From Kangiellaceae bacterium (GTDB lineage: Bacteria; Pseudomonadota; Gammaproteobacteria; Enterobacterales; Kangiellaceae): a DNA stretch of 64,000 bases. Each line of letters begins with the position of its first letter. Position 1 is the stretch's first letter. The position numbers were made by a program, and so were the translations under genes. This document shows positions 1 to 64,000 of the stretch, piece by piece. Under the pieces are notes generated by a model that made no database searches, was not told the DNA's origin, and saw only the letters and a program-made list of their open reading frames with translations. The stretch lies in assembly GCA_026196875.1 (NCBI GenBank), contig JAPHTP010000004.1, forward strand, positions 62,001-126,000. Direction: 5' to 3'.

Positions 1-1
1 G

Positions 2-484
2 ATCATTATTGGCTTGATTATAATCGGGTTTATTATGTCAAATACGCCTGCAGACGCACCGCACAAATATGATCTGTATCCTCTCCATAAGGCCTTTGGT
101 TTCATCGTATTACTGCTCTTAATGGTGAGAGTACCAACTAGATTCCGCGGTAAAATTCCTGATCCATCAAGTACTCTTAAAGACTGGGAAGTAAAACTAA
201 GTCATCTTGTTCACGTGTTGCTTTATTTAAGCATGCTTTCGATGACTATTTCAGGATTCTTGATGAACTCTACTTATCCTTATGTTCAGGGCTTGGACTT
301 GTTTGGCTTAATTACTGTTCCGGACATTACACCGAAAAGTGAGTTTTGGAATGGCATTATGCACACAATACACAGTGTATCTGCATGGACGTTAACCAGC
401 TCGCTAGTGCTTCACCTTGTCGGTGTTATCAAACATCGATATTTAGATGGACCAGATAGTGATGTATTAAAGCGGATGATTTAG
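2..484 (+). CDS. Cytochrome b561 family protein, 5' end outside the window
   Basis: The frame is open from base 2, so the start codon and roughly the first 20-25 residues lie upstream of the window. The visible 160 residues are mostly hydrophobic, with three clear membrane segments. Histidines lie in helix contexts typical of diheme b561 proteins: LHKAFG, LSHLVHVLLY, MHTIHS and LHLVGVIKHRY. Family members are small inner-membrane diheme proteins of about 175-180 residues that pass electrons between quinols and other acceptors; some remove superoxide. The gene ends at a TAG followed by a hairpin shared with the convergent cyclophilin gene. The family call is firm. The electron partner cannot be read from the sequence. 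Confidence 0.85.
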   Translation: MIIGLIIIGFIMSNTPADAPHKYDLYPLHKAFGFIVLLLLMVRVPTRFRGKIPDPSSTLKDWEVKLSHLVHVLLYLSMLSMTISGFLMNSTYPYVQGLDLFGLITVPDITPKSEFWNGIMHTIHSVSAWTLTSSLVLHLVGVIKHRYLDGPDSDVLKRMI

Positions 485-515
485 AAAAGACTTAATTAAA
501 TTCATACTCAAAGTT

Positions 516-546
516 TTTCGCTCCACATTATTTATGCGGAGCGAAA
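516..546. terminator. Hairpin between convergent genes
   Basis: A perfect 9-bp stem (TTTCGCTCC / GGAGCGAAA) with a 13-nt loop sits between the stop codons of the b561 and cyclophilin genes. T-rich sequence flanks it on the left and AT-rich sequence on the right, so it could end transcription from both sides. Confidence 0.6.
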
Positions 547-576
547 TTACATTTGCTTAATTGCTTGTCTGCCTAA

Positions 577-1341
577 TTACTTTCTTCTAACTGAGATAAG
601 TCCGAATGCAAGTAATAGTAAAAACGCTGCAGCGCCACTTCCTGATGAAGAAGTTGTTGTATCAGGCGCAGGACCAATGTTAGCAGGTGGATTTAGTCCA
701 GTAGCTGTATCAGTATTTGCATCAATAATAGTTACTCGATTAATAATAATTAAATTCGTATCATCTGGATTATTTCCTTGGGTGTAGTTCTGCAATGGCA
801 ATTCGCCAAGCGCTGCAGAAGTGGAACTAAAATTGTATCTGTCTAATCCTGCAATTTGATCAATTATCCCCATTCCGTTGCCAGTCACTTCGCCAAACAC
901 TGTAAATCCTGAGTTAGTTCGATCAAGATTTTCGCTATTATTGCTTAAATTGAAAAACCATTGACTTGTGGCACTGTTAGGATCGCCTGATAATTTAGCC
1001 ATCGCAATGGTGCCTCTTACGTTTGAATAAACGGGTTCGTTAGTAACTGCAGGTTGGGTAGTGATCGCAGTGACGGGCCAACTTGAATTGTAAGCGAAAC
1101 CCCCGCCTTGAATTACAAATCCAGGCACTGATCGATGAATGATAATATTTTCGTATGCTCCTGAATTCACATAACTTAGAAAATTTGCAACCGTTTCGGG
1201 CGTACCCTGGTCGTAGAGGTTTACTTCAAAGTTTCCTAGTGATGTTTCAAATTGTACTATGGTTGCTTTTGCTTCTTGCGAGACGGTCAAGCTCGCTAGC
1301 ACAGCCGCAGCTCCCCAAATGGCTTTTTTCAAAAAATTCAT
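577..1341 (-). CDS. Secreted cyclophilin-type peptidyl-prolyl isomerase with a C-terminal sorting tail
   Basis: This is a 254-residue cyclophilin. It catalyses cis-trans isomerisation of X-Pro bonds. An N-terminal signal peptide (MNFLKKAIWGAAAVLASLTVSQEAKA) places it outside the cytoplasm. The cyclophilin fold spans about residues 28-205, with the active-site-like stretches IIHRSVPGFVIQGG and SQWFFNL. The C-terminus is unusual for the family: a Ser/Gly stretch (SSSGSG), a hydrophobic helix and a terminal RRK. This matches the plan of GlyGly-CTERM tails that rhombosortase cleaves. Isomerase identity is well supported. The exact tail class is inferred. The ribosome-binding site is weak. Confidence 0.85.
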   Translation of the reverse strand: MNFLKKAIWGAAAVLASLTVSQEAKATIVQFETSLGNFEVNLYDQGTPETVANFLSYVNSGAYENIIIHRSVPGFVIQGGGFAYNSSWPVTAITTQPAVTNEPVYSNVRGTIAMAKLSGDPNSATSQWFFNLSNNSENLDRTNSGFTVFGEVTGNGMGIIDQIAGLDRYNFSSTSAALGELPLQNYTQGNNPDDTNLIIINRVTIIDANTDTATGLNPPANIGPAPDTTTSSSGSGAAAFLLLLAFGLISVRRK

Positions 1342-1604
1342 TTTATAACACGCTCTTGAATAGAATTAATTAGTTATCCGATTATCAATTTTTCTGTCTA
1401 ACAGACGGAATCGCACAGAATAGTTGGGTGCCTAAACGATGACAAGAGACTAATTCCCCTTTTTACAAAAAATTACTTTTTATCTCTTGGGTCTATTACT
1501 CTATAGTCTGAAGATTAAGCAGTAGTCCCTAGCTTTTAGCTAAATTTCAAAAATCAGCCTATATCAACTAAATTTAAAGCATACAAATAAAAACAAGGAC
1601 CCTC

Positions 1605-3416
1605 ATGCTAGCAGCCTCAATGATTTATCTCTGCGCCGCGGTAATATCCGTGCCAATTGCCAAACGCTTGGGACTTGGCTCAGTTTTAGGGTATCTTCTG
1701 GCTGGAATATTAATCGGACCATTCGCCCTCAAACTCGTCGATAACCAAACTGACGTAATGCACTTCGCCGAATTTGGCGTCGTTATGATGTTGTTTTTGA
1801 TAGGCCTCGAACTCAGACCTGGGCTTTTATGGGGGTTAAGAAAAACAATCTTAGGTTTAGGTGGACTGCAAGTTACACTGACCGCCTTAATTGCGACATT
1901 CTTTGTCATGCAGCTATCGACCTTAAGCTGGAAAACCTCGTTAGGTATTGGGCTTGCGATAGCCCTTTCATCAACAGCGATAGTTATTCAATCTTTATCC
2001 GAAAAGGGACTATTGAAAACCCAAGCCGGAAAAAATGCTTTCTCGGTACTTCTATTTCAGGATATTGCGGTCATTCCAATTCTAGCTTTGCTGCCTCTAT
2101 TAGCAGTGTTTGCCAGCACTTCCGAAGCCGCAGAAACTCATACCAGTCTTATTTCCCACTACCCGGTTTGGGTACAAATATTCATTACTGTTGGAACTAT
2201 TGTCAGTATCATCGCCGGAGGAAAATATTTATCGGCTCCGATATTTCGATTTATAGCCGAAACTCATTTAAGAGAAATATTTACCGCATTTGCTTTATTA
2301 ATCGTCGTGGCAATAGCGGTGTTAATGCAGGCCATCGGACTATCTCCCGCACTAGGAACCTTTCTCGCTGGGGTGGTACTGGCGGAAAGTGAATTTCGTC
2401 ATGAGCTCGAAGTTGATATTGAACCATTTAAAGGGATGTTACTGGGTTTATTTTTTATCACCGTTGGGGCGAATATCGACTTTTCGATTTTGTTTGACTC
2501 GCCGGTGTTTATTGTCGGCGCAGTTATCGGATTAATTTCGTTAAAAGCTTTGGTGCTCGCCTTTTTAGCAACAATATTCAAGCTCGGTAACAAGCAAGGA
2601 TTTCTCTTTACCTTTGCGCTTGCCCAAGGAGGAGAGTTTGCGTTTGTTATCACTTCCACCGGATTGAACTTTGGCGTATTTGACTACCACATCAGCAATA
2701 CCTTAACCGTAGTCGTTGCGCTTTCAATGCTGGTGTCACCACTGCTTATCATTTTTTATGAGTGGTTTTTTAGTCGACCGCAACAAAAATCATCCCATGA
2801 AGATAGCGAAGAAATTGAGCCAACTTGCAACGCAATCATTGCCGGCTATGGCCGATTTGGGCAAATTATTGGACGCTTGCTGGACTCACAAGGTTTTCAT
2901 TTAACTATCCTGGACCATAGCCCGAGTCAAATAGACTTGTTACGACGATTCGGGAATAAAGTTTACTACGGTGACGCTTCTCGAAAGGAATTACTGGAAG
3001 CGGCAGGAGCTGATGATGCCCAAATTCTGGTTATTGCCGTCGATGAACCCGACAAAACTTTAGAAATAGTGCACACAGTAAAAAAGTACTATCCACACCT
3101 GAAAATTTTAGCTCGCGCGATTGACCGCAGACACGCTTACGAACTTATTCGCGAAGAAATTGCCGGTTATCAAAGAGAGACTTTTGACTCGGCACTTCGC
3201 TTAGGTATTCAAGCACTAACCGAGCTTGGCTTAAAGCATCAAGAAGCTGAAGAAGCAGGAAAAATGTTTGCGATTCACGATCAGCAATCACTCACTATGC
3301 TCGCTTCGCTTTGGGGCGATGATAAAAGCTACGGCGCAGCAGTTAGGCAAAGGATGGAAGACCTTAAGCAGGTATTGCAACGGGATAAAAAGGATAAGGG
3401 TCAAAAGCTAGATTGA
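1605..3416 (+). CDS. Kef-type (CPA2) monovalent cation:proton antiporter with TrkA-N domain
   Basis: This 603-residue inner-membrane protein has about 12 hydrophobic segments of the Na+/H+ exchanger fold (residues 1-385). A cytoplasmic RCK/TrkA-N domain follows from about residue 405, with the Rossmann motif AGYGRFGQIIG. Length and order match KefB/KefC, which exchange K+ for H+ and acidify the cell during electrophile stress. The membrane motif FGVVMMLFLIGLELRP is typical of the group. No separate KefF/KefG ancillary gene is adjacent, so glutathione gating cannot be assumed. An AAGGA stands just before the ATG. It appears to be a single-gene unit. Confidence 0.9.
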   Translation: MLAASMIYLCAAVISVPIAKRLGLGSVLGYLLAGILIGPFALKLVDNQTDVMHFAEFGVVMMLFLIGLELRPGLLWGLRKTILGLGGLQVTLTALIATFFVMQLSTLSWKTSLGIGLAIALSSTAIVIQSLSEKGLLKTQAGKNAFSVLLFQDIAVIPILALLPLLAVFASTSEAAETHTSLISHYPVWVQIFITVGTIVSIIAGGKYLSAPIFRFIAETHLREIFTAFALLIVVAIAVLMQAIGLSPALGTFLAGVVLAESEFRHELEVDIEPFKGMLLGLFFITVGANIDFSILFDSPVFIVGAVIGLISLKALVLAFLATIFKLGNKQGFLFTFALAQGGEFAFVITSTGLNFGVFDYHISNTLTVVVALSMLVSPLLIIFYEWFFSRPQQKSSHEDSEEIEPTCNAIIAGYGRFGQIIGRLLDSQGFHLTILDHSPSQIDLLRRFGNKVYYGDASRKELLEAAGADDAQILVIAVDEPDKTLEIVHTVKKYYPHLKILARAIDRRHAYELIREEIAGYQRETFDSALRLGIQALTELGLKHQEAEEAGKMFAIHDQQSLTMLASLWGDDKSYGAAVRQRMEDLKQVLQRDKKDKGQKLD

Positions 3417-3515
3417 AAATCTGTTTGCTCTAAAACTTAACACTAGCTACTAAAGCTGCAGATTATTCCATTGCCAACACTTTAGATATCTATCGAAGAC
3501 GGAAGAAAGCAGATC

Positions 3516-3911
3516 TCAATTGACAAGTTCACTATCTATCAACCAAGGCATTTTCTCAGAAGTAAATTTCTCATTTTGAGGAACAAGTATTTTTCTCTCA
3601 TCAATCGTCCCAACTCTTAAATTGAGAATACTTTGCTCATCAAGATCCGTTGCATAGATCTGGGTACCACAGTTTTCGCAAAAGCACTGCGCTCTCTTAT
3701 TGCCACTTTCAGCTATTTTCACGTAAGTTTTCAGAGCTCCGCATATCAATTTAAATTTTTCTGATACAACCGGAAGGCTTACGCGAAAGGCGGAACCAGA
3801 AAGAATTTGACAATCGTTGCAGTGACATATGCGAACCGCGCTGGGATTAACTGCAGCGGTAAACCTAATTTTTTTACAATGGCAATTTCCATGAACGGTT
3901 ATTTCACTCAT
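3516..3911 (-). CDS. GFA family (CENP-V/GFA domain) protein
   Basis: This 131-residue protein carries the cysteine pattern of the GFA zinc fold: CHCKKIRF near the N-terminus, CHCNDCQ around residue 32 and CENCGTQIYA around residue 80. Family members bind zinc. The best known acts on the formaldehyde-glutathione adduct, but most have no proven substrate. I chose the ATG at 3911 rather than the upstream in-frame TTG because GAGGAAA lies 7 nt before it. It follows the FAD monooxygenase gene by about 18 bp on the same strand, so the two are probably cotranscribed. Confidence 0.85.
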   Translation of the reverse strand: MSEITVHGNCHCKKIRFTAAVNPSAVRICHCNDCQILSGSAFRVSLPVVSEKFKLICGALKTYVKIAESGNKRAQCFCENCGTQIYATDLDEQSILNLRVGTIDERKILVPQNEKFTSEKMPWLIDSELVN

Positions 3912-3929
3912 CAAGTTTCCTCTTAAACA

Positions 3930-5099
3930 CTAACTCGCGGCAATAGGCAGTCCACTGGCCCAGCCTTTAGCCATTGAAGTGACAACCTGGTCATAATCAG
4001 TTTCGATACTGTTTATATTTCGTTGCCGACAAAATTCTGGGTCCTGACTAAATATTGATCTTGCTAGCTGACGACCTCCCCAAATAATTCCCGAAGTTTT
4101 TGCCAAGCGCCGAGAAGTAAAGTTCTTACATGCTAGTTCTAAATTCGTTTTATTGTCCTTCAAAATGTCTGCCAAATGCCAAGCATCTTCTAGCGCTTGG
4201 CAAGCACCTTGCCCCGATGTTGGCAAAGGTGCATGGGCGGCATCTCCCAGTACGAGTACATTATTCTTGTGCCAAGATTTCAAAGGATTGTGATCATGAA
4301 CATATATTTTATTGATATCAGACTCAGGGCATTGTGCTATTACAGAAGAAATTGGCTGCGGCCAGTCTTGGAACAATGAAAAAAGTTCCTTCTTATATTT
4401 CTTGGGGTCTTTGCTTCCGATTTCTGTTGCGCGAATAGCGCCCGCCCAATAGGCTTTTTTGGGGGAAACCGGAACTATACCGAAACGCTCCCCCACTCCC
4501 CAAAAATCTTGAACAGCAGTCTCATCGAAAATTTCTTGCTCACTTTCTGTAACACCGACCCAGTTAATAAATTGCTGATAAACAGGTTTATTATTTTGAT
4601 TAACATAGGCTCTTGCGAGAGAGCGCATTCGTCCATCGGCCCCAATTATCAAATCGGCACTAACAACATCACCATTTTGTAATCTTACTTTTGCTTGGCC
4701 ACAAGTGGTTTCAAGATTTGTAACTCGATTATCATATCTGATAGATATACCCAATTTGATAGCCCTGGATTCGAGAATCTGCATTAGATCTTTACGTAAA
4801 ATTGAATAACTCTGATATCCCAATAAAGCATTTAATTTTTGGATATCTAATGAACCTAAGCTTTCTCCCAAATCGGAAAAGCGCTGCATTTTTTGGGGTT
4901 GACCGGATTTTTGCTTAACTTGCTCAAGAACACCTAACTCTTGCAAAACAAAACAAGCATTAGGCCAACAGACAATACCGGCACCAATATCGGTTCTACA
5001 TTTCTCCTTTTCCAAAATTTCAACTTCTATGCCTTTTAACTTGAGTAAAATTGCGACACTTAAACCGCAAATACCAGCCCCCAATATTGCGGCTTTCAT
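3930..5099 (-). CDS. FAD-dependent aromatic-type monooxygenase
   Basis: At 389 residues this is a typical single-component class A flavoprotein monooxygenase. Residues 1-30 hold the dinucleotide-binding fold with GAGICGL. The second FAD motif is GADGRMRS around residue 155. The third is GDAAHAPLPTSGQGACQALED around residue 285. Such enzymes use NAD(P)H and O2 to hydroxylate or epoxidise a substrate; salicylate hydroxylase-like and zeaxanthin epoxidase-like members look similar at this level. The substrate is unknown. It is the first gene of a probable two-gene unit with the GFA protein. An AAGGA precedes the ATG. Confidence 0.85.
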   Translation of the reverse strand: MKAAILGAGICGLSVAILLKLKGIEVEILEKEKCRTDIGAGIVCWPNACFVLQELGVLEQVKQKSGQPQKMQRFSDLGESLGSLDIQKLNALLGYQSYSILRKDLMQILESRAIKLGISIRYDNRVTNLETTCGQAKVRLQNGDVVSADLIIGADGRMRSLARAYVNQNNKPVYQQFINWVGVTESEQEIFDETAVQDFWGVGERFGIVPVSPKKAYWAGAIRATEIGSKDPKKYKKELFSLFQDWPQPISSVIAQCPESDINKIYVHDHNPLKSWHKNNVLVLGDAAHAPLPTSGQGACQALEDAWHLADILKDNKTNLELACKNFTSRRLAKTSGIIWGGRQLARSIFSQDPEFCRQRNINSIETDYDQVVTSMAKGWASGLPIAAS

Positions 5100-5203
5100 C
5101 GTACATTATCCTTAGTCATACAGTTTGATATTAGAAATAAGTTTGAGTGAGCATTTGAAAAAGCGCAGTCCTGCATCGACGTAATTAAACAACGGGCACA
5201 ATA

Positions 5204-6400
5204 TTAGCCAATTTCGTTCACAAACTCTGAGAACCTTTTGAGCCCCTCGGTTAAGTCATTAGGTTTACACGCATAAGAAATGCGAATTGCGCGTGACTCG
5301 CCAAATGCGCTTCCAGGAACCACCGCAACACCTTTTGCTTCCAGTAATTTTTCAGCAAAATCAACGTCATTATTGATTGGTACACCTTGGTACCGTTTTC
5401 CAAAAACTGACGAGATATCAGGGAAGGCATAAAATGCGCCTTGGGGTTTCGGGCAAATAATTCCCTTAAGTAACTCCATTGTTTGCATAACTTCATCACG
5501 TTTTCTTGAAAATTCGATACACATTTCATCCGCAAAATCTTGTGGTCCTGCAATAGCTGCAGACGCGGCAGCGCCAACGACGCCGGGAATATTTGTAATA
5601 GAGTTGCTATTTAAAGTCACCATTGCACTAGCGACCGGTTCAGGACCTGCCATCATACCGACACGCCACCCCGGCATACCATATGATTTGGAAATAGAAT
5701 CGATCATAATAATCCTATCCCTTAATGCCGGATTGGTTTTCCACAAATGATGGAATCCTAAATTATCAAAAACCATGCGGTTATAAATATCGTCTGAAAT
5801 TATCCAAATATCATGTTTTTCAAGCACATCACCTATAGCTCTAACTTCCTCTTCGGTATACACCATACCTGTCGGATTAGATGGGTTATTAAATAAAAAA
5901 ACCTTGGTTTTATCAGTAATCGCATTTTCAAGTTGTTGTGGCGTCAATTTGTAGTTTTGCTCGGAAGGACAAAGCAAGGTCTTTGCATCAACGCCGATAA
6001 GGTCGGCAATGTCTTGGTAGGTAGTCCAATAAGGCACAGGAAAAATAAGTTCATCACCTTCGTTTAATAGTGCATAAAGTAGCGAAAATAAAACGTGTTT
6101 AGCACCAATCCCTGAAGCTATATTACTCTTGTTAAAACCGGTAAACCCATTGGCTTCGAGGCGGGTAAGGTAAGCTTCAACTAATATATCTTCCCCTCTG
6201 CCTGACAAATACTGGCCCGAATCGTTTTCAAGAGACTCGGCGGCAGCTTGATAGACGTGCTTTGCCGGTAAAAAATTGGGCACCCCCACTGAAAAACTGA
6301 TGACGTCTTTGCCTTCGGCTTTAAGCTGTTTGGCTTTATCAGCAATCATCATTATTGCGCTGGGTTTGGCTCTTCCCATACGATCGGCTAAAAATGGCAT
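5204..6400 (-). CDS. Class I pyridoxal-phosphate aminotransferase (aspartate aminotransferase-like)
   Basis: This 398-residue fold-type I aminotransferase has the substrate loop NNPSNPTGMVY, the aspartate that pairs with the cofactor nitrogen (ISDDIYNRM), the Schiff-base lysine in SISKSYGMPGWRVG, and the C-terminal carboxylate-binding arginine in RISYACK. It transfers an amino group between an amino acid and a 2-oxo acid in the cytosol. Length and motifs fit the AspC/AAT-1gamma group, but closely related enzymes act on aromatic or branched substrates. GAGG lies 7 nt before the ATG. It seems to be transcribed alone. Confidence 0.9.
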   Translation of the reverse strand: MPFLADRMGRAKPSAIMMIADKAKQLKAEGKDVISFSVGVPNFLPAKHVYQAAAESLENDSGQYLSGRGEDILVEAYLTRLEANGFTGFNKSNIASGIGAKHVLFSLLYALLNEGDELIFPVPYWTTYQDIADLIGVDAKTLLCPSEQNYKLTPQQLENAITDKTKVFLFNNPSNPTGMVYTEEEVRAIGDVLEKHDIWIISDDIYNRMVFDNLGFHHLWKTNPALRDRIIMIDSISKSYGMPGWRVGMMAGPEPVASAMVTLNSNSITNIPGVVGAAASAAIAGPQDFADEMCIEFSRKRDEVMQTMELLKGIICPKPQGAFYAFPDISSVFGKRYQGVPINNDVDFAEKLLEAKGVAVVPGSAFGESRAIRISYACKPNDLTEGLKRFSEFVNEIG

Positions 6401-6526
6401 TGTTAAACCTCAGATCTTTAATTGCTCGAGTTGAAATTTAATGTGAGACTAGCTTGAAACAATGCCGGTTGCCAGAAAATTTTACAACTTAATTAATATA
6501 CCTTGTTTTGTTTGTAATCAATTAAT

Positions 6527-6925
6527 TTATTGGTTAAGTTGGCTCGACACAAATTCATGATCGTTGGTAGTTATCTCATGATTATGGCCAAATGGATCAG
6601 TAAAATAGAGAGACCAAGCAGCAGTGTGATCAGCAACTCTTAATTCAATTTCCTGTGACTCAAAATATTTCTTCCACTGGATGAAGTCTTCACCAGTCGT
6701 CCCAAAAGCAACTGAAGTCAAAGGTTCAAATTCTTCTCGCTCAAACAAAGCCAAGTGAACTGATTTTGATTTATCTTCTATAACTAAAGGACCATTCTTA
6801 CCATTCCAAAATCGCAAAGCTTCGACAACCTCAAAACCTAAGTGTTTTTGATACCAGTCGAGCGCTTGTTTTTTATCGGTCACATATAAGTGAATATGAT
6901 CGACGCCACTAAGTCTTGGTTGCAT
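6527..6925 (-). CDS. VOC (glyoxalase/dioxygenase fold) protein, probable SoxR target
   Basis: This 132-residue single-domain protein begins SGVDHIHLYVTDKKQALDWYQKHLGF, the usual first module of a VOC domain, and ends with YFTDPFGHNHEITT. Histidine and glutamate at the expected places suggest a metal site (about H13 and E116). Family members include glyoxalase I, ring-cleaving dioxygenases and drug-binding resistance proteins; the substrate here is unknown. The gene diverges from soxR. Its promoter contains a SoxR box between elements 19 bp apart, so it is probably induced by redox-cycling compounds. AAGGAGAAGGT precedes the ATG. Confidence 0.85.
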   Translation of the reverse strand: MQPRLSGVDHIHLYVTDKKQALDWYQKHLGFEVVEALRFWNGKNGPLVIEDKSKSVHLALFEREEFEPLTSVAFGTTGEDFIQWKKYFESQEIELRVADHTAAWSLYFTDPFGHNHEITTNDHEFVSSQLNQ

Positions 6926-6987
6926 ACCTTCTCCTTTTAAAAATAAATTGTATAAGTAATTAAATGAGTTGAAATCAAATCCAGAGA

Positions 6988-7018
6988 AGTGTAAAACCTC
7001 AAGTTAACTTAAGGTCAA
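6988..7018 (-). promoter_or_regulatory. SoxR-activated promoter with SoxR box
   Basis: CCTCAAGTTAACTTAAGG at 6997-7014 matches the classic SoxR operator and is palindromic except at one pair. On the minus strand a -35 TTGACC (7018-7013) and a -10 TACACT (6993-6988) flank it with exactly 19 bp between them. That is the overlong spacer through which MerR-family activators work. It points toward the VOC gene. The soxR start is only 32 bp away on the other side, so soxR may also be controlled from here. Confidence 0.85.
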
Positions 7019-7045
7019 ACAAATATTTTCGGAATTAAAACAATT

Positions 7046-7498
7046 ATGGCGACTAAGGGAAAAGATGACTGGAGCGTTGGTCAAATTGCCAAACGAGCAG
7101 GGGTAAGCGTCTCGACTTTACACTTTTACGAAACGAAAGGGTTAATTAAAAGCTGGCGTAATTCTGGGAATCAGAGACGCTATAGTCCGAGTGTTCTAAG
7201 ACGCATAGGCGTCATTAAAAGTGCCCAGAATTTGGGCATTTCACTCAAAGAAATAAAACGGGCACTGAGTATACTACCTGACAACGCAACTCCGACTACA
7301 GGAGACTGGAAGAAATTATCTAAGCAATGGCGAAAAGAGCTGGATGAGCGTATTGAAAAAATGCAGCAACTCAGGGATCTGCTAGACGACTGTATTGGAT
7401 GCGGTTGCTTATCGATAAAATCCTGCAAACTTCGGAACCCAGGCGACAAATTGGGTCAAACTTCGAGTGGCGCGGTCATATTGGATCCCGACGATTGA
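7046..7498 (+). CDS. soxR: Redox-sensitive transcriptional activator SoxR
   Basis: This 150-residue MerR-family regulator has the N-terminal winged helix (VGQIAKRAGVSVSTLHFYE), a coiled-coil dimer helix and the SoxR-specific [2Fe-2S] cluster motif C-x2-C-x-C-x5-C, seen as CIGCGCLSIKSC around residues 119-130. Oxidation or nitrosylation of the cluster switches on target promoters. There is no soxS nearby, as is usual outside enteric bacteria, where SoxR acts directly on a few genes. The likely direct target is the divergent VOC gene. The ribosome-binding site is weak. Confidence 0.95.
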   Translation: MATKGKDDWSVGQIAKRAGVSVSTLHFYETKGLIKSWRNSGNQRRYSPSVLRRIGVIKSAQNLGISLKEIKRALSILPDNATPTTGDWKKLSKQWRKELDERIEKMQQLRDLLDDCIGCGCLSIKSCKLRNPGDKLGQTSSGAVILDPDD

Positions 7499-7528
7499 AT
7501 TCTGATGTTCAATTTGGTGAAGTATTAG

Positions 7529-7789
7529 TTAACTTACTGCTTCGTGCGGCATCTCCAGTTCTAAATGTGCAAAATCATTGATTTTTAAATGTAAACTTGC
7601 ATTTAAGCGCATTACATATGAAAGCTTAAGTAACCCAGCCCCTACCATAATAGAAATGTGGGCAACAACCTGCTGCGGGATGGTAAATGCGTCATGATCG
7701 ACGAACCCAACATAGGCTCCAGCGATCATCATCATAAAAGATAACGCGATTATTCCGTTGGCTAAAGTATAAACTCTTTTGGCACTCAT
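7529..7789 (-). CDS. Small two-helix membrane protein, PpyR-like, predicted NorR target
   Basis: I start this 86-residue protein at the ATG at 7789 (MSAKRVYTL), because CAGGAAAA lies just upstream and because the longer in-frame start at 7825 lies at or before the transcription start predicted from the sigma-54 promoter. Two membrane segments span about residues 8-28 and 36-56; the second holds AHISIMVGAGLLKLSYVMRL. The gene diverges from norR behind NorR-type sites. In Pseudomonas aeruginosa the NorR homologue FhpR controls the small membrane protein PpyR in just this way, and the sequence has a similar feel. The family call rests on context and shape; no alignment was run. Confidence 0.6.
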   Translation of the reverse strand: MSAKRVYTLANGIIALSFMMMIAGAYVGFVDHDAFTIPQQVVAHISIMVGAGLLKLSYVMRLNASLHLKINDFAHLELEMPHEAVS

Positions 7790-7828
7790 ATATTTTCCTG
7801 TTGCATTTATTGTTTGGCATTTCATCTA

Positions 7829-7846
7829 TTGCAACGGAGAGGCCAA
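7829..7846 (-). promoter_or_regulatory. Sigma-54 (-24/-12) promoter
   Basis: On the minus strand TTGGCCTCTCCGTTGCAA has the invariant GG and GC separated by 10 bases, as sigma-54 promoters require. It lies downstream of NorR-type sites and points at the small membrane protein gene. NorR is a sigma-54 activator with an intact GAFTGA loop, which makes the pairing coherent. Transcription should begin near 7820. Confidence 0.75.
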
Positions 7847-7884
7847 CTTAAACTTGTTTTATTTTCAATTAGTTATAAAATAAA

Positions 7885-7942
7885 GTTGTCGCAACGACAA
7901 CGCAAATAAAAGTCATATTGACAACATTGATATCAATATGAC
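7885..7942. promoter_or_regulatory. Probable NorR binding sites (three)
   Basis: The perfect palindrome GTTGTCGCAACGACAAC (7885-7901) contains GT-N7-AC, the core reported for NorR operators. A second GT-N7-AC, GTCATATTGAC, lies at 7912-7922. Its arm GTCATATTGA is repeated in inverted form at 7933-7942, giving a third, near-matching site that runs into the annotated norR start. NorR usually binds three such enhancers. Confidence 0.65.
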
Positions 7943-9569
7943 AACAAGCACTTTAAGAGCAAAAGACATGATAACCAGTCAACTCAAATCTGATAGTGAT
8001 GTTCTTTCTGCACTGCTTTCAATTGCAGTGGACCTAACCAACAGCCTGACATCAGCTGAACGTTTTGAGCGCTTACTGGTAACTTCAAAAAAATTTATTC
8101 CTTGCGATGCCGCAGCAATTTTGAGACTCAAGGAGGGCATTTTGACTCCTTTGGTAGTCGACGGATTACATACAACCACTCGGGGTAAAAGGTTTAGAGT
8201 TTCACATCACCCCAGATTCGAATCGATCCTCAACGCTTCCGGGGTAGTGAAGTTCGATAAGAACTCCAAACTTCCCGATCCATACGATGGATTAGTTGAG
8301 TCCTGCGAGGGTAATCTTCCGGTACATGCGTGTATGGGTGCTCCTCTTATTGTTGGGGATAACATATGGGGAATCATCACATTTGATGCGCTCAATCCAG
8401 ACGCATTTGACTCCATCGATGAAGACTTAGTCGCTACTTTTTGTGCGTTCGCTGCAGCTGCAGCTTCATCAGCCAGTTTTATTGAGAAGCTAGAATCTAC
8501 AGTTAACAAACAAACTCAGGTGAGTGAAAACCTTATCCAGCAAGTACTCAACCATCAACACCAAGAAATGATTGGTGAAAGCCAATCGATGCAGCAACTT
8601 AAAAAGGAAATCGCTATAGTTGCGCCTTCTGATCTTAACGTATTGATTTCTGGTGAAACGGGTACTGGAAAAGAGTTAGTCTCGTTGGCCATTCATCAAA
8701 ACTCCAATCGTTCTGACCAACCAATCGTGTATCTGAATTGTTCATCACTGCCTGAAAACCTAGCCGAAAGCGAATTGTTCGGGCACCGCAGAGGTGCTTT
8801 TACGGGCGCCGTTAAAGATTATAAAGGCAAATTTGAACTGGCCGATGGTGGAACTTTGTTTCTAGATGAAATAGGTGAGCTCCCATTAAATCTTCAAGCA
8901 AAACTGCTGCGTGTTTTACAGAGTGGCGAAGTACAAGCAATTGGTGATGAAAAGATAAAGTACGTCGATGTACGAGTCATCGCCGCTACCAACAGAAATT
9001 TAAAAGACGAAGTAGTAAAAGGAAATTTTCGGTTAGATTTATTTCAGCGGCTCAGTGTCTACCCAATCAGTGTACCGCCACTGCGAGAGCGAACCGGTGA
9101 CATTCCATTGCTAGCGGCCTATTTTATTGAAAAGCTTGCACGAAAATATGCGCTACAAGGTGTTTCACTTGAACCATCAGCGATTGATTCCTTATTGGTC
9201 TATCAATGGCCTGGAAATGTTAGAGAATTGGAACATTTGATTAATCGGGTCTTACTCAAACTAAGCATTAATAAAGATGCAAGGCTCAATCGAATTAGCC
9301 ATTCTGATCTCCAGTTACCACAAGTTAGCGAAAATTGGGGCCGGCCTCCTTTGATAGAGACTGGTCCGGCCCAACTCGGTAAACCTCAATTCAATTCTAA
9401 CGAAACTGGCAAGTCACAATCTCTTAGTTTGTTAACTGATAAATTTCAAAAATCGATTATTGAGCAACAATTGCTATTAAAAAACGGGAACTGGTCTAAA
9501 GCTGCCAAAGCCCTTGGTTTGGATAGAAGCAATCTGCACCGACTTGCCAAAAGGCTTGGATTGAAGTGA
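7938..9569 (+). CDS. norR: Nitric oxide-sensing sigma-54 activator NorR
   Basis: It has an N-terminal GAF sensor (about residues 20-185), an AAA+ domain (about 210-435) with Walker A GETGTGKE and the sigma-54 loop GAFTGA, and a C-terminal Fis-type helix-turn-helix (WSKAAKALGLDRSNLHRLAKRL). The GAF domain keeps the residues that hold the non-heme iron in NorR: an HPR motif, DPYDGL, VHAC and ITFDAL. Iron-nitrosyl formation relieves repression of the ATPase. At 543 residues it is slightly long. The ATG at 7938 overlaps an operator arm and lacks a ribosome-binding site, so the ATG at 7968 is an alternative start. No flavorubredoxin, norB or hmp gene is in view. Confidence 0.93.
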   Translation: MTTSTLRAKDMITSQLKSDSDVLSALLSIAVDLTNSLTSAERFERLLVTSKKFIPCDAAAILRLKEGILTPLVVDGLHTTTRGKRFRVSHHPRFESILNASGVVKFDKNSKLPDPYDGLVESCEGNLPVHACMGAPLIVGDNIWGIITFDALNPDAFDSIDEDLVATFCAFAAAAASSASFIEKLESTVNKQTQVSENLIQQVLNHQHQEMIGESQSMQQLKKEIAIVAPSDLNVLISGETGTGKELVSLAIHQNSNRSDQPIVYLNCSSLPENLAESELFGHRRGAFTGAVKDYKGKFELADGGTLFLDEIGELPLNLQAKLLRVLQSGEVQAIGDEKIKYVDVRVIAATNRNLKDEVVKGNFRLDLFQRLSVYPISVPPLRERTGDIPLLAAYFIEKLARKYALQGVSLEPSAIDSLLVYQWPGNVRELEHLINRVLLKLSINKDARLNRISHSDLQLPQVSENWGRPPLIETGPAQLGKPQFNSNETGKSQSLSLLTDKFQKSIIEQQLLLKNGNWSKAAKALGLDRSNLHRLAKRLGLK

Positions 9570-9840
9570 CTGAAGTTTTTATTCACAGCTTTAGCTTTCG
9601 ACTTGTGAAAAGATGTGGTTCAAGGTAAGCTTTCGATGACTTTAATCGAGCTATCTAGAATCCTGTGTCCCTATTTTTAAGCAACATTTACTTGCCTATA
9701 GCCTCTTCTACCAGCGGTCTAGTTGCTTACGTTAATCGCTTTAGCGGTTTGTAATACCAATCCATCACTTCTTACCAGTTCAGTCTTGCTAATTTTTTAG
9801 TTAGCGTGCGCTATCTTTATTTAAAATCCGGGAAAAAAAT

Positions 9841-10986
9841 ATGAACGTAATTGTACTCGGCGCCGGTCTTGTCGGTGGCCCAATCACATATGACTTGTCA
9901 AAAGACAATCAGTTTTCAGTTACCGTAGCTGACTATTCTGAAAATGCGCTATCCAAAATAAAAGCCAAATGTCCCAATGTCGCAACTCTACAAAAAGATC
10001 TATCAGATCCATCTAATGTTACAACTTTAGTTAGTGACTATGATTTAGTTGTTAATGCTGTACCTGGATTCATGGGATTTGAAACCGCTAAAGCTATTAT
10101 CAAAGCAAAGAAAAATTGCGTATGCATCGCGTTTTACGAAGAAGATCCATTCGAAATTGATCAGTTAGCCAAGGATAACGATGTCACCATGATTATGGAC
10201 TGTGGTGTTTATCCTGGTATGGGAAGCATTCTAATCATGGATGCTGTGCAAAGGCTGGATAAAGTCGAAAGCGTGTTAACTTATGTTGGCGGCCTACCTG
10301 AAGTTAGAGAGTGGCCGAGTGAATATAAAGCAGTCTTCTCACCGGTTGATGTAATTGAAGAATATATTCGTCCTGCTCGTTATATCGAAAATGGATTTGA
10401 AGTAGTACGCCCGGCGCTTTCTGATCCTGAGTTTATTCATTTTCCAAAAGTTGCTACGTTAGAGGCCTTTAATACCGATGGTCTTCGTACTTTAGCGCAA
10501 ACCATCGATGCGCCTAATATGAAGGAAAAAACTTTGCGCTACCCAGGTCACATTGAAAAAATGGCGGTCCTAAGAGAACTAGGCTTTTTCTCAAAGGAGA
10601 AAACGCTAGAAGTTAATGGCGCGAAAGTAAGCCCTTTAGAAATGACTGGACAAGTCCTGTTTCCCAACTGGCAACTTAAACCAGGTGAAGCCGATCTTAC
10701 AATTTTTCAATCAATTGTCGAAGGCATCAAAGATGGTAAAAGAACGCGAATTACTATCGACATGAATGACCGTTATTGTCCGGAGACAGATGTTATTTCA
10801 ATGGCGCGAACTACGGGGTATACCGCCACGAATGCACTCAGGTTAGTCGCTAATGGTATGTATCACCACAAGGGGATTTCACCACCAGAATATTTAGGCA
10901 AAGACGTTGATTGTGTAGAGTTTATGAAGAAAGGCCTTGCTGAGCGAGGTGTTAATTATAGCGAATCAATAGAAGCTATTAGTTAA
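9841..10986 (+). CDS. Saccharopine dehydrogenase family protein
   Basis: This 381-residue protein has an N-terminal NAD(P)-binding fold (VIVLGAGLVGGPITYDL) and a C-terminal saccharopine-dehydrogenase-type domain with the conserved stretch LRYPGHIEKMAVLRELG. The core MDCGVYPGMGSIL is typical of the lysine 6-dehydrogenase/saccharopine reductase group, which oxidises lysine or saccharopine-type substrates. The true substrate is not evident. It stands alone between norR and a strong hairpin. GGGAA stands before the ATG. The 270 bases upstream hold no other gene that I can support. Confidence 0.8.
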   Translation: MNVIVLGAGLVGGPITYDLSKDNQFSVTVADYSENALSKIKAKCPNVATLQKDLSDPSNVTTLVSDYDLVVNAVPGFMGFETAKAIIKAKKNCVCIAFYEEDPFEIDQLAKDNDVTMIMDCGVYPGMGSILIMDAVQRLDKVESVLTYVGGLPEVREWPSEYKAVFSPVDVIEEYIRPARYIENGFEVVRPALSDPEFIHFPKVATLEAFNTDGLRTLAQTIDAPNMKEKTLRYPGHIEKMAVLRELGFFSKEKTLEVNGAKVSPLEMTGQVLFPNWQLKPGEADLTIFQSIVEGIKDGKRTRITIDMNDRYCPETDVISMARTTGYTATNALRLVANGMYHHKGISPPEYLGKDVDCVEFMKKGLAERGVNYSESIEAIS

Positions 10987-11046
10987 CTAATAGCAATACT
11001 CTCCTTCTCTCTTTAGTGAAGTGAGATTGGTGACCTAAGTAGCCAG

Positions 11047-11079
11047 TAGTCCCGAAAGAGCGTAGCGACTTCGGGACTA
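11047..11079. terminator. Strong hairpin between convergent genes
   Basis: A perfect 10-bp stem (TAGTCCCGAA / TTCGGGACTA) closes a 13-nt loop, AGAGCGTAGCGAC. It lies between the 3' ends of the saccharopine-dehydrogenase-like gene and the serine hydrolase gene. The T-tract is poor. The loop core GAGCGnAGCG recurs in a hairpin at 41982. Confidence 0.6.
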
Positions 11080-11097
11080 TACTTTATCGTTCCAAAT

Positions 11098-12582
11098 TTA
11101 TTTTGAATTCATTTTTCCAATTTGGTTATAAAGATGAAGCTGCACTCGATCACCGGATAGAGAAAACTCAACATTTACTCCGGTATCTTGATGAACATAG
11201 CGATCCTTACCCTGAATAGCCGTTAATGGATAAACGTCTCCATTAGGGAATTCAACAGCAATCCCGTCGGCCATTTTTGACGAAATAATTTTCGCCTGCC
11301 AACCTGAATCAAAGCTATATTCTCCTATAAACGTCGCTTGATTAAGCTTATTAACTGACCTACGTTTGAGTTCTTTGGATTTAAAGTTTGGCCAGTCGTA
11401 GACTTCCGACACCGCACGTAGCATTTCCATACCAACACCAAACCCCGCATCCGAATTGGCCATAAATACAGCGCCTTTTCCGCTATGGGGATACATAACC
11501 ATATAACTACGATAGCCGATGTTTCCCCCGGCATGAGAAAACATAAATTCGGAGCCGTCGCCATTTACAACAAACGTTATTGCTGGTTGTCCACCAAAAG
11601 AGTCGCTTAAATCCTTGTCTTTAAAAACAGGAGACAGTAGTTTTTTAGCTAACTTTTGATTTAAGTTGTTACTTTTGCCGAGATAGGCCTGGCTCATTTC
11701 AATCGCAAACTTAGCCAAATCTGTTGGCGTAGACCATAATCCTGCTGCCGCTTGTTCAGGATGAATTTTCCAGCTCCCCTTCACCTGGTCACCATTTGAA
11801 TGATGTCCTGCTGCAGTATTACTTTGCTGTCTTAATGTCAATGATTGATTAAATGTACTTTCTTTCATACCGACTCCAGCTAGAACCCATTTATTCATAA
11901 GCTGTGTAAAAGGTTGTTGAAAGATTTTTTGAAGGACAATTTCTGTTAATGTGTAACCAGCGCCAGAGTACTTAACCTCAGTTCCAGGCTCTATTCCTAT
12001 CTCTGCTTGCTTGCTAGTTGATGGACCTTTTCCTCGAAACGTTTGTTCATCAGTTGGAACCGGCTCTCCCTTTTCATATCCTATATAGCCCCCGGGGGTA
12101 AGTCCTGCGGTATGTGCCAAGAGCCTTTCCAGAGTAACCGGGTTTTCCCTGGTTTGCTTGCCTTGAGGCAGTTCGAAAATTTCTAAATATTTTTGGACAT
12201 TTTCGTTAATGTCCAAATACTTTTTTTCATGCATTCTCATCACGGCGTATGCAGTAACGGGCTTAGCAATGGATGCTGCTTGAAAGAGTGTTTCTTTGGT
12301 CACCGGGACATTACTCTTATTGCTCAAGGCTCCATATCCGTCTGCCCATTCAACTTGTCCATTATTGATCAAAGCAAAGCTAAACCCCGGTGTCTTGTGA
12401 TGGTGCATTCTTTCTTCAATAGTATAAGTTTCGGTTTTTTCTCCATTAAACCGAATGGGCAAGCTTAGGCTTTTCTCAACGATGTTCTTTTTTGACATTT
12501 TGCTTTGGCTAATTGCCGATATTTGAATCGAAAGCATACTAAAAAGTGAAATGCTCAAACTAATGATGATGTTTTTTTTCAT
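11098..12582 (-). CDS. Secreted serine hydrolase, class C beta-lactamase fold
   Basis: I place the start at the ATG at 12582 because AAGGATTATTT precedes it and the product then begins with a clean signal peptide (MKKNIIISLSISLFSMLSIQISA). The 494-residue protein has the nucleophile motif SIAK in AASIAKPVTAY, a YSG triad in place of the usual YxN, and HAGG in place of KTG. These are the marks of beta-lactamase-related esterases and peptidases rather than of true resistance enzymes. The last 90 residues form a separate beta-rich tail. It lies 37 bp after the CocE-like gene and probably shares its mRNA, suggesting joint work on an external substrate. Confidence 0.85.
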   Translation of the reverse strand: MKKNIIISLSISLFSMLSIQISAISQSKMSKKNIVEKSLSLPIRFNGEKTETYTIEERMHHHKTPGFSFALINNGQVEWADGYGALSNKSNVPVTKETLFQAASIAKPVTAYAVMRMHEKKYLDINENVQKYLEIFELPQGKQTRENPVTLERLLAHTAGLTPGGYIGYEKGEPVPTDEQTFRGKGPSTSKQAEIGIEPGTEVKYSGAGYTLTEIVLQKIFQQPFTQLMNKWVLAGVGMKESTFNQSLTLRQQSNTAAGHHSNGDQVKGSWKIHPEQAAAGLWSTPTDLAKFAIEMSQAYLGKSNNLNQKLAKKLLSPVFKDKDLSDSFGGQPAITFVVNGDGSEFMFSHAGGNIGYRSYMVMYPHSGKGAVFMANSDAGFGVGMEMLRAVSEVYDWPNFKSKELKRRSVNKLNQATFIGEYSFDSGWQAKIISSKMADGIAVEFPNGDVYPLTAIQGKDRYVHQDTGVNVEFSLSGDRVQLHLYNQIGKMNSK

Positions 12583-12619
12583 AAATAATCCTTGCCGATA
12601 TTTTTTGTGGCCTAAATCT

Positions 12620-14986
12620 CTAATTAACAAATTCGCTTAGCGGTAAATGAATAAAGCTGGAATTTAGCCATTCTATTTTTAGCGTTTTTTCAGCGTCTTT
12701 TATATTTTCTTTTGCAATATCTTTTCCAGTTCCATAATTCACCTGTGAAAAAGAATTAAAATTAACATTCAGTAAAACTAGCAATCGACTTCCCTTACTA
12801 ATTTTTTTACTGATCATCCTAGCCTTTTCAAATGGCACGGTTTCAATTTTACCCTCCATTAACAACTGGCGACTTTCGGGATCCTTAGCATGGCTTGCTC
12901 GGCCGATATAGTAATTTAAGTGATGTAGACTTCCGTCGGCTTTTTGTTCAAATAAAACAATTCCAAAATCAAAATCCTTTTTATTAATTTTAACTTTTAG
13001 TTCTCCGGAAATGGTTCCACTTAACTCCATATCTTGCTCGAAAGTCTCAGTAGAGAAAGTGAATCCCGTTTCTGCCTCTAAGGATTTTCTAACGACAGGA
13101 AATGGATAATAAAAATCATTGTACGTTTTAGTACGATCTTTCATATCAATTGTTTGCTTTAACCACTTAACAGATGAAGGTTGCTTTTTAACCAGCGACA
13201 ATCCATGTTCATTCTTAGATGCCGAAAAATACCGTTTATGACCTTTTCGATTTAAAGATTCTATCGACTCGGCATGACGCCAAGAATTATCACCCATTAA
13301 TTGATAGTTGATTTTGTCTTTGAGTAACTTTGGTTTTTCGCCTTGCTCAAAGACGTAGTTGAACCAATCGAATGTCAGCTTGCGCATATCAATGTGAGCT
13401 ACAGGGTCGAGTTTGTAACCACGAAACTTTTCTTGTTGCAGAATATCAACGTTAAAGTGATCGTAAGGACCGATAACTAAATGGTGATTTGGATTGCGGT
13501 GATATTTGAAGTGTTCTTTAACAAACTCAATCGCAGAGATCTGCGCGTCGTCGTAATACCCAGTTAGACTTAATACTGGAATATCGATTTTTGCATATTC
13601 AGATTTATACGGCACCATTTTCTGCCAAAACTTATCGAAGGTCGGATGCTTTAGCCACTTTTGGAACCAAGGGTTATTTTTTCCCGCAACTTGATCATAT
13701 TCGCTAAATGGACGACCACTTTTAAACCAATCTTGATTAACCTGAAACCAGTTTTTCGCATAAGCGTCATTGTGGTTATATCGGCCAGTCGATACAAATT
13801 CGGTCCAGGCATAATTGGCATTTAAAAAGACGCCATTCTCTTTCGGCAACCCTTGCCCCGGAATAATCGCAACAGAGGGTACAATAGTTCTTAACGCAGG
13901 ATGCAGTTTTTTAGCTGCCGCCCACTGAGTGTAACCAAGATAACTACCACCATACATGCCCACCCGGCCATCACTCCATGCTTGCTTGCTGATCCAGTCT
14001 ATAACCGCAGTAACATCTTCAGCTTCATTTTCATATGGCGTGATTTCTGAGTTACTTAGTCTTTTACCACGAGAGTCCGATACCACGCCGACATAGCCAT
14101 GTGCCGCAGCCTCAATTGCACGTTGTAAATTCATTTTTTCGTCTGAATATATTGTTGCGGTTAGAATGGCAGGTCGACTTTCTTTTTGTTTGCGACTGCG
14201 AACTATCATTGCAGACAACTCGATGCCGGCATCGGTGGTAATAACGACCTTAGTATCGATCTTGTATCGTCTATTTCGATCCAGGGTAGCTGCTTTTTGA
14301 ACAACTTCTTGTGTCTTTGAGCCAATATAAACGTCAGCATAAGTATTCATCATGCGAACAAGGTTGCTGACTTCTCTTTCATCTAGTGCTTCTGTCTTGG
14401 CTCTAAGCGATCCAACTCGGCCAAACAGGAACTCAGAATATGACTTATCTCTTTCTAAATCACGCGCAACAAATTCTGTCGCCAAATGCGCCGAAACATC
14501 ATCTAATTGTCCAATTTGTTCTTTGAATACTGCCAAATAATCCTGCTCGAAATTTGAACTCCCTTTATTTTTTGCCAACCCGAATAATTCATATCGAATA
14601 AATTGAAACGGGCTAGCATTTGCTCTTTTTTGCTTTTCATCCAGACGTATTTGCCGAATAAGATCTACGGCTTGTGAGTACTCACCGGCGACAAGTAAAA
14701 GAGGAAGTTTTTGTTTATCCTGGATGTTAACTTTAGATTGATTAACCAATTGCTTTGCCAGATAAGTAAATTGGCCACGGATTTCGTGTTCTATCTGATT
14801 TTGCTCACTACTTGGTAGTCGCGACGGAATCACAAATTGCTCAGCATTTTTCTGCTTTGCTAATACCGAAATAGACACGCCTGAACAAAGGGCTAATAAA
14901 AAGACGGAAAATACTCGAACAATTCTTGATACAGGCTCACTCGAGCTTGACTGATTTAGTTTAGTAATTGGCCACATGCCTAGCAT
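12620..14986 (-). CDS. Secreted CocE/NonD hydrolase (X-Pro dipeptidyl-peptidase S15 family)
   Basis: This 788-residue alpha/beta hydrolase starts with a signal sequence after a long N-region. A helical region follows up to about residue 240. The catalytic core holds the nucleophile Ser348 in GMYGGSYLGYTQ, the acid in LTGYYDDAQ and the histidine in IGPYDHFNVD. The C-terminal jelly-roll domain of this family follows from about residue 590. Relatives cleave X-Pro dipeptides, cocaine-type esters or amides, so the substrate is open. GGAG lies 7 nt before the ATG. It heads a two-gene unit with the serine hydrolase and faces a membrane winged-helix regulator. Confidence 0.85.
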   Translation of the reverse strand: MLGMWPITKLNQSSSSEPVSRIVRVFSVFLLALCSGVSISVLAKQKNAEQFVIPSRLPSSEQNQIEHEIRGQFTYLAKQLVNQSKVNIQDKQKLPLLLVAGEYSQAVDLIRQIRLDEKQKRANASPFQFIRYELFGLAKNKGSSNFEQDYLAVFKEQIGQLDDVSAHLATEFVARDLERDKSYSEFLFGRVGSLRAKTEALDEREVSNLVRMMNTYADVYIGSKTQEVVQKAATLDRNRRYKIDTKVVITTDAGIELSAMIVRSRKQKESRPAILTATIYSDEKMNLQRAIEAAAHGYVGVVSDSRGKRLSNSEITPYENEAEDVTAVIDWISKQAWSDGRVGMYGGSYLGYTQWAAAKKLHPALRTIVPSVAIIPGQGLPKENGVFLNANYAWTEFVSTGRYNHNDAYAKNWFQVNQDWFKSGRPFSEYDQVAGKNNPWFQKWLKHPTFDKFWQKMVPYKSEYAKIDIPVLSLTGYYDDAQISAIEFVKEHFKYHRNPNHHLVIGPYDHFNVDILQQEKFRGYKLDPVAHIDMRKLTFDWFNYVFEQGEKPKLLKDKINYQLMGDNSWRHAESIESLNRKGHKRYFSASKNEHGLSLVKKQPSSVKWLKQTIDMKDRTKTYNDFYYPFPVVRKSLEAETGFTFSTETFEQDMELSGTISGELKVKINKKDFDFGIVLFEQKADGSLHHLNYYIGRASHAKDPESRQLLMEGKIETVPFEKARMISKKISKGSRLLVLLNVNFNSFSQVNYGTGKDIAKENIKDAEKTLKIEWLNSSFIHLPLSEFVN

Positions 14987-15077
14987 ACTAATACTCCGGT
15001 TTTATTGAAGATTGAATTTGCTTAATAGATGGAGCATTAAGTTAAGCTCCGGTTTCGAAAAAGGCATGATTTCGATA

Positions 15078-15102
15078 TGACTTTTAGTGACTAAAGGTGA
15101 CT
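15078..15102. promoter_or_regulatory. Three TGACT repeats at exact 10-bp period
   Basis: TGACT occurs at 15078, 15088 and 15098, in the space between the divergent CocE and winged-helix genes. OmpR/CadC-type winged helices commonly bind tandem sites one helical turn apart, so this is a good candidate operator for the regulator encoded to its right. Confidence 0.5.
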
Positions 15103-15166
15103 AACGCCCAAAAACCTGTATGATCCGGCATATTGAAAGCAGAGCCCTTGTTATTAACTGATTGAA

Positions 15167-17257
15167 ATGCAATGGAAAATTAGACAATTTGTCTTTTGTG
15201 AAGATAAGCAGCATTTATTAGGCGAAAATGAGCCGATCCAGCTTGAACCCAGGCAAGCCGAAGTGCTGGCTTACTTTTGTCGCAATCCGGAAAAACTGAT
15301 TTCACGCGACGAATTAGTTGAAAATGTCTGGCAAGGTCAAGCTGTAACCGACAATGCGGTTAATCGAATCATTGCGAAATTAAGAAAATCGTTAGGCGAC
15401 ACTGCCAAGCAAAGCGACTTTATTGTCACCTTGCCGCGTAAAGGCTATCGATTTGTAGTTCCGGTTAGCACAATTGAAAGTCCTCTTATTGAAACTAACA
15501 CCGAGCAAGAAGATGGGTCAGAAGCAATCATCAACTATAAATTGATGCTAATCGTTTTTGCCGTCTTGCTAGCAATTACCGCCATATCGACTCTCTACTC
15601 ACTGCAACCTAACAAGGTCGATTCTTACCAGTTTCAATCAGTCAAGGCCTTAACACGCGACAAAGGCGAGGAATTCCTACCGTCAGTTTCACCGGATGGT
15701 AACTATTTGATCTACTCTGATTATAAGCATCAACGGCTCGACCTATACCTTAAAGATATTCATTCGGGAGAATCACGATTAATTAGTGACCAACTCGGAA
15801 ATGCGGGTAACGGAGATTGGTCCCGGGCAGGTGATCAGTTTGTTTATCTTTATAACACTGAAGAAAGCTGCGAACTCAGGGTAATTACTTTTGATCTGAC
15901 TAATTCTATGCAGATCAAAGATAAACAAACGGTTCATCAATGCCCTCAAGGTAGCTTTGGTAACTTTGCATTCACCCACGATGGTCGTAGTATTATTTAT
16001 AGCGAAACGGATAAGCCGAGCGGGTCCTATCAGATCTATGTTAAAAACTTGGATAGTGGCAAAACCCGAAGATTGAACCAACCGCCGATATTTCTTGCTG
16101 GTCACTACGCCTTCGATTTACACCCCACAGAAAATAAGCTGCTGTTAGCAACCCCCGATAAAACTCAACAGCTGGCTTTCTATATTCTAGATATGGACAC
16201 TGACTCTCTGGATTATCGATTTAATCTAGAAGGCTATACTTGCTGTCCTCTATGGAATCACGACGGCAGTAAAATCATTATGACCGGGGCACTGCCATCC
16301 TTTTCAATCATTGAAATGGACCTTGATGGCGAAAACCTTGAAACCATTTACAGTAGTTCGCACCGCGTTTACAAGTTAAAGCGTATTCCCAACAGTCAAA
16401 GTTTCGTCTACTCTGGCGGTATTAACAATTCAGATATTCAATTTACTGACTTTGGCGACCAGTCCGTTAAAAACATTATCAGCTCCACAGTCGCAGACTA
16501 CAAACCCACTGTCTCCAACAACGAGTTGTTTCTGGCCTATATCTCCCAAAAAAGTGGGAGTGGCCAAATCTGGGTGCACGATATTGAATCTGGAACAGAT
16601 AGAAAACTAACTCAATTTGAAGATAACCATCAGTATTTCGATTTAAAGTGGTCACCTAACGATCAAAAAATTCTGGCACTCACTATCAACAGCCTCAAGC
16701 TGATCGATTTTATCAGCGGCCAGGAAACACGACTTAATCTTGATTTACAACAAATTCGAGGAATTTCCTGGGTTGACGATAACAGGGTGGCGTTTAGTCT
16801 GAAACAAAATGAACAGTGGCAGGTTTTTCACTATGACTTGGTGAATAAGCGGTTAATTAAGACTGAAAATTCTAAAAATTATGCCTACTATTCGAGTACT
16901 CCAAATGAAGCGGGCTCGAATATTCCACTAGAACTTGAGAACGAGCAATTCTATTTTAATGACGTGAAGCTAAATCTTAGGTTAGATAGCACAATAGATC
17001 ATAATCGACGCTTTTACTTCCAGTTTAAGGGAGTTCATCTTTACTACATACAAGAGTTTCTGCCCGAAATAGCAAAGGCGTCAGATCAGAATCCGACGTA
17101 TCGACTGGTCGACTTTAATGTTAAGACCCAAAAATCCGCAGTACTAACTCCTTTAAATAGAGGAGCACAATTTAGCCTTGCTGAAAACGGCGTCTATTTT
17201 GTTAAGACTGTTGGCCGCAACGCAGATATTTTTAAAGTTGATTTTGTGTCTCGATAA
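15167..17257 (+). CDS. Membrane-bound winged-helix regulator with TolB-like beta-propeller
   Basis: This 696-residue one-component regulator has a cytoplasmic OmpR/CadC-type winged helix (residues 1-100, with ISRDELVENVWQGQAVTDNAVNRII and VTLPRKGYRFVVPV). One membrane helix at about 125-145 is followed by a long periplasmic part made of WD40/PD40 repeats, for example FLPSVSPDGNYLIYSD and FAFTHDGRSIIYSE. The layout suggests that the periplasmic propeller senses a ligand or envelope state and the cytoplasmic head binds DNA. It faces the CocE/serine hydrolase operon and likely controls it (inference). It ends 4 bp before a convergent gene. Confidence 0.88.
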   Translation: MQWKIRQFVFCEDKQHLLGENEPIQLEPRQAEVLAYFCRNPEKLISRDELVENVWQGQAVTDNAVNRIIAKLRKSLGDTAKQSDFIVTLPRKGYRFVVPVSTIESPLIETNTEQEDGSEAIINYKLMLIVFAVLLAITAISTLYSLQPNKVDSYQFQSVKALTRDKGEEFLPSVSPDGNYLIYSDYKHQRLDLYLKDIHSGESRLISDQLGNAGNGDWSRAGDQFVYLYNTEESCELRVITFDLTNSMQIKDKQTVHQCPQGSFGNFAFTHDGRSIIYSETDKPSGSYQIYVKNLDSGKTRRLNQPPIFLAGHYAFDLHPTENKLLLATPDKTQQLAFYILDMDTDSLDYRFNLEGYTCCPLWNHDGSKIIMTGALPSFSIIEMDLDGENLETIYSSSHRVYKLKRIPNSQSFVYSGGINNSDIQFTDFGDQSVKNIISSTVADYKPTVSNNELFLAYISQKSGSGQIWVHDIESGTDRKLTQFEDNHQYFDLKWSPNDQKILALTINSLKLIDFISGQETRLNLDLQQIRGISWVDDNRVAFSLKQNEQWQVFHYDLVNKRLIKTENSKNYAYYSSTPNEAGSNIPLELENEQFYFNDVKLNLRLDSTIDHNRRFYFQFKGVHLYYIQEFLPEIAKASDQNPTYRLVDFNVKTQKSAVLTPLNRGAQFSLAENGVYFVKTVGRNADIFKVDFVSR

Positions 17258-17261
17258 TTTC

Positions 17262-18179
17262 TTATTCTCCCTTCTCTAACATTGAACGATACAAAGGGAT
17301 CATATCATCCGATAGGATTAAGAATTCCGGCTTGTCTTTTCTTAGAGAGATCCTTCCTCCGCCAAATACTTCCCACTTGTCATTAACAATTTCGGGTTTA
17401 CCCCAATCAGCTATTAATAACTTCCTCACTCGAGCTTCTTCAGGCTTTCCAGTTAACACCCACAATACCTGCAATTTACCATCGCCGAAAACGGCTTCGA
17501 ACTTTCTGTCGAATCCAGCAAAGGAATAACCAAAGCAATTGATCTGGATTTGCTCTTTCGGTTTATTAGGTAACCAGACTCTGTTGATTTTATCTTCTTT
17601 AGTTTGCATACACTCATGTTCGAACTTAGGACGCAGTTTTTCGAGATCGGAATCAAAATCAAGCAACCCGGGAATTTTGGTACTGTAATTTGTCTTATTC
17701 TTAAAAGTCGTATTTAGGTGTGGATTAGCCCAGGCGAACAAGTTAGGATGGCCCGCATCTTTATGAAGCCAAAGCAATCGACCGTGAGCATTATCGACCC
17801 ATAGCTCCCCTTTAGCATAGATATCCATTCCTAAATAATTACCTGTTTTATCGCCTAGCTTGTTTCTTATCCTGGCTAAAGAGACACTTTTCGCTTCCAT
17901 CTGAGTAAATTTATTGTCAGCAATGACAAAAGCCGCTCGGCCAAATGTTACCTTTTCCTTGCGGTATCCATCACAAATTAAATGTTGCTCCTTTTTCTCC
18001 GCTAACGGGTAAGTTGGTTGCTTTATATCGATCACTTTTGTTGTGCGACAGTAGCTAAGCAGTTTTTGTTTGATCGTAGCTAAGTCATCTTCGAGTTGAA
18101 GGTTATCACCTATAACAAATTGCGCACTAGCAGAGTGGTTGAATAGCATTGCTAAAACAATAATCAGTTTGGTATTCAT
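17262..18179 (-). CDS. Secreted hypothetical protein
   Basis: I do not recognise this 305-residue protein. It starts with a signal peptide (MNTKLIIVLAMLFNHSASA), so it should be periplasmic or outer-membrane associated. An in-frame ATG two codons upstream (18185) is an equal alternative. The rest is soluble, with charged beta-rich stretches and two rather similar halves, each holding a CxxT or CMQT cysteine, a glutamine- or lysine-rich segment and a KFEAVFGDGKLQ or RAAFVIADNKFTQ strand. That suggests an internal duplication. It converges on the winged-helix gene with a 4-bp gap. Confidence 0.7.
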   Translation of the reverse strand: MNTKLIIVLAMLFNHSASAQFVIGDNLQLEDDLATIKQKLLSYCRTTKVIDIKQPTYPLAEKKEQHLICDGYRKEKVTFGRAAFVIADNKFTQMEAKSVSLARIRNKLGDKTGNYLGMDIYAKGELWVDNAHGRLLWLHKDAGHPNLFAWANPHLNTTFKNKTNYSTKIPGLLDFDSDLEKLRPKFEHECMQTKEDKINRVWLPNKPKEQIQINCFGYSFAGFDRKFEAVFGDGKLQVLWVLTGKPEEARVRKLLIADWGKPEIVNDKWEVFGGGRISLRKDKPEFLILSDDMIPLYRSMLEKGE

Positions 18180-18185
18180 GGCCAT

Positions 18186-18660
18186 AATTTTATTTCTGAA
18201 TTTTTTATTTTTTACGTTTTGGCCTTAGACGATACCTGCTTCAAATAGGATTGCCGTTAAATAAAAATTCAATGTTTTTATCGAAAATTAATGCACTAGC
18301 AATTATTCCGAAAACTTTTTCCTAAAACTGAAGCCCATCACGAATCTCAGATATGAGATATTTTTTAAATTAATTTTTTGATCCAAAATCTCAAATTCAT
18401 GACAAGATAATGAAGCTAAGATTTTCTTTATGCGTTACTAATAAATTCTTATGACTGAAGTCATCTAATTGATTAAATAATCAGCTAGACATCAGCAACA
18501 TTTTTGTTAGTCGTGCGCACTTTTTATTCGATTATTTTTTCTAATCTATCACCTGAGTTTTTTTCGTTTGTTCAGATTTTTTCTCCTTTCCATAATCAAA
18601 TTCGTCAGTTACGACAAAGCACGATTTTCAATCGAAAACCAATCACATTAAGGACGAATC
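18186..18660. other. AT-rich intergenic region upstream of the astacin gene
   Basis: This 475-base spacer separates two divergent genes and is very AT-rich. A 16-bp palindrome, ATCTCAGATATGAGAT, lies at 18344-18359. Short open frames here lack ribosome-binding sites and I do not support them. The only clear element is AAGGACGA just before the protease ATG. Confidence 0.5.
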
Positions 18661-20853
18661 ATGAACAAGCTAAAGAGAATCAAATCTGCTGCTGTTTTAC
18701 TTAGTTTAGTTTCCTCAAGTTTGCTTACTTCACAGTCGATTTTTGCTAGTTCTATTAATTTAAATTCATCACTCAATAATATTTCTCAAGAATTAACTCA
18801 AGAAAAAATAAAGATATCAGGCAGGGAATATTATCGTTATGGCGATATGCTTGTACCGGTAGAAAAACACTCAATTCATTCTCAGTTCGATCTCAATAAA
18901 AATAAGTGGACTGATGGTAATGTTATTTACCAATTTGCACCGGATGTCACACAAGAGAATCGACAACAATTTACTAAAGCAACTGAGCTATGGTCACAAG
19001 TTGCTCAACTAAACTTCATCGAACGTACCGACCAGACAAACTACATTTATGTAGAAAACGGCGATGGTAACTTCGCCACAGTTGGCATGGCCGGAGGTAA
19101 ACAAACCTTGACCATGAAAAACTGGGGAAGCCTCTATGTCGTGGTACATGAGCTAGGGCATAGTCTGGGTATGTGGCACGAGCAACAACGCAGTGATAGA
19201 GATAACTACGTTGAAATACTAACGGAGAACATTCTGGATGATCAGCGGCATAATTTTAACCTGCATAGAACCAGCAGCTACGGAGCTTACGATTTTCTAT
19301 CAGTAATGCAATACCCGAGCACAGCATGGTCTAAGAATGGTTTGACCACAATAAAACCTAAGGCAGACTATGTCGATTTTACTTCACATATGGGCCAACG
19401 GAGGTTCTTAAGCGGTGGCGATCAGTACAGTGTCGCTGCCCACTATGGAGCTAAAACGATCACTATCCCCGACAACGCTTTCAAAACTTATTTAGTAGAA
19501 AATTTTGATACAAACAGCGATGGAGAAATTGACTCGCTAGAGGCAGCAAAAGTTGAGTCAATCCAAACTCCTGGTAATGGTGAAATCAATTCAATTGAAG
19601 GCGTCCAGTATTTTCGATTTCTAAAAACGCTCAACGTCTCAAACGAAAACCTTTCCGAAGCTTCAGAACTTCCCAACCATTTAGTTGACATCAATTTGTC
19701 TTATAACAACATTAATATTGTTGACTCGGCCTGGGTATTGCCACCAATGATTACCAACCTTCAATTGGCTGGTAACATGATCGATGAATACTCGTGTGAA
19801 GAAATTAAATTTATCGAGTCTACAATTGATGGTTCCTTTAGTTACAGTCCGACAAAATCTGGACACAACTTGGTATGTGATGAGTCTGCTTCTTTCGTAT
19901 TATTCAACGGTAAAACTCGATTTGACTTACGTTCTAAAGGTTCGCAAACCTACCACATTGAAGTTCCTGATAATGTGGGCCAGCTAAAAGTAGAAACCGT
20001 CAATTTTGAAGAACAGGTTGGTGGCGAAATGGATGTTTACCTAGCTTTTGGAAAGCAGCCTGCGAATAACGACTATGACCACTTTTCAAATAACAACGGA
20101 AACGAGGAGTCAATCACCGTTGATAACCCTCAGGCAGGCACTTGGTACATTTTACTCCAACCTCACGATCGATCTTTCGAATCTGTTAACTTAACCGCCA
20201 GTTTCGTAGACGATAATACACCACCTAATCTACTCAAGAACGGTGAAATAGTTTCAGGTTTATCGGGAGAACAAAATAGCTCGCAAATATTTGTCTTTGA
20301 CGTTCCAGAAAATGCGATTGACTTGAAATTTGATATCAATGGTGGAACTGGCGATGCAGACCTTTATATTAAATATGGACAAGCGCCTAGCACATCTGAT
20401 TATGATTGCCGACCTTGGAAAAATGGTAATGTCGAGAGTTGTCTGATAAATAATGCTCAACCAGGTCGCTATTATGTAATGCTACACGGCTACAATAGTT
20501 ATCAAGCATTAAACTTAGTTGCCCGATATGAAGTTTCAAGCGGTCAGCAAGGTGGCAGTGAAACGCATAATAGCCTAGCAGGCAATGCGGGTTACTGGGT
20601 TGACTTCCCCGTGCAAGTTCCTGCAGGCATGACTAGTTTAACTGCAACATTGAGTGGAGGTTCTGGAGATGTAGATCTGTACGTTCGCTATTCTAGCCAG
20701 CCAACAACATCCACCTATGATTGCCGGCCTTATTTAACCGGCAACAACGAGTCTTGCACTATCAATAATCCACAAGAAGGAAATTGGTATATCAGCTTGA
20801 GAGGATATACAAATTATAATGGCGTTGATTTAATTATTGAGTGGAAACACTAG
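18661..20853 (+). CDS. Secreted astacin-family (M12A) metalloprotease with three PPC domains
   Basis: This 730-residue exoenzyme starts with a signal peptide (to about residue 29) and a short propeptide. The catalytic domain spans about 80-255. It holds the astacin zinc signature HELGHSLGMWHEQQR at 163-177 and a Met-turn read as SVMQYPS at 214-220, with Gln where His is usual. A calcium-binding loop, DTNSDGEIDSLEA, sits near residue 281. A leucine-rich segment follows to about 380. Three bacterial pre-peptidase C-terminal domains end the protein; the last two share GD-x-DLY and YDCRP motifs. Such enzymes are secreted and degrade external proteins. AAGGACGA precedes the ATG. Confidence 0.92.
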   Translation: MNKLKRIKSAAVLLSLVSSSLLTSQSIFASSINLNSSLNNISQELTQEKIKISGREYYRYGDMLVPVEKHSIHSQFDLNKNKWTDGNVIYQFAPDVTQENRQQFTKATELWSQVAQLNFIERTDQTNYIYVENGDGNFATVGMAGGKQTLTMKNWGSLYVVVHELGHSLGMWHEQQRSDRDNYVEILTENILDDQRHNFNLHRTSSYGAYDFLSVMQYPSTAWSKNGLTTIKPKADYVDFTSHMGQRRFLSGGDQYSVAAHYGAKTITIPDNAFKTYLVENFDTNSDGEIDSLEAAKVESIQTPGNGEINSIEGVQYFRFLKTLNVSNENLSEASELPNHLVDINLSYNNINIVDSAWVLPPMITNLQLAGNMIDEYSCEEIKFIESTIDGSFSYSPTKSGHNLVCDESASFVLFNGKTRFDLRSKGSQTYHIEVPDNVGQLKVETVNFEEQVGGEMDVYLAFGKQPANNDYDHFSNNNGNEESITVDNPQAGTWYILLQPHDRSFESVNLTASFVDDNTPPNLLKNGEIVSGLSGEQNSSQIFVFDVPENAIDLKFDINGGTGDADLYIKYGQAPSTSDYDCRPWKNGNVESCLINNAQPGRYYVMLHGYNSYQALNLVARYEVSSGQQGGSETHNSLAGNAGYWVDFPVQVPAGMTSLTATLSGGSGDVDLYVRYSSQPTTSTYDCRPYLTGNNESCTINNPQEGNWYISLRGYTNYNGVDLIIEWKH

Positions 20854-20870
20854 GTAATTTTCTAACCAGG

Positions 20871-20892
20871 AGTAGGCCTCTTGCGGCCTACT
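20871..20892. terminator. Terminator hairpin after the astacin gene
   Basis: The 8-bp stem AGTAGGCC / GGCCTACT closes a 6-nt loop and is followed by TCTTATTC. It lies between convergent genes and can serve both. Confidence 0.65.
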
Positions 20893-20902
20893 TCTTATTC
20901 AA

Positions 20903-21322
20903 CTATTGATTGAATTGCACCATATTGATTACTAACGAAATCACTATTAAAGCAATATGCGGAAAGGCGACAGTAGGTCGGATAGACTGATTAAGATATT
21001 CGCCAATTAAGGAAAGTCCGCCTGGACGTATACTTTGAAAATGGCTGTTGAATTGAAACGCATCTCCAGAATTTTCTTCCATAATACTTTTCTCAAGCTG
21101 GAGTAGTCTCATTTCAATCCGCGACTGAAAAGTTTTCCAAATTGCATCCTGCAGCCATAGGACGAGCAATATCAAAACTACGGATACACCTGCCGCATCT
21201 GATATTACAGTAGCGACTAGTGCTAATATGCTTACTAACTTAATATAGAGAGAGTGCTTTTCATAACTATCAAACTGATTTTGAAGTAAGCACCACTCGG
21301 TTTTGTATTCTTCACTTTTCAT
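20903..21322 (-). CDS. Hypothetical membrane protein
   Basis: I do not recognise this 139-residue protein. It has a charged N-terminal 25 residues, two close hydrophobic segments at about 29-57 (LVSILALVATVISDAAGVSVVLILLVLW), a polar amphipathic middle and a C-terminal hydrophobic segment at about 118-135. It starts 26 bp after the preceding membrane-protein gene and is likely the last gene of a short operon. Function unknown. Confidence 0.6.
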   Translation of the reverse strand: MKSEEYKTEWCLLQNQFDSYEKHSLYIKLVSILALVATVISDAAGVSVVLILLVLWLQDAIWKTFQSRIEMRLLQLEKSIMEENSGDAFQFNSHFQSIRPGGLSLIGEYLNQSIRPTVAFPHIALIVISLVINMVQFNQ

Positions 21323-21348
21323 TTAGTTTTACTTTCCTTATCGCAAAA

Positions 21349-21765
21349 TTATGCATTTCTATCAGATTCGTTTTTGTAAATTAGGCCAATAAGAACGCCG
21401 TAGATTCCAAACTGCAAAACGAGATAAAAAGTTTCCATCAGCACAAATGAAAGAGAACTATCAACTATCTGTTTCGCTACAAAAGCTAGTACATGAGAAG
21501 ACCAGAAGAATATGCCAATGAGCATTGAATATTTGAGGCCTTTTAGGATGCCGCTACCTTTAAAATTTATATATGGATACAGAAATGATAGCGTGACCCC
21601 TTGAATCACTATCGTTAGCAACCCTAATATAAAATTAGGCTCTCCTTTAAAGTAACCAAAAATTTTATATTGTTTCTCAAATAACATCACGTGCCATACA
21701 ACTGCAAGTGGAAACGTGACAATGGTGTAGGCTACAGTGCCGAGTAATACAGACTTTATATTCAT
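21349..21765 (-). CDS. Hypothetical four-helix membrane protein
   Basis: This 138-residue integral membrane protein has four hydrophobic segments at about 5-27, 45-66, 75-97 and 105-128. WHVMLFEKQYKIFGYF follows the first helix. The general build resembles small DUF1761/DUF2177-type proteins, but I cannot confirm membership. Its ATG overlaps the stop of the preceding 60-codon frame as ATGA, which suggests translational coupling. Confidence 0.6.
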   Translation of the reverse strand: MNIKSVLLGTVAYTIVTFPLAVVWHVMLFEKQYKIFGYFKGEPNFILGLLTIVIQGVTLSFLYPYINFKGSGILKGLKYSMLIGIFFWSSHVLAFVAKQIVDSSLSFVLMETFYLVLQFGIYGVLIGLIYKNESDRNA

Positions 21766-21944
21766 TCGATATTTGGCTCCTTTTTTAATTCCTCCCTATT
21801 CATTTCTTCAAGCTGTTTAAGGTGGTAACCAGTGACTAAACTGAGTATGACATAGTCTGCTTGCTCGAATAAGCTTCTATTACCAGCTTCAGTTCGCTTA
21901 ATCGAACAAGCAAGCACACTAGTGTTCGCAACGACTAATACCAT
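21762..21944 (-). CDS. Small hypothetical protein
   Basis: This 60-residue frame overlaps the downstream membrane-protein gene by 4 bp, the typical spacing of coupled genes. The N-terminus MVLVVANTSVLAC could be a short lipoprotein-like leader with VLAC as its lipobox, although it lacks a basic N-region. No ribosome-binding site is visible. Coding status is uncertain. Confidence 0.35.
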   Translation of the reverse strand: MVLVVANTSVLACSIKRTEAGNRSLFEQADYVILSLVTGYHLKQLEEMNREELKKEPNIE

Positions 21945-22049
21945 AAAGAGTAGAGTAGAGTTAATTTGAGTCTGACATTGCTCAATTCGTAAGTTCCATC
22001 TTTAGCCAGGGGTCGGCTTGACTAACATGTTATGCCAATATCCACACAC

Positions 22050-22844
22050 TTAACAGCAATCCCAATAGAACCATGCATTTTCAAATTTCCCTGATTCTAG
22101 ATCATTGGGTTTTATAAACAGATGCCCAACACCACTATCGCCAAACATGATGTAATCATCAATATCTATTTGTAGAAGCTGGATATCATCTTTCTGACTT
22201 TTCTCATATTCGCGGGGGTCACTTTGAGTAAAGTCACCATACCCACCAATTTTGTGCCCCGTACTTGAGAAATACTCATGAAACTGCTCTTTCTCAATAT
22301 CGCCAAGATCATCCTCGAAATCCCAATAATCCTTTTCCCTAAACATAAATGAGAATTGGGAATCTTCGCTACACCCCGTATCTATTGATTTTTTGAAGTT
22401 TAACTTGTGAATTCTAAATACAGGAAGCTCATTATATAAGCTACTATCAATAAAAGAGAAATCTGAGATAGCAGTTTTCTGCAGGTCATTTTCATTGTGA
22501 AAAAAGACCTTTTCAGTCCCCATATCCCACCACCCGTCAGAAGAAAAGAACAACTGCAAAAGTCCGCTTGCTGGGAAACCTGATAATTGGGGAATCTCCG
22601 AAAAATTTATCTGTGCCAGTAACACCATTGGTTTTCCATTTTCATCCTTAGGATATTCCATATCAGAAGGAATAAAAGGCTGCCCTAGAAATTTGCTTTG
22701 TGTGAGTTCCAATGGATCATCTGTTATTCCACATTCAAGGGGCGTAGCCTGAATTGATACATACTCACGCTGAGCCTTGATTAGATCAGATTCATAATCT
22801 TTCAGCACGTCAGGAACAACAGCCTTTGTATCACTAAATTCCAT
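22050..22844 (-). CDS. DUF1963 (YwqG-like) protein
   Basis: This 264-residue soluble cytosolic protein shows the DUF1963 pattern: an early segment with FLGQPFIPSDMEYP, then MVLLAQINFSEIPQL and GLLQLFFSS, a GGYGDFTQSDPRE loop, and a C-terminal LLQIDIDDYIMFGDSGVGHLFI block. Family members (Bacillus YwqG and others) are widespread, often near toxin or cassette genes, and have no established activity. It has its own spacer on both sides, and the spacer sequences resemble integron cassette junctions. Confidence 0.8.
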   Translation of the reverse strand: MEFSDTKAVVPDVLKDYESDLIKAQREYVSIQATPLECGITDDPLELTQSKFLGQPFIPSDMEYPKDENGKPMVLLAQINFSEIPQLSGFPASGLLQLFFSSDGWWDMGTEKVFFHNENDLQKTAISDFSFIDSSLYNELPVFRIHKLNFKKSIDTGCSEDSQFSFMFREKDYWDFEDDLGDIEKEQFHEYFSSTGHKIGGYGDFTQSDPREYEKSQKDDIQLLQIDIDDYIMFGDSGVGHLFIKPNDLESGKFENAWFYWDCC

Positions 22845-22890
22845 CTAAATATTCCTTAACTTTCCTATAGGGCATAACGCTTAATTCAAA

Positions 22891-22917
22891 AATTCAGGCT
22901 GTTGTTTAGCCTGAATT
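22891..22917 (-). terminator. Terminator hairpin, within a possible attC-like site
   Basis: The 9-bp stem AATTCAGGC / GCCTGAATT with a 9-nt loop is flanked by A and T tracts and lies just after the stop of the small secreted-protein gene. It is the core of a longer imperfect palindrome (22872-22938) whose ends read GCATAAC and GTTATA. Confidence 0.7.
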
Positions 22918-22942
22918 TTTTTGCAATTTTTGGTTATATTTT

Positions 22943-23275
22943 TTACTTTTTAATGCGCATTTCTGTAACCTTACACTGATCATTAGTTAGATAAAGTGCA
23001 ACCTTTTTACCACTCATCATAGCGGCCAATAAATTTGACTGCATCCTATCAATTCCTGGGTGTTCAGGATAGATAGATGCGTACGAAGCACCATATCCAC
23101 TTTGAGAGACACAATTCTGCAAAAGAGGAGACAAACGTACGTTTACTCCTCCGTTTGCAGTAACTACTAAATCCGTAACTTCTGATTCTTGGGTCCAACC
23201 TGGCCCATCGGCCCAAACAGTTGATACGCCAAATACGAAAGAGAACACTACACAATTTTTTGTGATTCGATTCAT
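22943..23275 (-). CDS. Small secreted hypothetical protein
   Basis: This 110-residue protein begins with a signal peptide (MNRITKNCVVFSFVFGVSTVWA). The mature part of about 88 residues has two cysteines (LLQNCVSQSG and NDQCKVTEM) that could form a disulfide in the periplasm, and a strand-turn-strand pattern VTANGGVNVRLSP. I do not recognise the family. It looks like the small orphan periplasmic proteins found in marine gammaproteobacteria. Confidence 0.6.
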   Translation of the reverse strand: MNRITKNCVVFSFVFGVSTVWADGPGWTQESEVTDLVVTANGGVNVRLSPLLQNCVSQSGYGASYASIYPEHPGIDRMQSNLLAAMMSGKKVALYLTNDQCKVTEMRIKK

Positions 23276-23734
23276 AAAAACTCCAATATCCTATATATAA
23301 CAGCTAAGTATACGGCGACCACAATATAACGCTGTGCCATATATATCTATTTTTTTAAGTTCAAATAATAATGAAACAATAACCCATTCAATTCAAGATT
23401 CTACATTAATGTTAGATTTTTATTCAATTCAGATTTACAGAGCGTCGGCCGTCTAATGCTGGCGGCCTATCTTATTCAATAAATTCAATCACCAATCAAA
23501 AATTTTAGATAAAACAAATAGTTAAATCGCTATATTAGAATCCACTTTACTGTAACTACCGCAACGGTGGCTGAAAACCAGTGCTATTTGACAAATACCT
23601 AGCCATTTAATTACTTTTTATCTAAATAGTATTTCGCGGGAGAGAATTTCATAGACGATGTTCAATCACACGCACCAACTCAATCTCTGCAATTTGCAGA
23701 CTTTATCAATTTTTCTTGAATTGGACGTTGGAAA
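23276..23734. other. AT-rich spacer with no supported gene
   Basis: No credible frame is present in these 459 bases. GTTATAT-type motifs occur twice near 23290-23330, just upstream of the small secreted-protein gene. A hairpin with near-perfect 7-bp arms (GGCCGTC / GGCGGCC) lies at about 23447-23467. Nothing else stands out. Confidence 0.4.
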
Positions 23735-25063
23735 TTAATTTGTTGTTTTTATCAAAAAACCATCAACGCTTCTTACAACTTCCCAACCATCTTTTATTGA
23801 TAATTTCCATCCCTGCCCATCTAAATTGGAATCGCTGATTTTGCCCAGGTCTAAATTTTTTGCGACTACCTTAATATGGCTAAAATCTTTGGCTATTAAT
23901 AAAGCATTGGTAGCTTCAATTTCCCCCCAGTTATCGAAAATGGTAATTTCCTCATAAACTTTGCCATAAGGTTCTAAACTTATAACCTTATTTGGATTAA
24001 AGCTCATTCGCATCTGTTGTAATGGCAACGTGAGTGTCTGCCCCTCGACTAACTTTTCGGTGTAATGTTGTTTGGTTTGACGAATTTCTTCAAAACTTTC
24101 TTTCTCCAAAGCCCATAACTTCTCACCATCGAATCTTCTTGCTAACCATTCAACTTGTTCCATTTTGCTTTCGGAAAATTCAATGTTAAGCAAGTGCTGT
24201 ATCGCCTGGTTAAACGAGAAGTTACTATTAACCTTTTGCAGCCATGGCTGATCTTGATTAGGTTTCGCCATCCGGTCAAGCAACAATCCATAAGCCGGTC
24301 CAGTTAGATAGGCAAATGAACGTTCCAATGAAGATTGCTTATCTGCCGACTCCAAACGTTTAACTAAATCAGCAATGAGCTCATCATTTTGATTGAGAGC
24401 AATTCCCGTATATTCTGCCAGCCCTTCATTAATTTCTAGCTTCCGCTCATTCTCTTTAGCTTTGCGATAACGCAAGTAACGTTGATGACGCAATGACAGT
24501 GCTTCTTTCAATGCAATATTCGTTTTAGTGGGATCATTCTCTAATGCAACACTCAATGCCCTTAATTCCATTAACATTAAATATCGACCTTCAAGTTCTG
24601 AAAGATGCGCATTATTCGAGAACGATTGCGATAGCTTTAAAACAGGTTGTATTCGATGCCAAGACTCATGAGCAAGCAATGACATCCTTTGCGCCAAATT
24701 ATCTGGTAGCGGCAACATTATCATGCTCCAACGAACACCAGCCCAATCTTTAGCGGAATTCGCTATCGTTTCACGACTTGGCAGTTGACCAACAAACAAT
24801 CCTCCTGCTTCCTTTAAGATACCTTTCTTATCCGCTACAGAAGCAAATACTTTTCTAGTTTGAGGATCTACTAACAGTAATGGCCCGCACAGCGAATGAT
24901 GCCAAATCTGCCATTCTTCAGACTGGCACTCATGTGAATAATGTTGAATGGTTTCTAGTATAACCTGTCGGTTTGAATTAGAAGCTTGCGCTGAAATTGC
25001 GGCCCAAAAACTAAGTAAGATAATTGATCGAATTATGGTACGTAGCGAATTAAAACCACTCAT
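23735..25063 (-). CDS. Secreted gluzincin-like protein (HExxH with EGLAEY)
   Basis: I start at the ATG at 25063, preceded by GGGAGAA. The 442-residue product has a signal peptide (to about residue 27). It carries HESWH at about 132-136, in LLAHESWHRIQPVL, and EGLAEYTG at about 213-220. An HExxH followed by a glutamate in an EGxAEY setting is the zinc-site plan of gluzincin peptidases. No named family comes to mind, so protease activity is inferred. The C-terminal 150 residues form a separate domain. It follows the membrane winged-helix gene by 112 bp and may be its target. Confidence 0.75.
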   Translation of the reverse strand: MSGFNSLRTIIRSIILLSFWAAISAQASNSNRQVILETIQHYSHECQSEEWQIWHHSLCGPLLLVDPQTRKVFASVADKKGILKEAGGLFVGQLPSRETIANSAKDWAGVRWSMIMLPLPDNLAQRMSLLAHESWHRIQPVLKLSQSFSNNAHLSELEGRYLMLMELRALSVALENDPTKTNIALKEALSLRHQRYLRYRKAKENERKLEINEGLAEYTGIALNQNDELIADLVKRLESADKQSSLERSFAYLTGPAYGLLLDRMAKPNQDQPWLQKVNSNFSFNQAIQHLLNIEFSESKMEQVEWLARRFDGEKLWALEKESFEEIRQTKQHYTEKLVEGQTLTLPLQQMRMSFNPNKVISLEPYGKVYEEITIFDNWGEIEATNALLIAKDFSHIKVVAKNLDLGKISDSNLDGQGWKLSIKDGWEVVRSVDGFLIKTTN

Positions 25064-25082
25064 TGAGTTTTCTCCCAATTTA

Positions 25083-25112
25083 TATCTGAATCTATAAATT
25101 GAATTTCAGATA
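25083..25112. promoter_or_regulatory. Inverted repeat upstream of the gluzincin-like gene
   Basis: TATCTGAA (25083-25090) and TTCAGATA (25105-25112) are perfect 8-bp arms with centres 22 bp, or two helical turns, apart. The repeat lies in the 112-bp gap before the gluzincin-like gene and is a candidate operator. Confidence 0.4.
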
Positions 25113-25175
25113 ATTTGCCTTATAGATCAACCGGATAAGATGAAATTAGAGAAAATTGGATGTTTTTCCCACTCG

Positions 25176-26075
25176 CTATTGCCAATCACCTGCTGGCAAC
25201 ATAGTTAGAATTGAAGGAATTAAGTCGAATAGTTCTGAAGTTTTTACTTGCCAACTCTTCGTTTCAAATCCATTGGTTTGAACTTGCACAACTTTGACTG
25301 AAACACTCACTTGCTCTTGAGTTAACCGATTCACTTCAATATAAATTAAGGCTGTGACCCCGAGTTGGCTTGCTTGTTCTTGTTTCGACTGGCTTTGTAA
25401 AATTTGGTGCTTAAACTCACTGTCTAGTAGCTCAAGGTTGGCCCGCTGCTTGATCAAATTCTCTATTTCTAAAACGAACTGTTCAACATCAGGCGTTTTT
25501 ATACTACCACGCGAAAATACTACGATACGATTTGCTGAAGATTCATCGGCAAAGTCAGATTCTCTTTGTTGCAAGAACCACCAAGCTGAAGCTAATAATA
25601 CTAATACCAAAATGGATATCAACTTTTTAACTGTCGTAACTTGGCTTTTAGGCTTATGGTTTTCGTTTGAGTTACCATCCAACGCAGCAGGCTTTTCTAC
25701 AACTGACTTTTTTTCTACTTCAGTTTCTACTTCAGTTCCTGCTTCTAAAACCAAGACTTCAGCACCGGATGATGTTATTGCTAATCGATAACCTTTTTTG
25801 GGTACAGTTTCAATACTCACCGACGACTTATCAAGTACTTTTCTTAGATTCCAAATTGCAGTTGTTAAAGCCTTATCACCAACCGGAAAATTATCCTCCC
25901 AGATCGCTTTGATCATCTCTTCGCGGGTAACAATTTCATTTTGATTGTCGAACAGTAACTTAAGAACGCTAAAAGTCTTCCAGTTAAGTGGAAATGTTTC
26001 ATTATTTGCATTAGTCAGCGTTTTACTAACTAAATCAAGCTTAAATTCACCGATAGTTACGCCTTTATTTGGCAT
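25176..26075 (-). CDS. Membrane-anchored winged-helix regulator (CadC/ToxR-like)
   Basis: This 299-residue protein has an OmpR-type winged helix (residues 1-98, ending VETVPKKGYRLAI), an acidic linker with a short ETEVETEVE repeat, one membrane helix at about 152-169 and a periplasmic domain of about 125 residues. That domain resembles the alpha/beta domains found in TolB-N or FlgO-like proteins. The protein should signal from periplasm to DNA in one step. Its ATG overlaps the end of the P-loop kinase gene by 11 bp, so the two are translationally coupled. The gene after it encodes the gluzincin-like protein. Confidence 0.85.
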   Translation of the reverse strand: MPNKGVTIGEFKLDLVSKTLTNANNETFPLNWKTFSVLKLLFDNQNEIVTREEMIKAIWEDNFPVGDKALTTAIWNLRKVLDKSSVSIETVPKKGYRLAITSSGAEVLVLEAGTEVETEVEKKSVVEKPAALDGNSNENHKPKSQVTTVKKLISILVLVLLASAWWFLQQRESDFADESSANRIVVFSRGSIKTPDVEQFVLEIENLIKQRANLELLDSEFKHQILQSQSKQEQASQLGVTALIYIEVNRLTQEQVSVSVKVVQVQTNGFETKSWQVKTSELFDLIPSILTMLPAGDWQ

Positions 26076-26589
26076 TCAGTTTATCCTTCAACAATTGAAA
26101 ACATTGCACTTTGTTTTTGTTCGAAGTATCAATAGAAATAAGAGTGATATCAGATTCATCCCAGGGATCAAATTCCCTTTGTTGAACCTGTTGCCAACTT
26201 GGCAGCTCTAGTCCTTCAATATCAGCTTGTCGGCTTTCAATTCTTTTTTGATGCTCGACCTGATCAGAGCAGTACAAAAATATATTAATTAAATCGGCTC
26301 TTGAGTCCTTAGCAACCTGCTGCCATTCTTCACGGCTAAGTTGAACTGGATTACAGCTATCTGCAACAACACTGACGCCATTTCGTAAATTATCTTGGGC
26401 AATTCGATTAGACAATCGGTAACCTTCAGCTACAACTTCATAATCACATAGTTCTCGCAAACCTTGCTCAACGGTATCTATTCTTAAGTAAGCCGCAGCT
26501 ACATACTGACTGAGCATTTTAGCCATGGTTGTTTTTCCAGTACCAGGCAAGCCTGAAAGTACGTATAGAATTGGATTAGACTTCGTCAT
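26065..26589 (-). CDS. P-loop AAA-type kinase-like ATPase
   Basis: I start at the ATG at 26589, which overlaps the last 14 bases of the HxlR gene; the longer frame would need a TTG start. The 174-residue protein has the Walker A motif SGLPGTGKTTMAK near its N-terminus and a compact fold of the zeta-toxin/AAA_33 kinase group. YLRIDTVEQGL and VVADSCNPV occupy the substrate-side positions. Relatives phosphorylate small molecules or act as nucleotide kinases; no substrate can be assigned. It sits between two DNA-binding proteins in an overlapping operon. Confidence 0.8.
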   Translation of the reverse strand: MTKSNPILYVLSGLPGTGKTTMAKMLSQYVAAAYLRIDTVEQGLRELCDYEVVAEGYRLSNRIAQDNLRNGVSVVADSCNPVQLSREEWQQVAKDSRADLINIFLYCSDQVEHQKRIESRQADIEGLELPSWQQVQQREFDPWDESDITLISIDTSNKNKVQCFQLLKDKLNAK

Positions 26590-26917
26590 CGATTTCTTTC
26601 TGCAAATCTTCAAGCTGATCTAAGATGCGAATAAATTTCTTGCCAAACTGGGTAACCTCATACTCAACCCGAGGAGGAACTTCAGGGTAAGTAATTTTTT
26701 CGATAATGCCGAATTCTATGTTTTTCCTTAAACACTCATTGAGCACTTTGGTCGATAACCCTTCAACATTTTTGACCATTGCACCAGGTCGATTAATACC
26801 TTTATTAAGTAATTGGTAAACCGTCAGTGACCATTTACAACCATAAATAGTCTCAACCATTCGAGCGCTTCGCTGCGGCGCTAATCTTCTCGAATTTTTT
26901 TTCTCTTTTAAATTCAT
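26576..26917 (-). CDS. HxlR-family transcriptional regulator
   Basis: This 113-residue winged-helix protein has the family signature IYGCKWSLTVYQLL, followed by NRPGAMVKNVEGLSTKVLNECLRKN and the wing VEYEVTQFGKKF. HxlR proteins are dimers that sense aldehydes, quinones or oxidants, often through an N-terminal cysteine; here one cysteine lies in the first helix (GCKW). It is the first gene of an overlapping operon and diverges from an SDR oxidoreductase, its probable target. The 108-bp gap holds repeated GTAC motifs. Confidence 0.88.
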   Translation of the reverse strand: MNLKEKKNSRRLAPQRSARMVETIYGCKWSLTVYQLLNKGINRPGAMVKNVEGLSTKVLNECLRKNIEFGIIEKITYPEVPPRVEYEVTQFGKKFIRILDQLEDLQKEIDDEV

Positions 26918-26923
26918 TAAGAT

Positions 26924-26958
26924 GTACCAAAAAGTACCTAGGTTACTAATATGTACTT
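26924..26958. promoter_or_regulatory. Candidate HxlR operator
   Basis: GTAC occurs at 26924, 26934 and 26953. AAGTAC (26932-26937) and GTACTT (26953-26958) form an inverted repeat, and AGTACCTAGGTTACT (26933-26947) is a near palindrome around CCTAGG. The position between the divergent HxlR and SDR genes fits an autoregulated operator. Confidence 0.45.
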
Positions 26959-27025
26959 ACTTTTCAATAGCCTATCTGCTCACATAAGCTAAGTCTATCG
27001 TTAAACGTAACACAAGGTGGATATT

Positions 27026-27790
27026 ATGTCTCAACAATCTGAAGTAGCAATCATTGTCGGTGGCTCAAGCGGTATGGGTAAAGCGACCGCAAAAAAGCTC
27101 TTATCTCAAAATTTAGAAGTAGTGATAGTCGGCCGCTCAGAAAGTAAGTTGGAATCAGCCCAAAAAGAGCTAGCTTCATTAGGAAAAATAAGCGCGTTTC
27201 AAGCAGACTTGTACGATGCAAGTTCAGTACAGTCGCTAATCGACTGGATTAATGCTTCACAAAAACATTTTACCCACTTGGTCAACGCTGCCGGTTATTT
27301 TAATCCAACGTCTTTTCTTGAACATCGTGGAGAAGATTACGATGCTTATCTCGATCTTAATCGTTCCATCTTTTTTATTTCTCAAGCAGTTGCCAAAAAT
27401 ATGAAAAAGCATGCTGGTGGGTCGATTGTGAATATTGGCTCTATGTGGGCCAAGCAAGCAATTAAAGCGACGCCTTCCAGCGCCTATTCCATGGCTAAAG
27501 CGGGTTTACATTCATTAACCCAACATATGGCTATGGAACTGGCGGATAACAATATCCGGGTAAATGCTGTTTCTCCGGCGGTGGTTAAAACACCAATCTA
27601 TGGTGCATTTATTGATCCTGCTGAAATTGACTCAGCCCTAGAAGGGTTTAATGAGTTCCACCCTATCGGGAGAATTGGAACGCCCGAAGATATAGCAGAC
27701 ACAATCGCATTTTTACTAAGTGATAAAGCGAGTTGGGTGACTGGAGCAATTTGGGATGTTGATGGAGGGGTCATCGCTGGGAGAAATTAG
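27026..27790 (+). CDS. Short-chain dehydrogenase/reductase
   Basis: This 254-residue classical SDR starts at the ATG at 27026, after CACAAGGTGG; the upstream GTG at 27017 is rejected. It has the cofactor motif [13 protein letters not shown] at the expected place, and the catalytic Ser-Tyr-Lys set in [10 protein letters not shown]. It reduces or oxidises a carbonyl/alcohol with NAD(P)(H); the substrate is unknown. Facing an HxlR regulator, it probably serves in detoxifying reactive carbonyls (inference). Confidence 0.9.
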
Positions 27791-27839
27791 ACTTCTTTCA
27801 GCTGTTTGGCAGTGCTTATTTTTATGTTTGTTTGAATAC

Positions 27840-28207
27840 TTCGCACCGCTATCGCCTGGGTGCGAGTTACTTTTTTCAAGAGCGATAAAAAGTAACCAAG
27901 AAATCCATTGTTTTTCAACTTTCTGTCCCCTAAATAAGTAAAAGAATGGACAGAAGAGCGAAAGGAGCGCGCCCAGCGGCTATAATGGGCTGGTGGAATG
28001 CACAACACATCAGATAAAGCGGAACAATTGTTTGGACGGAGTGAGTTTTGTTCTACCTGATGGGTCGCTTTCAAGTTGGCTCAGGCAGTGAAGGCTTGTA
28101 CAAAGTACCGAACAAATATGAAATAGCTATCTTCAGCGAAAAAGACCTTTTGGTTCCTTTTGGGGCTTTGGCCAAAAGGGACTCTCACGCAAGCGAAGCG
28201 GTGCGAA
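27840..28207. mobile_element. MITE-like element with terminal inverted repeats
   Basis: TTCGCACCGCT at 27840-27850 and its exact complement AGCGGTGCGAA at 28197-28207 bound 368 bp. The match continues inward for about 27 bp in all, with a one-base gap and a few mismatches. Inside lies a perfect hairpin, CCTTTTGG / CCAAAAGG (28156-28179), and base use is more GC-rich than in the flanks. A 95-codon minus-strand frame here looks like noncoding repeat sequence. No transposase and no clear target duplication are visible. Confidence 0.6.
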
Positions 28208-28226
28208 AACCAGAAAGCTAATAACG

Positions 28227-29057
28227 CTACCCCTTAATATAATGAACAAATAAAGTCACATTCTTCTTATCAGCATCAACTCCCAATCCAGCTCCTCGTT
28301 GTACATAGAATGCAACACCTGTTTGTGCCTTCATAAATTTTGCCACTTCATTAGCTTGACTCCGCGCAGATGCGGCATAGAAAAACACTGTTGGCCTATA
28401 GGCAAACCAACTCGGTTTTTGTCCAGCGGGATAAGAATATGTCACTTCGTCCAAACTATATCCATCATTTTGAAGTTTCTCATTCAGCTGAACTCTAACC
28501 TCATCATCAACACCAACGGTTTGTAGTCCAACTAAAAAATTCGACTTAGTGTTAGTAATCTTTGCCACTTGCATAAAGTCCAGATTGGACTTTACCCGCT
28601 GGCTAACGCTTGACTGGATCTTCTGAGTATCGGACTTAAGTTGAACATTCTGTTTTTCCAACTCAGCAATTCGAAGTGTTAGCTCCCCACCATCGTTATC
28701 ACCATTGGCCTGTTCCAGTTGCTGCTTAGCGATATCCAAGGCCGTGAGTAATTCATCATTTTCAGCTTGCAACACTGTTATTTGTTCATTGGCTTGGTCG
28801 AGTTGCTCGTTAGTCACTTCAAGGTTAGATTTCCATTTAAGACCAACAAAACTCCCCTCTTCAAACCCGGCGGCAACGAGGATTGAATTGAATTTTGAAG
28901 GAAAGACGATCAATAGAACAGTTAAGATAAAGATTGTACTATCTCTTAATAGTGCTACAAGATCTTTGCCGACACTAATTAAACGACTTACAAGAGATGT
29001 TTGGGTTGAAGACTCCGATTGGGACTGACTATTTTGAGTCACACTTTTGTTAGACAC
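28227..29057 (-). CDS. Membrane-anchored coiled-coil hypothetical protein
   Basis: This 276-residue protein starts at a GTG with a strong AAGGAGGG 4 nt upstream. A polar Gln/Ser-rich N-terminus leads to one membrane helix at about 40-60 (TIFILTVLLIVFPSKF). A heptad coiled coil spans about 80-150, and a compact C-terminal alpha/beta domain of about 110 residues ends in VTLFVHYIKG. The C-terminal segment RPTVFFYAASARSQANEVAKF recalls LytR_C or SPOR-like folds, without certainty. The build suggests an oligomeric envelope protein. Function unknown. Confidence 0.7.
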   Translation of the reverse strand: MSNKSVTQNSQSQSESSTQTSLVSRLISVGKDLVALLRDSTIFILTVLLIVFPSKFNSILVAAGFEEGSFVGLKWKSNLEVTNEQLDQANEQITVLQAENDELLTALDIAKQQLEQANGDNDGGELTLRIAELEKQNVQLKSDTQKIQSSVSQRVKSNLDFMQVAKITNTKSNFLVGLQTVGVDDEVRVQLNEKLQNDGYSLDEVTYSYPAGQKPSWFAYRPTVFFYAASARSQANEVAKFMKAQTGVAFYVQRGAGLGVDADKKNVTLFVHYIKG

Positions 29058-29176
29058 GATACCCTCCTTGCAACGGCCTTATTTGTTTTTATTCGATTAT
29101 TATAGGCATTTTAAAAAGGAAGGTAACCCCAGGTCTCAAAATGAGATTAAAGCTCGCTTGAATCGACGTTGCCAGC

Positions 29177-29689
29177 TTAAACTTTCAGCTTCATTAATAT
29201 GTCGGTTTGTTTATCTTTTCCAAGGTAAAAAGAATGCGTATCAAATGATTCAAATCCAAGACGTTGATAAAACCTTATTGCCCCTGTATTTTTTTCCCAC
29301 ACTCCAAGCCATAGATATTCAGCCTTGGCTGACTGCGTAAACTCAAGTGCTTTCGAAAATAATAGCTGTCCGACTCCCTGACCTTGTAGATTTTTATCAA
29401 CATATATTCTTTCTATCTCCACCGAGTTTGCAAGCTTATCTTCGCTCTGTGCCTCGCCGGTATTTAATTTTAAGTATCCAACTGGTTCATCTTGATTTAT
29501 CACGAAGTAAAAAAAAGAGCTGTCTTTCGCTAGCTCTTTTCGGACTTGCGCATCGCTAAAGCTCTGGTCGATATAAATTTGCATATCTTCTGCAGTATTA
29601 TCTTTAGCAAAAGACTCAACAAAGGTCTTAATCGCAAGATTCTTTAAGTCTAACCATTCTGTTTTGTCAACTTGCCGAACGTGTAGCAT
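29177..29689 (-). CDS. GNAT acetyltransferase, PaiA-like
   Basis: This 170-residue N-acetyltransferase has the acetyl-CoA motif VDKNLQGQGVGQLLFSKAL and the closing motif NTGAIRFYQRLGFE. FESFAKDN, EIERIYVD and LWLGVWEKN closely recall Bacillus PaiA, which acetylates polyamines such as spermidine and spermine, often in response to stress. Substrate transfer by resemblance is plausible but untested. It ends about 120 bp before the start of the coiled-coil gene on the same strand. Confidence 0.85.
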   Translation of the reverse strand: MLHVRQVDKTEWLDLKNLAIKTFVESFAKDNTAEDMQIYIDQSFSDAQVRKELAKDSSFFYFVINQDEPVGYLKLNTGEAQSEDKLANSVEIERIYVDKNLQGQGVGQLLFSKALEFTQSAKAEYLWLGVWEKNTGAIRFYQRLGFESFDTHSFYLGKDKQTDILMKLKV

Positions 29690-29712
29690 AAGACAGCCTA
29701 TAAATATTTTTC

Positions 29713-30174
29713 CTAAGATAAGTCTTCAATTTCGAATATACTCTCGGCCTCTTCATCAAATGTAAAAGCGCCTAATAGTGAAGTGTATTTATCTAAGTCA
29801 ATATCAGTTGCCTTAGCGCTATACTCATAGTCAAATAACAAAATCACCCAACTAACTTTTAAGAAGTCTTTTTGCTTAGCTTTGTTGAGAAGCGGTTTGA
29901 TAAACGATTGAGAAAATGAACACTCACCAACGGCTTGTTCAATATCAATAAAGCCTTCCATTGAGCCATTGGTTTCCATATGCTCTGGGTTAAAAAAGCG
30001 AATTTTATAGTTATCTGACCACTGGTTACGCGCTCGTTTACCTTTATTGCTAAACGATTCTTCAAAATATTCTTCCGGTATATCTGCATAAGGAAACTTG
30101 GACGCCCAAACAGTTACTTTGTTTTTCTTGGTAAAATCATACCCTTTAACATTTTTCTCAAGTTTTGCAGTCAT
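29713..30174 (-). CDS. Imm22-like immunity protein (candidate)
   Basis: This 153-residue acidic cytosolic protein has the pattern I associate with immunity protein 22: an early VTVWASKF strand, a middle IRFFNPEHMETNGS segment, SFSQSFI, then VSWVILLFDYEYS and LLGAFTFDEE. Imm22 proteins protect cells from polymorphic contact-dependent toxins. No toxin gene is adjacent in this window, so it would be an orphan immunity gene. The family call is from memory of the pattern and needs a profile search. Confidence 0.5.
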   Translation of the reverse strand: MTAKLEKNVKGYDFTKKNKVTVWASKFPYADIPEEYFEESFSNKGKRARNQWSDNYKIRFFNPEHMETNGSMEGFIDIEQAVGECSFSQSFIKPLLNKAKQKDFLKVSWVILLFDYEYSAKATDIDLDKYTSLLGAFTFDEEAESIFEIEDLS

Positions 30175-30195
30175 AATTAATACATTCTAATTTTG

Positions 30196-30384
30196 TTATC
30201 TACGCCAAAAATATTGAAACAAGATTCTGAGTACTAGATAGAGGCCAATAAACAATCCAACATAGTAGATGAGCTTCCTTGGATCCTCATCAAATAGGTT
30301 GATGCGCCAATCTAATAATCCAACGACCATAATAACGATAAGCGAGAATGTTGCGGCTTCCACGTGAGCATGGTTTGTTTTCAT
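30196..30384 (-). CDS. Small two-helix membrane protein
   Basis: This 62-residue protein has two hydrophobic helices (about 10-26 and 38-58) joined by a polar loop, NLFDEDPRK, and ends with a basic FWRR tail. It lies 21 bp upstream of the Imm22-like gene on the same strand. There is no clear ribosome-binding site. It resembles many unnamed small membrane proteins and no function can be given. Confidence 0.5.
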   Translation of the reverse strand: MKTNHAHVEAATFSLIVIMVVGLLDWRINLFDEDPRKLIYYVGLFIGLYLVLRILFQYFWRR

Positions 30385-30430
30385 GCGGATATTGTCTTTA
30401 TTGAATCGCTATCTCGCTATTAAAACAAAA

Positions 30431-30458
30431 CTGCGGCAAAATTGCCGCAGTTTTTTTT
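30431..30458 (-). terminator. Rho-independent terminator after the DUF4097 gene
   Basis: The 9-bp stem CTGCGGCAA / TTGCCGCAG has a 2-nt loop. On the minus strand it follows the DUF4097 stop and runs into TTTTGTTTTA. On the plus strand eight Ts follow, so it could work both ways. Confidence 0.8.
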
Positions 30459-30479
30459 AAATTTGAAGTTTCGTTTTGT

Positions 30480-31679
30480 TCAAAGCTTCTTAATGTAAAT
30501 ATCACCATTAGTCGTACTTAACTGAATCCTATCACCACCACCGTTGATATCCCCTTTGCCGGTAATACGGTCACTCTTTTCGCCTTTGATAGTTAATGGG
30601 AAGTCAGAATATATTCGGTAATCTCTTTTGGCACTGCGCGTAATTCGCAATCTGGCGTCAATACTGGCAGCTAAATTTTCATCAATATATAAAGTGATCG
30701 ATCCTCCGGCAGACTCTAAATTAACGTGTGTGTCACCACTGGTGGCAATCATCTCAGCTTCAATTGAACCACCCGCCGTTTGCGCTTCGATATATCCATT
30801 AGCTTTTTTGATTCGGATACTACCACCTGCAGTATCAGCAACAACTGGGCCGCCACTGCTGCCTACGGCGATACTACCTCCAGAGGTATCAACATTGACT
30901 TTACCTTTAGCTCCTTCGACTTTAATTGAACCACCTGAAGTTTCAGCCTTTACATCACCTTGTGACATACCGATTTTAATGCTTCCGCCAGAAGTATCGA
31001 CATCAACATCACCATTAACCGGGCCAATTTTAATACTTCCGCCGGAAGTGTCGGCTTTAACGCTACCTCCACCTGAAACTAAACCAATGCTACCACCGCT
31101 GGTATTGATTTCCGAAGTGCCGGTTACTTCACCTATTTTGATGCTGCCGCCGGATGTATCAACTTTTAAATTACCGTTAACATCACCAACTTTGATCGAA
31201 CCGCCACTAGTATTGGCGTCAACTTCACCTTGAGCAACATTACCTATTCTGATACTGCCCCCAGAAGTATGTACTTTTATTTTGCCGCTTAGATCCCCAA
31301 CTTTAATCGAGCCACCACCAGTCTTAAGATCGAGGTTAAATTCAGAAGGAACCTTAATAGTATATTTAATTGATACTTTACTATTCCACTCGCTATCGCC
31401 TTCGACATAAATGTCATTGCCTTTTTGGTCGAAAGTTAACTTAAATTCATCAAGCCTTTCTTTATTACGCGCTTTCTTACGAACTTCTATTAGAACTTCA
31501 TTTTTCTTCCAAGACTCCAATTCAATCGAACCATGATCGCTATTAAGGTTTAATGTGCCACCACTGGTAACATCAAATCGTTTTTCAACATTTTCAACTT
31601 CAGCAATCACATTGCCAGCAATTAACAAACTGCAGGCCGCGATTAAATAACTGAAAAAATTATTAGTTTTTAATTTCAT
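30480..31679 (-). CDS. DUF4097 repeat protein (secreted beta-helix)
   Basis: This 399-residue protein has a signal peptide (MKLKTNNFFSYLIAACSLLIAGNVIA). A short N-terminal region is followed by eleven consecutive copies of an 18-residue unit of the form T-S-G-G-S-I-x-I-G, running from about residue 120 to 320. Such regular units build a right-handed beta-helix or stacked strand rod. DUF4097 proteins are often encoded with sigma/anti-sigma pairs, and here the gene is last in an ECF sigma operon. It is likely an envelope protein made under that regulon; its biochemical role is unknown. Confidence 0.88.
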   Translation of the reverse strand: MKLKTNNFFSYLIAACSLLIAGNVIAEVENVEKRFDVTSGGTLNLNSDHGSIELESWKKNEVLIEVRKKARNKERLDEFKLTFDQKGNDIYVEGDSEWNSKVSIKYTIKVPSEFNLDLKTGGGSIKVGDLSGKIKVHTSGGSIRIGNVAQGEVDANTSGGSIKVGDVNGNLKVDTSGGSIKIGEVTGTSEINTSGGSIGLVSGGGSVKADTSGGSIKIGPVNGDVDVDTSGGSIKIGMSQGDVKAETSGGSIKVEGAKGKVNVDTSGGSIAVGSSGGPVVADTAGGSIRIKKANGYIEAQTAGGSIEAEMIATSGDTHVNLESAGGSITLYIDENLAASIDARLRITRSAKRDYRIYSDFPLTIKGEKSDRITGKGDINGGGDRIQLSTTNGDIYIKKL

Positions 31680-31724
31680 AACATCCTCTCAACTTTCTTT
31701 AAAATAAATATTCTTTGTATCTGC

Positions 31725-32708
31725 TCAAATATTTTCACGAGACGGAGGCGAAACTATCTTACGCGCTTGCTCGCGGATAAATGGATTACTATCATTGACG
31801 CTAAAGTCTTTAAACGCTTCAATTGTTTCTTTATCATCCAAGTGCTGAATCAAGGCCTGAAACGCTTCAATTCGAATCCCTGGATTAACATCATTGGTTA
31901 ATGCCAGTCTCAATATATCCCTAATTTTTTTATCATGGGAAAGCAGGGCCAAAGATTCCGCGGCAGCCATTCTTACACCGGGGTTAGGATCATTGAGCAG
32001 ACTATGACTTAATGTCTCACGAACTAATGCAGTTTCCGAGTGCTCTTTAAGTATTTCAACTAAATCCAGCCGCGTTGCATCGCTCACTTCATTTTTCATA
32101 GTTGAAGCAAGCAGACTTTGAATCTCCGGGCTATTCAACTTGCCATTTACTACGGTTTGAGAAGCTAGTGAATAAGTAACTTGTACCGCACCGGAGCTTG
32201 GATCAATTGAATCAACGGTTAAGTCAGTGATCTCATAGTCTCCTGGCTGAATTAATTTAACCGGCTGTAGTTCATAACCTGCTCTTCTCATTTCCTCCGA
32301 TGTCTCAGCTACCTTTGGCTCATTGCCTGCTTGATATGAGTTGGCTACCATAAAACCCAAAGCAAAAGTCGCCAGCATGCTTGCAAACTGAGCTTTGAAT
32401 GTAACTTGGAAGTTAACTAAATTTTTCAAAGCGGACCAAAAACTCTGACTATCTCCCGCTTGTTTTCGCAACGACTTGTTAAGCGCCCAATGCACTCCTT
32501 CTTGACGCTTTTTATCTATAACGGGCTGGCTACCACGAGCCATGATACCTTCAAGCTGTGATTGCGCAGAAACTTGTTGCGCAAAATCTGTGTCTGATTT
32601 AAGTCTCGCTTCAAACGCCGTTGTTTGAATTTCGTCGAGCTCGCCCAGCAAGTAATCGACGATTAGCTGCTGGTCCTGTTCTGAAAGTTGACTAATTTGA
32701 TTCACCAT
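31725..32708 (-). CDS. Anti-sigma-like membrane protein with HEAT repeats
   Basis: This 327-residue protein begins with a short helical region that resembles anti-sigma N-termini (QQLIVDYLLGELDEIQTTAFEARL). A membrane helix lies at about 114-131 (FASMLATFALGFMVANSY). The C-terminal half, about 195-320, is periplasmic and made of HEAT-type repeats with PNPGVRMAAAESLALL and VNPGIRIEAFQALI. By position, 28 bp after the sigma gene, it should hold that sigma factor at the membrane. No zinc-binding HxxxCxxC motif is present. HEAT repeats as the sensing half are uncommon. Confidence 0.8.
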   Translation of the reverse strand: MVNQISQLSEQDQQLIVDYLLGELDEIQTTAFEARLKSDTDFAQQVSAQSQLEGIMARGSQPVIDKKRQEGVHWALNKSLRKQAGDSQSFWSALKNLVNFQVTFKAQFASMLATFALGFMVANSYQAGNEPKVAETSEEMRRAGYELQPVKLIQPGDYEITDLTVDSIDPSSGAVQVTYSLASQTVVNGKLNSPEIQSLLASTMKNEVSDATRLDLVEILKEHSETALVRETLSHSLLNDPNPGVRMAAAESLALLSHDKKIRDILRLALTNDVNPGIRIEAFQALIQHLDDKETIEAFKDFSVNDSNPFIREQARKIVSPPSRENI

Positions 32709-32736
32709 AATTACTCTTTATTAAAACTTTGATTAG

Positions 32737-33348
32737 TTAGCGAATATATTCGGCTAACTGTTCGCGCATTTTTTCTCGTGCGCGAAACAAAAAACTTTTT
32801 ACCGCCCCGTCGCTACACTGCATTACGCTGGCCGCATCAGATATTTTAAAACCTTGTTGATGACACAAAACAAATGAAATCCTTTCTTTGTCAGTCAAAC
32901 AATCTAGAGCCCGATTAATGGCCTTGCTTAGTTGCTCATTGTGTAGTTCCATTTCCGGGTTTGCTCCATTACTATATTTTTCGTACTCCTGTTGCGTCTC
33001 ATTCCCGCTGGTCACACTGGTAGAAACAAAGCGAGATAGCTGTCTCTTTAACTTGCGTTTACTACTCATCGCGGTATTCACCACAATTCGATACAACCAA
33101 GTGCTAAATTGACTCTCCATTCTAAATCCTGGCATCGCCTTAAAAGCACAAATCATGGCATCCTGATAAATATCATCGGCTTCGTCTGGACACGCAGCGA
33201 GGCCCGCCGCTACGCTCAGCATTTTTGCTTCGACTTGATTAATGAGTTGCTCAAAAGCGCCTACGCTGCCTTGCTGAGCCGCGAGGATTAACTCTTTTTC
33301 CAAGTTTTTATGTTGTTCGTTTCCACGATCAAATTTGACGACTGACAA
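32737..33348 (-). CDS. ECF-type RNA polymerase sigma factor
   Basis: This 203-residue sigma-70 family protein has region 2 (about 20-95, with DEADDIYQDAMICAFKAMPGF and STWLYRIVVNTA) and region 4 (about 140-195, with KERISFVLCHQQGFKISDAASVMQCSDGAVKSFLFRAREKM). It lacks region 3, as ECF factors do. The frame opens at a TTG with AGGAAG 6 nt before it; an ATG 5 bases upstream is out of frame. It heads the operon sigma / HEAT anti-sigma / DUF4097. The target promoter motif is not known. Confidence 0.9.
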   Translation of the reverse strand: MSVVKFDRGNEQHKNLEKELILAAQQGSVGAFEQLINQVEAKMLSVAAGLAACPDEADDIYQDAMICAFKAMPGFRMESQFSTWLYRIVVNTAMSSKRKLKRQLSRFVSTSVTSGNETQQEYEKYSNGANPEMELHNEQLSKAINRALDCLTDKERISFVLCHQQGFKISDAASVMQCSDGAVKSFLFRAREKMREQLAEYIR

Positions 33349-33743
33349 ACATTACTTCCTGATATTGGGTCGACTAGTTCAGCTTATATAGTAGATTACT
33401 TACAAAAAGCCTCAACTCTTCTGATTTTTTATCTCTTTGTTACTTAGAGACACTTGCGATCTAAATGGTTGGCAAATAATACGTAATTTTTAGATAAAGA
33501 ATTTTCCTTTATAATTCAATTGGTTAAGAACCCATCTCTCAAGTGAATTTCAATAATAATCAATTCATATGTCTCCCATAGAGATGATATTCGCGATTTA
33601 AGATTTGTGTAATTCAAGCTTAATCTTTTTGTCACCAAATTTCTTCAGCATAGATTCGCCAATTTGGTTTCCCTAACTCAGATTGGCGCTTGAATGTAAG
33701 AACTCTAAAACAATGTAAAAATTTTAAAACTGGAGAAAATGAA
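33349..33743. other. Divergent spacer between the sigma operon and a small secreted protein
   Basis: These 395 AT-rich bases hold no supported gene. A possible sigma-70-like promoter for the sigma operon reads TTGAGG (33415-33410), 16 bp, TACTAT (33393-33388) on the minus strand. TGGAG at 33731 serves the plus-strand gene that follows. Confidence 0.35.
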
Positions 33744-34115
33744 ATGAAATCTTTAAAAATCGCGTTGATAGCTATTTCCGGCTTAGCCACAATTCCATTA
33801 TTCGCTGACGATTCATTGAAATCAACAGAAACAGTTAGCAAAATCGAAACCCAGGCTGCAGTTGCCAGAACTTTCTACTATCCCAAACGCGCTAATCAAT
33901 ATGGTCAAGTCGACTATATCTTTATCAACGCAACAAATGGTACTCAGTTCTGTAAAGAGCAAGGCTACTACAATGCGACAGCCGGCTCTATTCTATGCGG
34001 TGAAGATGAAAGCAGCTACACCAACTTTGATTGGTATTCTCAATCATGGAAAGCGAAGTCTACAGGTAGCAAAAATCAATGCTATCCGCTATATAGGACC
34101 ATTACTTGTAAGTGA
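33744..34115 (+). CDS. Small secreted hypothetical protein
   Basis: I start at the ATG at 33744, 8 nt after TGGAG, which gives 123 residues with a signal peptide (MKSLKIALIAISGLATIPLFA). The mature domain contains four cysteines (FCKEQ, ILCGED, QCYPL, TCK) that could form two disulfides, plus aromatic-rich stretches. I do not recognise the family. It is small, exported and probably disulfide-stabilised. Confidence 0.65.
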   Translation: MKSLKIALIAISGLATIPLFADDSLKSTETVSKIETQAAVARTFYYPKRANQYGQVDYIFINATNGTQFCKEQGYYNATAGSILCGEDESSYTNFDWYSQSWKAKSTGSKNQCYPLYRTITCK

Positions 34116-34164
34116 TATTAGATAGCAATATTAGATTCAACTCGCAGGTATTGATGGACAAGAG

Positions 34165-37100
34165 CTAATGGCTCTTGTCCAATTTAAAACTTTGGATCGC
34201 GCCGGTTAGATTGGCTAGAGTTACTGGTTTAGCTAGGTGGTAATTCATGCCTGCTTCCTTTACTGCGACTTGATGTTCTTGCATGGTATGCGCGGTTAAA
34301 GCAAAGATGATAGATGGTTTAAGATGGTGCTGTTGTTCAAACTCTCTAATCTTACTTGCTGCTTCAAACCCATCCATTTCAGGCATCTCACAATCCATCA
34401 AAATGAGATCGTATGGCTTTTTCTCTCTGTGTACCGAAGTTAAAGCCTGAAGCCCATTTTCAACTAATGTTGGCTGAATATTGATTTTCGCTAACATTGA
34501 GCGGATCACAACCTGATTGATTTCATTGTCTTCCGCAACTAAAACATTAAGATGGCTAAAGTCAGCATACGCTGAACTTTTATCAAGCTCATCAGCTCTC
34601 TCTGCCTGTGGTTTAGCTTGCACATTTTCGGTTAACGCTTTACCACAACTAACAAAATTTAGTGGATTACGCAGTACTTTAAGATTTGAGCTTTCAATCA
34701 GCTTGCGGGCACTACTTGATTGACCAAAGTTTCCGTATAAAAATAGTCGACACTCCGATTGTTCATTGCGGCTAATAAAATTCAATAAAAATACTTCGGA
34801 TTGATTGTTCATCCAGGATTTTGACAAGAATATACAATCAAATTGTTCAAATAACTCAAACAGTTCGTCGATATCCAATAAAGCCAAATTAAGCTTAGGA
34901 TCCTCAACCTTAATTCCATAATGATGCATATGCGATTTGATATTGGTAAAGAAAAGGCTATCGTGGCCGGTAAACAACGCCCTACCTGTCTTCGCAATAT
35001 TGGGTGTTTGCATCGGTTTGTCTTTCGGACCTACTTCTAACTGCGCGCTAAACCAAAATCGCGCTCCAACGCCTTCATCGCTATCGACACCGATCTCTCC
35101 CCCCATTAGCTCAGAGATTCTTTTACTGATCGCAAGTCCAAGTCCGGTACCGCCATATTTTCTAGTTGTGGAGCTATCACTTTGATGAAAAGACTCGAAT
35201 AGTTTCTTCTGCGCCGCATGAGAAATTCCTATCCCAGTATCCTGGACAGAAAACTCTAGCTTAATTGTGTAGTCATCATTGTCAGATAATTTCTTGATTT
35301 CAATTGCAATACTGCCGCGTTGGGTAAATTTAAAAGCGTTTCCGATTAGATTGATTAACACTTGGGTAATTCGAGTTGGGTCACCGACTAACTTACACGG
35401 AACATCTGGATGCAGATTAACAAAAAGAAATAACCCTTTTTCCTTCGCCGATACTTCAAACAAACTAATACAATCGTCGATCAAATCTAAGATGGAGAAT
35501 TGAACACGCTCCAACTCCATTTTCCCCGCTTCGATTTTCGAGTAATCAAGAATATCGTTAATGATGTTGAGCAACGTTTTTCCCGAGCGGGAAATGATAT
35601 CAACGAAATGCCTTTGATCTTCTTTAAGGTCAGTTGATTTTAATAGATCAACCATACCAATAACCCCATTCATCGGCGTTCTAATTTCGTGGCTCATAGT
35701 CGCAAGAAACTGACTCTTGGCCAAGTTCGCAGACTCGGCAATTTTTTTCTGTTGTTCTACTCTCTCCTTTTCACGCTTTTCTGAAGCGATCATCTGTTGG
35801 TGCATTCGGTTATTAATTAGCGCGATAGCGGTGAAGTTAGCTATAGATTGCAACATATCTACATGTGAAGACTGATATTGATTCTTTTTAAAACTCTGAA
35901 TACCTATCACACCCAAAACTTCATCGTTAAACATGATAGGAGCATAGAGAATCGAATATGTTTTTTCACCCGCAGAGTCATCCTCCAGTAAGTGATCGGT
36001 TTCTTCCTCGTAGCAATAAACAAAACCAGGTATATAGTTTTTTCCTTCAAGGTCAACATCATTAATAAAAACGGTCTTGTGGTTTTCAATACACCAAACC
36101 GGCAGCTGTGTTTTGTCAGCCATATCTCTAAAATAGGGCTTATATTTTTTCCCGCGAGATACCGCATAGTCATATTTTAATTTTGTACCATCCTCATTCA
36201 GCAGGCCGACGCCTAGGTTATCGGCCGACATAAATGATTTGATATTTTCATAAACCGTATTCATTGTTTGTTCAAAATCAAACCCTGCGGTTATTTGTTG
36301 TCCTGCATCGGCAACAGCAAGGATAATACTGGTCTTTTTACCAACCTCTCTTTCAAGCACTTCTGTCTGCCGCTGTAGGTTTCTAATTCTTAACCGATAT
36401 ATGCCTAGTGAGGTCATAATAATGATCAGAACAAGCGTTGTGTAAAAATACCATGTCTCATAATAGGACGAATCAATTGAAAACTTGAGCGGTGAAGACT
36501 CAGCTCCCCAAACGCCAGAATTGTTGGTACCTAAAACGACAAACTCGTATTTCCCATATGGTAAATTCGTATACGAAACAACCCTATTGGTCGAGTCTGG
36601 AAGCACTTTCCAATTTTCGTCATAACCTTTGAGCTTGAATTTTATTTTGATATTCGTTGAATCAATAAAACTAAAGGTGGTAAATCGAATTTCTATATCT
36701 CTTTGTTCTGCTCGTAACCTAAATGGCTTGTCGTTGGTAATCGGTTGCCATTTACCATCCACCCGGAATGCTTCGACCTTTGACACTGGCGTCGTTTGAT
36801 TTTGCTTGTAAAGACGCGTATCAATGCTTATCACGCCAGTACGCGAGGGCAAATTAATAATGTCGTCAATTAAAAATCCCTTCGCTGTACCCGCTCCCGT
36901 ACAGCAAGGCGACTTCTCAGCACCTAAAACCCTACCCGTATCGTCTAAAATGTGATCGATTGAAAGTTTTTCCCGTATTTGCTGAGTTAGTTCAATAAGC
37001 TGTTTATACGGAAAGCGATAGAGTCCATTAAATGAAGAAATCCAAATATAGTCCGCGGAATCTTTGCCAATAAAAAAACCACCGGGAGTTGGTAGCCCCA

Positions 37101-38757
37101 CCTCTTGCACTTTAAAGTGATACCATTCGGTTCCGCGATGATAGATCAGACCATCGGAGGACGTTCCCAAAAGTACAGAGCCATCTTCGGGGTGTTGATA
37201 AATTGCGGTAATATCAAAAGTCTTACTAGTATCAAAATGGGGAAATACCTTAGTTAACTTTTTGTCCTCAAAAACGTAAGCTCCGTCTAGTGCTCCGATA
37301 ATTATCTTGCCGCTCTTTGCTTGTTTTATAACCCTCATTTCGACATCATTGTTATTGATGTCCTTAGAAAAATGATTAACTTCATCCCCATTAATTTCGA
37401 ACAACCCATTGTCTGTTGTAAACAAATAATGATCTTTTGCCAATCGTAATATACCGCGCACATGACTGTAATTCATCGCTGCAAATGCATTTGGTATTTC
37501 AAATTCATTATTATGATAAATATAAGCACCGGCGCGCGTACCGACAATTAACCCTTCAGGGGTAAGTAACTGGGTGTAGACTACAGGATGAGGTAGTTCA
37601 AATCCTTTTAAAAGTTGCGTAAACTTTCCACCACTAAAATACTCGAGCCCATTGTTTGTCCCGATATAGAGATCACCATTGGCTGCGGGCTGGATAGACC
37701 ACACGATTGGTTCATTTAATCCAGACTCAATGCCAAAGTTATCGGCAAAAGCTTTGGTTAATTTTGCTATTCCATGCACATAGCTTCCTAGCCAAATATT
37801 TTTCTCGTTATCCTCAAACATCGAGAGTAAGACTTTGAAGGATTTTGGGTGTGAATTCGCGATATATTCAAAAACACTATCATCTTTGAGCCTAAATAAC
37901 CCTGAGTTAGTCGCCACCCATAATGTACCATCTGAATCTTCAAGAATTGAAGTGATTGGCGTTTGTGCTAAAACAGGATCATCAGTAAATTTTCTAACTT
38001 GCAGATCTTCAATAACAAAAAGTCCCTCGGTCGAGCCAATCCAAATTCGGGCATTATGATTTTCAAAAGTTTCTATTTTCAGCTGGCTATAATCTATTGG
38101 AAGTTCGATGGTTTTTGATTTTTCTTTTGAAACAATGAAGAGCTTCCCAATTCCGCCAATAATTAGCGATTCTCCATCTAGGTATACGCCATAGGTAGCT
38201 TCAGTTGGTAAATAGTCTCTTTCGACAATCGTATCATCTTGAACTTCGAAGCTTCCTTTGGTTGTTGTAAAAACGATATTGCCATTCACACCTGTTGTTA
38301 TTTCATTCACATTATTGGAGCGCGCTTTAGCTTCTGATGAATCAGATCGGTGAAGTATTAATTTGAATTGATTATTTTTGTATGAAAGGAGTCCTTTATT
38401 GGTGCCAATCCACATGACGCCGCTTGAATCGGTATACAGGTCTTGAACATAAGATCCCAATGCAAAGAAATCTTTTTGGGTATATGTTTGAAAGCGAACA
38501 CCATCAAATCGAGTTAATCCAAACTGTGAACCAATCCAGATATAGCCGTCTGCATCCTGGGTTATAGAGTTCCCAACTACCTGCAATAAGCCGTCTTCAA
38601 TGGACCAACGCTTTTGAATATACTGATTAAAAGATTTTAAACTGCTATTTGATGAAGAGAAAGAGTCAAAAGAAAGCAATAAAGCGCAGATTAGAAGCGC
38701 CAATTTAGTTGTTAATGATGCGAAACTAGCTGAGCTCTGTTGGTTCAAATTCTTCAC
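34165..38757 (-). CDS. Giant hybrid sensor histidine kinase with two-component propeller sensor
   Basis: This 1530-residue protein opens with a GTG and a signal/anchor sequence. Periplasmic reg_prop repeats (for example [15 protein letters not shown] and [15 protein letters not shown]) form two beta-propellers over about 40-640. A Y_Y_Y domain and a membrane helix at about 770-790 follow. Inside the cell lie a GAF domain (about 815-965), HisKA with [13 protein letters not shown], an HATPase with NAFKF, DTGIGIS and GTGLGLAIS, and a C-terminal receiver with [13 protein letters not shown]. The order matches hybrid kinases that, in Bacteroidetes, sense polysaccharide fragments. No output regulator is fused and no neighbour is an obvious target. 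Confidence 0.92.
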
Positions 38758-38898
38758 TATTAAGGTATAGCACAGCTTAAGCTATTTTTTTGCTTTTAGA
38801 GATGTTAGATCAAAGCAAAACTCTAACTATATTTCCAAAAATAGGTCTCAAATCATATTTTTGATTTTGTCTACAGAATAAATTAAACAGTTATAGTA

Positions 38899-39603
38899 CT
38901 AGAAAGAAGTATCTATGCGAGTAAATTGATTAGTCTTGAGGTTGTATTGAACAAACTCTGTTTCCTTGCCTCCTCCCTTAATTATAAGAATCAAATCATC
39001 ACCTATTACTTCATATCTATCGATATCGGATCCAATTAATTTTAGATCCTCTCCATTAACTGAAGATACATAAAGATTTTGAGAATCATCATTATTTAGA
39101 AATCCATCTTTATTTGTGTCTGACTCAATTATTCGATAGATGTTTTTTGAAGTTGAGAACTGCTCATAGCCGGTTGCTTCTTCAGCAAAATTGGTGGCAA
39201 CGATAAATTTATCGTTTTTTAGTAGTTTGAGCTTTTTGTTCCCTTCAATGAACAACATATTTACTCTTTTTCTGGTATAACCGTCAAATGACATGCCAAC
39301 AGCGTAGAGAGCATGAGTCGTACTTTCTTCCGGTTCTGAAATGCGTACCGACTTGGCATTTATGCCAAATACAAAAATATCGCCTAATTTAGTAATAAAT
39401 TTTTGCTCATATTCCACTTTTTGTAATTCATCGACTCGTTTTTCATCAATTATTTTCACTCCAGGGTCACTGTAAGAATCTCTAAAAAGCTCTCTCGTTA
39501 AAACACTAATGAACAAACCAGCAATCACTAAAATTCCTACGAAAAAGAATATCTGATTCGCTTTAGTAATAAACTCAAATGTCTTAATCAATGAGAGCTT
39601 CAT
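38899..39603 (-). CDS. Hypothetical membrane-anchored protein
   Basis: This 234-residue protein has one N-terminal membrane helix at about 15-38 and an outer domain rich in beta-strands. DTNKDGFLNNDD around residue 165 looks like a calcium-binding loop. I do not recognise the family. It lies 11 bp after the M20 amidohydrolase gene on the same strand and may be cotranscribed with it. Confidence 0.6.
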   Translation of the reverse strand: MKLSLIKTFEFITKANQIFFFVGILVIAGLFISVLTRELFRDSYSDPGVKIIDEKRVDELQKVEYEQKFITKLGDIFVFGINAKSVRISEPEESTTHALYAVGMSFDGYTRKRVNMLFIEGNKKLKLLKNDKFIVATNFAEEATGYEQFSTSKNIYRIIESDTNKDGFLNNDDSQNLYVSSVNGEDLKLIGSDIDRYEVIGDDLILIIKGGGKETEFVQYNLKTNQFTRIDTSF

Positions 39604-39614
39604 TCTTATGTTCC

Positions 39615-40925
39615 CTAATTTTTGGCCATTAACTCCAGCACTGCGTTGGACATAGTTGCGACGCCGGTTTCTATTGTTGGTTTTGGATCAGGAGCGAAGT
39701 CTGCAGAATGTAATGTCGGCAATCTCAGTTTTCCATCCTTAGCTTTTTTAAATTTGCCAGCCTCTACTGTGCCTAAGCGGAACATTAAACTAGGAATTTT
39801 CGGCTCAACTTGCCCATAACGCCCAAAATCTTCGCCTACCATCTCTGGACCGAGTTCAATAACATTATCCTTACCGACAGTCTTCTCAAAAACTCCTATC
39901 AATTTGGTTGCGAGTTTGGGATTGTTATAGGCTGCCGGAGTATATTCATCCAAGACAGTAACAACAGGAAGTAGATCTTCCGGTAAACCCGCAGCACGAC
40001 CTAAATTGCTCGTCATTCGTTTAATAGCTTTTAGTGTATGCTCCCTTACCTCGTTGGAGTAAGAGCGAAGCGTTAACTGCATTTTAACTTCATTAGAAAT
40101 GATATTGTGCTGCGAACCACCATGAATTGAACCGACTGTAACAACCGCAGGTTCAAGCGGAGAAATTTCCCGACTAACAATAGTTTGCAATGATTGAACA
40201 ATTTGTGCCGCTAAAACGATGGGATCTTTGGTGTTTTGCGGATAAGCGCCGTGGCCGCCTTGACCACGAACAACAATATCGACTGAGTCAACATTTGCCA
40301 TGGCGTAGCCCTTAACAACACCGACGGTTCCGGCTTTTAAGTCAGCAGAAACATGAATCGCCAGGTTATAATCTGGCCTAGGGAATTTTTCGAAAAGCCC
40401 TTCCTTAAGCATTGCTTTTGCACCACCACTTCTTTCTTCAGCGGGTTGACCAATCATTATCAAAGTACCGGACCATTTATCTTTGTTATCGATTAATCGA
40501 CGCGCAGTACCAACAAACGCCGTCATATGAATATCGTGACCACACGCGTGCATCGTATGGGTTACTTTACCATCGCGATCTTTCTGTGTTTTTTTACTCG
40601 CATAGGTTAAGCCGGTTTGTTCTTTAATCGGTAGAGCATCTAAGTCGGTACGAACCATAACAGTAGGACCATCGCCGTTCTTGAAAACACCGACGACGCC
40701 GTGGCCGCCAAAGTTAGTAGTTATACCAAAGCCTAGTTCTTTTAATTCTCCGGCGATCTTTTTGGCGGTTTGTTTTTCCTGAAAGGATATTTCTGGATTT
40801 TGATGAAGATGTTTATACAGCTTATCGAGATAGGGGTAATCTTTTGTTATTTGGTCTTGGAGAGAATTTGCACTCACGTTTAATGAGATTGCAAACAACG
40901 CAGCCCAAACTAATGCTTTATTCAT
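39615..40925 (-). CDS. Secreted M20 amidohydrolase
   Basis: This 436-residue M20D-type metallopeptidase has a signal peptide (MNKALVWAALFAISLNVSA). Metal-binding motifs are HACGHDIHMTAFVG around residue 125 and PAEERSGGAKAML around 158, with a late histidine in LPTLHSADFAPD. A dimerisation domain with GQGGHGAYPQNTKDPI sits in the middle. Relatives hydrolyse N-acyl amino acids (IAA-amino acid hydrolase, hippuricase, carboxypeptidase). Export to the periplasm suits the proteolytic theme of the region. It has its own upstream spacer. Confidence 0.9.
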   Translation of the reverse strand: MNKALVWAALFAISLNVSANSLQDQITKDYPYLDKLYKHLHQNPEISFQEKQTAKKIAGELKELGFGITTNFGGHGVVGVFKNGDGPTVMVRTDLDALPIKEQTGLTYASKKTQKDRDGKVTHTMHACGHDIHMTAFVGTARRLIDNKDKWSGTLIMIGQPAEERSGGAKAMLKEGLFEKFPRPDYNLAIHVSADLKAGTVGVVKGYAMANVDSVDIVVRGQGGHGAYPQNTKDPIVLAAQIVQSLQTIVSREISPLEPAVVTVGSIHGGSQHNIISNEVKMQLTLRSYSNEVREHTLKAIKRMTSNLGRAAGLPEDLLPVVTVLDEYTPAAYNNPKLATKLIGVFEKTVGKDNVIELGPEMVGEDFGRYGQVEPKIPSLMFRLGTVEAGKFKKAKDGKLRLPTLHSADFAPDPKPTIETGVATMSNAVLELMAKN

Positions 40926-41038
40926 TTTTCTTGTCCTTGGATCTAATTATGGACCTAGTTATGGATCTACTGTACCAGAGAATTTGCATTAACTGAATTA
41001 GTGATTTAAGCTGCCGTCTGAATTACCAAGGCTCTCCC

Positions 41039-41665
41039 ATGAATTATAAAAACCTTCTTATATCATCTGCAGTGATATTTATTTTATTAATTACTTCCTA
41101 CATAGCTTTTATTGGGTTTGATCTGAATCGTTCTTTGCAGCCTTCTTGGCATTCTAGTATTGAAAACCAATCAGAAGAACTAGCAAAAGTTCTTCAAATC
41201 GAGTCGATTTACCGATTAGAAAAGAATGTTGCTAAATTCAGACTTTGGATATTTCCATCTTTCAATCATAAAACGCTGATTGAACTTATACTCTCTAATA
41301 AAAACTCGATCCTTAAGGTCAGTTACTTTGATTATGACCAAGATGGAGAATCATATAAAGTCCTAAATAGCTACTCTCGATCTCTGCAACCTGTCGAAAG
41401 AGAAGCTTTTATTTCTGAACTAATATACTCTCAATTTCTGCACATAAAAACGGATAAAGAGAAAAAATTGGGATTAGATGGAACAAACTGGGCAATTGAA
41501 CTAAATATCAATAATACCTACCTATTTCGAGACGGATGGGAAGTAGATGATAGACCATTCGTTATTCTTCGAAATTCACTGATTAGTTTATCTAACATTA
41601 GTAGGCAATGCTTAGAAATTAACTGTGACGACCTCCGTGATCGAATAACACATCAAACAGAGTAA
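41039..41665 (+). CDS. Hypothetical membrane-anchored protein
   Basis: This 208-residue protein has an N-terminal membrane helix at about 6-28 (LLISSAVIFILLITSYIAFIGF) and a soluble domain with no motif I know. Two cysteines near the end (RQCLEINCDDL) could pair outside the cytoplasm. AAGG lies 7 nt before the ATG. It diverges from the M20 gene and converges on the next gene with 7 bp between. Function unknown. Confidence 0.6.
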   Translation: MNYKNLLISSAVIFILLITSYIAFIGFDLNRSLQPSWHSSIENQSEELAKVLQIESIYRLEKNVAKFRLWIFPSFNHKTLIELILSNKNSILKVSYFDYDQDGESYKVLNSYSRSLQPVEREAFISELIYSQFLHIKTDKEKKLGLDGTNWAIELNINNTYLFRDGWEVDDRPFVILRNSLISLSNISRQCLEINCDDLRDRITHQTE

Positions 41666-41672
41666 GAAAATG

Positions 41673-41957
41673 CTAGTACAATTTATCTGCAGCCAAACGT
41701 AAATCAGCATCCGGCAAAAACTGATCACTTATCACCAAAATAGAATTTAGATTATTCCTTAACTTATTCAACTCAATATCGCCAGGCTTCAGTGCCGTTT
41801 GCAACAAATGTAACGCCATATCAGCTAATAACACTCTTTGCTTTTCCAACCATTCCTCGTCGCCTTTTTTTGCTTTTAAAGATAAGTAATGCGACTCCAC
41901 TTGTGCATGGATTTCCCAACTAGTTTTAATAATTTTTTCTCTATTTATGTTACTCAT
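41673..41957 (-). CDS. Small helical hypothetical protein
   Basis: I start at the ATG at 41957, preceded by GGAAGTG; the longer frame would run back into the ABC-F gene. The 94-residue product is entirely helical and polar, with leucine spacing that suggests a small bundle. It follows the ABC-F gene by 56 bp, across a hairpin. Function unknown. Confidence 0.55.
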   Translation of the reverse strand: MSNINREKIIKTSWEIHAQVESHYLSLKAKKGDEEWLEKQRVLLADMALHLLQTALKPGDIELNKLRNNLNSILVISDQFLPDADLRLAADKLY

Positions 41958-41981
41958 AAATTCACTTCCAATTTGTCGCTC

Positions 41982-42002
41982 GGGAAGAGCGGAGCGCTTC
42001 CC
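41982..42002. repeat. Hairpin with GAGCGnAGCG core, second copy
   Basis: GGGAAG and CTTCCC arms enclose a core reading GAGCGGAGCG on the plus strand. The same core, with T in place of one G, forms the loop of the hairpin at 11047-11079. It lies between the ABC-F stop and the next start and may be a terminator or mRNA end protector. Confidence 0.45.
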
Positions 42003-42013
42003 AAGCAATGATT

Positions 42014-43747
42014 TTACTCTACCTGACTCCAAAGTACTTCAAGTTCCTCTCGCCACTCTTTTTGAAGGTTGGGCTTTTGGAACTTAGGCTTTCTTTGTAG
42101 ATCTTCTTCAAGTTTTAACTCTAGCAATTCAATTCTTTGCAATATGTCTTCATTTCTAGAATCACTGACCTTTTCATTTGAGTTACCTGGAAATTCAATC
42201 GAAGTGTCAACTTTATCTTCTAGCAAGCTTTGATAAAATGCATCGGGTTCAGGGAGCTCAATCAATCGACCTTTCTGAATACAAAGCCATCTCGTCGCAA
42301 TCTGATCTAGAAACTGCCTGTCATGGCTAGTTATTAGCAAGGTTGCCCCAGACTCCATTAGTTGTTCAGTAAGCTCTTCTTTACCTTGCAAGTCAATATG
42401 GTTAGTCGGCTCATCCAATATTAAGAAATTTGGTTGATTAAGAGAAAAAGCCATAAACATTAGCCGCGCTTTTTCTCCGCCACTTAAACTACCAACCTCG
42501 CGGTCAAATTCTCTATATTGAATGCCGGCATTAATAAGCGCTCGCTTAAGCTCTTCTTCGTTGGCATTTGTATTGCTGCGTAACCAATCTAGCCTCGAGT
42601 CCTCGCCGACCAGACTCATCAATTCTTGATCATAAAAACCAAGTTCGGCTCTTGGATTGAATCGAATCCTATCGTCAAAAACCTCACTGGATTTAAATCG
42701 TTCTCGTACCAGATTTAGCAAAGTCGATTTACCACAACCATTCTCCCCCAGCAAAGCGACACGCTCACCCGGTTTAATCGAAATTGATTCAATTCGATAG
42801 AGCTCTCGTTCTTCATTTGGCGTGATTACAATTAAGTCATCTATAGCTAAAACTTGCTTTGCAGAAAGGCTTTGATCGTTTAGCGACAGCTTTAACCCTG
42901 AACCTTGGGTAACAAATGTTTTTTCAGCCTCTAGCTTGTCAACTCTTTTTAAAATCGATTTGGATTTTCTAGAAAGATCTTCATTATCATACTGATGACC
43001 CCAAACTGCCAATCGTTTTGCGGTCTTTTGCAAACGGTCGATTTCCTTTTCTTCAACTCGGCGGCGCTTCTCTGCGTCGACATCCATTTTTTCCAAAGCA
43101 ACTCTCGCTTCAGAATAAGCAAGGTCAAATTGGTAGCTTTTCTGATCTCGAATAAAAATAGTTTTATCGCACACGCTATCTAACAACTGCGCATCGTGCG
43201 AAATCATTAATACCGCACATTTACACTCGGTCTTTAAGAAATTTTCGAGCACTAGCATGGCTTTGATGTCCATATGGTTACCCGGCTCGTCCATTAACAA
43301 AATGTCCGGATCATTGATGAGTGCTTTTGCGATCAACACTAAATTCTGTTGACCACCGCTCATGGATTGAATTTTTTGCGTTAGCTGAGCTTGATTAAAC
43401 CCCAAGTTGAAAAGCTGGCTTTCAGCCCGCCACCGGTTGTACTCGCGTTCCTCCTCTGGCATTGCGGATACTACTGCGTCAACAGCACTCGAGTCAGTCA
43501 GCTCTTGTGGTACAAACTGATCAACATGGCCGATGCTAAGTTGATTGAATTTTCTCACTTCACCTGAATCTGCTTGAAGTCTTCCACTGATCAATCCGAA
43601 CAGTGTACTTTTACCACATCCATTATGGCCAACTAGACCAACTTTTTGTTTAGCGTTAATCACTAAATTTAGATTGTCGAATAAAGACTTTTCGCCATGT
43701 GCGAAAGAAACATTAAGAATTTGTATTAAAGCGTTCATGATATTCAT
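42014..43747 (-). CDS. ABC-F family ATPase with leader-controlled expression
   Basis: This 577-residue soluble protein has two ATP-binding cassettes and no membrane helices. ABC1 has GHNGCGKST, MSGGQQ and a deviant Walker B, DEPGNHMD. ABC2 has GENGCGKST, LSGGEK and the regular DEPTNHID. The basic, coiled linker between them (about 225-285) is the part that enters the ribosome in this family. Housekeeping ABC-F proteins tune translation; others protect ribosomes from antibiotics. The long leader with a small peptide gene and hairpins favours an inducible, protective role (inference). The start ATG lacks a clear ribosome-binding site; the ATG at 43738 is an alternative. Confidence 0.85.
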   Translation of the reverse strand: MNIMNALIQILNVSFAHGEKSLFDNLNLVINAKQKVGLVGHNGCGKSTLFGLISGRLQADSGEVRKFNQLSIGHVDQFVPQELTDSSAVDAVVSAMPEEEREYNRWRAESQLFNLGFNQAQLTQKIQSMSGGQQNLVLIAKALINDPDILLMDEPGNHMDIKAMLVLENFLKTECKCAVLMISHDAQLLDSVCDKTIFIRDQKSYQFDLAYSEARVALEKMDVDAEKRRRVEEKEIDRLQKTAKRLAVWGHQYDNEDLSRKSKSILKRVDKLEAEKTFVTQGSGLKLSLNDQSLSAKQVLAIDDLIVITPNEERELYRIESISIKPGERVALLGENGCGKSTLLNLVRERFKSSEVFDDRIRFNPRAELGFYDQELMSLVGEDSRLDWLRSNTNANEEELKRALINAGIQYREFDREVGSLSGGEKARLMFMAFSLNQPNFLILDEPTNHIDLQGKEELTEQLMESGATLLITSHDRQFLDQIATRWLCIQKGRLIELPEPDAFYQSLLEDKVDTSIEFPGNSNEKVSDSRNEDILQRIELLELKLEEDLQRKPKFQKPNLQKEWREELEVLWSQVE

Positions 43748-43750
43748 CTT

Positions 43751-43806
43751 ATTAAAAGGCAGGTCTCAGCCCTGCGGGTTATTGGTTTCGGCGTGTGCCG
43801 ACCAAA
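43751..43806 (-). promoter_or_regulatory. Hairpins directly before the ABC-F start (candidate attenuator)
   Basis: On the minus strand GCAGG / CCTGC (43775-43759) with a 7-nt loop is followed by CTTTTAAT, a weak terminator shape ending 4 bases before the ABC-F ATG. Just upstream, CGGC / GCCG (43800-43789), extended by TTGGT / ACCAA around a two-base bulge, forms a second hairpin. The segment TTAGCCCT (43855-43848) can pair with AGGGCTGA (43773-43766) and so break the terminator-like stem. Confidence 0.5.
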
Positions 43807-43966
43807 TAACGCAGATGAATACTTAGCAATTGATAGGTGATTTACTTAGGGCTAATTTACTCTCGTTTTAGCCTTTAATATGTAAACCCCATTTGATTGG
43901 AAGTATTGTGATCTGATTTAACAGATCGAATTGTTTTTCTAATCATTCAGCCCGTATTTCATCGCG

Positions 43967-44035
43967 TTAGTTAACTGCGGACTGAGGGCGTAGATTAGAA
44001 AGGTAGCGAGCAAAAGCTAATTGGCTCAATTTCAT
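43967..44035 (-). CDS. Leader peptide of the ABC-F gene (22 residues)
   Basis: A perfect AAAGGAGG lies 9 nt before an ATG that opens a 22-codon frame: MKLSQLAFAR, then YLSNLRPQSAVN, then TAA. It is too short for usual gene finding. Its ribosome-binding site is the strongest in the neighbourhood, and it lies about 220 bases upstream of the ABC-F start with hairpins between. Leader peptides of this kind stall drug-bound ribosomes and expose downstream genes in several ABC-F, erm and msr systems. The function here is inferred from layout. Confidence 0.6.
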   Translation of the reverse strand: MKLSQLAFARYLSNLRPQSAVN

Positions 44036-44364
44036 CAGAATAATCCTCCTTTGTTTTAAATGCATAAGTTGGCCATATGCCTTCCATTATGGGCGCTATT
44101 TCAACAGATCTTGCCTCAAATTCAAATAGCTAAAATGTCTGAAAGCACTAATTGTCTACTTTTTTCGAACAATGCTTTCTGCATTACACTGTTTTTTGAT
44201 TGATTAATCAACAATAAACTGGTTTTGTCGGCAGAATTACAAACAGACGATTCTGCTATGGGTATCAACTACACTTTATAAATGCGAGTTTTTCCGACCT
44301 TATAACTCCTTTTTAATGTTGCAGAGATACAAAAAATCCGATTAACCAACAACAGGATGGGGAC

Positions 44365-45903
44365 ATGAATAAACCAGTTATCGCGGATAACAAACCTAAA
44401 GGTGTCGAACTAAAGAAAGGCGAAGATTACTATTTTTGCACCTGCGGACGATCCAAAAACCAACCGTTTTGCGATGGGTCTCATAAAGGCACATCATTTA
44501 CACCAAAAGCTTTCCAAGCAGATGACGACGGCACAGCCTATTTATGCGCATGTAAACATACAGCTAATGCGCCATTTTGCGATGGCACACATAAAAAGTT
44601 CACTAGTGAGCAAGTGGGCAAGGAAGGGCCAGGAGTTCAAATCCAGGCCGGCCAAATTCCGACAGCAGAGCCCACACCAGAAGAACCCACTGTAGCCTAC
44701 ATTCACGAATTAGCTAAAAATGGGCTTTCTAAAGTAGGCCATCATGGCCCCATGACTTCAATGGGGGTACCACGTAATCAATTACCTCATTGGGATGATA
44801 TACAGATCATGGTCGCGCAGATGGCGCGTAAACCTTTAATGGAAGATGCGAATGTAGATACAAAACTGATCATCGGTCCAAGAGCCGATAAGCCACTTAT
44901 ACTCAATATTCCATTATTTGTATCAGATATGAGTTTTGGCGCGCTTTCCGAAGAAGCCAAAATATCACTGGCTCGTGGTGCCAATATGGCGGGAACCGGT
45001 ATTTGTTCCGGCGAGGGGGGTATGCTGCCGGAGGAGCGCGAAAATAACTCTCGCTATTTTTACGAACTTGCTAGTGCCCAATTCGGCTACAGGGAAGAAT
45101 TACTCAAAGACGTCCAGGCGTTCCATTTTAAAGGTGGCCAGGGAGCAAAAACAGGTACAGGCGGACACTTACCCGGCAACAAAAATATTGGCAAAATTTC
45201 TCAGGTACGTGGCATTGAGGAAGGTAGCCCTGCGGTTTCGCCACCGACTTTTAAAGATCTTAGAAGCGTCGATGATTTCAAGCGTTTTGCCGATAGAGTA
45301 AGAGAGGTATCAGGCGGGATCCCTATTGGCTTTAAATTAAGTGCCAACCATATCGAACAAGATATTCAGTTTGCCCTGGATGCGAGCACTGACTACATTA
45401 TTCTTGATGGCCGAGGCGGCGGCACGGGGGCGGCTCCAGAAATCTTCCGTGACCATATCAGCGTGCCAACTATACCGGCCTTAGCAAGAGCGAGACGTTA
45501 CCTTGATAACAAAGGGGTTTCCGGCGAAGTCACTTTGATTATTACCGGCGGATTAAGAACGCCGATTGATTTTGTTAAAGCCATGGCACTTGGAGCAGAT
45601 GGAGTGGCGGTTTCTAATAGTGCTATGCAAGCAATCGGTTGTGTAGCAGCACGCATGTGTAATACCAATAATTGTCCAGCCGGAATTGCGACTCAAAAAC
45701 CTGAATTGAGAAAAAAACTCAATATTGATAACTCAGCCAGTCGGCTCAAAAATTTCTTTGAAGCTTCGGTTGAGCTAATGCAGGTAATGGCTCGGGCGTG
45801 TGGGCACCACAATTTGTCTGATTTTAGCAGGGAGGATCTTGCCACCTGGCATTATCAAATGGCGCGCTTGGCTGGAATAGAATTTTCTGGATTGGATGAA
45901 TAA
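44365..45903 (+). CDS. Fusion of two CDGSH iron-sulfur domains with an FMN glutamate-synthase-like domain
   Basis: This 512-residue protein starts with two mitoNEET-type motifs, C25 to H40 (CTCGRSKNQPFCDGSH) and C61 to H76 (CACKHTANAPFCDGTH). Each should bind a redox-active [2Fe-2S] cluster through three Cys and one His. The rest, from about 110, is the FMN-binding alpha/beta barrel of glutamate synthase, with KGGQGAKTGTGGHLPG and the [3Fe-4S] cysteines C426, C432 and C437 (C-x5-C-x4-C). The amidotransferase domain is absent, so glutamine is not the donor. The natural reaction is unknown. AGGATGGGG lies close before the ATG. Confidence 0.9.
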   Translation: MNKPVIADNKPKGVELKKGEDYYFCTCGRSKNQPFCDGSHKGTSFTPKAFQADDDGTAYLCACKHTANAPFCDGTHKKFTSEQVGKEGPGVQIQAGQIPTAEPTPEEPTVAYIHELAKNGLSKVGHHGPMTSMGVPRNQLPHWDDIQIMVAQMARKPLMEDANVDTKLIIGPRADKPLILNIPLFVSDMSFGALSEEAKISLARGANMAGTGICSGEGGMLPEERENNSRYFYELASAQFGYREELLKDVQAFHFKGGQGAKTGTGGHLPGNKNIGKISQVRGIEEGSPAVSPPTFKDLRSVDDFKRFADRVREVSGGIPIGFKLSANHIEQDIQFALDASTDYIILDGRGGGTGAAPEIFRDHISVPTIPALARARRYLDNKGVSGEVTLIITGGLRTPIDFVKAMALGADGVAVSNSAMQAIGCVAARMCNTNNCPAGIATQKPELRKKLNIDNSASRLKNFFEASVELMQVMARACGHHNLSDFSREDLATWHYQMARLAGIEFSGLDE

Positions 45904-45937
45904 CTCTAAAATCTATCGCCAATCGAAATTCCAATTT

Positions 45938-45968
45938 GTATCCCCTCTCCCAGCGGGTGAGGGGATAC
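45938..45968 (+). terminator. Terminator-like hairpin after the CDGSH-FMN gene
   Basis: A perfect 10-bp stem (GTATCCCCTC / GAGGGGATAC) closes an 11-nt loop about 35 bp after the stop codon. The T-tract is weak. Confidence 0.6.
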
Positions 45969-46037
45969 AGAAAGTATTCATTTTATAGCTAAAAGCCTTT
46001 TCTTTCGCCTAACTTGCTAATATTCCTAAAAAAATGC

Positions 46038-46057
46038 TGAATATTCCAGGATATTCA
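46038..46057. promoter_or_regulatory. Palindrome upstream of the XRE gene
   Basis: TGAATATTCCAGGATATTCA has perfect 7-bp arms around a 6-bp centre. Outer ATGC (46034) and GCAT (46062) extend the symmetry. XRE regulators bind such sites and often repress themselves. Confidence 0.5.
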
Positions 46058-46120
46058 TCTAGCATTCTCGACATGACTTCTTAAGAATAATGCTCAGCGA
46101 CACTCACTTTGGAGAGCAAA

Positions 46121-46825
46121 ATGAAATTTGGCGACTATTTACGCAATTGCCGAGACAAACTGGAATGGACTCAACCAGAAGCCGCAGCAAAGATAGAGAT
46201 AGAACAATCTTATCTGTCTAAGCTGGAAACTGGTAAGTCATACCCGTCTGAAGAGATATTCGATAAATTGATTGAGATTTATCAAATTGATACCGAGTCA
46301 CTTTATGAAAAGATATCATCAGAAGAATTGGCAAGGTTGAAAGAACTCAAGCAAGTACGCAACGCTATCCTAAAAAAAGACCAGATCAAAGTAACTACCA
46401 CAAAAAGCTGGCTATTAGTTGGGTTTATCATGATTATGCTCGGCGGTACCTTTCTTGGGATCGCTATAATTCCGAACCAAGCCTCAGTAGAATATTTGTA
46501 TCGTTCGCAAGGTGTTTTGCATCCGGACGAACCACTTGATCAATTCTCTTTGATTGAACGTCAACTCAAAGAATCCCCACAAAATCAACAACTGTTCGCC
46601 AAGCAAAAAGAATTGCTGACTCGCCTGGACCAGGTGGATGAAGTGACTAGCCAAGACAAAGGCAATGCTTTTGTTAAATCTACAATGGGAGGTCGACGAT
46701 TATTCGAAAAGATAAGTGAAAAGGAAGTCTCTCGCAGACATAATAATCGTTGGTTTATCGCCCCTGCATTTATGCTTATTTTTGGCTCTATCGGTTGTTT
46801 TTATATAAGTCGCCGCTGGAACTAA
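46121..46825 (+). CDS. XRE-family regulator with two membrane helices
   Basis: I start at the ATG at 46121; GGAGAG precedes it and the longer frame needs a TTG. The 234-residue protein has an N-terminal helix-turn-helix of the Cro/C1 type (WTQPEAAAKIEIEQSYLSKLETG). A membrane helix lies at about 92-115, with an outer loop of about 85 residues and a second membrane helix near the C-terminus, ending YISRRW. A DNA-binding protein tied to the membrane by two helices is likely to sense an envelope or periplasmic signal. It lies 45 bp before a secreted serine hydrolase, probably in one operon. Confidence 0.85.
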   Translation: MKFGDYLRNCRDKLEWTQPEAAAKIEIEQSYLSKLETGKSYPSEEIFDKLIEIYQIDTESLYEKISSEELARLKELKQVRNAILKKDQIKVTTTKSWLLVGFIMIMLGGTFLGIAIIPNQASVEYLYRSQGVLHPDEPLDQFSLIERQLKESPQNQQLFAKQKELLTRLDQVDEVTSQDKGNAFVKSTMGGRRLFEKISEKEVSRRHNNRWFIAPAFMLIFGSIGCFYISRRWN

Positions 46826-46870
46826 TCCTCTGATTTGTTAATCAAAACTCTAAAATAAAGGAATCAAGTA

Positions 46871-48349
46871 ATGAACAGACTGCTTAAATGCGCAGTCGGG
46901 GTTTTCTGTTGCCTGCTACTTTCCCAGCTTGCAGCTAAAGATCTCGACCCTCGAATCCGAAAAATCGACAATTTCTTAATTCAAGGAATTAACAACGGCT
47001 TCTCTGGCTCGGTTATCGTCATTGACAAGGGAGAAACACTCCTGGCTAAGGGGTATGGTTATGCAAACAAACAGTCGAAATTGACAAATGGCCTCAATAC
47101 CATATTTGACATCGGCTCTAACACCAAGCAATTTACCGGAGCCGCTATTTTGAAATTGGTAGAGCTTGGAAAACTCGATACCCACCAGCCGATTACCGAC
47201 TTTTTCAACAATGTACCGAAGGATAAGCGCTCGATTACCATCCATCATTTACTCACTCATTCATCCGGATTTGTTGAATCAATAGACAGAGATTTCAATC
47301 ACGTTGCCGAAGTAGAGTTATTTGGTCGTTTATTTTCCCATGAACTTCTGTTTGCACCCGGAGAGCAATATAGCTATTCCAATATTGGGTATAGTCTGCT
47401 GGCTAAAATTGTTGAATCAAGTAGCGGGCAAAGCTACGAAGCATTCTTACGCCAACAGTTTTTTAAACCATTAAAAATGGAGCAGACCGGCTATTTGTTA
47501 CCTGACTGGGAAAAAGCAAATCTGGCCCACGGGTATCCAAGAAATGTGATGCATAGTGGCTCAATGGTAGAACGCTACCTAAGCGATAACAAAATCAGCT
47601 GGAACTTGCTCGGTAATGGAGGCATCAATTCAACCCCGCAAGATATGCTCATTTGGATGCAAGCGCTCGAAAGCAACAAGGTACTGAGCAAAAAATCAAC
47701 CGAGAAACTTTTGGGGTTACATCAAAAAATCAAAGACTATAAAGACGGAAGAAAACTCTATTACGCTTATGGCTGGGGGATCACTCAAAAAATCAATAAC
47801 CTCCGCCGGGTTAGTCATAACGGCTCCAACGGACGGTTTTGGCACTCAATTATCTGGTACCCCAAACTTGATAGATTGGTGCTGTATTCAACAAACGCGG
47901 ATAGCCCGCAACTTGAAAGAGTCGCGTCAGAAATAGACAAAATGCTTCATGATGAAAATTACCAAGCAGATCCTATTCACAAGAATCCTTACCTATTTGC
48001 ATTTGATTTCATTAAAACAAACCCTCCCACTAAATCTAAGAAGTTACTACAACTTGTAGATGAACAATACGCCGATACGCTAAAAGAGCGAGCATTTCTA
48101 AATCGAATGGGGTTACTTCTTATGAGGCAAGGTCACAATAAATGGTCGATTGAATTACTTCAGCACAACACCTTACTGTTTGCCAATGACGGTAACTTGT
48201 TTGATAGTTTAGGAGAAGCTTACCTAAATGATGGCCAATCTGAAAATGCGGCGGTAAGTTTTCAGACTGCGCTAAAACTCGGCAAAAAAGAGGACTGTCA
48301 CTGGTGTGAAAACTCACAATTGAAGCTCAATCAAATAGGAAAGAAGTAG
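46871..48349 (+). CDS. Secreted serine hydrolase, beta-lactamase fold, with helical C-terminal region
   Basis: This 492-residue protein has a signal peptide (MNRLLKCAVGVFCCLLLSQLAA). The active site shows SNTK in DIGSNTKQFTG, the YSN triad in YSYSNIGYSLLA, and HNG in VSHNGSNGRFWHS. This full class C-like set suggests an active esterase or D,D-peptidase. From about residue 375 a helical region with TPR-like LFDSLGEAYLNDGQSENAAVSFQTAL may bind partners. It shares an operon with the membrane XRE regulator, which may adjust its level. Confidence 0.88.
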   Translation: MNRLLKCAVGVFCCLLLSQLAAKDLDPRIRKIDNFLIQGINNGFSGSVIVIDKGETLLAKGYGYANKQSKLTNGLNTIFDIGSNTKQFTGAAILKLVELGKLDTHQPITDFFNNVPKDKRSITIHHLLTHSSGFVESIDRDFNHVAEVELFGRLFSHELLFAPGEQYSYSNIGYSLLAKIVESSSGQSYEAFLRQQFFKPLKMEQTGYLLPDWEKANLAHGYPRNVMHSGSMVERYLSDNKISWNLLGNGGINSTPQDMLIWMQALESNKVLSKKSTEKLLGLHQKIKDYKDGRKLYYAYGWGITQKINNLRRVSHNGSNGRFWHSIIWYPKLDRLVLYSTNADSPQLERVASEIDKMLHDENYQADPIHKNPYLFAFDFIKTNPPTKSKKLLQLVDEQYADTLKERAFLNRMGLLLMRQGHNKWSIELLQHNTLLFANDGNLFDSLGEAYLNDGQSENAAVSFQTALKLGKKEDCHWCENSQLKLNQIGKK

Positions 48350-48365
48350 ATTCGTTCCACTTGGT

Positions 48366-48390
48366 GTAGAGTCTATTCTTATGACTCTAC
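48366..48390. terminator. Hairpin between convergent genes
   Basis: GTAGAGTC / GACTCTAC forms a perfect 8-bp stem with a 9-nt loop in the 48-bp gap between two convergent genes. It has no T-tract. Confidence 0.45.
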
Positions 48391-48397
48391 ATTGCCC

Positions 48398-48661
48398 CTA
48401 CTTCCTCACTCTGATTAACGCTTCCTTAAATTTAAAAGCAAGTTCTTGGGCAAATTTATCTTCGCTATTTGAAATCATCTCAAATGCCCCTGTGTAACTG
48501 ACAACCTTTCCTCGATTACCTAAAGACTTTTTTGCTTGCTCGACAGGATCCATACCTAACTCAACAGAAACTCTTAATTTTGAAAGAATATGCTTAGCTG
48601 TCTCTTGAATATTTGGAAACGCCTCTACCGAGCGGTCAAAAGTATCATAAAAAAAGAGCAT
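48398..48661 (-). CDS. Small hypothetical protein
   Basis: I start at the ATG at 48661, with GGAA 6 nt before; earlier GTG and ATG codons are in frame at 48691 and 48688. The 87-residue product is soluble and mostly helical, with TAKHILSKLRVSVELGMDPVEQAKKSL. I do not recognise a family. The opening residues MLFFYDTFDRSVEAF are hydrophobic but too short for a clear signal peptide. Confidence 0.5.
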   Translation of the reverse strand: MLFFYDTFDRSVEAFPNIQETAKHILSKLRVSVELGMDPVEQAKKSLGNRGKVVSYTGAFEMISNSEDKFAQELAFKFKEALIRVRK

Positions 48662-48851
48662 CGTATTTCCAGTGTAGATAAGCGGCATCACAATAATAAA
48701 AGTATAGTAGAGGATGCCTATTTTTGGGGGAGTTTAATTTTATGCCTCGCCCATCTATAGATTTGGATAACTCATAACTAAAAATGAAATTCCTAGTGAA
48801 ACTTCACCCTCTCTTCAAGTTGAATCGAGGGTAAAAGTTGGCCCCATTTTA

Positions 48852-51800
48852 TTACTCAAACAACGGCTGCCCAATAATCCACGGGGCACCAGCTTCGCGT
48901 AGTTCTTTTTCTAGTTGAGGGATAGTTTGTTCCAGAACTTGCTTAAGAATGACTCTCTCATCGCTATACTGCTTCGCAGCTTGATCCAAACTTTTTCGAT
49001 GGGTAGGCGTCGGTCCATAAGTAGAAAACGCAGTTCCCATCTCTGCAACATTGATAAGATTATTAATCGTTTTAACATTTGATAGATAAACTTCAGATCT
49101 AGACTGGTCACCATTGATCCGATGGTTAATTTCCAATAATTCATCTCGAATAGCAGAAATACGTTTTTCGAACTGGCCCGATGGCGACTGAGACTCAGCC
49201 AAAGCTCTTTCTAACATTTTAACTTTATCCATCGCCAGCTTATGCGCACTGTTTAAAGCACTCATTTTCTTTTTAAGCTGAGTGATTTCTTTCCAGAATG
49301 CGACAGCTTTTTGTGCACCGGAACCCGCCAAAGCACCTTGATAAAGTTGCTTTACATTAAACTTTTGTGGTGCAGACAACTGGGTAACCTCACCATTTAC
49401 TTTCTGAGACAAAGACACCGTATATTCTCCGGGCTCGGCCAAGTAATTAATCTGGATATAACTAAACCCCTCGTCTTTTTTAGGTTTTAAAATAGCATCA
49501 ACATCTGGCATGTCTAAATGCCAGGCAACGCGGTTGATGCCTTTTTGGTTTTCTCCTTTTATTCGCTTTACCACGTTACCACTGCCATCTTTAACCGTTA
49601 ACCAGATCTCCGGAGTCTGTTCTCTGCGCTCTTTTTCGACCGCCTTCCAACCTGGGAACGCAATATCCTTGTTTTTCTTTTTAAGCTCTTTTTCATTTTC
49701 TCGGCGAATATCTTTTTGTGTTTTTAGTTTGTCTTTTAAATAGTAGGTAAACACTGCACCGAATGGGGGGTTTTCCGCATGATAATGGTTGGCACCTTGG
49801 TAAGCTTTCGACTCAAATCGTGATAGTGGGCCTTTCTGTATATACCACCATGCTTGCCGAGTTGGAAATAGTTGCGCATCTTTTTCCAAGGATGCTTCCG
49901 ATATTTCTCTTAAGGCAGAATAATCGTCTAAAATGAAAAAGCCTCGACCAAAACTAGCGACGACCAGATCATTTTCTCGGCGCTGAATGGCAATATCCCG
50001 AATTGAAATTGTCGGCATACCAGAATTAAGCTCAGTCCAATTCTTACCTTTATTAATCGTAAAAAACACCCCAAACTCCGTTGCGGCAAACATTAAGTTA
50101 GGATTAACGTGGTCTTGCACCAAGCGCCAAACCAAATGCTTTTCAGGCAAACTTTCGCCAATATCTTGCCAGCTTTTACCTTTGTCAGTACTTTTATAAA
50201 TATAGGGTTTATAATCTCCAAACTTATGGTTGTCTAACGCAACATAAACCGTTGCAGCATCGAATAAATCCGCCTTAATGTCGTTTACGAATGCGGTCGC
50301 CGGCGCACCTAGTTTTTTTACATCAATTTTACGCCAGTTCTTTCCACCATCCTCAGTTACTTGTATAAGACCATCATCCGTGCCAGCGTAGATAAGTCCT
50401 TCCTGTTTCGGTGATTCTGCAAGTGAAGTAATAGTACTGTACTGGGACATGGCCCACATGTCCCAGGGAGAGTCCCAACCAGGCTGGCCATCCATTATTG
50501 GTTGCTCAATCCGATCTAGATTCTTGGTTAAATCTGAAGAAATTGCGGTCCAAGTATCACCGCGATCTTCTGACTGCCACACACGCTGAGAGGCATGAAA
50601 GATACGTGAAGGCTTATGCGGGCTCACCAGTATTGGCGCATCCCAGTTAAATCGCTCTTCTGGTTCTCCAGGCTCAGGTTGCGGTTGAATGTACACCAAT
50701 TCGCCATTGGTTCGATCAACTCTCATTAAATTACCCTGCTGCCATTCGGCGTACATGATGTCAGGATTACCTGGCTCAGTAGCTGGCTGATGGCCATCGG
50801 CAAATAGCACCATTTCCCAATCAGCATTTCTTATACCGTTGGCATTATCAGTGCGCGACGGGCCCCCATGAGTTCCATTGTCTTGAGTACCGCCATAAAC
50901 ATTATAAAAGGGTTCAGCGTCGTCGACCGCCACTTTATAGTACTGGGTAATTGGCAGGTTCGAGATAAAACGCCAGGTAGTGCCGTTATCAAAGCTTTCA
51001 TAAATACCGCCATCTGATCCCATCAACATGTAATTTTTATCACCAGCCATAAAAGTTAAACTGTGGTTGTCGGAGTGCTTATGATTTTCCTTCATGGGCG
51101 CAAAGGTTTTACCACCATCATTCGATTGCAACATACGCACATTAGCCAAGAATATCTGATCGAAATTATGCGGGCTGGCATACAGCTCCTGGTAATAATG
51201 CGGGCCAGTTCCACCAGCTACGGCATCTGACATCTTCTTCCAAGATACGCCGCGATCCGCACTCCTGTATACTGCACCCTTACGTCGATTGAGCTCTATA
51301 GCAGCATAAATAACATCCGGGTTTTGCGGTGAAATTGCCATTCCAATCTTTCCCATATCGCTCGTCGGCAACCCACTTTTCTTTGAAAGCTTTTTTTGTT
51401 TCTTATTTTCTTTTTTTGCAGGGCTCAATTGGATCCAAGTTTCGCCACCATCTTCACTTCGATGTATACCTGTTCCAGGTCCTCCATCCATTAACGCGGC
51501 AACTGTGCGATGTCTTTGCCAAGTAGCGGCATAAAGCCTATCAGGATCCCGTGGATCAATTAATAAATCGGTAACCCCAACCCATTGATCATCTCCTAGC
51601 ACCCGTTTCCAAGTATCTCCCCCATCAACAGATTTATATAGACCTCGTTGACCACCTTTGGACCACAAAGGACCTTGGGCCGCCACCCAAACAACATTGG
51701 GATCCTTGGGGTGTATAATAATTTCAGAGATATGCTCTGAGTCCTTTAAGCCTTTATGCAGCCAACTTTTTCCAGCGTCATGACTAACATATATACCATC

Positions 51801-52190
51801 GCCAAAACCGACGTGGCGGCCGCTAACATTTTCACCGCTACCGACCCATACTGTTGAAGAATTATTAGGGTCAATAGTGACCGTTCCAATAGAGTAAACA
51901 TTTTGCTCATCGAACAGAGGTTGCCAAGTTGTCCCGGCATTTTCAGTTTTCCAAACGCCACCAGAACCAACACCGACATACCAAATATTTTTGTTATTTG
52001 GATCAATATCAATATCTGCAATTCTGCCTGACATAAAGGCGGGACCTATATTCCGCCATTTTAAGCCGGAGAATAGTTCGCTTGATATTGAACTCTTAGC
52101 GTTGGCATTTGCTACTCCTGACTGATTACAACTAATCAGCAATACAACAACAGCTAAGCTAGTTAGTAAAACGCGGCTTACTTTGTTCAT
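48852..52190 (-). CDS. Large lipoprotein with BNR/sortilin-type repeats
   Basis: This 1112-residue protein starts with a lipoprotein signal ending LISC (Cys near residue 21), so it should sit in the outer membrane. Residues 40-760 hold many BNR/VPS10-like units with the Asp-box pattern SxDxGxTW, for example SHDAGKSWLHKG, SVDGGDTWKRV and STDKGKSWQDIG. These form one or two beta-propellers. A beta domain and a helical tail follow from about 870. Such proteins occur in marine bacteria and some act as glycan-binding or glycosidase-like propellers; catalysis is not shown. Its gene has no close partner. Confidence 0.85.
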   Translation of the reverse strand: MNKVSRVLLTSLAVVVLLISCNQSGVANANAKSSISSELFSGLKWRNIGPAFMSGRIADIDIDPNNKNIWYVGVGSGGVWKTENAGTTWQPLFDEQNVYSIGTVTIDPNNSSTVWVGSGENVSGRHVGFGDGIYVSHDAGKSWLHKGLKDSEHISEIIIHPKDPNVVWVAAQGPLWSKGGQRGLYKSVDGGDTWKRVLGDDQWVGVTDLLIDPRDPDRLYAATWQRHRTVAALMDGGPGTGIHRSEDGGETWIQLSPAKKENKKQKKLSKKSGLPTSDMGKIGMAISPQNPDVIYAAIELNRRKGAVYRSADRGVSWKKMSDAVAGGTGPHYYQELYASPHNFDQIFLANVRMLQSNDGGKTFAPMKENHKHSDNHSLTFMAGDKNYMLMGSDGGIYESFDNGTTWRFISNLPITQYYKVAVDDAEPFYNVYGGTQDNGTHGGPSRTDNANGIRNADWEMVLFADGHQPATEPGNPDIMYAEWQQGNLMRVDRTNGELVYIQPQPEPGEPEERFNWDAPILVSPHKPSRIFHASQRVWQSEDRGDTWTAISSDLTKNLDRIEQPIMDGQPGWDSPWDMWAMSQYSTITSLAESPKQEGLIYAGTDDGLIQVTEDGGKNWRKIDVKKLGAPATAFVNDIKADLFDAATVYVALDNHKFGDYKPYIYKSTDKGKSWQDIGESLPEKHLVWRLVQDHVNPNLMFAATEFGVFFTINKGKNWTELNSGMPTISIRDIAIQRRENDLVVASFGRGFFILDDYSALREISEASLEKDAQLFPTRQAWWYIQKGPLSRFESKAYQGANHYHAENPPFGAVFTYYLKDKLKTQKDIRRENEKELKKKNKDIAFPGWKAVEKERREQTPEIWLTVKDGSGNVVKRIKGENQKGINRVAWHLDMPDVDAILKPKKDEGFSYIQINYLAEPGEYTVSLSQKVNGEVTQLSAPQKFNVKQLYQGALAGSGAQKAVAFWKEITQLKKKMSALNSAHKLAMDKVKMLERALAESQSPSGQFEKRISAIRDELLEINHRINGDQSRSEVYLSNVKTINNLINVAEMGTAFSTYGPTPTHRKSLDQAAKQYSDERVILKQVLEQTIPQLEKELREAGAPWIIGQPLFE

Positions 52191-52418
52191 AGAGCGACTC
52201 CATAGAGGGTAAGAAATAGATAGCCTATTAGAAAAATCTAACGAGGTTTAATCTGATTAATTCACGAGGTTGATAAAACCATATATCATATGCCCTAAGT
52301 TGTGTCTAAATCAGAGTTCCGATTAATACCGAACAAGGCGGTATTGCTGATATAATCAGACCTTTCTCATAAACTCCCTGTTGACTTTATTGCACAACAG
52401 CATCTTGTTTTTCTGACT

Positions 52419-52670
52419 ATGGCCAAACCCAATAAGAAAGGACCGACAAAAACTGTTGATATTTTTTGCAGTCAATGCAAGCAACAGTTATTTAAATACC
52501 GAAAAGGGGGAAAGGGCAGTTTAGTTAAGTGTTTTAAAGAAAGAATCGTAAAAGACTTCACCCAAGCCATCGGTACTTGCCCTCAATGTGGTCAAGTTTT
52601 TGCCAGAGATAGCTTAATCAGAGGGGCACCGGCACTAAAAATAATTGGTGGAAAAGTAACGACAAAATAG
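52419..52670 (+). CDS. Small zinc-ribbon protein
   Basis: This 83-residue basic protein has two CxxC pairs, CSQC at about residue 17 and CPQC at about 54, that together would bind one zinc ion. Gammaproteobacteria carry similar single-copy zinc ribbons of unknown role. It stands alone. It converges on the next gene with an 17-bp gap. Confidence 0.75.
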   Translation: MAKPNKKGPTKTVDIFCSQCKQQLFKYRKGGKGSLVKCFKERIVKDFTQAIGTCPQCGQVFARDSLIRGAPALKIIGGKVTTK

Positions 52671-52687
52671 GGGTTGAATAGTTAGTA

Positions 52688-53029
52688 CTAGTTTGTTCGT
52701 CCGAGGTAATTTTCGATCAGTACCCCCAATTTTTCGTGTAAATGTTCTTCAAATTCATCCAAATCTTTCTCAAAAACCGACAGATATTTTGCTGCCTGCT
52801 CATGAGTTAGTCTTTTCTGCAAAGCCTTATACTCCATTTCGGGCAGCGTTTTATCAAAACGTGGAACAATGTCCCAATGAACGAAGTCGGCGTCTAAATC
52901 TTCTACTTCTTTTTCTGCAAACTGGCAAAAATCTTCGATCCTTTCAGGTCCGTCTGGGCCTAAACAACCGGGCTCTACCCGATAAAGTACATTTAGTTTT
53001 TTTTCTTTTGGTAACTGAGAGACTTTCAT
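52688..53029 (-). CDS. Conserved hypothetical protein
   Basis: This 113-residue acidic soluble protein is mostly helical, with the stretches LYRVEPGCLGPDGPERIEDF and HWDIVPRFDKTLPEMEYK. I have the impression of a conserved gammaproteobacterial family without a known role. A frame of almost equal length lies on the opposite strand (52693-53031), but its composition is not protein-like, so this strand is preferred. Confidence 0.65.
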   Translation of the reverse strand: MKVSQLPKEKKLNVLYRVEPGCLGPDGPERIEDFCQFAEKEVEDLDADFVHWDIVPRFDKTLPEMEYKALQKRLTHEQAAKYLSVFEKDLDEFEEHLHEKLGVLIENYLGRTN

Positions 53030-53356
53030 AAATTGATTAATAAATCCTGCGCTGATTTTAAAAGTAGCCGGGCAATCTAAAATTTGCGATAAAAATATAG
53101 ATGGTAGATATAAGTTAACAATTTTTCATATTAAGAAACTTATTCATAAAATTTCGCTATTGATCGTAAATTTAGACGGCCTGTAAACAACTCCTCCTTT
53201 ATCATTCTAGTAAAATTCAGACGAATATTTATGAAATATTTGGCAGATTATTTTTTGCCAAAACGATAAATAAGATGTGTTATTGAATTTCAACTAAAGC
53301 CGACTATATTTGGTTAATAGCGCAACTTAAATTAAATACTAAATCCCCCTATATTT
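53030..53356. other. AT-rich divergent spacer
   Basis: These 327 bases separate two divergent genes. They hold no supported frame or structured RNA. Promoters for both sides must lie here, but no site is distinct enough to name. Confidence 0.4.
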
Positions 53357-54568
53357 ATGTCTGTTTTGGCCAAAACTAACATCCTGATTGTCGATGATTC
53401 ACGCGCAATATGTGAGGCTATTAGAGCAATTCTTTTCCATTTGGGGGTTAATTCAATTGAAATGGAGCACGATGGTTATTCCGCAGTAGAGAGGGTTAAA
53501 TACGGCGCGACTCAGTTTGACTTGATCATTCTTGATTTACATATGCCGAAAATGGACGGGTTGCAGTGTTTGCGCAATTTAGAGCGATGTCAATACAAAG
53601 GGGCAATAGTATTAATGTCAGGCCTAGAGCCTAGAGTTCTGAGTTCCGCAATTAGAGCTTCACGTCAATACAACCTCAATCTTTTAGGATCTATTAGTAA
53701 ACCATTTCTCGAAATTAATTTCAGGATAATGCTACAGCGCTTGGAGGGGACGCAACAGTTTTCGTTAAAATCTACTGAAGGTTTTTTAAAACGACGCGAA
53801 GTTGAAGACGCGATTGAACTCAACCAGCTAACGCCTTATTACCAGCCCATCGTTAATATCCAATCCGGTGAGATCGATTATTTCGAAGTGCTGCTTCGAG
53901 CGGATGTTCCGGGCAAGGGGATCGTGCCCCCTAATCTGATCATCCCAGTCGCAGAAAAATTTGATCTTATTCAGCAGCTCACCTTTGGAACTTTTAAGAA
54001 AGCGCTAAATGAGTTAGGCCCATTATTTGAGAGTAATAACGGGTATAAAATGTCAATCAATTTGTCGCCCAAAATGTTGGAGAACCGGGCATTACCCGAT
54101 ACCGTTGAAGCCATTGTCGAGGAAGCTCAAATATCTCCTGAGTCGATAGTATTTGAGATCACGGAGACAGGAATAATTAATCGCACTGGATTAACCTACG
54201 AAGTCCTCGATAGGTTAATTATTAAGGGATTTAAATTAGCCATGGATGATTTCGGCACCGGATTTAGTAATGTTGAACAACTAACTTCTATGCCTTTTAC
54301 CCACTTGAAAATTGACCGTTGTTTTGTACATGGAATCAGCCACGATGAAATTTCTCAAGTGATAGTAAAATCACTTATGGAAATAGCGAAGGTTCTCAAA
54401 ATGGAAGTTATTGCCGAAGGTGTTGAATCTTATCAAGATTTCGAGACTGTTAAGGAAATTGGCTGCGCGCATGTACAAGGCTATATTATTTCGAAACCCA
54501 AACCTATCAGCGAAATCAATCGCTGGATAAGCGGCTGGCATGGATTAATGGCAAGTAAAGTTGGATAG
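53357..54568 (+). CDS. Response regulator with EAL c-di-GMP phosphodiesterase domain
   Basis: This 403-residue protein has an N-terminal receiver with D13, D14, phospho-acceptor D57 (ILDLHMPKMDG) and K112. An EAL domain follows from about 150. The catalytic set is largely kept: EVLLR for EALLR, NLSPKM, FEITETG, MDDFGTGFSN, KIDRCF, VIAEGVES and VQGYIISKP. The protein should degrade c-di-GMP when phosphorylated or otherwise switched. No kinase gene adjoins it; the two hybrid kinases in the window lie 15 and 7 kb away. It acts on motility or biofilm choice by family rule. Confidence 0.9.
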   Translation: MSVLAKTNILIVDDSRAICEAIRAILFHLGVNSIEMEHDGYSAVERVKYGATQFDLIILDLHMPKMDGLQCLRNLERCQYKGAIVLMSGLEPRVLSSAIRASRQYNLNLLGSISKPFLEINFRIMLQRLEGTQQFSLKSTEGFLKRREVEDAIELNQLTPYYQPIVNIQSGEIDYFEVLLRADVPGKGIVPPNLIIPVAEKFDLIQQLTFGTFKKALNELGPLFESNNGYKMSINLSPKMLENRALPDTVEAIVEEAQISPESIVFEITETGIINRTGLTYEVLDRLIIKGFKLAMDDFGTGFSNVEQLTSMPFTHLKIDRCFVHGISHDEISQVIVKSLMEIAKVLKMEVIAEGVESYQDFETVKEIGCAHVQGYIISKPKPISEINRWISGWHGLMASKVG

Positions 54569-54600
54569 TTCCTAGTAGAACTTTTATCTCTACTTTTGTA

Positions 54601-54637
54601 GGTACGAAAAATTCGCTCAAGACGAACCTTTCGTACC
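54601..54637. terminator. Hairpin between convergent genes
   Basis: GGTACGAAA and TTTCGTACC form a perfect 9-bp stem with a 19-nt loop between the REC-EAL gene and putA. There is no T-tract, so Rho-independent action is uncertain. Confidence 0.45.
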
Positions 54638-54648
54638 CAGGCAAGCTA

Positions 54649-57600
54649 TTAGTCTTCTTCCGTTAACGTCATCAACGAGGTATTTCCGCCTGATGCAGTA
54701 GTATCAATACTGACAGTTTTTTCCGTTAACAATCGATTGATTAAAGTATCGTAGTACTCACTACTAATCACTGGCAATATTGCACCAACTCTCGCTGCAA
54801 ATTGCGTATTTACAAAATCTTTGTTTTCACAACCACTACCAATCACAGCGCCAGATAAATGAGCATGTGCCAGAACAATCTCTAACTGATTGAGGTTAGC
54901 AACTTGCAATACGCCCTCAGGTACGCCGGCTGAAATAAACATATCTCGGAAAGCCAGCGCTTCGTCGTGGAATTTGTCAGAAACCACAGTTACTACGGTA
55001 TTTCCTGCGGCTAACGCAGTTATGATAGAAATCACCCAAAAATTCACCGAAGTATCTTTGTCCGCGTAACACACGACGCAACCGCGAGGCTCGAGATAAA
55101 CAATATTTGATTCACCGGTCGGCCCTGGCATAACACTGGGTGCAGATAACTTTTGTTCAATAGTGATAACCTGCGCCCGCGCATCAGCAAGAGTTTGGTC
55201 TAAATCCTCCGCTAGCTCATGCATACTTTGGACGCTAGCGATTTTCGCAATCAATTGCCTCACACTAGAAATACGGTCATTTAGGTCCGTATTACGCCAG
55301 ATTTTCTCATCACGCATTGCATTAGCCATCAAGGCATTGACTAGTTCTTTATTCTCAGGTGAATTGTCAAAGGTTACCGGATCAGATTTTTGATTAGTTT
55401 TTTGATGATTCTCTGGAGATGCCTTTTCTCTTACTAAACGAGTTAAATAGGTTGGTCCACCGGCTTTCGGACCTGTTCCAGATAGACCTCGACCACCAAA
55501 TGGTTGCACACCAACGACTGCGCCAATCATATTTCGATTAACATAAATATTGCCAGCCCGCGAAGCTTTGGAAAGATAATTAGCTCTTTCCTGGATGCGG
55601 CTATGGATCCCCATAGTCAGTCCGAAACCGGTGCTATTAACCTGGTCGATTACATTATCAATTTCAGTGCCTTTGAAACGAATTACATGCACACAGGGCC
55701 CAAAGACTTCATCTTTTAGTACTGAAAGATCTTCAATCTCATAAAGACGCGGCGCAAAGAAATTATGCTGCTTACCTTCGATATCATTAACTTCGCATTG
55801 ATACAGCAATTTTCCATTTGATTTCATGTACTCGGCATGATTTTCCAACGACTCCAGCGCTTTCTTATCAATAACTGGACCAACGTCCGTCGATAGCCAG
55901 CTAGGGTCACCAACGTATAATTCCTGCATTGCGCCTTTAAGCATAGCGGTTACTTTATCGGCAATTTCTTCTTGTACAAATAAAACACGCAAAGCCGAGC
56001 ATCTTTGACCAGCGCTTTGAAAGCCAGAAGAAACGACATCATCAACAACTTGCTCAGGTAAAGCGGTGGAATCAACGATCATGCAATTTTGGCCGCCAGT
56101 TTCAGCGATCAATGGAACCTGGTCGCCACCACGCTCAGCCAGAGTTTGTGAAATACGAGTTCCTGTATCTGTCGAACCGGTAAACATTACCGCTTTGATC
56201 CTTTCATCTGGAATAATGATTTGACCAACTTTACTACCGCGAGCAATGACCGGTTGTACTACATGTTCCGGTAAACCAACTGCTTGCATTAGCTCAATGG
56301 TTCTCAGAGCGATTAACGTCGTTTGCTCGGCAGGTTTTGCAATAACCGTATTACCCGTGGCAATAGCCGCCGCCACCTGACCAAGGAAAATTGCCAATGG
56401 GAAATTCCAAGGACTGATACATAAAATCACACCGCGAGACTCAAAGCGCTCATCCTGGGCCAACTCTTCAGCACGTGCCGCGTAGTAACGGCAAAAATCG
56501 ACCGCTTCTCTTACCTCATCAACACCGTCTTGAGTTACCTTTCCGGCTTCTTTAATACAAAGCGCAATCAACTCGTCACGATGCCTTTCTAAAACATCAC
56601 CAGTTTTTCGCAAGATTTCAGCCCGTTTATTAACAGGCGTCGCAGACCAACCTTCAAATGCTTTTTCAGCATTATCTATTAGGGCTTTCATTTCAGCTTC
56701 ATCCTGATGGCGAATATGGCCGATAATTTCTGCTAAATTCGCTGGATTAGTCACCGGATCCGATCCATCGGGGACTTTATCAACTGCAATCAAATTGGAT
56801 TCAACCCACTTATTTAGGTTATCTCTCATCGGAGTAATATGATTTATGTCGGTTAAGTCGATACCTTTTGAATTATTTCGCTCTTCGCCATAAAGGTTAA
56901 TCGGTAAATTTATATGCGGGTTTTCTTTGTGTTTATATCCTTGTACTTTCTCGACAGGATCTTCTAACAAGCTCTCTACCGGCTGAGATTCGTCAACAAT
57001 CGCATTAACAAACGATGAATTAGCACCATTTTCCAATAAGCGACGAACTAAATAAGCCAACAGATCTTCATGATGGCCAACGGGTGCATATACGCGACAT
57101 TGCACACCGTCTTGATTAACAACTTGATCGAAAAGAGACTCACCCATTCCATGCAGTCGTTGGAACTCGAAATTATCTTTTTGTCCATCGGCAAGCTCTA
57201 AAATTGTCGCTGCTGTATAAGCATTATGGGTCGCAAACTGTGGAAAAATGGTGTCGCGGTATTCCATCAACTTAATCGCACAAGCTTTATAGCTCACATC
57301 GGTTGCCGGTTTACGTGTAAATACAGGGAAATGTTGTAAGCCATCTTGCTGTGTGGTTTTGATTTCCGTATCCCAGTAAGCGCCTTTAACCAATCGCACC
57401 ATTAACTTACGTCCGACTTTTTCGGTTAACTGGCGCAACCACTCAATCACAAAGATCGCACGCTTTTGATAAGCTTGAACAGCTAGACCAAAACCGTCCC
57501 AATCACCTAAATCATCATCAGAAAAAACTGCTTCGATAATATCCAAAGAAATATCTAAACGATCCGCTTCCTCTGCATCAACCGTAAAACCTATATCATA

Positions 57601-58449
57601 ACTTTTAGCGGCTAATGCAAGTTCCTTTAACTTAGGCACTAACTCTTCAATCACCCGATGCTGATGGGTAAATTCATAACGGGGATGAATTGCTGATAGT
57701 TTAACCGAAATACCCGGGCTCTTAATTGGGCCTCTACCATTAGCGGCTTTACCGATAGCATGGATCGCCTTCATATAAGCATCGTAGTAGCGCTCAGCAT
57801 CGGCCATGGTGCGTGCACCTTCACCCAGCATGTCATAAGAATAAGCATAACCCTTGGTTTCTTTTTCAACCGCGCGTTCAGTCGCTTCTTCAATGGTTTC
57901 TCCCATTACGAACTGCTTACCCATGATTTTCATGGCGAAGTTCACCGACTTGCGGATCACCGGCTCACCTAATCGACCGACGGTTCGCTTCAAAACACCA
58001 AATTGTTCTTCTTGGTTTTTGTCTGAGTAGCTCACCATCTTGCCAGTGATCAACAATCCCCAAGAAGAGGCATTTACAAACAAGGAATCGCTATTACCAA
58101 GATGAGAGCTCCAGTCCCCTTTGGATAATTTGTCACGAATTAACTCCTCTTGAGTTTCTTTGTCAGGAACTCGCAGTAGTGCTTCTGCTAAACACATTAA
58201 TACGACGCCTTCCTCCGAAGACAAAGAAAACTCATTCAGTAACGCATCGATACCGCCTTGCCCTTCCTGATCGTTACGGATATTAACAACCATTTGACGA
58301 GCCCTTTCCCACGCACGGCTACGTGCGCTAACCCCAACCTCAGCCAGGGGCAAAATATGGTCAATCACCTGCTTTTCATCAATTCGATAAAAGTCTCGGA
58401 TCTTCTGGCGAATAGGGCAATCGGTTACCAAAGAGCCTTCAAATAACAT
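54649..58449 (-). CDS. putA: Bifunctional proline dehydrogenase / L-glutamate gamma-semialdehyde dehydrogenase
   Basis: This 1266-residue enzyme oxidises proline to glutamate in two steps at the inner membrane. The FAD-binding proline dehydrogenase barrel spans about 130-460, with MVRLVKGAYWDTEIK and YAPVGHHEDLLAYLVRRLLENGANSSF. The NAD+-dependent aldehyde dehydrogenase follows at about 560-1000, with the catalytic Cys in SAGQRCSALR and VGVQPFGGRGLSGTG. A C-terminal aldehyde-dehydrogenase-like domain ends it. It lacks the N-terminal ribbon-helix-helix that makes the E. coli enzyme its own repressor, so control must come from elsewhere. The divergent Lrp-type gene fits. Confidence 0.96.
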   Translation of the reverse strand: MLFEGSLVTDCPIRQKIRDFYRIDEKQVIDHILPLAEVGVSARSRAWERARQMVVNIRNDQEGQGGIDALLNEFSLSSEEGVVLMCLAEALLRVPDKETQEELIRDKLSKGDWSSHLGNSDSLFVNASSWGLLITGKMVSYSDKNQEEQFGVLKRTVGRLGEPVIRKSVNFAMKIMGKQFVMGETIEEATERAVEKETKGYAYSYDMLGEGARTMADAERYYDAYMKAIHAIGKAANGRGPIKSPGISVKLSAIHPRYEFTHQHRVIEELVPKLKELALAAKSYDIGFTVDAEEADRLDISLDIIEAVFSDDDLGDWDGFGLAVQAYQKRAIFVIEWLRQLTEKVGRKLMVRLVKGAYWDTEIKTTQQDGLQHFPVFTRKPATDVSYKACAIKLMEYRDTIFPQFATHNAYTAATILELADGQKDNFEFQRLHGMGESLFDQVVNQDGVQCRVYAPVGHHEDLLAYLVRRLLENGANSSFVNAIVDESQPVESLLEDPVEKVQGYKHKENPHINLPINLYGEERNNSKGIDLTDINHITPMRDNLNKWVESNLIAVDKVPDGSDPVTNPANLAEIIGHIRHQDEAEMKALIDNAEKAFEGWSATPVNKRAEILRKTGDVLERHRDELIALCIKEAGKVTQDGVDEVREAVDFCRYYAARAEELAQDERFESRGVILCISPWNFPLAIFLGQVAAAIATGNTVIAKPAEQTTLIALRTIELMQAVGLPEHVVQPVIARGSKVGQIIIPDERIKAVMFTGSTDTGTRISQTLAERGGDQVPLIAETGGQNCMIVDSTALPEQVVDDVVSSGFQSAGQRCSALRVLFVQEEIADKVTAMLKGAMQELYVGDPSWLSTDVGPVIDKKALESLENHAEYMKSNGKLLYQCEVNDIEGKQHNFFAPRLYEIEDLSVLKDEVFGPCVHVIRFKGTEIDNVIDQVNSTGFGLTMGIHSRIQERANYLSKASRAGNIYVNRNMIGAVVGVQPFGGRGLSGTGPKAGGPTYLTRLVREKASPENHQKTNQKSDPVTFDNSPENKELVNALMANAMRDEKIWRNTDLNDRISSVRQLIAKIASVQSMHELAEDLDQTLADARAQVITIEQKLSAPSVMPGPTGESNIVYLEPRGCVVCYADKDTSVNFWVISIITALAAGNTVVTVVSDKFHDEALAFRDMFISAGVPEGVLQVANLNQLEIVLAHAHLSGAVIGSGCENKDFVNTQFAARVGAILPVISSEYYDTLINRLLTEKTVSIDTTASGGNTSLMTLTEED

Positions 58450-58493
58450 GTCACGGTCCTCTAAAAGAAATTCTCAGAATCTAACCAGATAAG

Positions 58494-58623
58494 CAGTATA
58501 AGATTCTGTCACTTATTATGAATGGGCGAATTTTATAAAAAAATCAGCAGGATGTGCTGGTTAATTTCGGAGAACTACCGCAAATTAGTGGGATTTGGGG
58601 CATTTATTCAGTAGAATCTACTG
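58494..58623. promoter_or_regulatory. Three CAG-N9-CTG Lrp-type operators
   Basis: Sites of 15 bp lie at 58494-58508 (CAGTATAAGATTCTG), 58545-58559 (CAGCAGGATGTGCTG) and 58609-58623 (CAGTAGAATCTACTG, a perfect palindrome). Their starts are 51 and 64 bp apart, close to five and six helical turns. Lrp-family proteins bind 15-bp YAG-N9-CTR sites in phased arrays. They fill the putA-putR gap. Confidence 0.65.
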
Positions 58624-58661
58624 AAAAGCCTCATTTCGCTCAATTATGCCCAATTCTAACC

Positions 58662-59159
58662 ATGTCTATTACAAACAACGCCAAACCCAGCAAATCGCGC
58701 CCATTAGATAAGATTGATTTAGCAATTTTAGACGCTCTACAAAGAAATAGCCGAATTTCTAATGTGAATTTAGCCAAGGAAATAAACCTTAGTGCCAGTC
58801 CATGCCTTGACCGTGTGAAGCGCTTGGAACAAGAGGGATATATTGAGCGTTATGGCGCAAAACTTAACGCCGCTAAACTTAACTTTGGCCTAACTGCTTA
58901 TGTAGAAGTCGGTTTAGATAAATCGACTTCAGAAGCGTTTGATAAATTTGCTCAAGAAGTGCAAAAAATAAAACAGATTGCCGAGTGTGATATGGTAGCC
59001 GGAGGATTTGATTATCTGCTAAAAATACGCATCTCTAGTATGGCGGAGTACCGGTCGGTATTAGGTGAAGTGGTCGATATTCCCGGGGTTGCCAAAAACC
59101 ATACTTATGTGGTGATAGAAAAAATTAAAGAAGATAAAGGGCTGCCAATAATAGAATAA
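58662..59159 (+). CDS. putR: Lrp/AsnC-family regulator, probable PutR
   Basis: I start at the ATG at 58662, which gives the family's usual length of 165 residues; the open frame back to 58554 starts at a GTG inside an operator. The helix-turn-helix at about 15-65 holds NVNLAKEINLSASPCLDRVKRL, and the C-terminal RAM ligand domain holds ECDMVAGGFDYLLKIR. Divergent from putA, it is most likely the proline-responsive activator of that gene. Symbol by context. Confidence 0.85.
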   Translation: MSITNNAKPSKSRPLDKIDLAILDALQRNSRISNVNLAKEINLSASPCLDRVKRLEQEGYIERYGAKLNAAKLNFGLTAYVEVGLDKSTSEAFDKFAQEVQKIKQIAECDMVAGGFDYLLKIRISSMAEYRSVLGEVVDIPGVAKNHTYVVIEKIKEDKGLPIIE

Positions 59160-59264
59160 TTTTAAATGGCATTGGAAATGTCGGTAGATAACCAGTCCCT
59201 TTTTTATTGGGTTAAAAGCTTTTCTCTTTATTTATCGGCTCATTCGGTTTTAGCAGAGCCCTGC

Positions 59265-59801
59265 TCAAATAGTCGAATTTATTTTTAACTGAGGCCAGAT
59301 GTTTAACCACCCCTTCTTGTTGATTCGACTTTTGAATAAATAGAAGTCGCGTTTTTCGTTATGAGAAATTTCACCTGCAAACAACGAGTCCAGATTAAAA
59401 GCGTAAATCAAATCTAACGACTTATCTTGGCTTAATCTAACAGCTACTGCAGTCTCTTTTTCCGGCCAATAACTCATTGCATCGACAATATCGCGATAAG
59501 AAGGATCACCATTTTTCAAATGCATAAATGCTTGGTTTTTAACTTGCCAATTAATGCCTGGATGGAGCGAGTACAAAAAATCAGAAATCTGCTTTTCTAA
59601 CCTTGGATCTTTATCAAAAAATATCACATCAATATCATTTAATGCCGTTGCCTCAAATCCATGTAAATGATCCCAAACGCAATTACGAACAAAACCAGCG
59701 GCGACATAGCAGTCAACTAACGAAACACCGGAGAGGATGTTTAAGATCTCTACTCTTTTGGGATCTGAGGTTATGAGTTCTATTAGTTTTTTTTCGTACA
59801 T
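59265..59801 (-). CDS. Nucleotidyltransferase-fold protein (NTP_transf_6)
   Basis: This 178-residue protein has the pattern of the DUF925-type nucleotidyltransferases: VAAGFVRNCVWDHLHGF, then NDIDVIFFD with the catalytic acidic pair, and a late TAVAVRLSQDKSLDLIYAFNLDSLFAG. Members are widespread, single-domain and of unknown substrate. It stands alone with spacers on both sides. Its ATG is followed by a Lys-rich start, EKKLIELI. Confidence 0.85.
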   Translation of the reverse strand: MYEKKLIELITSDPKRVEILNILSGVSLVDCYVAAGFVRNCVWDHLHGFEATALNDIDVIFFDKDPRLEKQISDFLYSLHPGINWQVKNQAFMHLKNGDPSYRDIVDAMSYWPEKETAVAVRLSQDKSLDLIYAFNLDSLFAGEISHNEKRDFYLFKSRINKKGWLNIWPQLKINSTI

Positions 59802-60088
59802 CAGACGATGACCAAGCCAAGATTCAACGTTGGAGGACGTAAATTCGAATTCATTCTAGTAAATTAGGCCGCCAATAAAAGAAAACAAAGCGAATCAATT
59901 CGCACTTACAAAATAACATCGTTAGTTCCTTTATGTCACCCGTGCTGATGCCATTTTAAAACCTTGAATTTAAAAATTATCAAATAAAACCAATCATCCG
60001 ATGACTTTGATCAGCCGCTATTGTAGACACAATTAATTGGACCTCGATATACTTGGCCCTTTATGCAACATCGTTAGCGAGACATTTT

Positions 60089-61546
60089 GTGACCTGTATA
60101 AGTACTCTATCTCCCCAGCCACTATGGCAAATATTCCATCGTATGACTCAATCTCCTCGCCCCTCCAAACACGAAGAAGCAATCTTGCAAAGTTTGGAAG
60201 CACTATGTGATCAACATAATTTAAGTCATCAAAGAGATGAAATTGGAAACTTAATTATCCGTAAACCTGCCACTCCGGGTATGGAAAACCGCAAAGGCGT
60301 TATCATGCAAGGGCATGTGGATATGGTGCCTCAGAAAAATGCCGACTCCAATCACGACTTCGAAAAAGATCCTATTAAAGCCTATATCGATAGTGATTGG
60401 GTAACGGCCGAAGGAACCACTTTGGGATCAGACAATGGTATTGGGGTCGCCGCGGCATTAGCGGTACTAACCAGTACAGATATCCACCATGGACCCGTTG
60501 AGATCTTGTTAACTGTTGATGAAGAAGCTGGCATGACAGGCGCAGCGGCGTTAAAACCTGGCTGGTTGGAAGGTGAAATTCTGCTTAATCTCGATACCGA
60601 GGATGAAGGCGAATTGTATGTTGGCTGCGCCGGTGGAGTAGATGTTAGTGCTAAAGTCCCTATGCAATGGGAAGTACTAGAAGGCGATTTCATGGCATTT
60701 GAAATTGCGATCCGTGGACTAAGAGGTGGTCACTCCGGATTAGATATTGATAAAGGACGCGGTAACGCCAATAAATTTATCAATCGTTTTTTGATGGAGA
60801 ATTTAGACGATCTGGAAATTAAAGCATTCGAATTTAACGGCGGCACTCTGCGCAATGCTATTCCACGAGAATCATTCACTAAAATTGTGCTTCCTCAGAC
60901 CAAGAAGTCAGAATTTCAAAGTCGCCTGACCAACTTCATTCAAACGATGCAGACAGAATTTGGCAGTGTCGAACCTAACTTATCGATTGAAGCTCTTGCT
61001 ATCGATTGTCCGCAGCAAGTCTATTCCAAAGAATCACTTCATCGTGTTATTCGCTCTGTAGGTGCTTGCATCAGTGGCGTAACACGAATGAGCCCAGAGT
61101 TTGAAGGGGTGGTCGAGACTTCTAACAACCTCGCGGTGGTTAAAAGTGAAGACGGCCATGTATCGGTACTTTCGCTGGTCAGGAGTCTGACCAATTCAGC
61201 CAGGGATGATTTGGCCAATAATATTGCTGCGACTTTTGCATTAACCGGCGCCACAACCCAAATTTCAGGCGATTACCCTGGATGGAAGCCTAACCCTGAT
61301 TCCAAAATTTTGACGACTATGATTAAGGGGTACGAAAACCTATATGGCAAAACACCAGAGGTAAAAGTTATCCACGCGGGTTTAGAATGTGGCGTGATCG
61401 GTGAACCTTACCCGCACTGGGATATGATTTCATTTGGTCCAACTATCCGCCATGCTCATTCACCAGACGAAAAAGTTCATATTGCGTCAGTAGAAAAATT
61501 CTGGACTTTCTTAGTTGATACCCTAAAGAATATTCCAAGTAAGTAA
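60089..61546 (+). CDS. pepD: Aminoacyl-histidine dipeptidase (peptidase D)
   Basis: I start at the GTG at 60089. This gives 485 residues, the length of E. coli PepD, and an N-terminus (TLSPQPLWQIF) aligned with it; the TTG at 60053 adds 12 unmatched residues. Metal and catalytic motifs of the M20C family are QGHVDMVPQ, LGSDNGIG, VDEEAGMTGA, LNLDTEDEGE and IHAGLECGVIG. It hydrolyses Xaa-His and other dipeptides in the cytosol. It probably finishes the breakdown of peptides released by the secreted proteases in this region. Confidence 0.94.
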   Translation: MTCISTLSPQPLWQIFHRMTQSPRPSKHEEAILQSLEALCDQHNLSHQRDEIGNLIIRKPATPGMENRKGVIMQGHVDMVPQKNADSNHDFEKDPIKAYIDSDWVTAEGTTLGSDNGIGVAAALAVLTSTDIHHGPVEILLTVDEEAGMTGAAALKPGWLEGEILLNLDTEDEGELYVGCAGGVDVSAKVPMQWEVLEGDFMAFEIAIRGLRGGHSGLDIDKGRGNANKFINRFLMENLDDLEIKAFEFNGGTLRNAIPRESFTKIVLPQTKKSEFQSRLTNFIQTMQTEFGSVEPNLSIEALAIDCPQQVYSKESLHRVIRSVGACISGVTRMSPEFEGVVETSNNLAVVKSEDGHVSVLSLVRSLTNSARDDLANNIAATFALTGATTQISGDYPGWKPNPDSKILTTMIKGYENLYGKTPEVKVIHAGLECGVIGEPYPHWDMISFGPTIRHAHSPDEKVHIASVEKFWTFLVDTLKNIPSK

Positions 61547-61560
61547 CTTTATTAGCTAGT

Positions 61561-61593
61561 ACCACCGATATTTGAATCAAGGATCTCGGTGGT
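61561..61593 (+). terminator. Terminator hairpin after pepD
   Basis: ACCACCGA and TCGGTGGT form a perfect 8-bp stem, with a 17-nt loop, 15 bp after the stop codon. AT-rich sequence follows. Confidence 0.6.
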
Positions 61594-61806
61594 AAATATC
61601 TTATCTCACTTTTTTATCTGAAATTTCTTCTGTCAAAAAAACATGTTATCAACTTATTGTTTTTAAAGATAAAGTCCACTTGCTATCTATCTTAAGAATT
61701 ACTAATCTTAAGGCATACGCTTTTGTAAGATCGGAGATAGAAAATAAAATACGGCAGTTTTTCCATCCCCCCTGTTATTTCCGGATTACTCAATAAGCTT
61801 TGTCTA

Positions 61807-63840
61807 TTGATCGCCACTTGCTGTTTTTTAGTTCCGACGAAACTTTCTGCCCAACTCGCCAGTCGAATTGATTACACTCAAGAGGAGCTCGAGTGGATCC
61901 AAAATAATCCGGTAATTTATTACAGCGATGATAATTCATGGGAACCATTTGTTAATTTAAATCGTAGAGGTCAAATGGAGGGCATATCCGTTGATTACCT
62001 TAACCTCATTCAAGAAAAGACCGGACTAGAATTTAAATTCATAAAATCTGACACATGGAGTCAGGTAATTGAGCGGCTAAAGAGGAAACAGATAAAACTT
62101 GTACTCGCCGCAATTCACGCTCAAGAAAGGGACGCTTTCGCTGATTTCACCGATGCCTACTTTAGCTCTCCTTTGGCAATTATAACCGGCCCCGATTATT
62201 CTTATGTGCACGATATCGAGGAACTCTATGGCCGGCGAGTTGCAATTCCTAGGGGCTATTATTCGGTCAGTTACTTACAGAAAAATCATCCTGGAATAGA
62301 CCTGGTGTTTGTTGACAGCCTCGACCAGGCTTTACAAGCGGTGGCAGACAAAAATGTCGATGCATTCATTGGAAATTTGGCCGTCGCAATTTTCAAATTG
62401 AGACAATCCAAACTAACTAATCTAAAAATTTCTGGCACTATTGAGGAAGATTTTGAAGTTCGAATGATGGTGACCAAAGACAACTTACCGCTGATTAGCA
62501 TTATTAACAAAACTCTTGAGCGAATTTCTGATAGTGAAAAACGAATGATTGCAAATAGTTGGTTTAACGTTGCAATCGAAACAGGTTTTAACCCAGAAAC
62601 TATCTGGAAAGCCTCTGCTATGGTTGTATTAGTATTATTCATGATTTTTTTGTGGGTGATCCAGCTACGAAATGAAATTGAGCGACGACAAAAAACTGAG
62701 GAGCAATTGATCCTAGCTCGAGAGGATGCGGAAAAAGCGAACCGTGCTAAATCTGAGTTTCTGGCTAATATGAGTCATGAGATCCGAACACCAATGAATG
62801 CGGTATTTGGTTATTCTCAGTTGTTGTCTGAGACTAAATTGGATAAAGAACAGAAAAGTTACCTTGATGCAATTTCTGTTGGTACCAATGGTTTACTTCA
62901 TATCATTAATGATATTTTGGAAATATCGAAGATAGAAGCGGGTAAGATGACTATCGAACCTGGACCGGTTGATGTTCGCCAGTTAATTACAGAAGTTTAT
63001 CAGCTGTTTAAAGATCCCATGTTCGAAAAAGGGCTTGAATATTCAACGCGAATTGACGAAGAAGTTCCTCAGTTTATTATCAGTGATAACAACAGAATTC
63101 GTCAGATTTTAATTAATCTTATAGGCAATGCATTTAAATTTACCAACCAGGGCCGAATTGAATTGGTAGTCGACTGGCGAGCCGAACGAGAAGAAAATTC
63201 TCTCGAATTTAGAATCATTGATTCTGGTATTGGAATAGAAAAAGAACGATACCAAAGTATTTTTGAGCACTTCGAATATCAAGTTAACCCGAGTGAAAGT
63301 CATATTGCCAGTAGCGGATTGGGTTTGTCTATTTGTAAAAAGCTGGCGGAAAAACTCGGTGGAAAAATCCTGCTTGAAAGCGAAATAGGCAAGGGCAGCT
63401 GCTTTAGTCTTGTTTTGAGGAAAGTAAAAATATCGCCCGCAGGACTAACTGATGTTGAGCGAACAACAACAAGCTTTAGACCTGCTACTTTACTGATTGT
63501 CGATGATGTAAAAAGTAACCGTTTTATATTACGAAAATATTGCGCTTCCTACGGGTTTAACTTGTTGGAAGCGGAAAACGGTCAACAGGCGATAGAACTT
63601 GCGCTTGAGCATAAACCCGAATTAGTTTTTATGGATGTGAGAATGCCTGAAGTAAACGGTTACGAAGCAACTCAGGTAATTAAGCGATCACTTCCCCAAA
63701 CGATTGTGATTGCAGTCACTGCTTCAGCACTGGAAAGCGAAGACTCAAAAGCAAAAAATGCTGTCTTTGACGACTTTTTACGCAAGCCAATATTAAAACA
63801 AAAGATCCTCAAGGTGCTATCGTCTTACCTGTCAAAGTAA
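61807..63840 (+). CDS. Hybrid sensor histidine kinase with periplasmic solute-binding (SBP_bac_3) domain
   Basis: The frame is at least 677 residues. A periplasmic type-3 solute-binding domain (about 25-255) senses a small ligand. A membrane helix lies at about 260-285. HisKA follows with [19 protein letters not shown], then HATPase with NAFKFTNQG, DSGIGIEK and SGLGLSICKKL, and a C-terminal receiver with LVFMDVRMPEVNGYE and FLRKPI. The start is unclear. TTG at 61807 gives a poor signal peptide, while a GGAG at 61733 sits 7 nt before an in-frame ATA at 61744 that would give a complete one. No regulator gene is adjacent. Confidence 0.9.
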   Translation: MIATCCFLVPTKLSAQLASRIDYTQEELEWIQNNPVIYYSDDNSWEPFVNLNRRGQMEGISVDYLNLIQEKTGLEFKFIKSDTWSQVIERLKRKQIKLVLAAIHAQERDAFADFTDAYFSSPLAIITGPDYSYVHDIEELYGRRVAIPRGYYSVSYLQKNHPGIDLVFVDSLDQALQAVADKNVDAFIGNLAVAIFKLRQSKLTNLKISGTIEEDFEVRMMVTKDNLPLISIINKTLERISDSEKRMIANSWFNVAIETGFNPETIWKASAMVVLVLFMIFLWVIQLRNEIERRQKTEEQLILAREDAEKANRAKSEFLANMSHEIRTPMNAVFGYSQLLSETKLDKEQKSYLDAISVGTNGLLHIINDILEISKIEAGKMTIEPGPVDVRQLITEVYQLFKDPMFEKGLEYSTRIDEEVPQFIISDNNRIRQILINLIGNAFKFTNQGRIELVVDWRAEREENSLEFRIIDSGIGIEKERYQSIFEHFEYQVNPSESHIASSGLGLSICKKLAEKLGGKILLESEIGKGSCFSLVLRKVKISPAGLTDVERTTTSFRPATLLIVDDVKSNRFILRKYCASYGFNLLEAENGQQAIELALEHKPELVFMDVRMPEVNGYEATQVIKRSLPQTIVIAVTASALESEDSKAKNAVFDDFLRKPILKQKILKVLSSYLSK

Positions 63841-63866
63841 CTCCAATTAAGATAATTTTTAAGGAT

Positions 63867-63893
63867 AAAAAAAAGCCGTTAGAGACCAACGGC
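63867..63893 (-). terminator. Terminator for a leftward gene beyond the window
   Basis: GCCGTT / AACGGC (63875-63893) is a 6-bp stem with a 7-nt loop. Eight As precede it on the plus strand, giving a U-tract for minus-strand RNA. It should end a gene lying to the right of this window. Confidence 0.6.
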
Positions 63894-64000
63894 AAAAGGC
63901 TTCGTAGAGCTAATTAGAGTTCACCGAAGTGAATCAGGGAGATATAAATGTGAATTAAGAATTTTTCGCGATTAAAACCACTCTCATTCAATGAATACGC

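Follow-up and report, generated by a model that had tools for sequence, protein, structure and literature searches.

A Conserved Leader ORF and Competing RNA Helices Suggest Ribosome-Operated Translation Attenuation of an ABC-F Gene in Aliikangiella and Its Relatives

Introduction

How is an ABC-F ATPase gene controlled that is preceded by a short ORF with a strong ribosome-binding site and by a series of hairpins? The question is raised by positions 43751-44053 on the minus strand of a DNA stretch of 64,000 nucleotides (in the following: the window), where the original prediction had placed a leader peptide and alternative hairpins controlling the ABC-F gene. The observation itself was confirmed. 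Comparison with relatives supports the core of the proposal well, but not the switch that had been built on the segment TTAGCCCT. The sequence 44052-43738 (minus strand) is quite probably a ribosome-operated translation attenuator.

Leader ORF and ABC-F Gene of the Window

The 22-codon frame and the ideal ribosome-binding site in front of it are both present as claimed. The Shine-Dalgarno sequence AAAGGAGG (44045-44052; all features are on the minus strand unless stated otherwise) lies 9 nt before the ATG at 44035, and the leader ORF (43967-44035) encodes MKLSQLAFARYLSNLRPQSAVN, followed by a stop codon; it is kept in Aliikangiella coralliicola and in the upstream regions of relatives. The motif AAGGAGG occurs six times in the window, counted over both strands. 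The leader copy alone is placed 3-11 nt before an ATG start, three of the others standing ahead of GTG or TTG and two ahead of nothing. Relatives with a leader likewise have AAGGAG, followed by G or A, ahead of the leader ATG. From the leader stop codon to the likely ABC-F start at 43738 the distance is about 230 nt. The 325-nt RNA leading from the leader to the gene folds at -82.5 kcal/mol, compared with -62.6 kcal/mol (sd 4.8) for its shuffles, none of which, out of 100, reached this stability (z -4.2). Upstream of the leader, the segment 44135-44060 agrees with A. coralliicola in 57 of 75 bases and contains the inverted repeat GCTATTT/AAATAGC; it may be either a promoter or a 5' hairpin.

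The ABC-F ATPase gene (42014-43738) has two in-frame ATGs at 43747 and 43738, the second of which is favored by the relatives and was taken as start. By eye, a good ribosome-binding site is found at neither of them, as the original prediction had stated. Among PDB sequences the protein matched YheS, 'ExpZ' (6ha8), YbiT, PoxtA, EttA and others; the 'ExpZ' entry we take to be VmlR. NF000355 (ribosomal protection-like ABC-F) was the best NCBIfam model for all eight proteins scanned, including that of the window, with scores of 303-350 bits (the L104 sequence is incomplete at its end), and none of the eight reached the curated cut-off of 380. The protein may be an inducible ribosome protector. By distribution rather than by a tree, the gene family would fit the ABCF subfamily PAF1 (Murina et al., 2019), a predicted novel ARE (PMC6723617): there are Vibrio and Klebsiella records, and a search of 5426 E. 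coli genomes with the L071 gene as query gave no match over 80% of the gene, the matches listed being short pieces of ettA. The leader had no match in E. coli.

Distribution of the Leader ORF among Relatives

Searching 394 order-level genomes (E <=1e-70) located the ABC-F gene in 46. The upstream regions read first came from 30 of these genomes, the window's included, and from 8 of 51 plasmid-collection records, and 37 of the 38 contained a ribosome-binding site with an ORF of 22-28 codons. As the leader was present in all of the remaining 16 gene-holding genomes as well, it is found in 45 of 46 genomes and in 8/8 plasmid-collection records. In total, 53 of 54 upstream regions have it, the ABC-F relatives behind them showing about 37-42% amino-acid identity. 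This comparison, together with the covariation of the competing helices described below, gives good support to the core of the original prediction. The unexplained exception is L069 (G303), an ABC-F holder without leader, in which an inverted repeat is seen by eye in the alignment instead. Furthermore, the ABC-F copy on contig C15:34402-36057 of genome G321 has one in-frame TGA, its leader ORF being open.

Carriers named among the records are Vibrio, Photobacterium, Rahnella, Ewingella, Pantoea, Proteus, and Morganella. DNA matches to a relative's leader were obtained in two Klebsiella pneumoniae records (98% covered, 82-83% identical) and in one record of Aeromonas caviae (99.6%). Vibrio sp. 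THAF191d has the leader MTKCELHFARFFSNHASSSFTGIVLR, in which F8-A9-R10-x-x-S13-N14 recurs in the same codon positions as in the leader of the window. In 369 class-level genomes (E 1e-85) the ABC-F gene was detected in the window's own genome only, and no match was obtained in viral contigs, which were screened for a pattern taken from the start of the Aliikangiella leader, or in phages, screened with one Vibrio-type leader.

The strong ribosome-binding site would also be expected if a small protein with a function of its own were encoded by the short ORF, the RNA structures serving no more than RNA stability or a constitutively low expression. Selection on the peptide could likewise be read from the synonymous share of single-base codon changes, which amounts to 0.61 in 28-codon and 0.43 in 26-codon leaders (expected 0.26), and to 0.27 with 0.27 expected, thus without excess, in 27-codon leaders; these values come from leaders compared two by two that differ by no more than 30%, the comparisons not being independent and the length groups mixing lineages. 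The synonymous excess in two length groups speaks for the leader of an attenuator as well, and its lack in the third speaks against it. However, the peptide differs widely between clades, whereas its codons have largely retained their pairing, and we regard the small protein as highly improbable.

RNA Structures between Leader and Gene

Seven genomes of the window's genus were searched, two of which carry the ABC-F gene, namely the window's own and A. coralliicola (G002). Their leader ORFs are identical in 66 of 69 bases (96%) and in 21 of 22 residues. The ABC-F proteins share 75% identity and the genes 69% at the DNA level (1191/1725), with at most 60 identical columns in every 69-column stretch of the coding region. 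In 40 family genomes, leader copies were found at two places with E <1e-40, the next best match having 0.0036.

Within the leader ORF there is a small hairpin P0 (GAGC..GCTC, 44008-44027), which has a counterpart at like position in distant leaders (74.7% of cells paired). Region 1 (43978-44001) consists of leader codons that make up hairpin 1:2 on its 5' side (TTTCTAATC, TCAGTCCG); the 3' side (43936-43954; CGGGCTGA, GATTAGAAA) is identical in 28 of 31 positions in A. coralliicola. Region 2 (TAACGCGATGAA, 43958-43969) begins at the leader stop codon and has the same sequence in A. coralliicola. Region 3 (GTATTCATCTGCGTTA, 43807-43822) has either region 2 or region 4 as partner, the latter (AGATGAATATC, 43739-43749) being the ABC-F start region, which is predicted to be masked by region 3. 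In both Aliikangiella the pairing of the stop-codon segment 43969-43958 with TTCATCTGCGTTA (43819-43807) is kept, and TTCATCTGCGTTA pairs also with GATGAA at the ABC-F start. The segment 43830-43805 is 25/26 (96%) identical between the two species, compared with 44/100 in the spacer. Since the cores of 2:3 and 3:4 are identical in both, no covariation can be derived from these two leaders.

The start-masking junction has an inner hairpin (GTTATT..AATAAC and CGGC..GCCG, 43778-43810) and a second one (GCAGG..CCTGC, 43759-43775), which is the stem formerly called terminator-like. This stem with its CTTTT and the spacer hairpin GATCTG..CAGATC (43910-43927; arms 43927-43922/43915-43910) both exist in the window as described. 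A part of the spacer hairpin in the switch was not borne out, A. coralliicola having another hairpin sequence in its place. The segment TTAGCCCT (43855-43848) is indeed able to pair with AGGGCT of the last stem, but it is missing from A. coralliicola and was rejected as a conserved switch.

The stem GCAGG..CCTGC with CTTTT scores terminator-like in the window. This would suit a transcription attenuation of the vmlR/msrD/cplR type, with the last stem as intrinsic terminator that is blocked by a stalled leader ribosome, and for ARE ABC-F genes control at the level of transcription is frequent (PMC12421871). The U-run, however, is not conserved: it is absent in A. coralliicola, which has CCTGCCAAAATG there, it follows directly after the stem in the window only and after none of the matching stems in 34 distant leaders, and in the Aeromonas-like leaders there is just a short run of T (ATTT or ATTTT), located a few bases downstream. 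A conserved intrinsic terminator between leader and gene was rejected on this ground, and we consider transcription attenuation very unlikely.

Covariation and Exchange of Arms

Under translation attenuation, two forms of the leader RNA are to be distinguished, OFF and ON. They were evaluated on an alignment of 34 distant leaders, i.e., the 38 read first minus the two Aliikangiella, L069 and the near-copy L079. In the OFF form (44 pairs in P0, 1:2, 3:4, and two inner hairpins) 83.6% of cells were paired, and in the ON form (P0, 2:3a, 2:3b, and one inner hairpin) 86.5%, with slid versions reaching at most 44.5% and 48.0%, respectively; these cells-paired figures lean towards the proposed structure, as the helices counted had been derived from folds of single sequences, L071 serving as reference. 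Changes on both sides were seen in 18 pairs of the OFF form, versus 10.9 in shuffles, and in 14 pairs of the ON form, versus 7.6 (0/500 as high in both cases), the shuffles not keeping relatedness. Further pair types did not exceed chance, neither in the OFF form (71/500) nor in the ON form (285/500). Helix 2:3a was paired in 97.2% of cells. Helix 1:4 was paired in 91.3% (2/500) and displayed no clear covariation (both-side changes 150/500, covariation score 30/500). From the same 34 leaders RNAalifold predicted 14 pairs, seven of them in the outer part of 1:2, three in a small hairpin inside 1:2, and four in one inner hairpin.

Additionally, mean duplex energies were compared in 52 leaders between native arms, shuffled arms, and arms swapped between clades, percentages for shuffles giving the proportion as strong as the native mean; the arms were cut by us, at other offsets in Aliikangiella than elsewhere. 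In Aliikangiella (n = 2) the native values were -22.9 (1:2), -20.5 (2:3), and -13.4 kcal/mol (3:4), compared with -10.2, -10.3 (sd 2.6), and -7.5 kcal/mol after shuffling; 0, 0, and 2.5% of the shuffles and no cross-clade swap were as strong. Helix 1:4 is absent there (-4.0). For L103 (n = 1) the shuffles were as strong in 0% (1:2 and 2:3) and 10% (3:4), 1:4 being absent as well. The mixed group (n = 27), which comprises all leaders outside the other groups and is largely enterobacterial with some Vibrio-type genomes, gave 1.5% (1:2), 0.2% (2:3), 0.9% (1:4), and 14% (3:4).

For the Vibrio group (n = 8) the shuffles were as strong in 1.3% (1:2), 1.9% (2:3), 0% (1:4), and 17% (3:4), and swapped arms in 33, 55, 20, and 53% of cases, respectively, native 2:3 and 3:4 thus being no better than cross-clade swaps. 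Because swapped arms are so often as strong, conservation alone and not covariation speaks in this group. In the Aeromonas-like group (n = 14) the proportions were 0% (2:3), 4% (1:4), 14% (1:2), and 75% (3:4) for shuffles and, in the same order, 1.5, 2.7, 1.5, and 47% of cases for swaps. In 13 of 14 leaders of this group, GCTCTTGC within the leader codons is exactly complementary to GCAAGAGC, which immediately precedes the start codon of ABC-F.

By prediction and covariation only, mutually exclusive helices were found, one of which would mask the ABC-F start. The predicted masking helix is 3:4 in Aliikangiella and, weakly, in L103, it is 1:4 in the Vibrio and Aeromonas-like groups, and in the mixed group of 27 it is 1:4 and weakly 3:4. 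Thus the helix that serves as mask appears to change between clades in these models, and in all clades leader codons or the leader stop segment are predicted to compete for the start-masking arms.

Covariance Model and Rfam Searches

A covariance model was built from the 34 distant leaders, without the 16 held-out gene holders. It matched all 16 of these once each and at the gene, with E values from 3e-44 to 0.25; six of the matches are at E 0.011-0.25, and 14 of the 16 holders belong to one genus. Three included leaders of its own alignment (G082, G213, G392) were also matched, whereas none of 15 genomes without the gene (12 order-level, three of the window's genus) gave a match, and neither did G303. 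At E <=1 both Aliikangiella leaders were missed. In a search of 76 kb these two ranked on top (E 0.03 and 0.04; next 0.56), the match in the window depending mainly on the ribosome-binding-site segment. As the match is this weak, a shared ancestry of the Aliikangiella leader and the remaining ones is based on position, layout, and peptide motif. No match was obtained in the 369 class-level genomes, a result that shows nothing, since the gene is apparently present in the window's own genome only. Rfam at gathering score had no match in the window and six loci; the only matches, in the window, were far below gathering scores.

Proposed Mechanism

In the translation attenuator proposed here, 1:2 and 3:4 would form in the absence of a ribosome, and the ABC-F gene would be off. 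When leader translation ends normally, the terminating ribosome would cover region 2, so that 3:4 could form again. A stall near codons 8-14 (FARYLSN) would cover region 1 and leave region 2 free for 2:3, which shares bases with 3:4; the latter would open, and ABC-F would be translated. In other clades the mask may instead, or also, be helix 1:4, in which leader codons pair directly with the start region of ABC-F. Generally, a ribosome stalled over region 1 would free region 2 or region 4. The signal would likely be a drug or another agent at the ribosomal peptidyl transferase center or exit tunnel, and the ABC-F protein would relieve that leader stall.

Masking of a ribosome footprint in equilibrium folds, with six P-site codons and an increase of at least 0.1 counted as opening, did not support this scheme. 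Opening was found in 18 of 52 native versus 108 of 208 shuffled leaders and was thus no more frequent than in the controls, the shuffles being a weak control that kept regions 1 and 4. In profiles of 18 of the 52 leaders, the value of the start region rose in the window from 0.42 to 0.62-0.64 at P-site codons 8-11 and was 0.42 again at the stop codon, and the start region of A. coralliicola did not open.

Sensing of small molecules or tRNA by leader peptides is common. The leader could accordingly respond to the general state of translation (slow elongation, shortage of aminoacyl-tRNA, polyamine, or another metabolite) and not to an antibiotic. Most leaders end with Leu-Arg-stop and no inducer is known, which would be compatible with such a sensor. 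However, among the leaders listed, runs of the same residue do not exceed three (SSS or RRR in some) and none is kept across clades, and the target is an ABC-F protein, i.e., a member of a family of translation factors. A sensor of the general state is for these reasons a rather doubtful alternative.

Beyond the single locus, the leaders may represent an undescribed class of translational attenuators across the GTDB order (enterobacteria, vibrios, aeromonads, and the Aliikangiella family). In this class, an anti-ribosome-binding-site (1:4) or one part of a four-arm switch would be made up of leader codons. The Gram-negative ABC-F subfamily under its control would be marked as an inducible factor of ribosome protection that senses a ribosome inhibitor whose action depends on the nascent chain. 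For this wider claim we see the chances as evenly balanced.

Comparison with Known Systems

The scheme resembles the attenuators of ermB (PMC11264731) and ermC (PMC10219788), which are described by a model of a stalled ribosome shifting the RNA structure: a leader peptide (ErmBL, ErmCL) is combined with a start-masking hairpin and an alternative one. The erm target is a 23S rRNA methyltransferase, whereas here it is an ABC-F ATPase in Gram-negative hosts; stalling is inferred here, and the likeness is one of description. A leader ORF with alternative RNA structures before an ABC-F gene is also described for vmlR of B. subtilis, cplR of C. difficile, and msrD (PMC9226507, PMC10201436, PMC10314930), and in vmlR and cplR the Shine-Dalgarno sequence of the gene is masked as well (PMC9226507, PMC10201436). 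These genes use an intrinsic terminator, in contrast to the present leaders, in which none is conserved. The very short uORFs with terminators in PMC10201436 and PMC9226507 have three codons in vmlR and cplR (MIN, MRI) instead of 22-28. From a Gram-negative host, the leader ORF toiL of topAI in E. coli controls downstream translation and senses ribosome-targeting antibiotics (PMC12121999); it controls a toxin-antitoxin gene and Rho termination as well, and it is likened to the present leader by description only.

For the leader of this ABC-F subfamily we found no description in the open-access literature as far as its texts were available, preprints and most subscription papers being outside this scope. 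The literature found for the subfamily consists of the prediction of resistance in PMC6723617, the main text of which is without the words uORF, leader, and attenuation. A conserved leader that apparently reads ribosome stalling would offer a direct way to look for the inducer and also a test of whether ribosomes are really protected by the ABC-F subfamily. Should this be so, its effect could be overlooked in susceptibility testing that lacks induction.

Neighboring Genes

Right behind the ABC-F gene lies a gene of about 96 amino acids (41673-41963). It was detected in nine of 61 relatives, seven of which do not have the ABC-F gene of the window, and is therefore not tied to it. The frame 41673-42032 had no match in NCBIfam and Pfam. 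On the plus strand, the divergent neighbor (44365-45903) encodes a protein that has a glutamate-synthase-like domain; its Cys-rich N-terminus presumably resembles CDGSH iron-sulfur domains.
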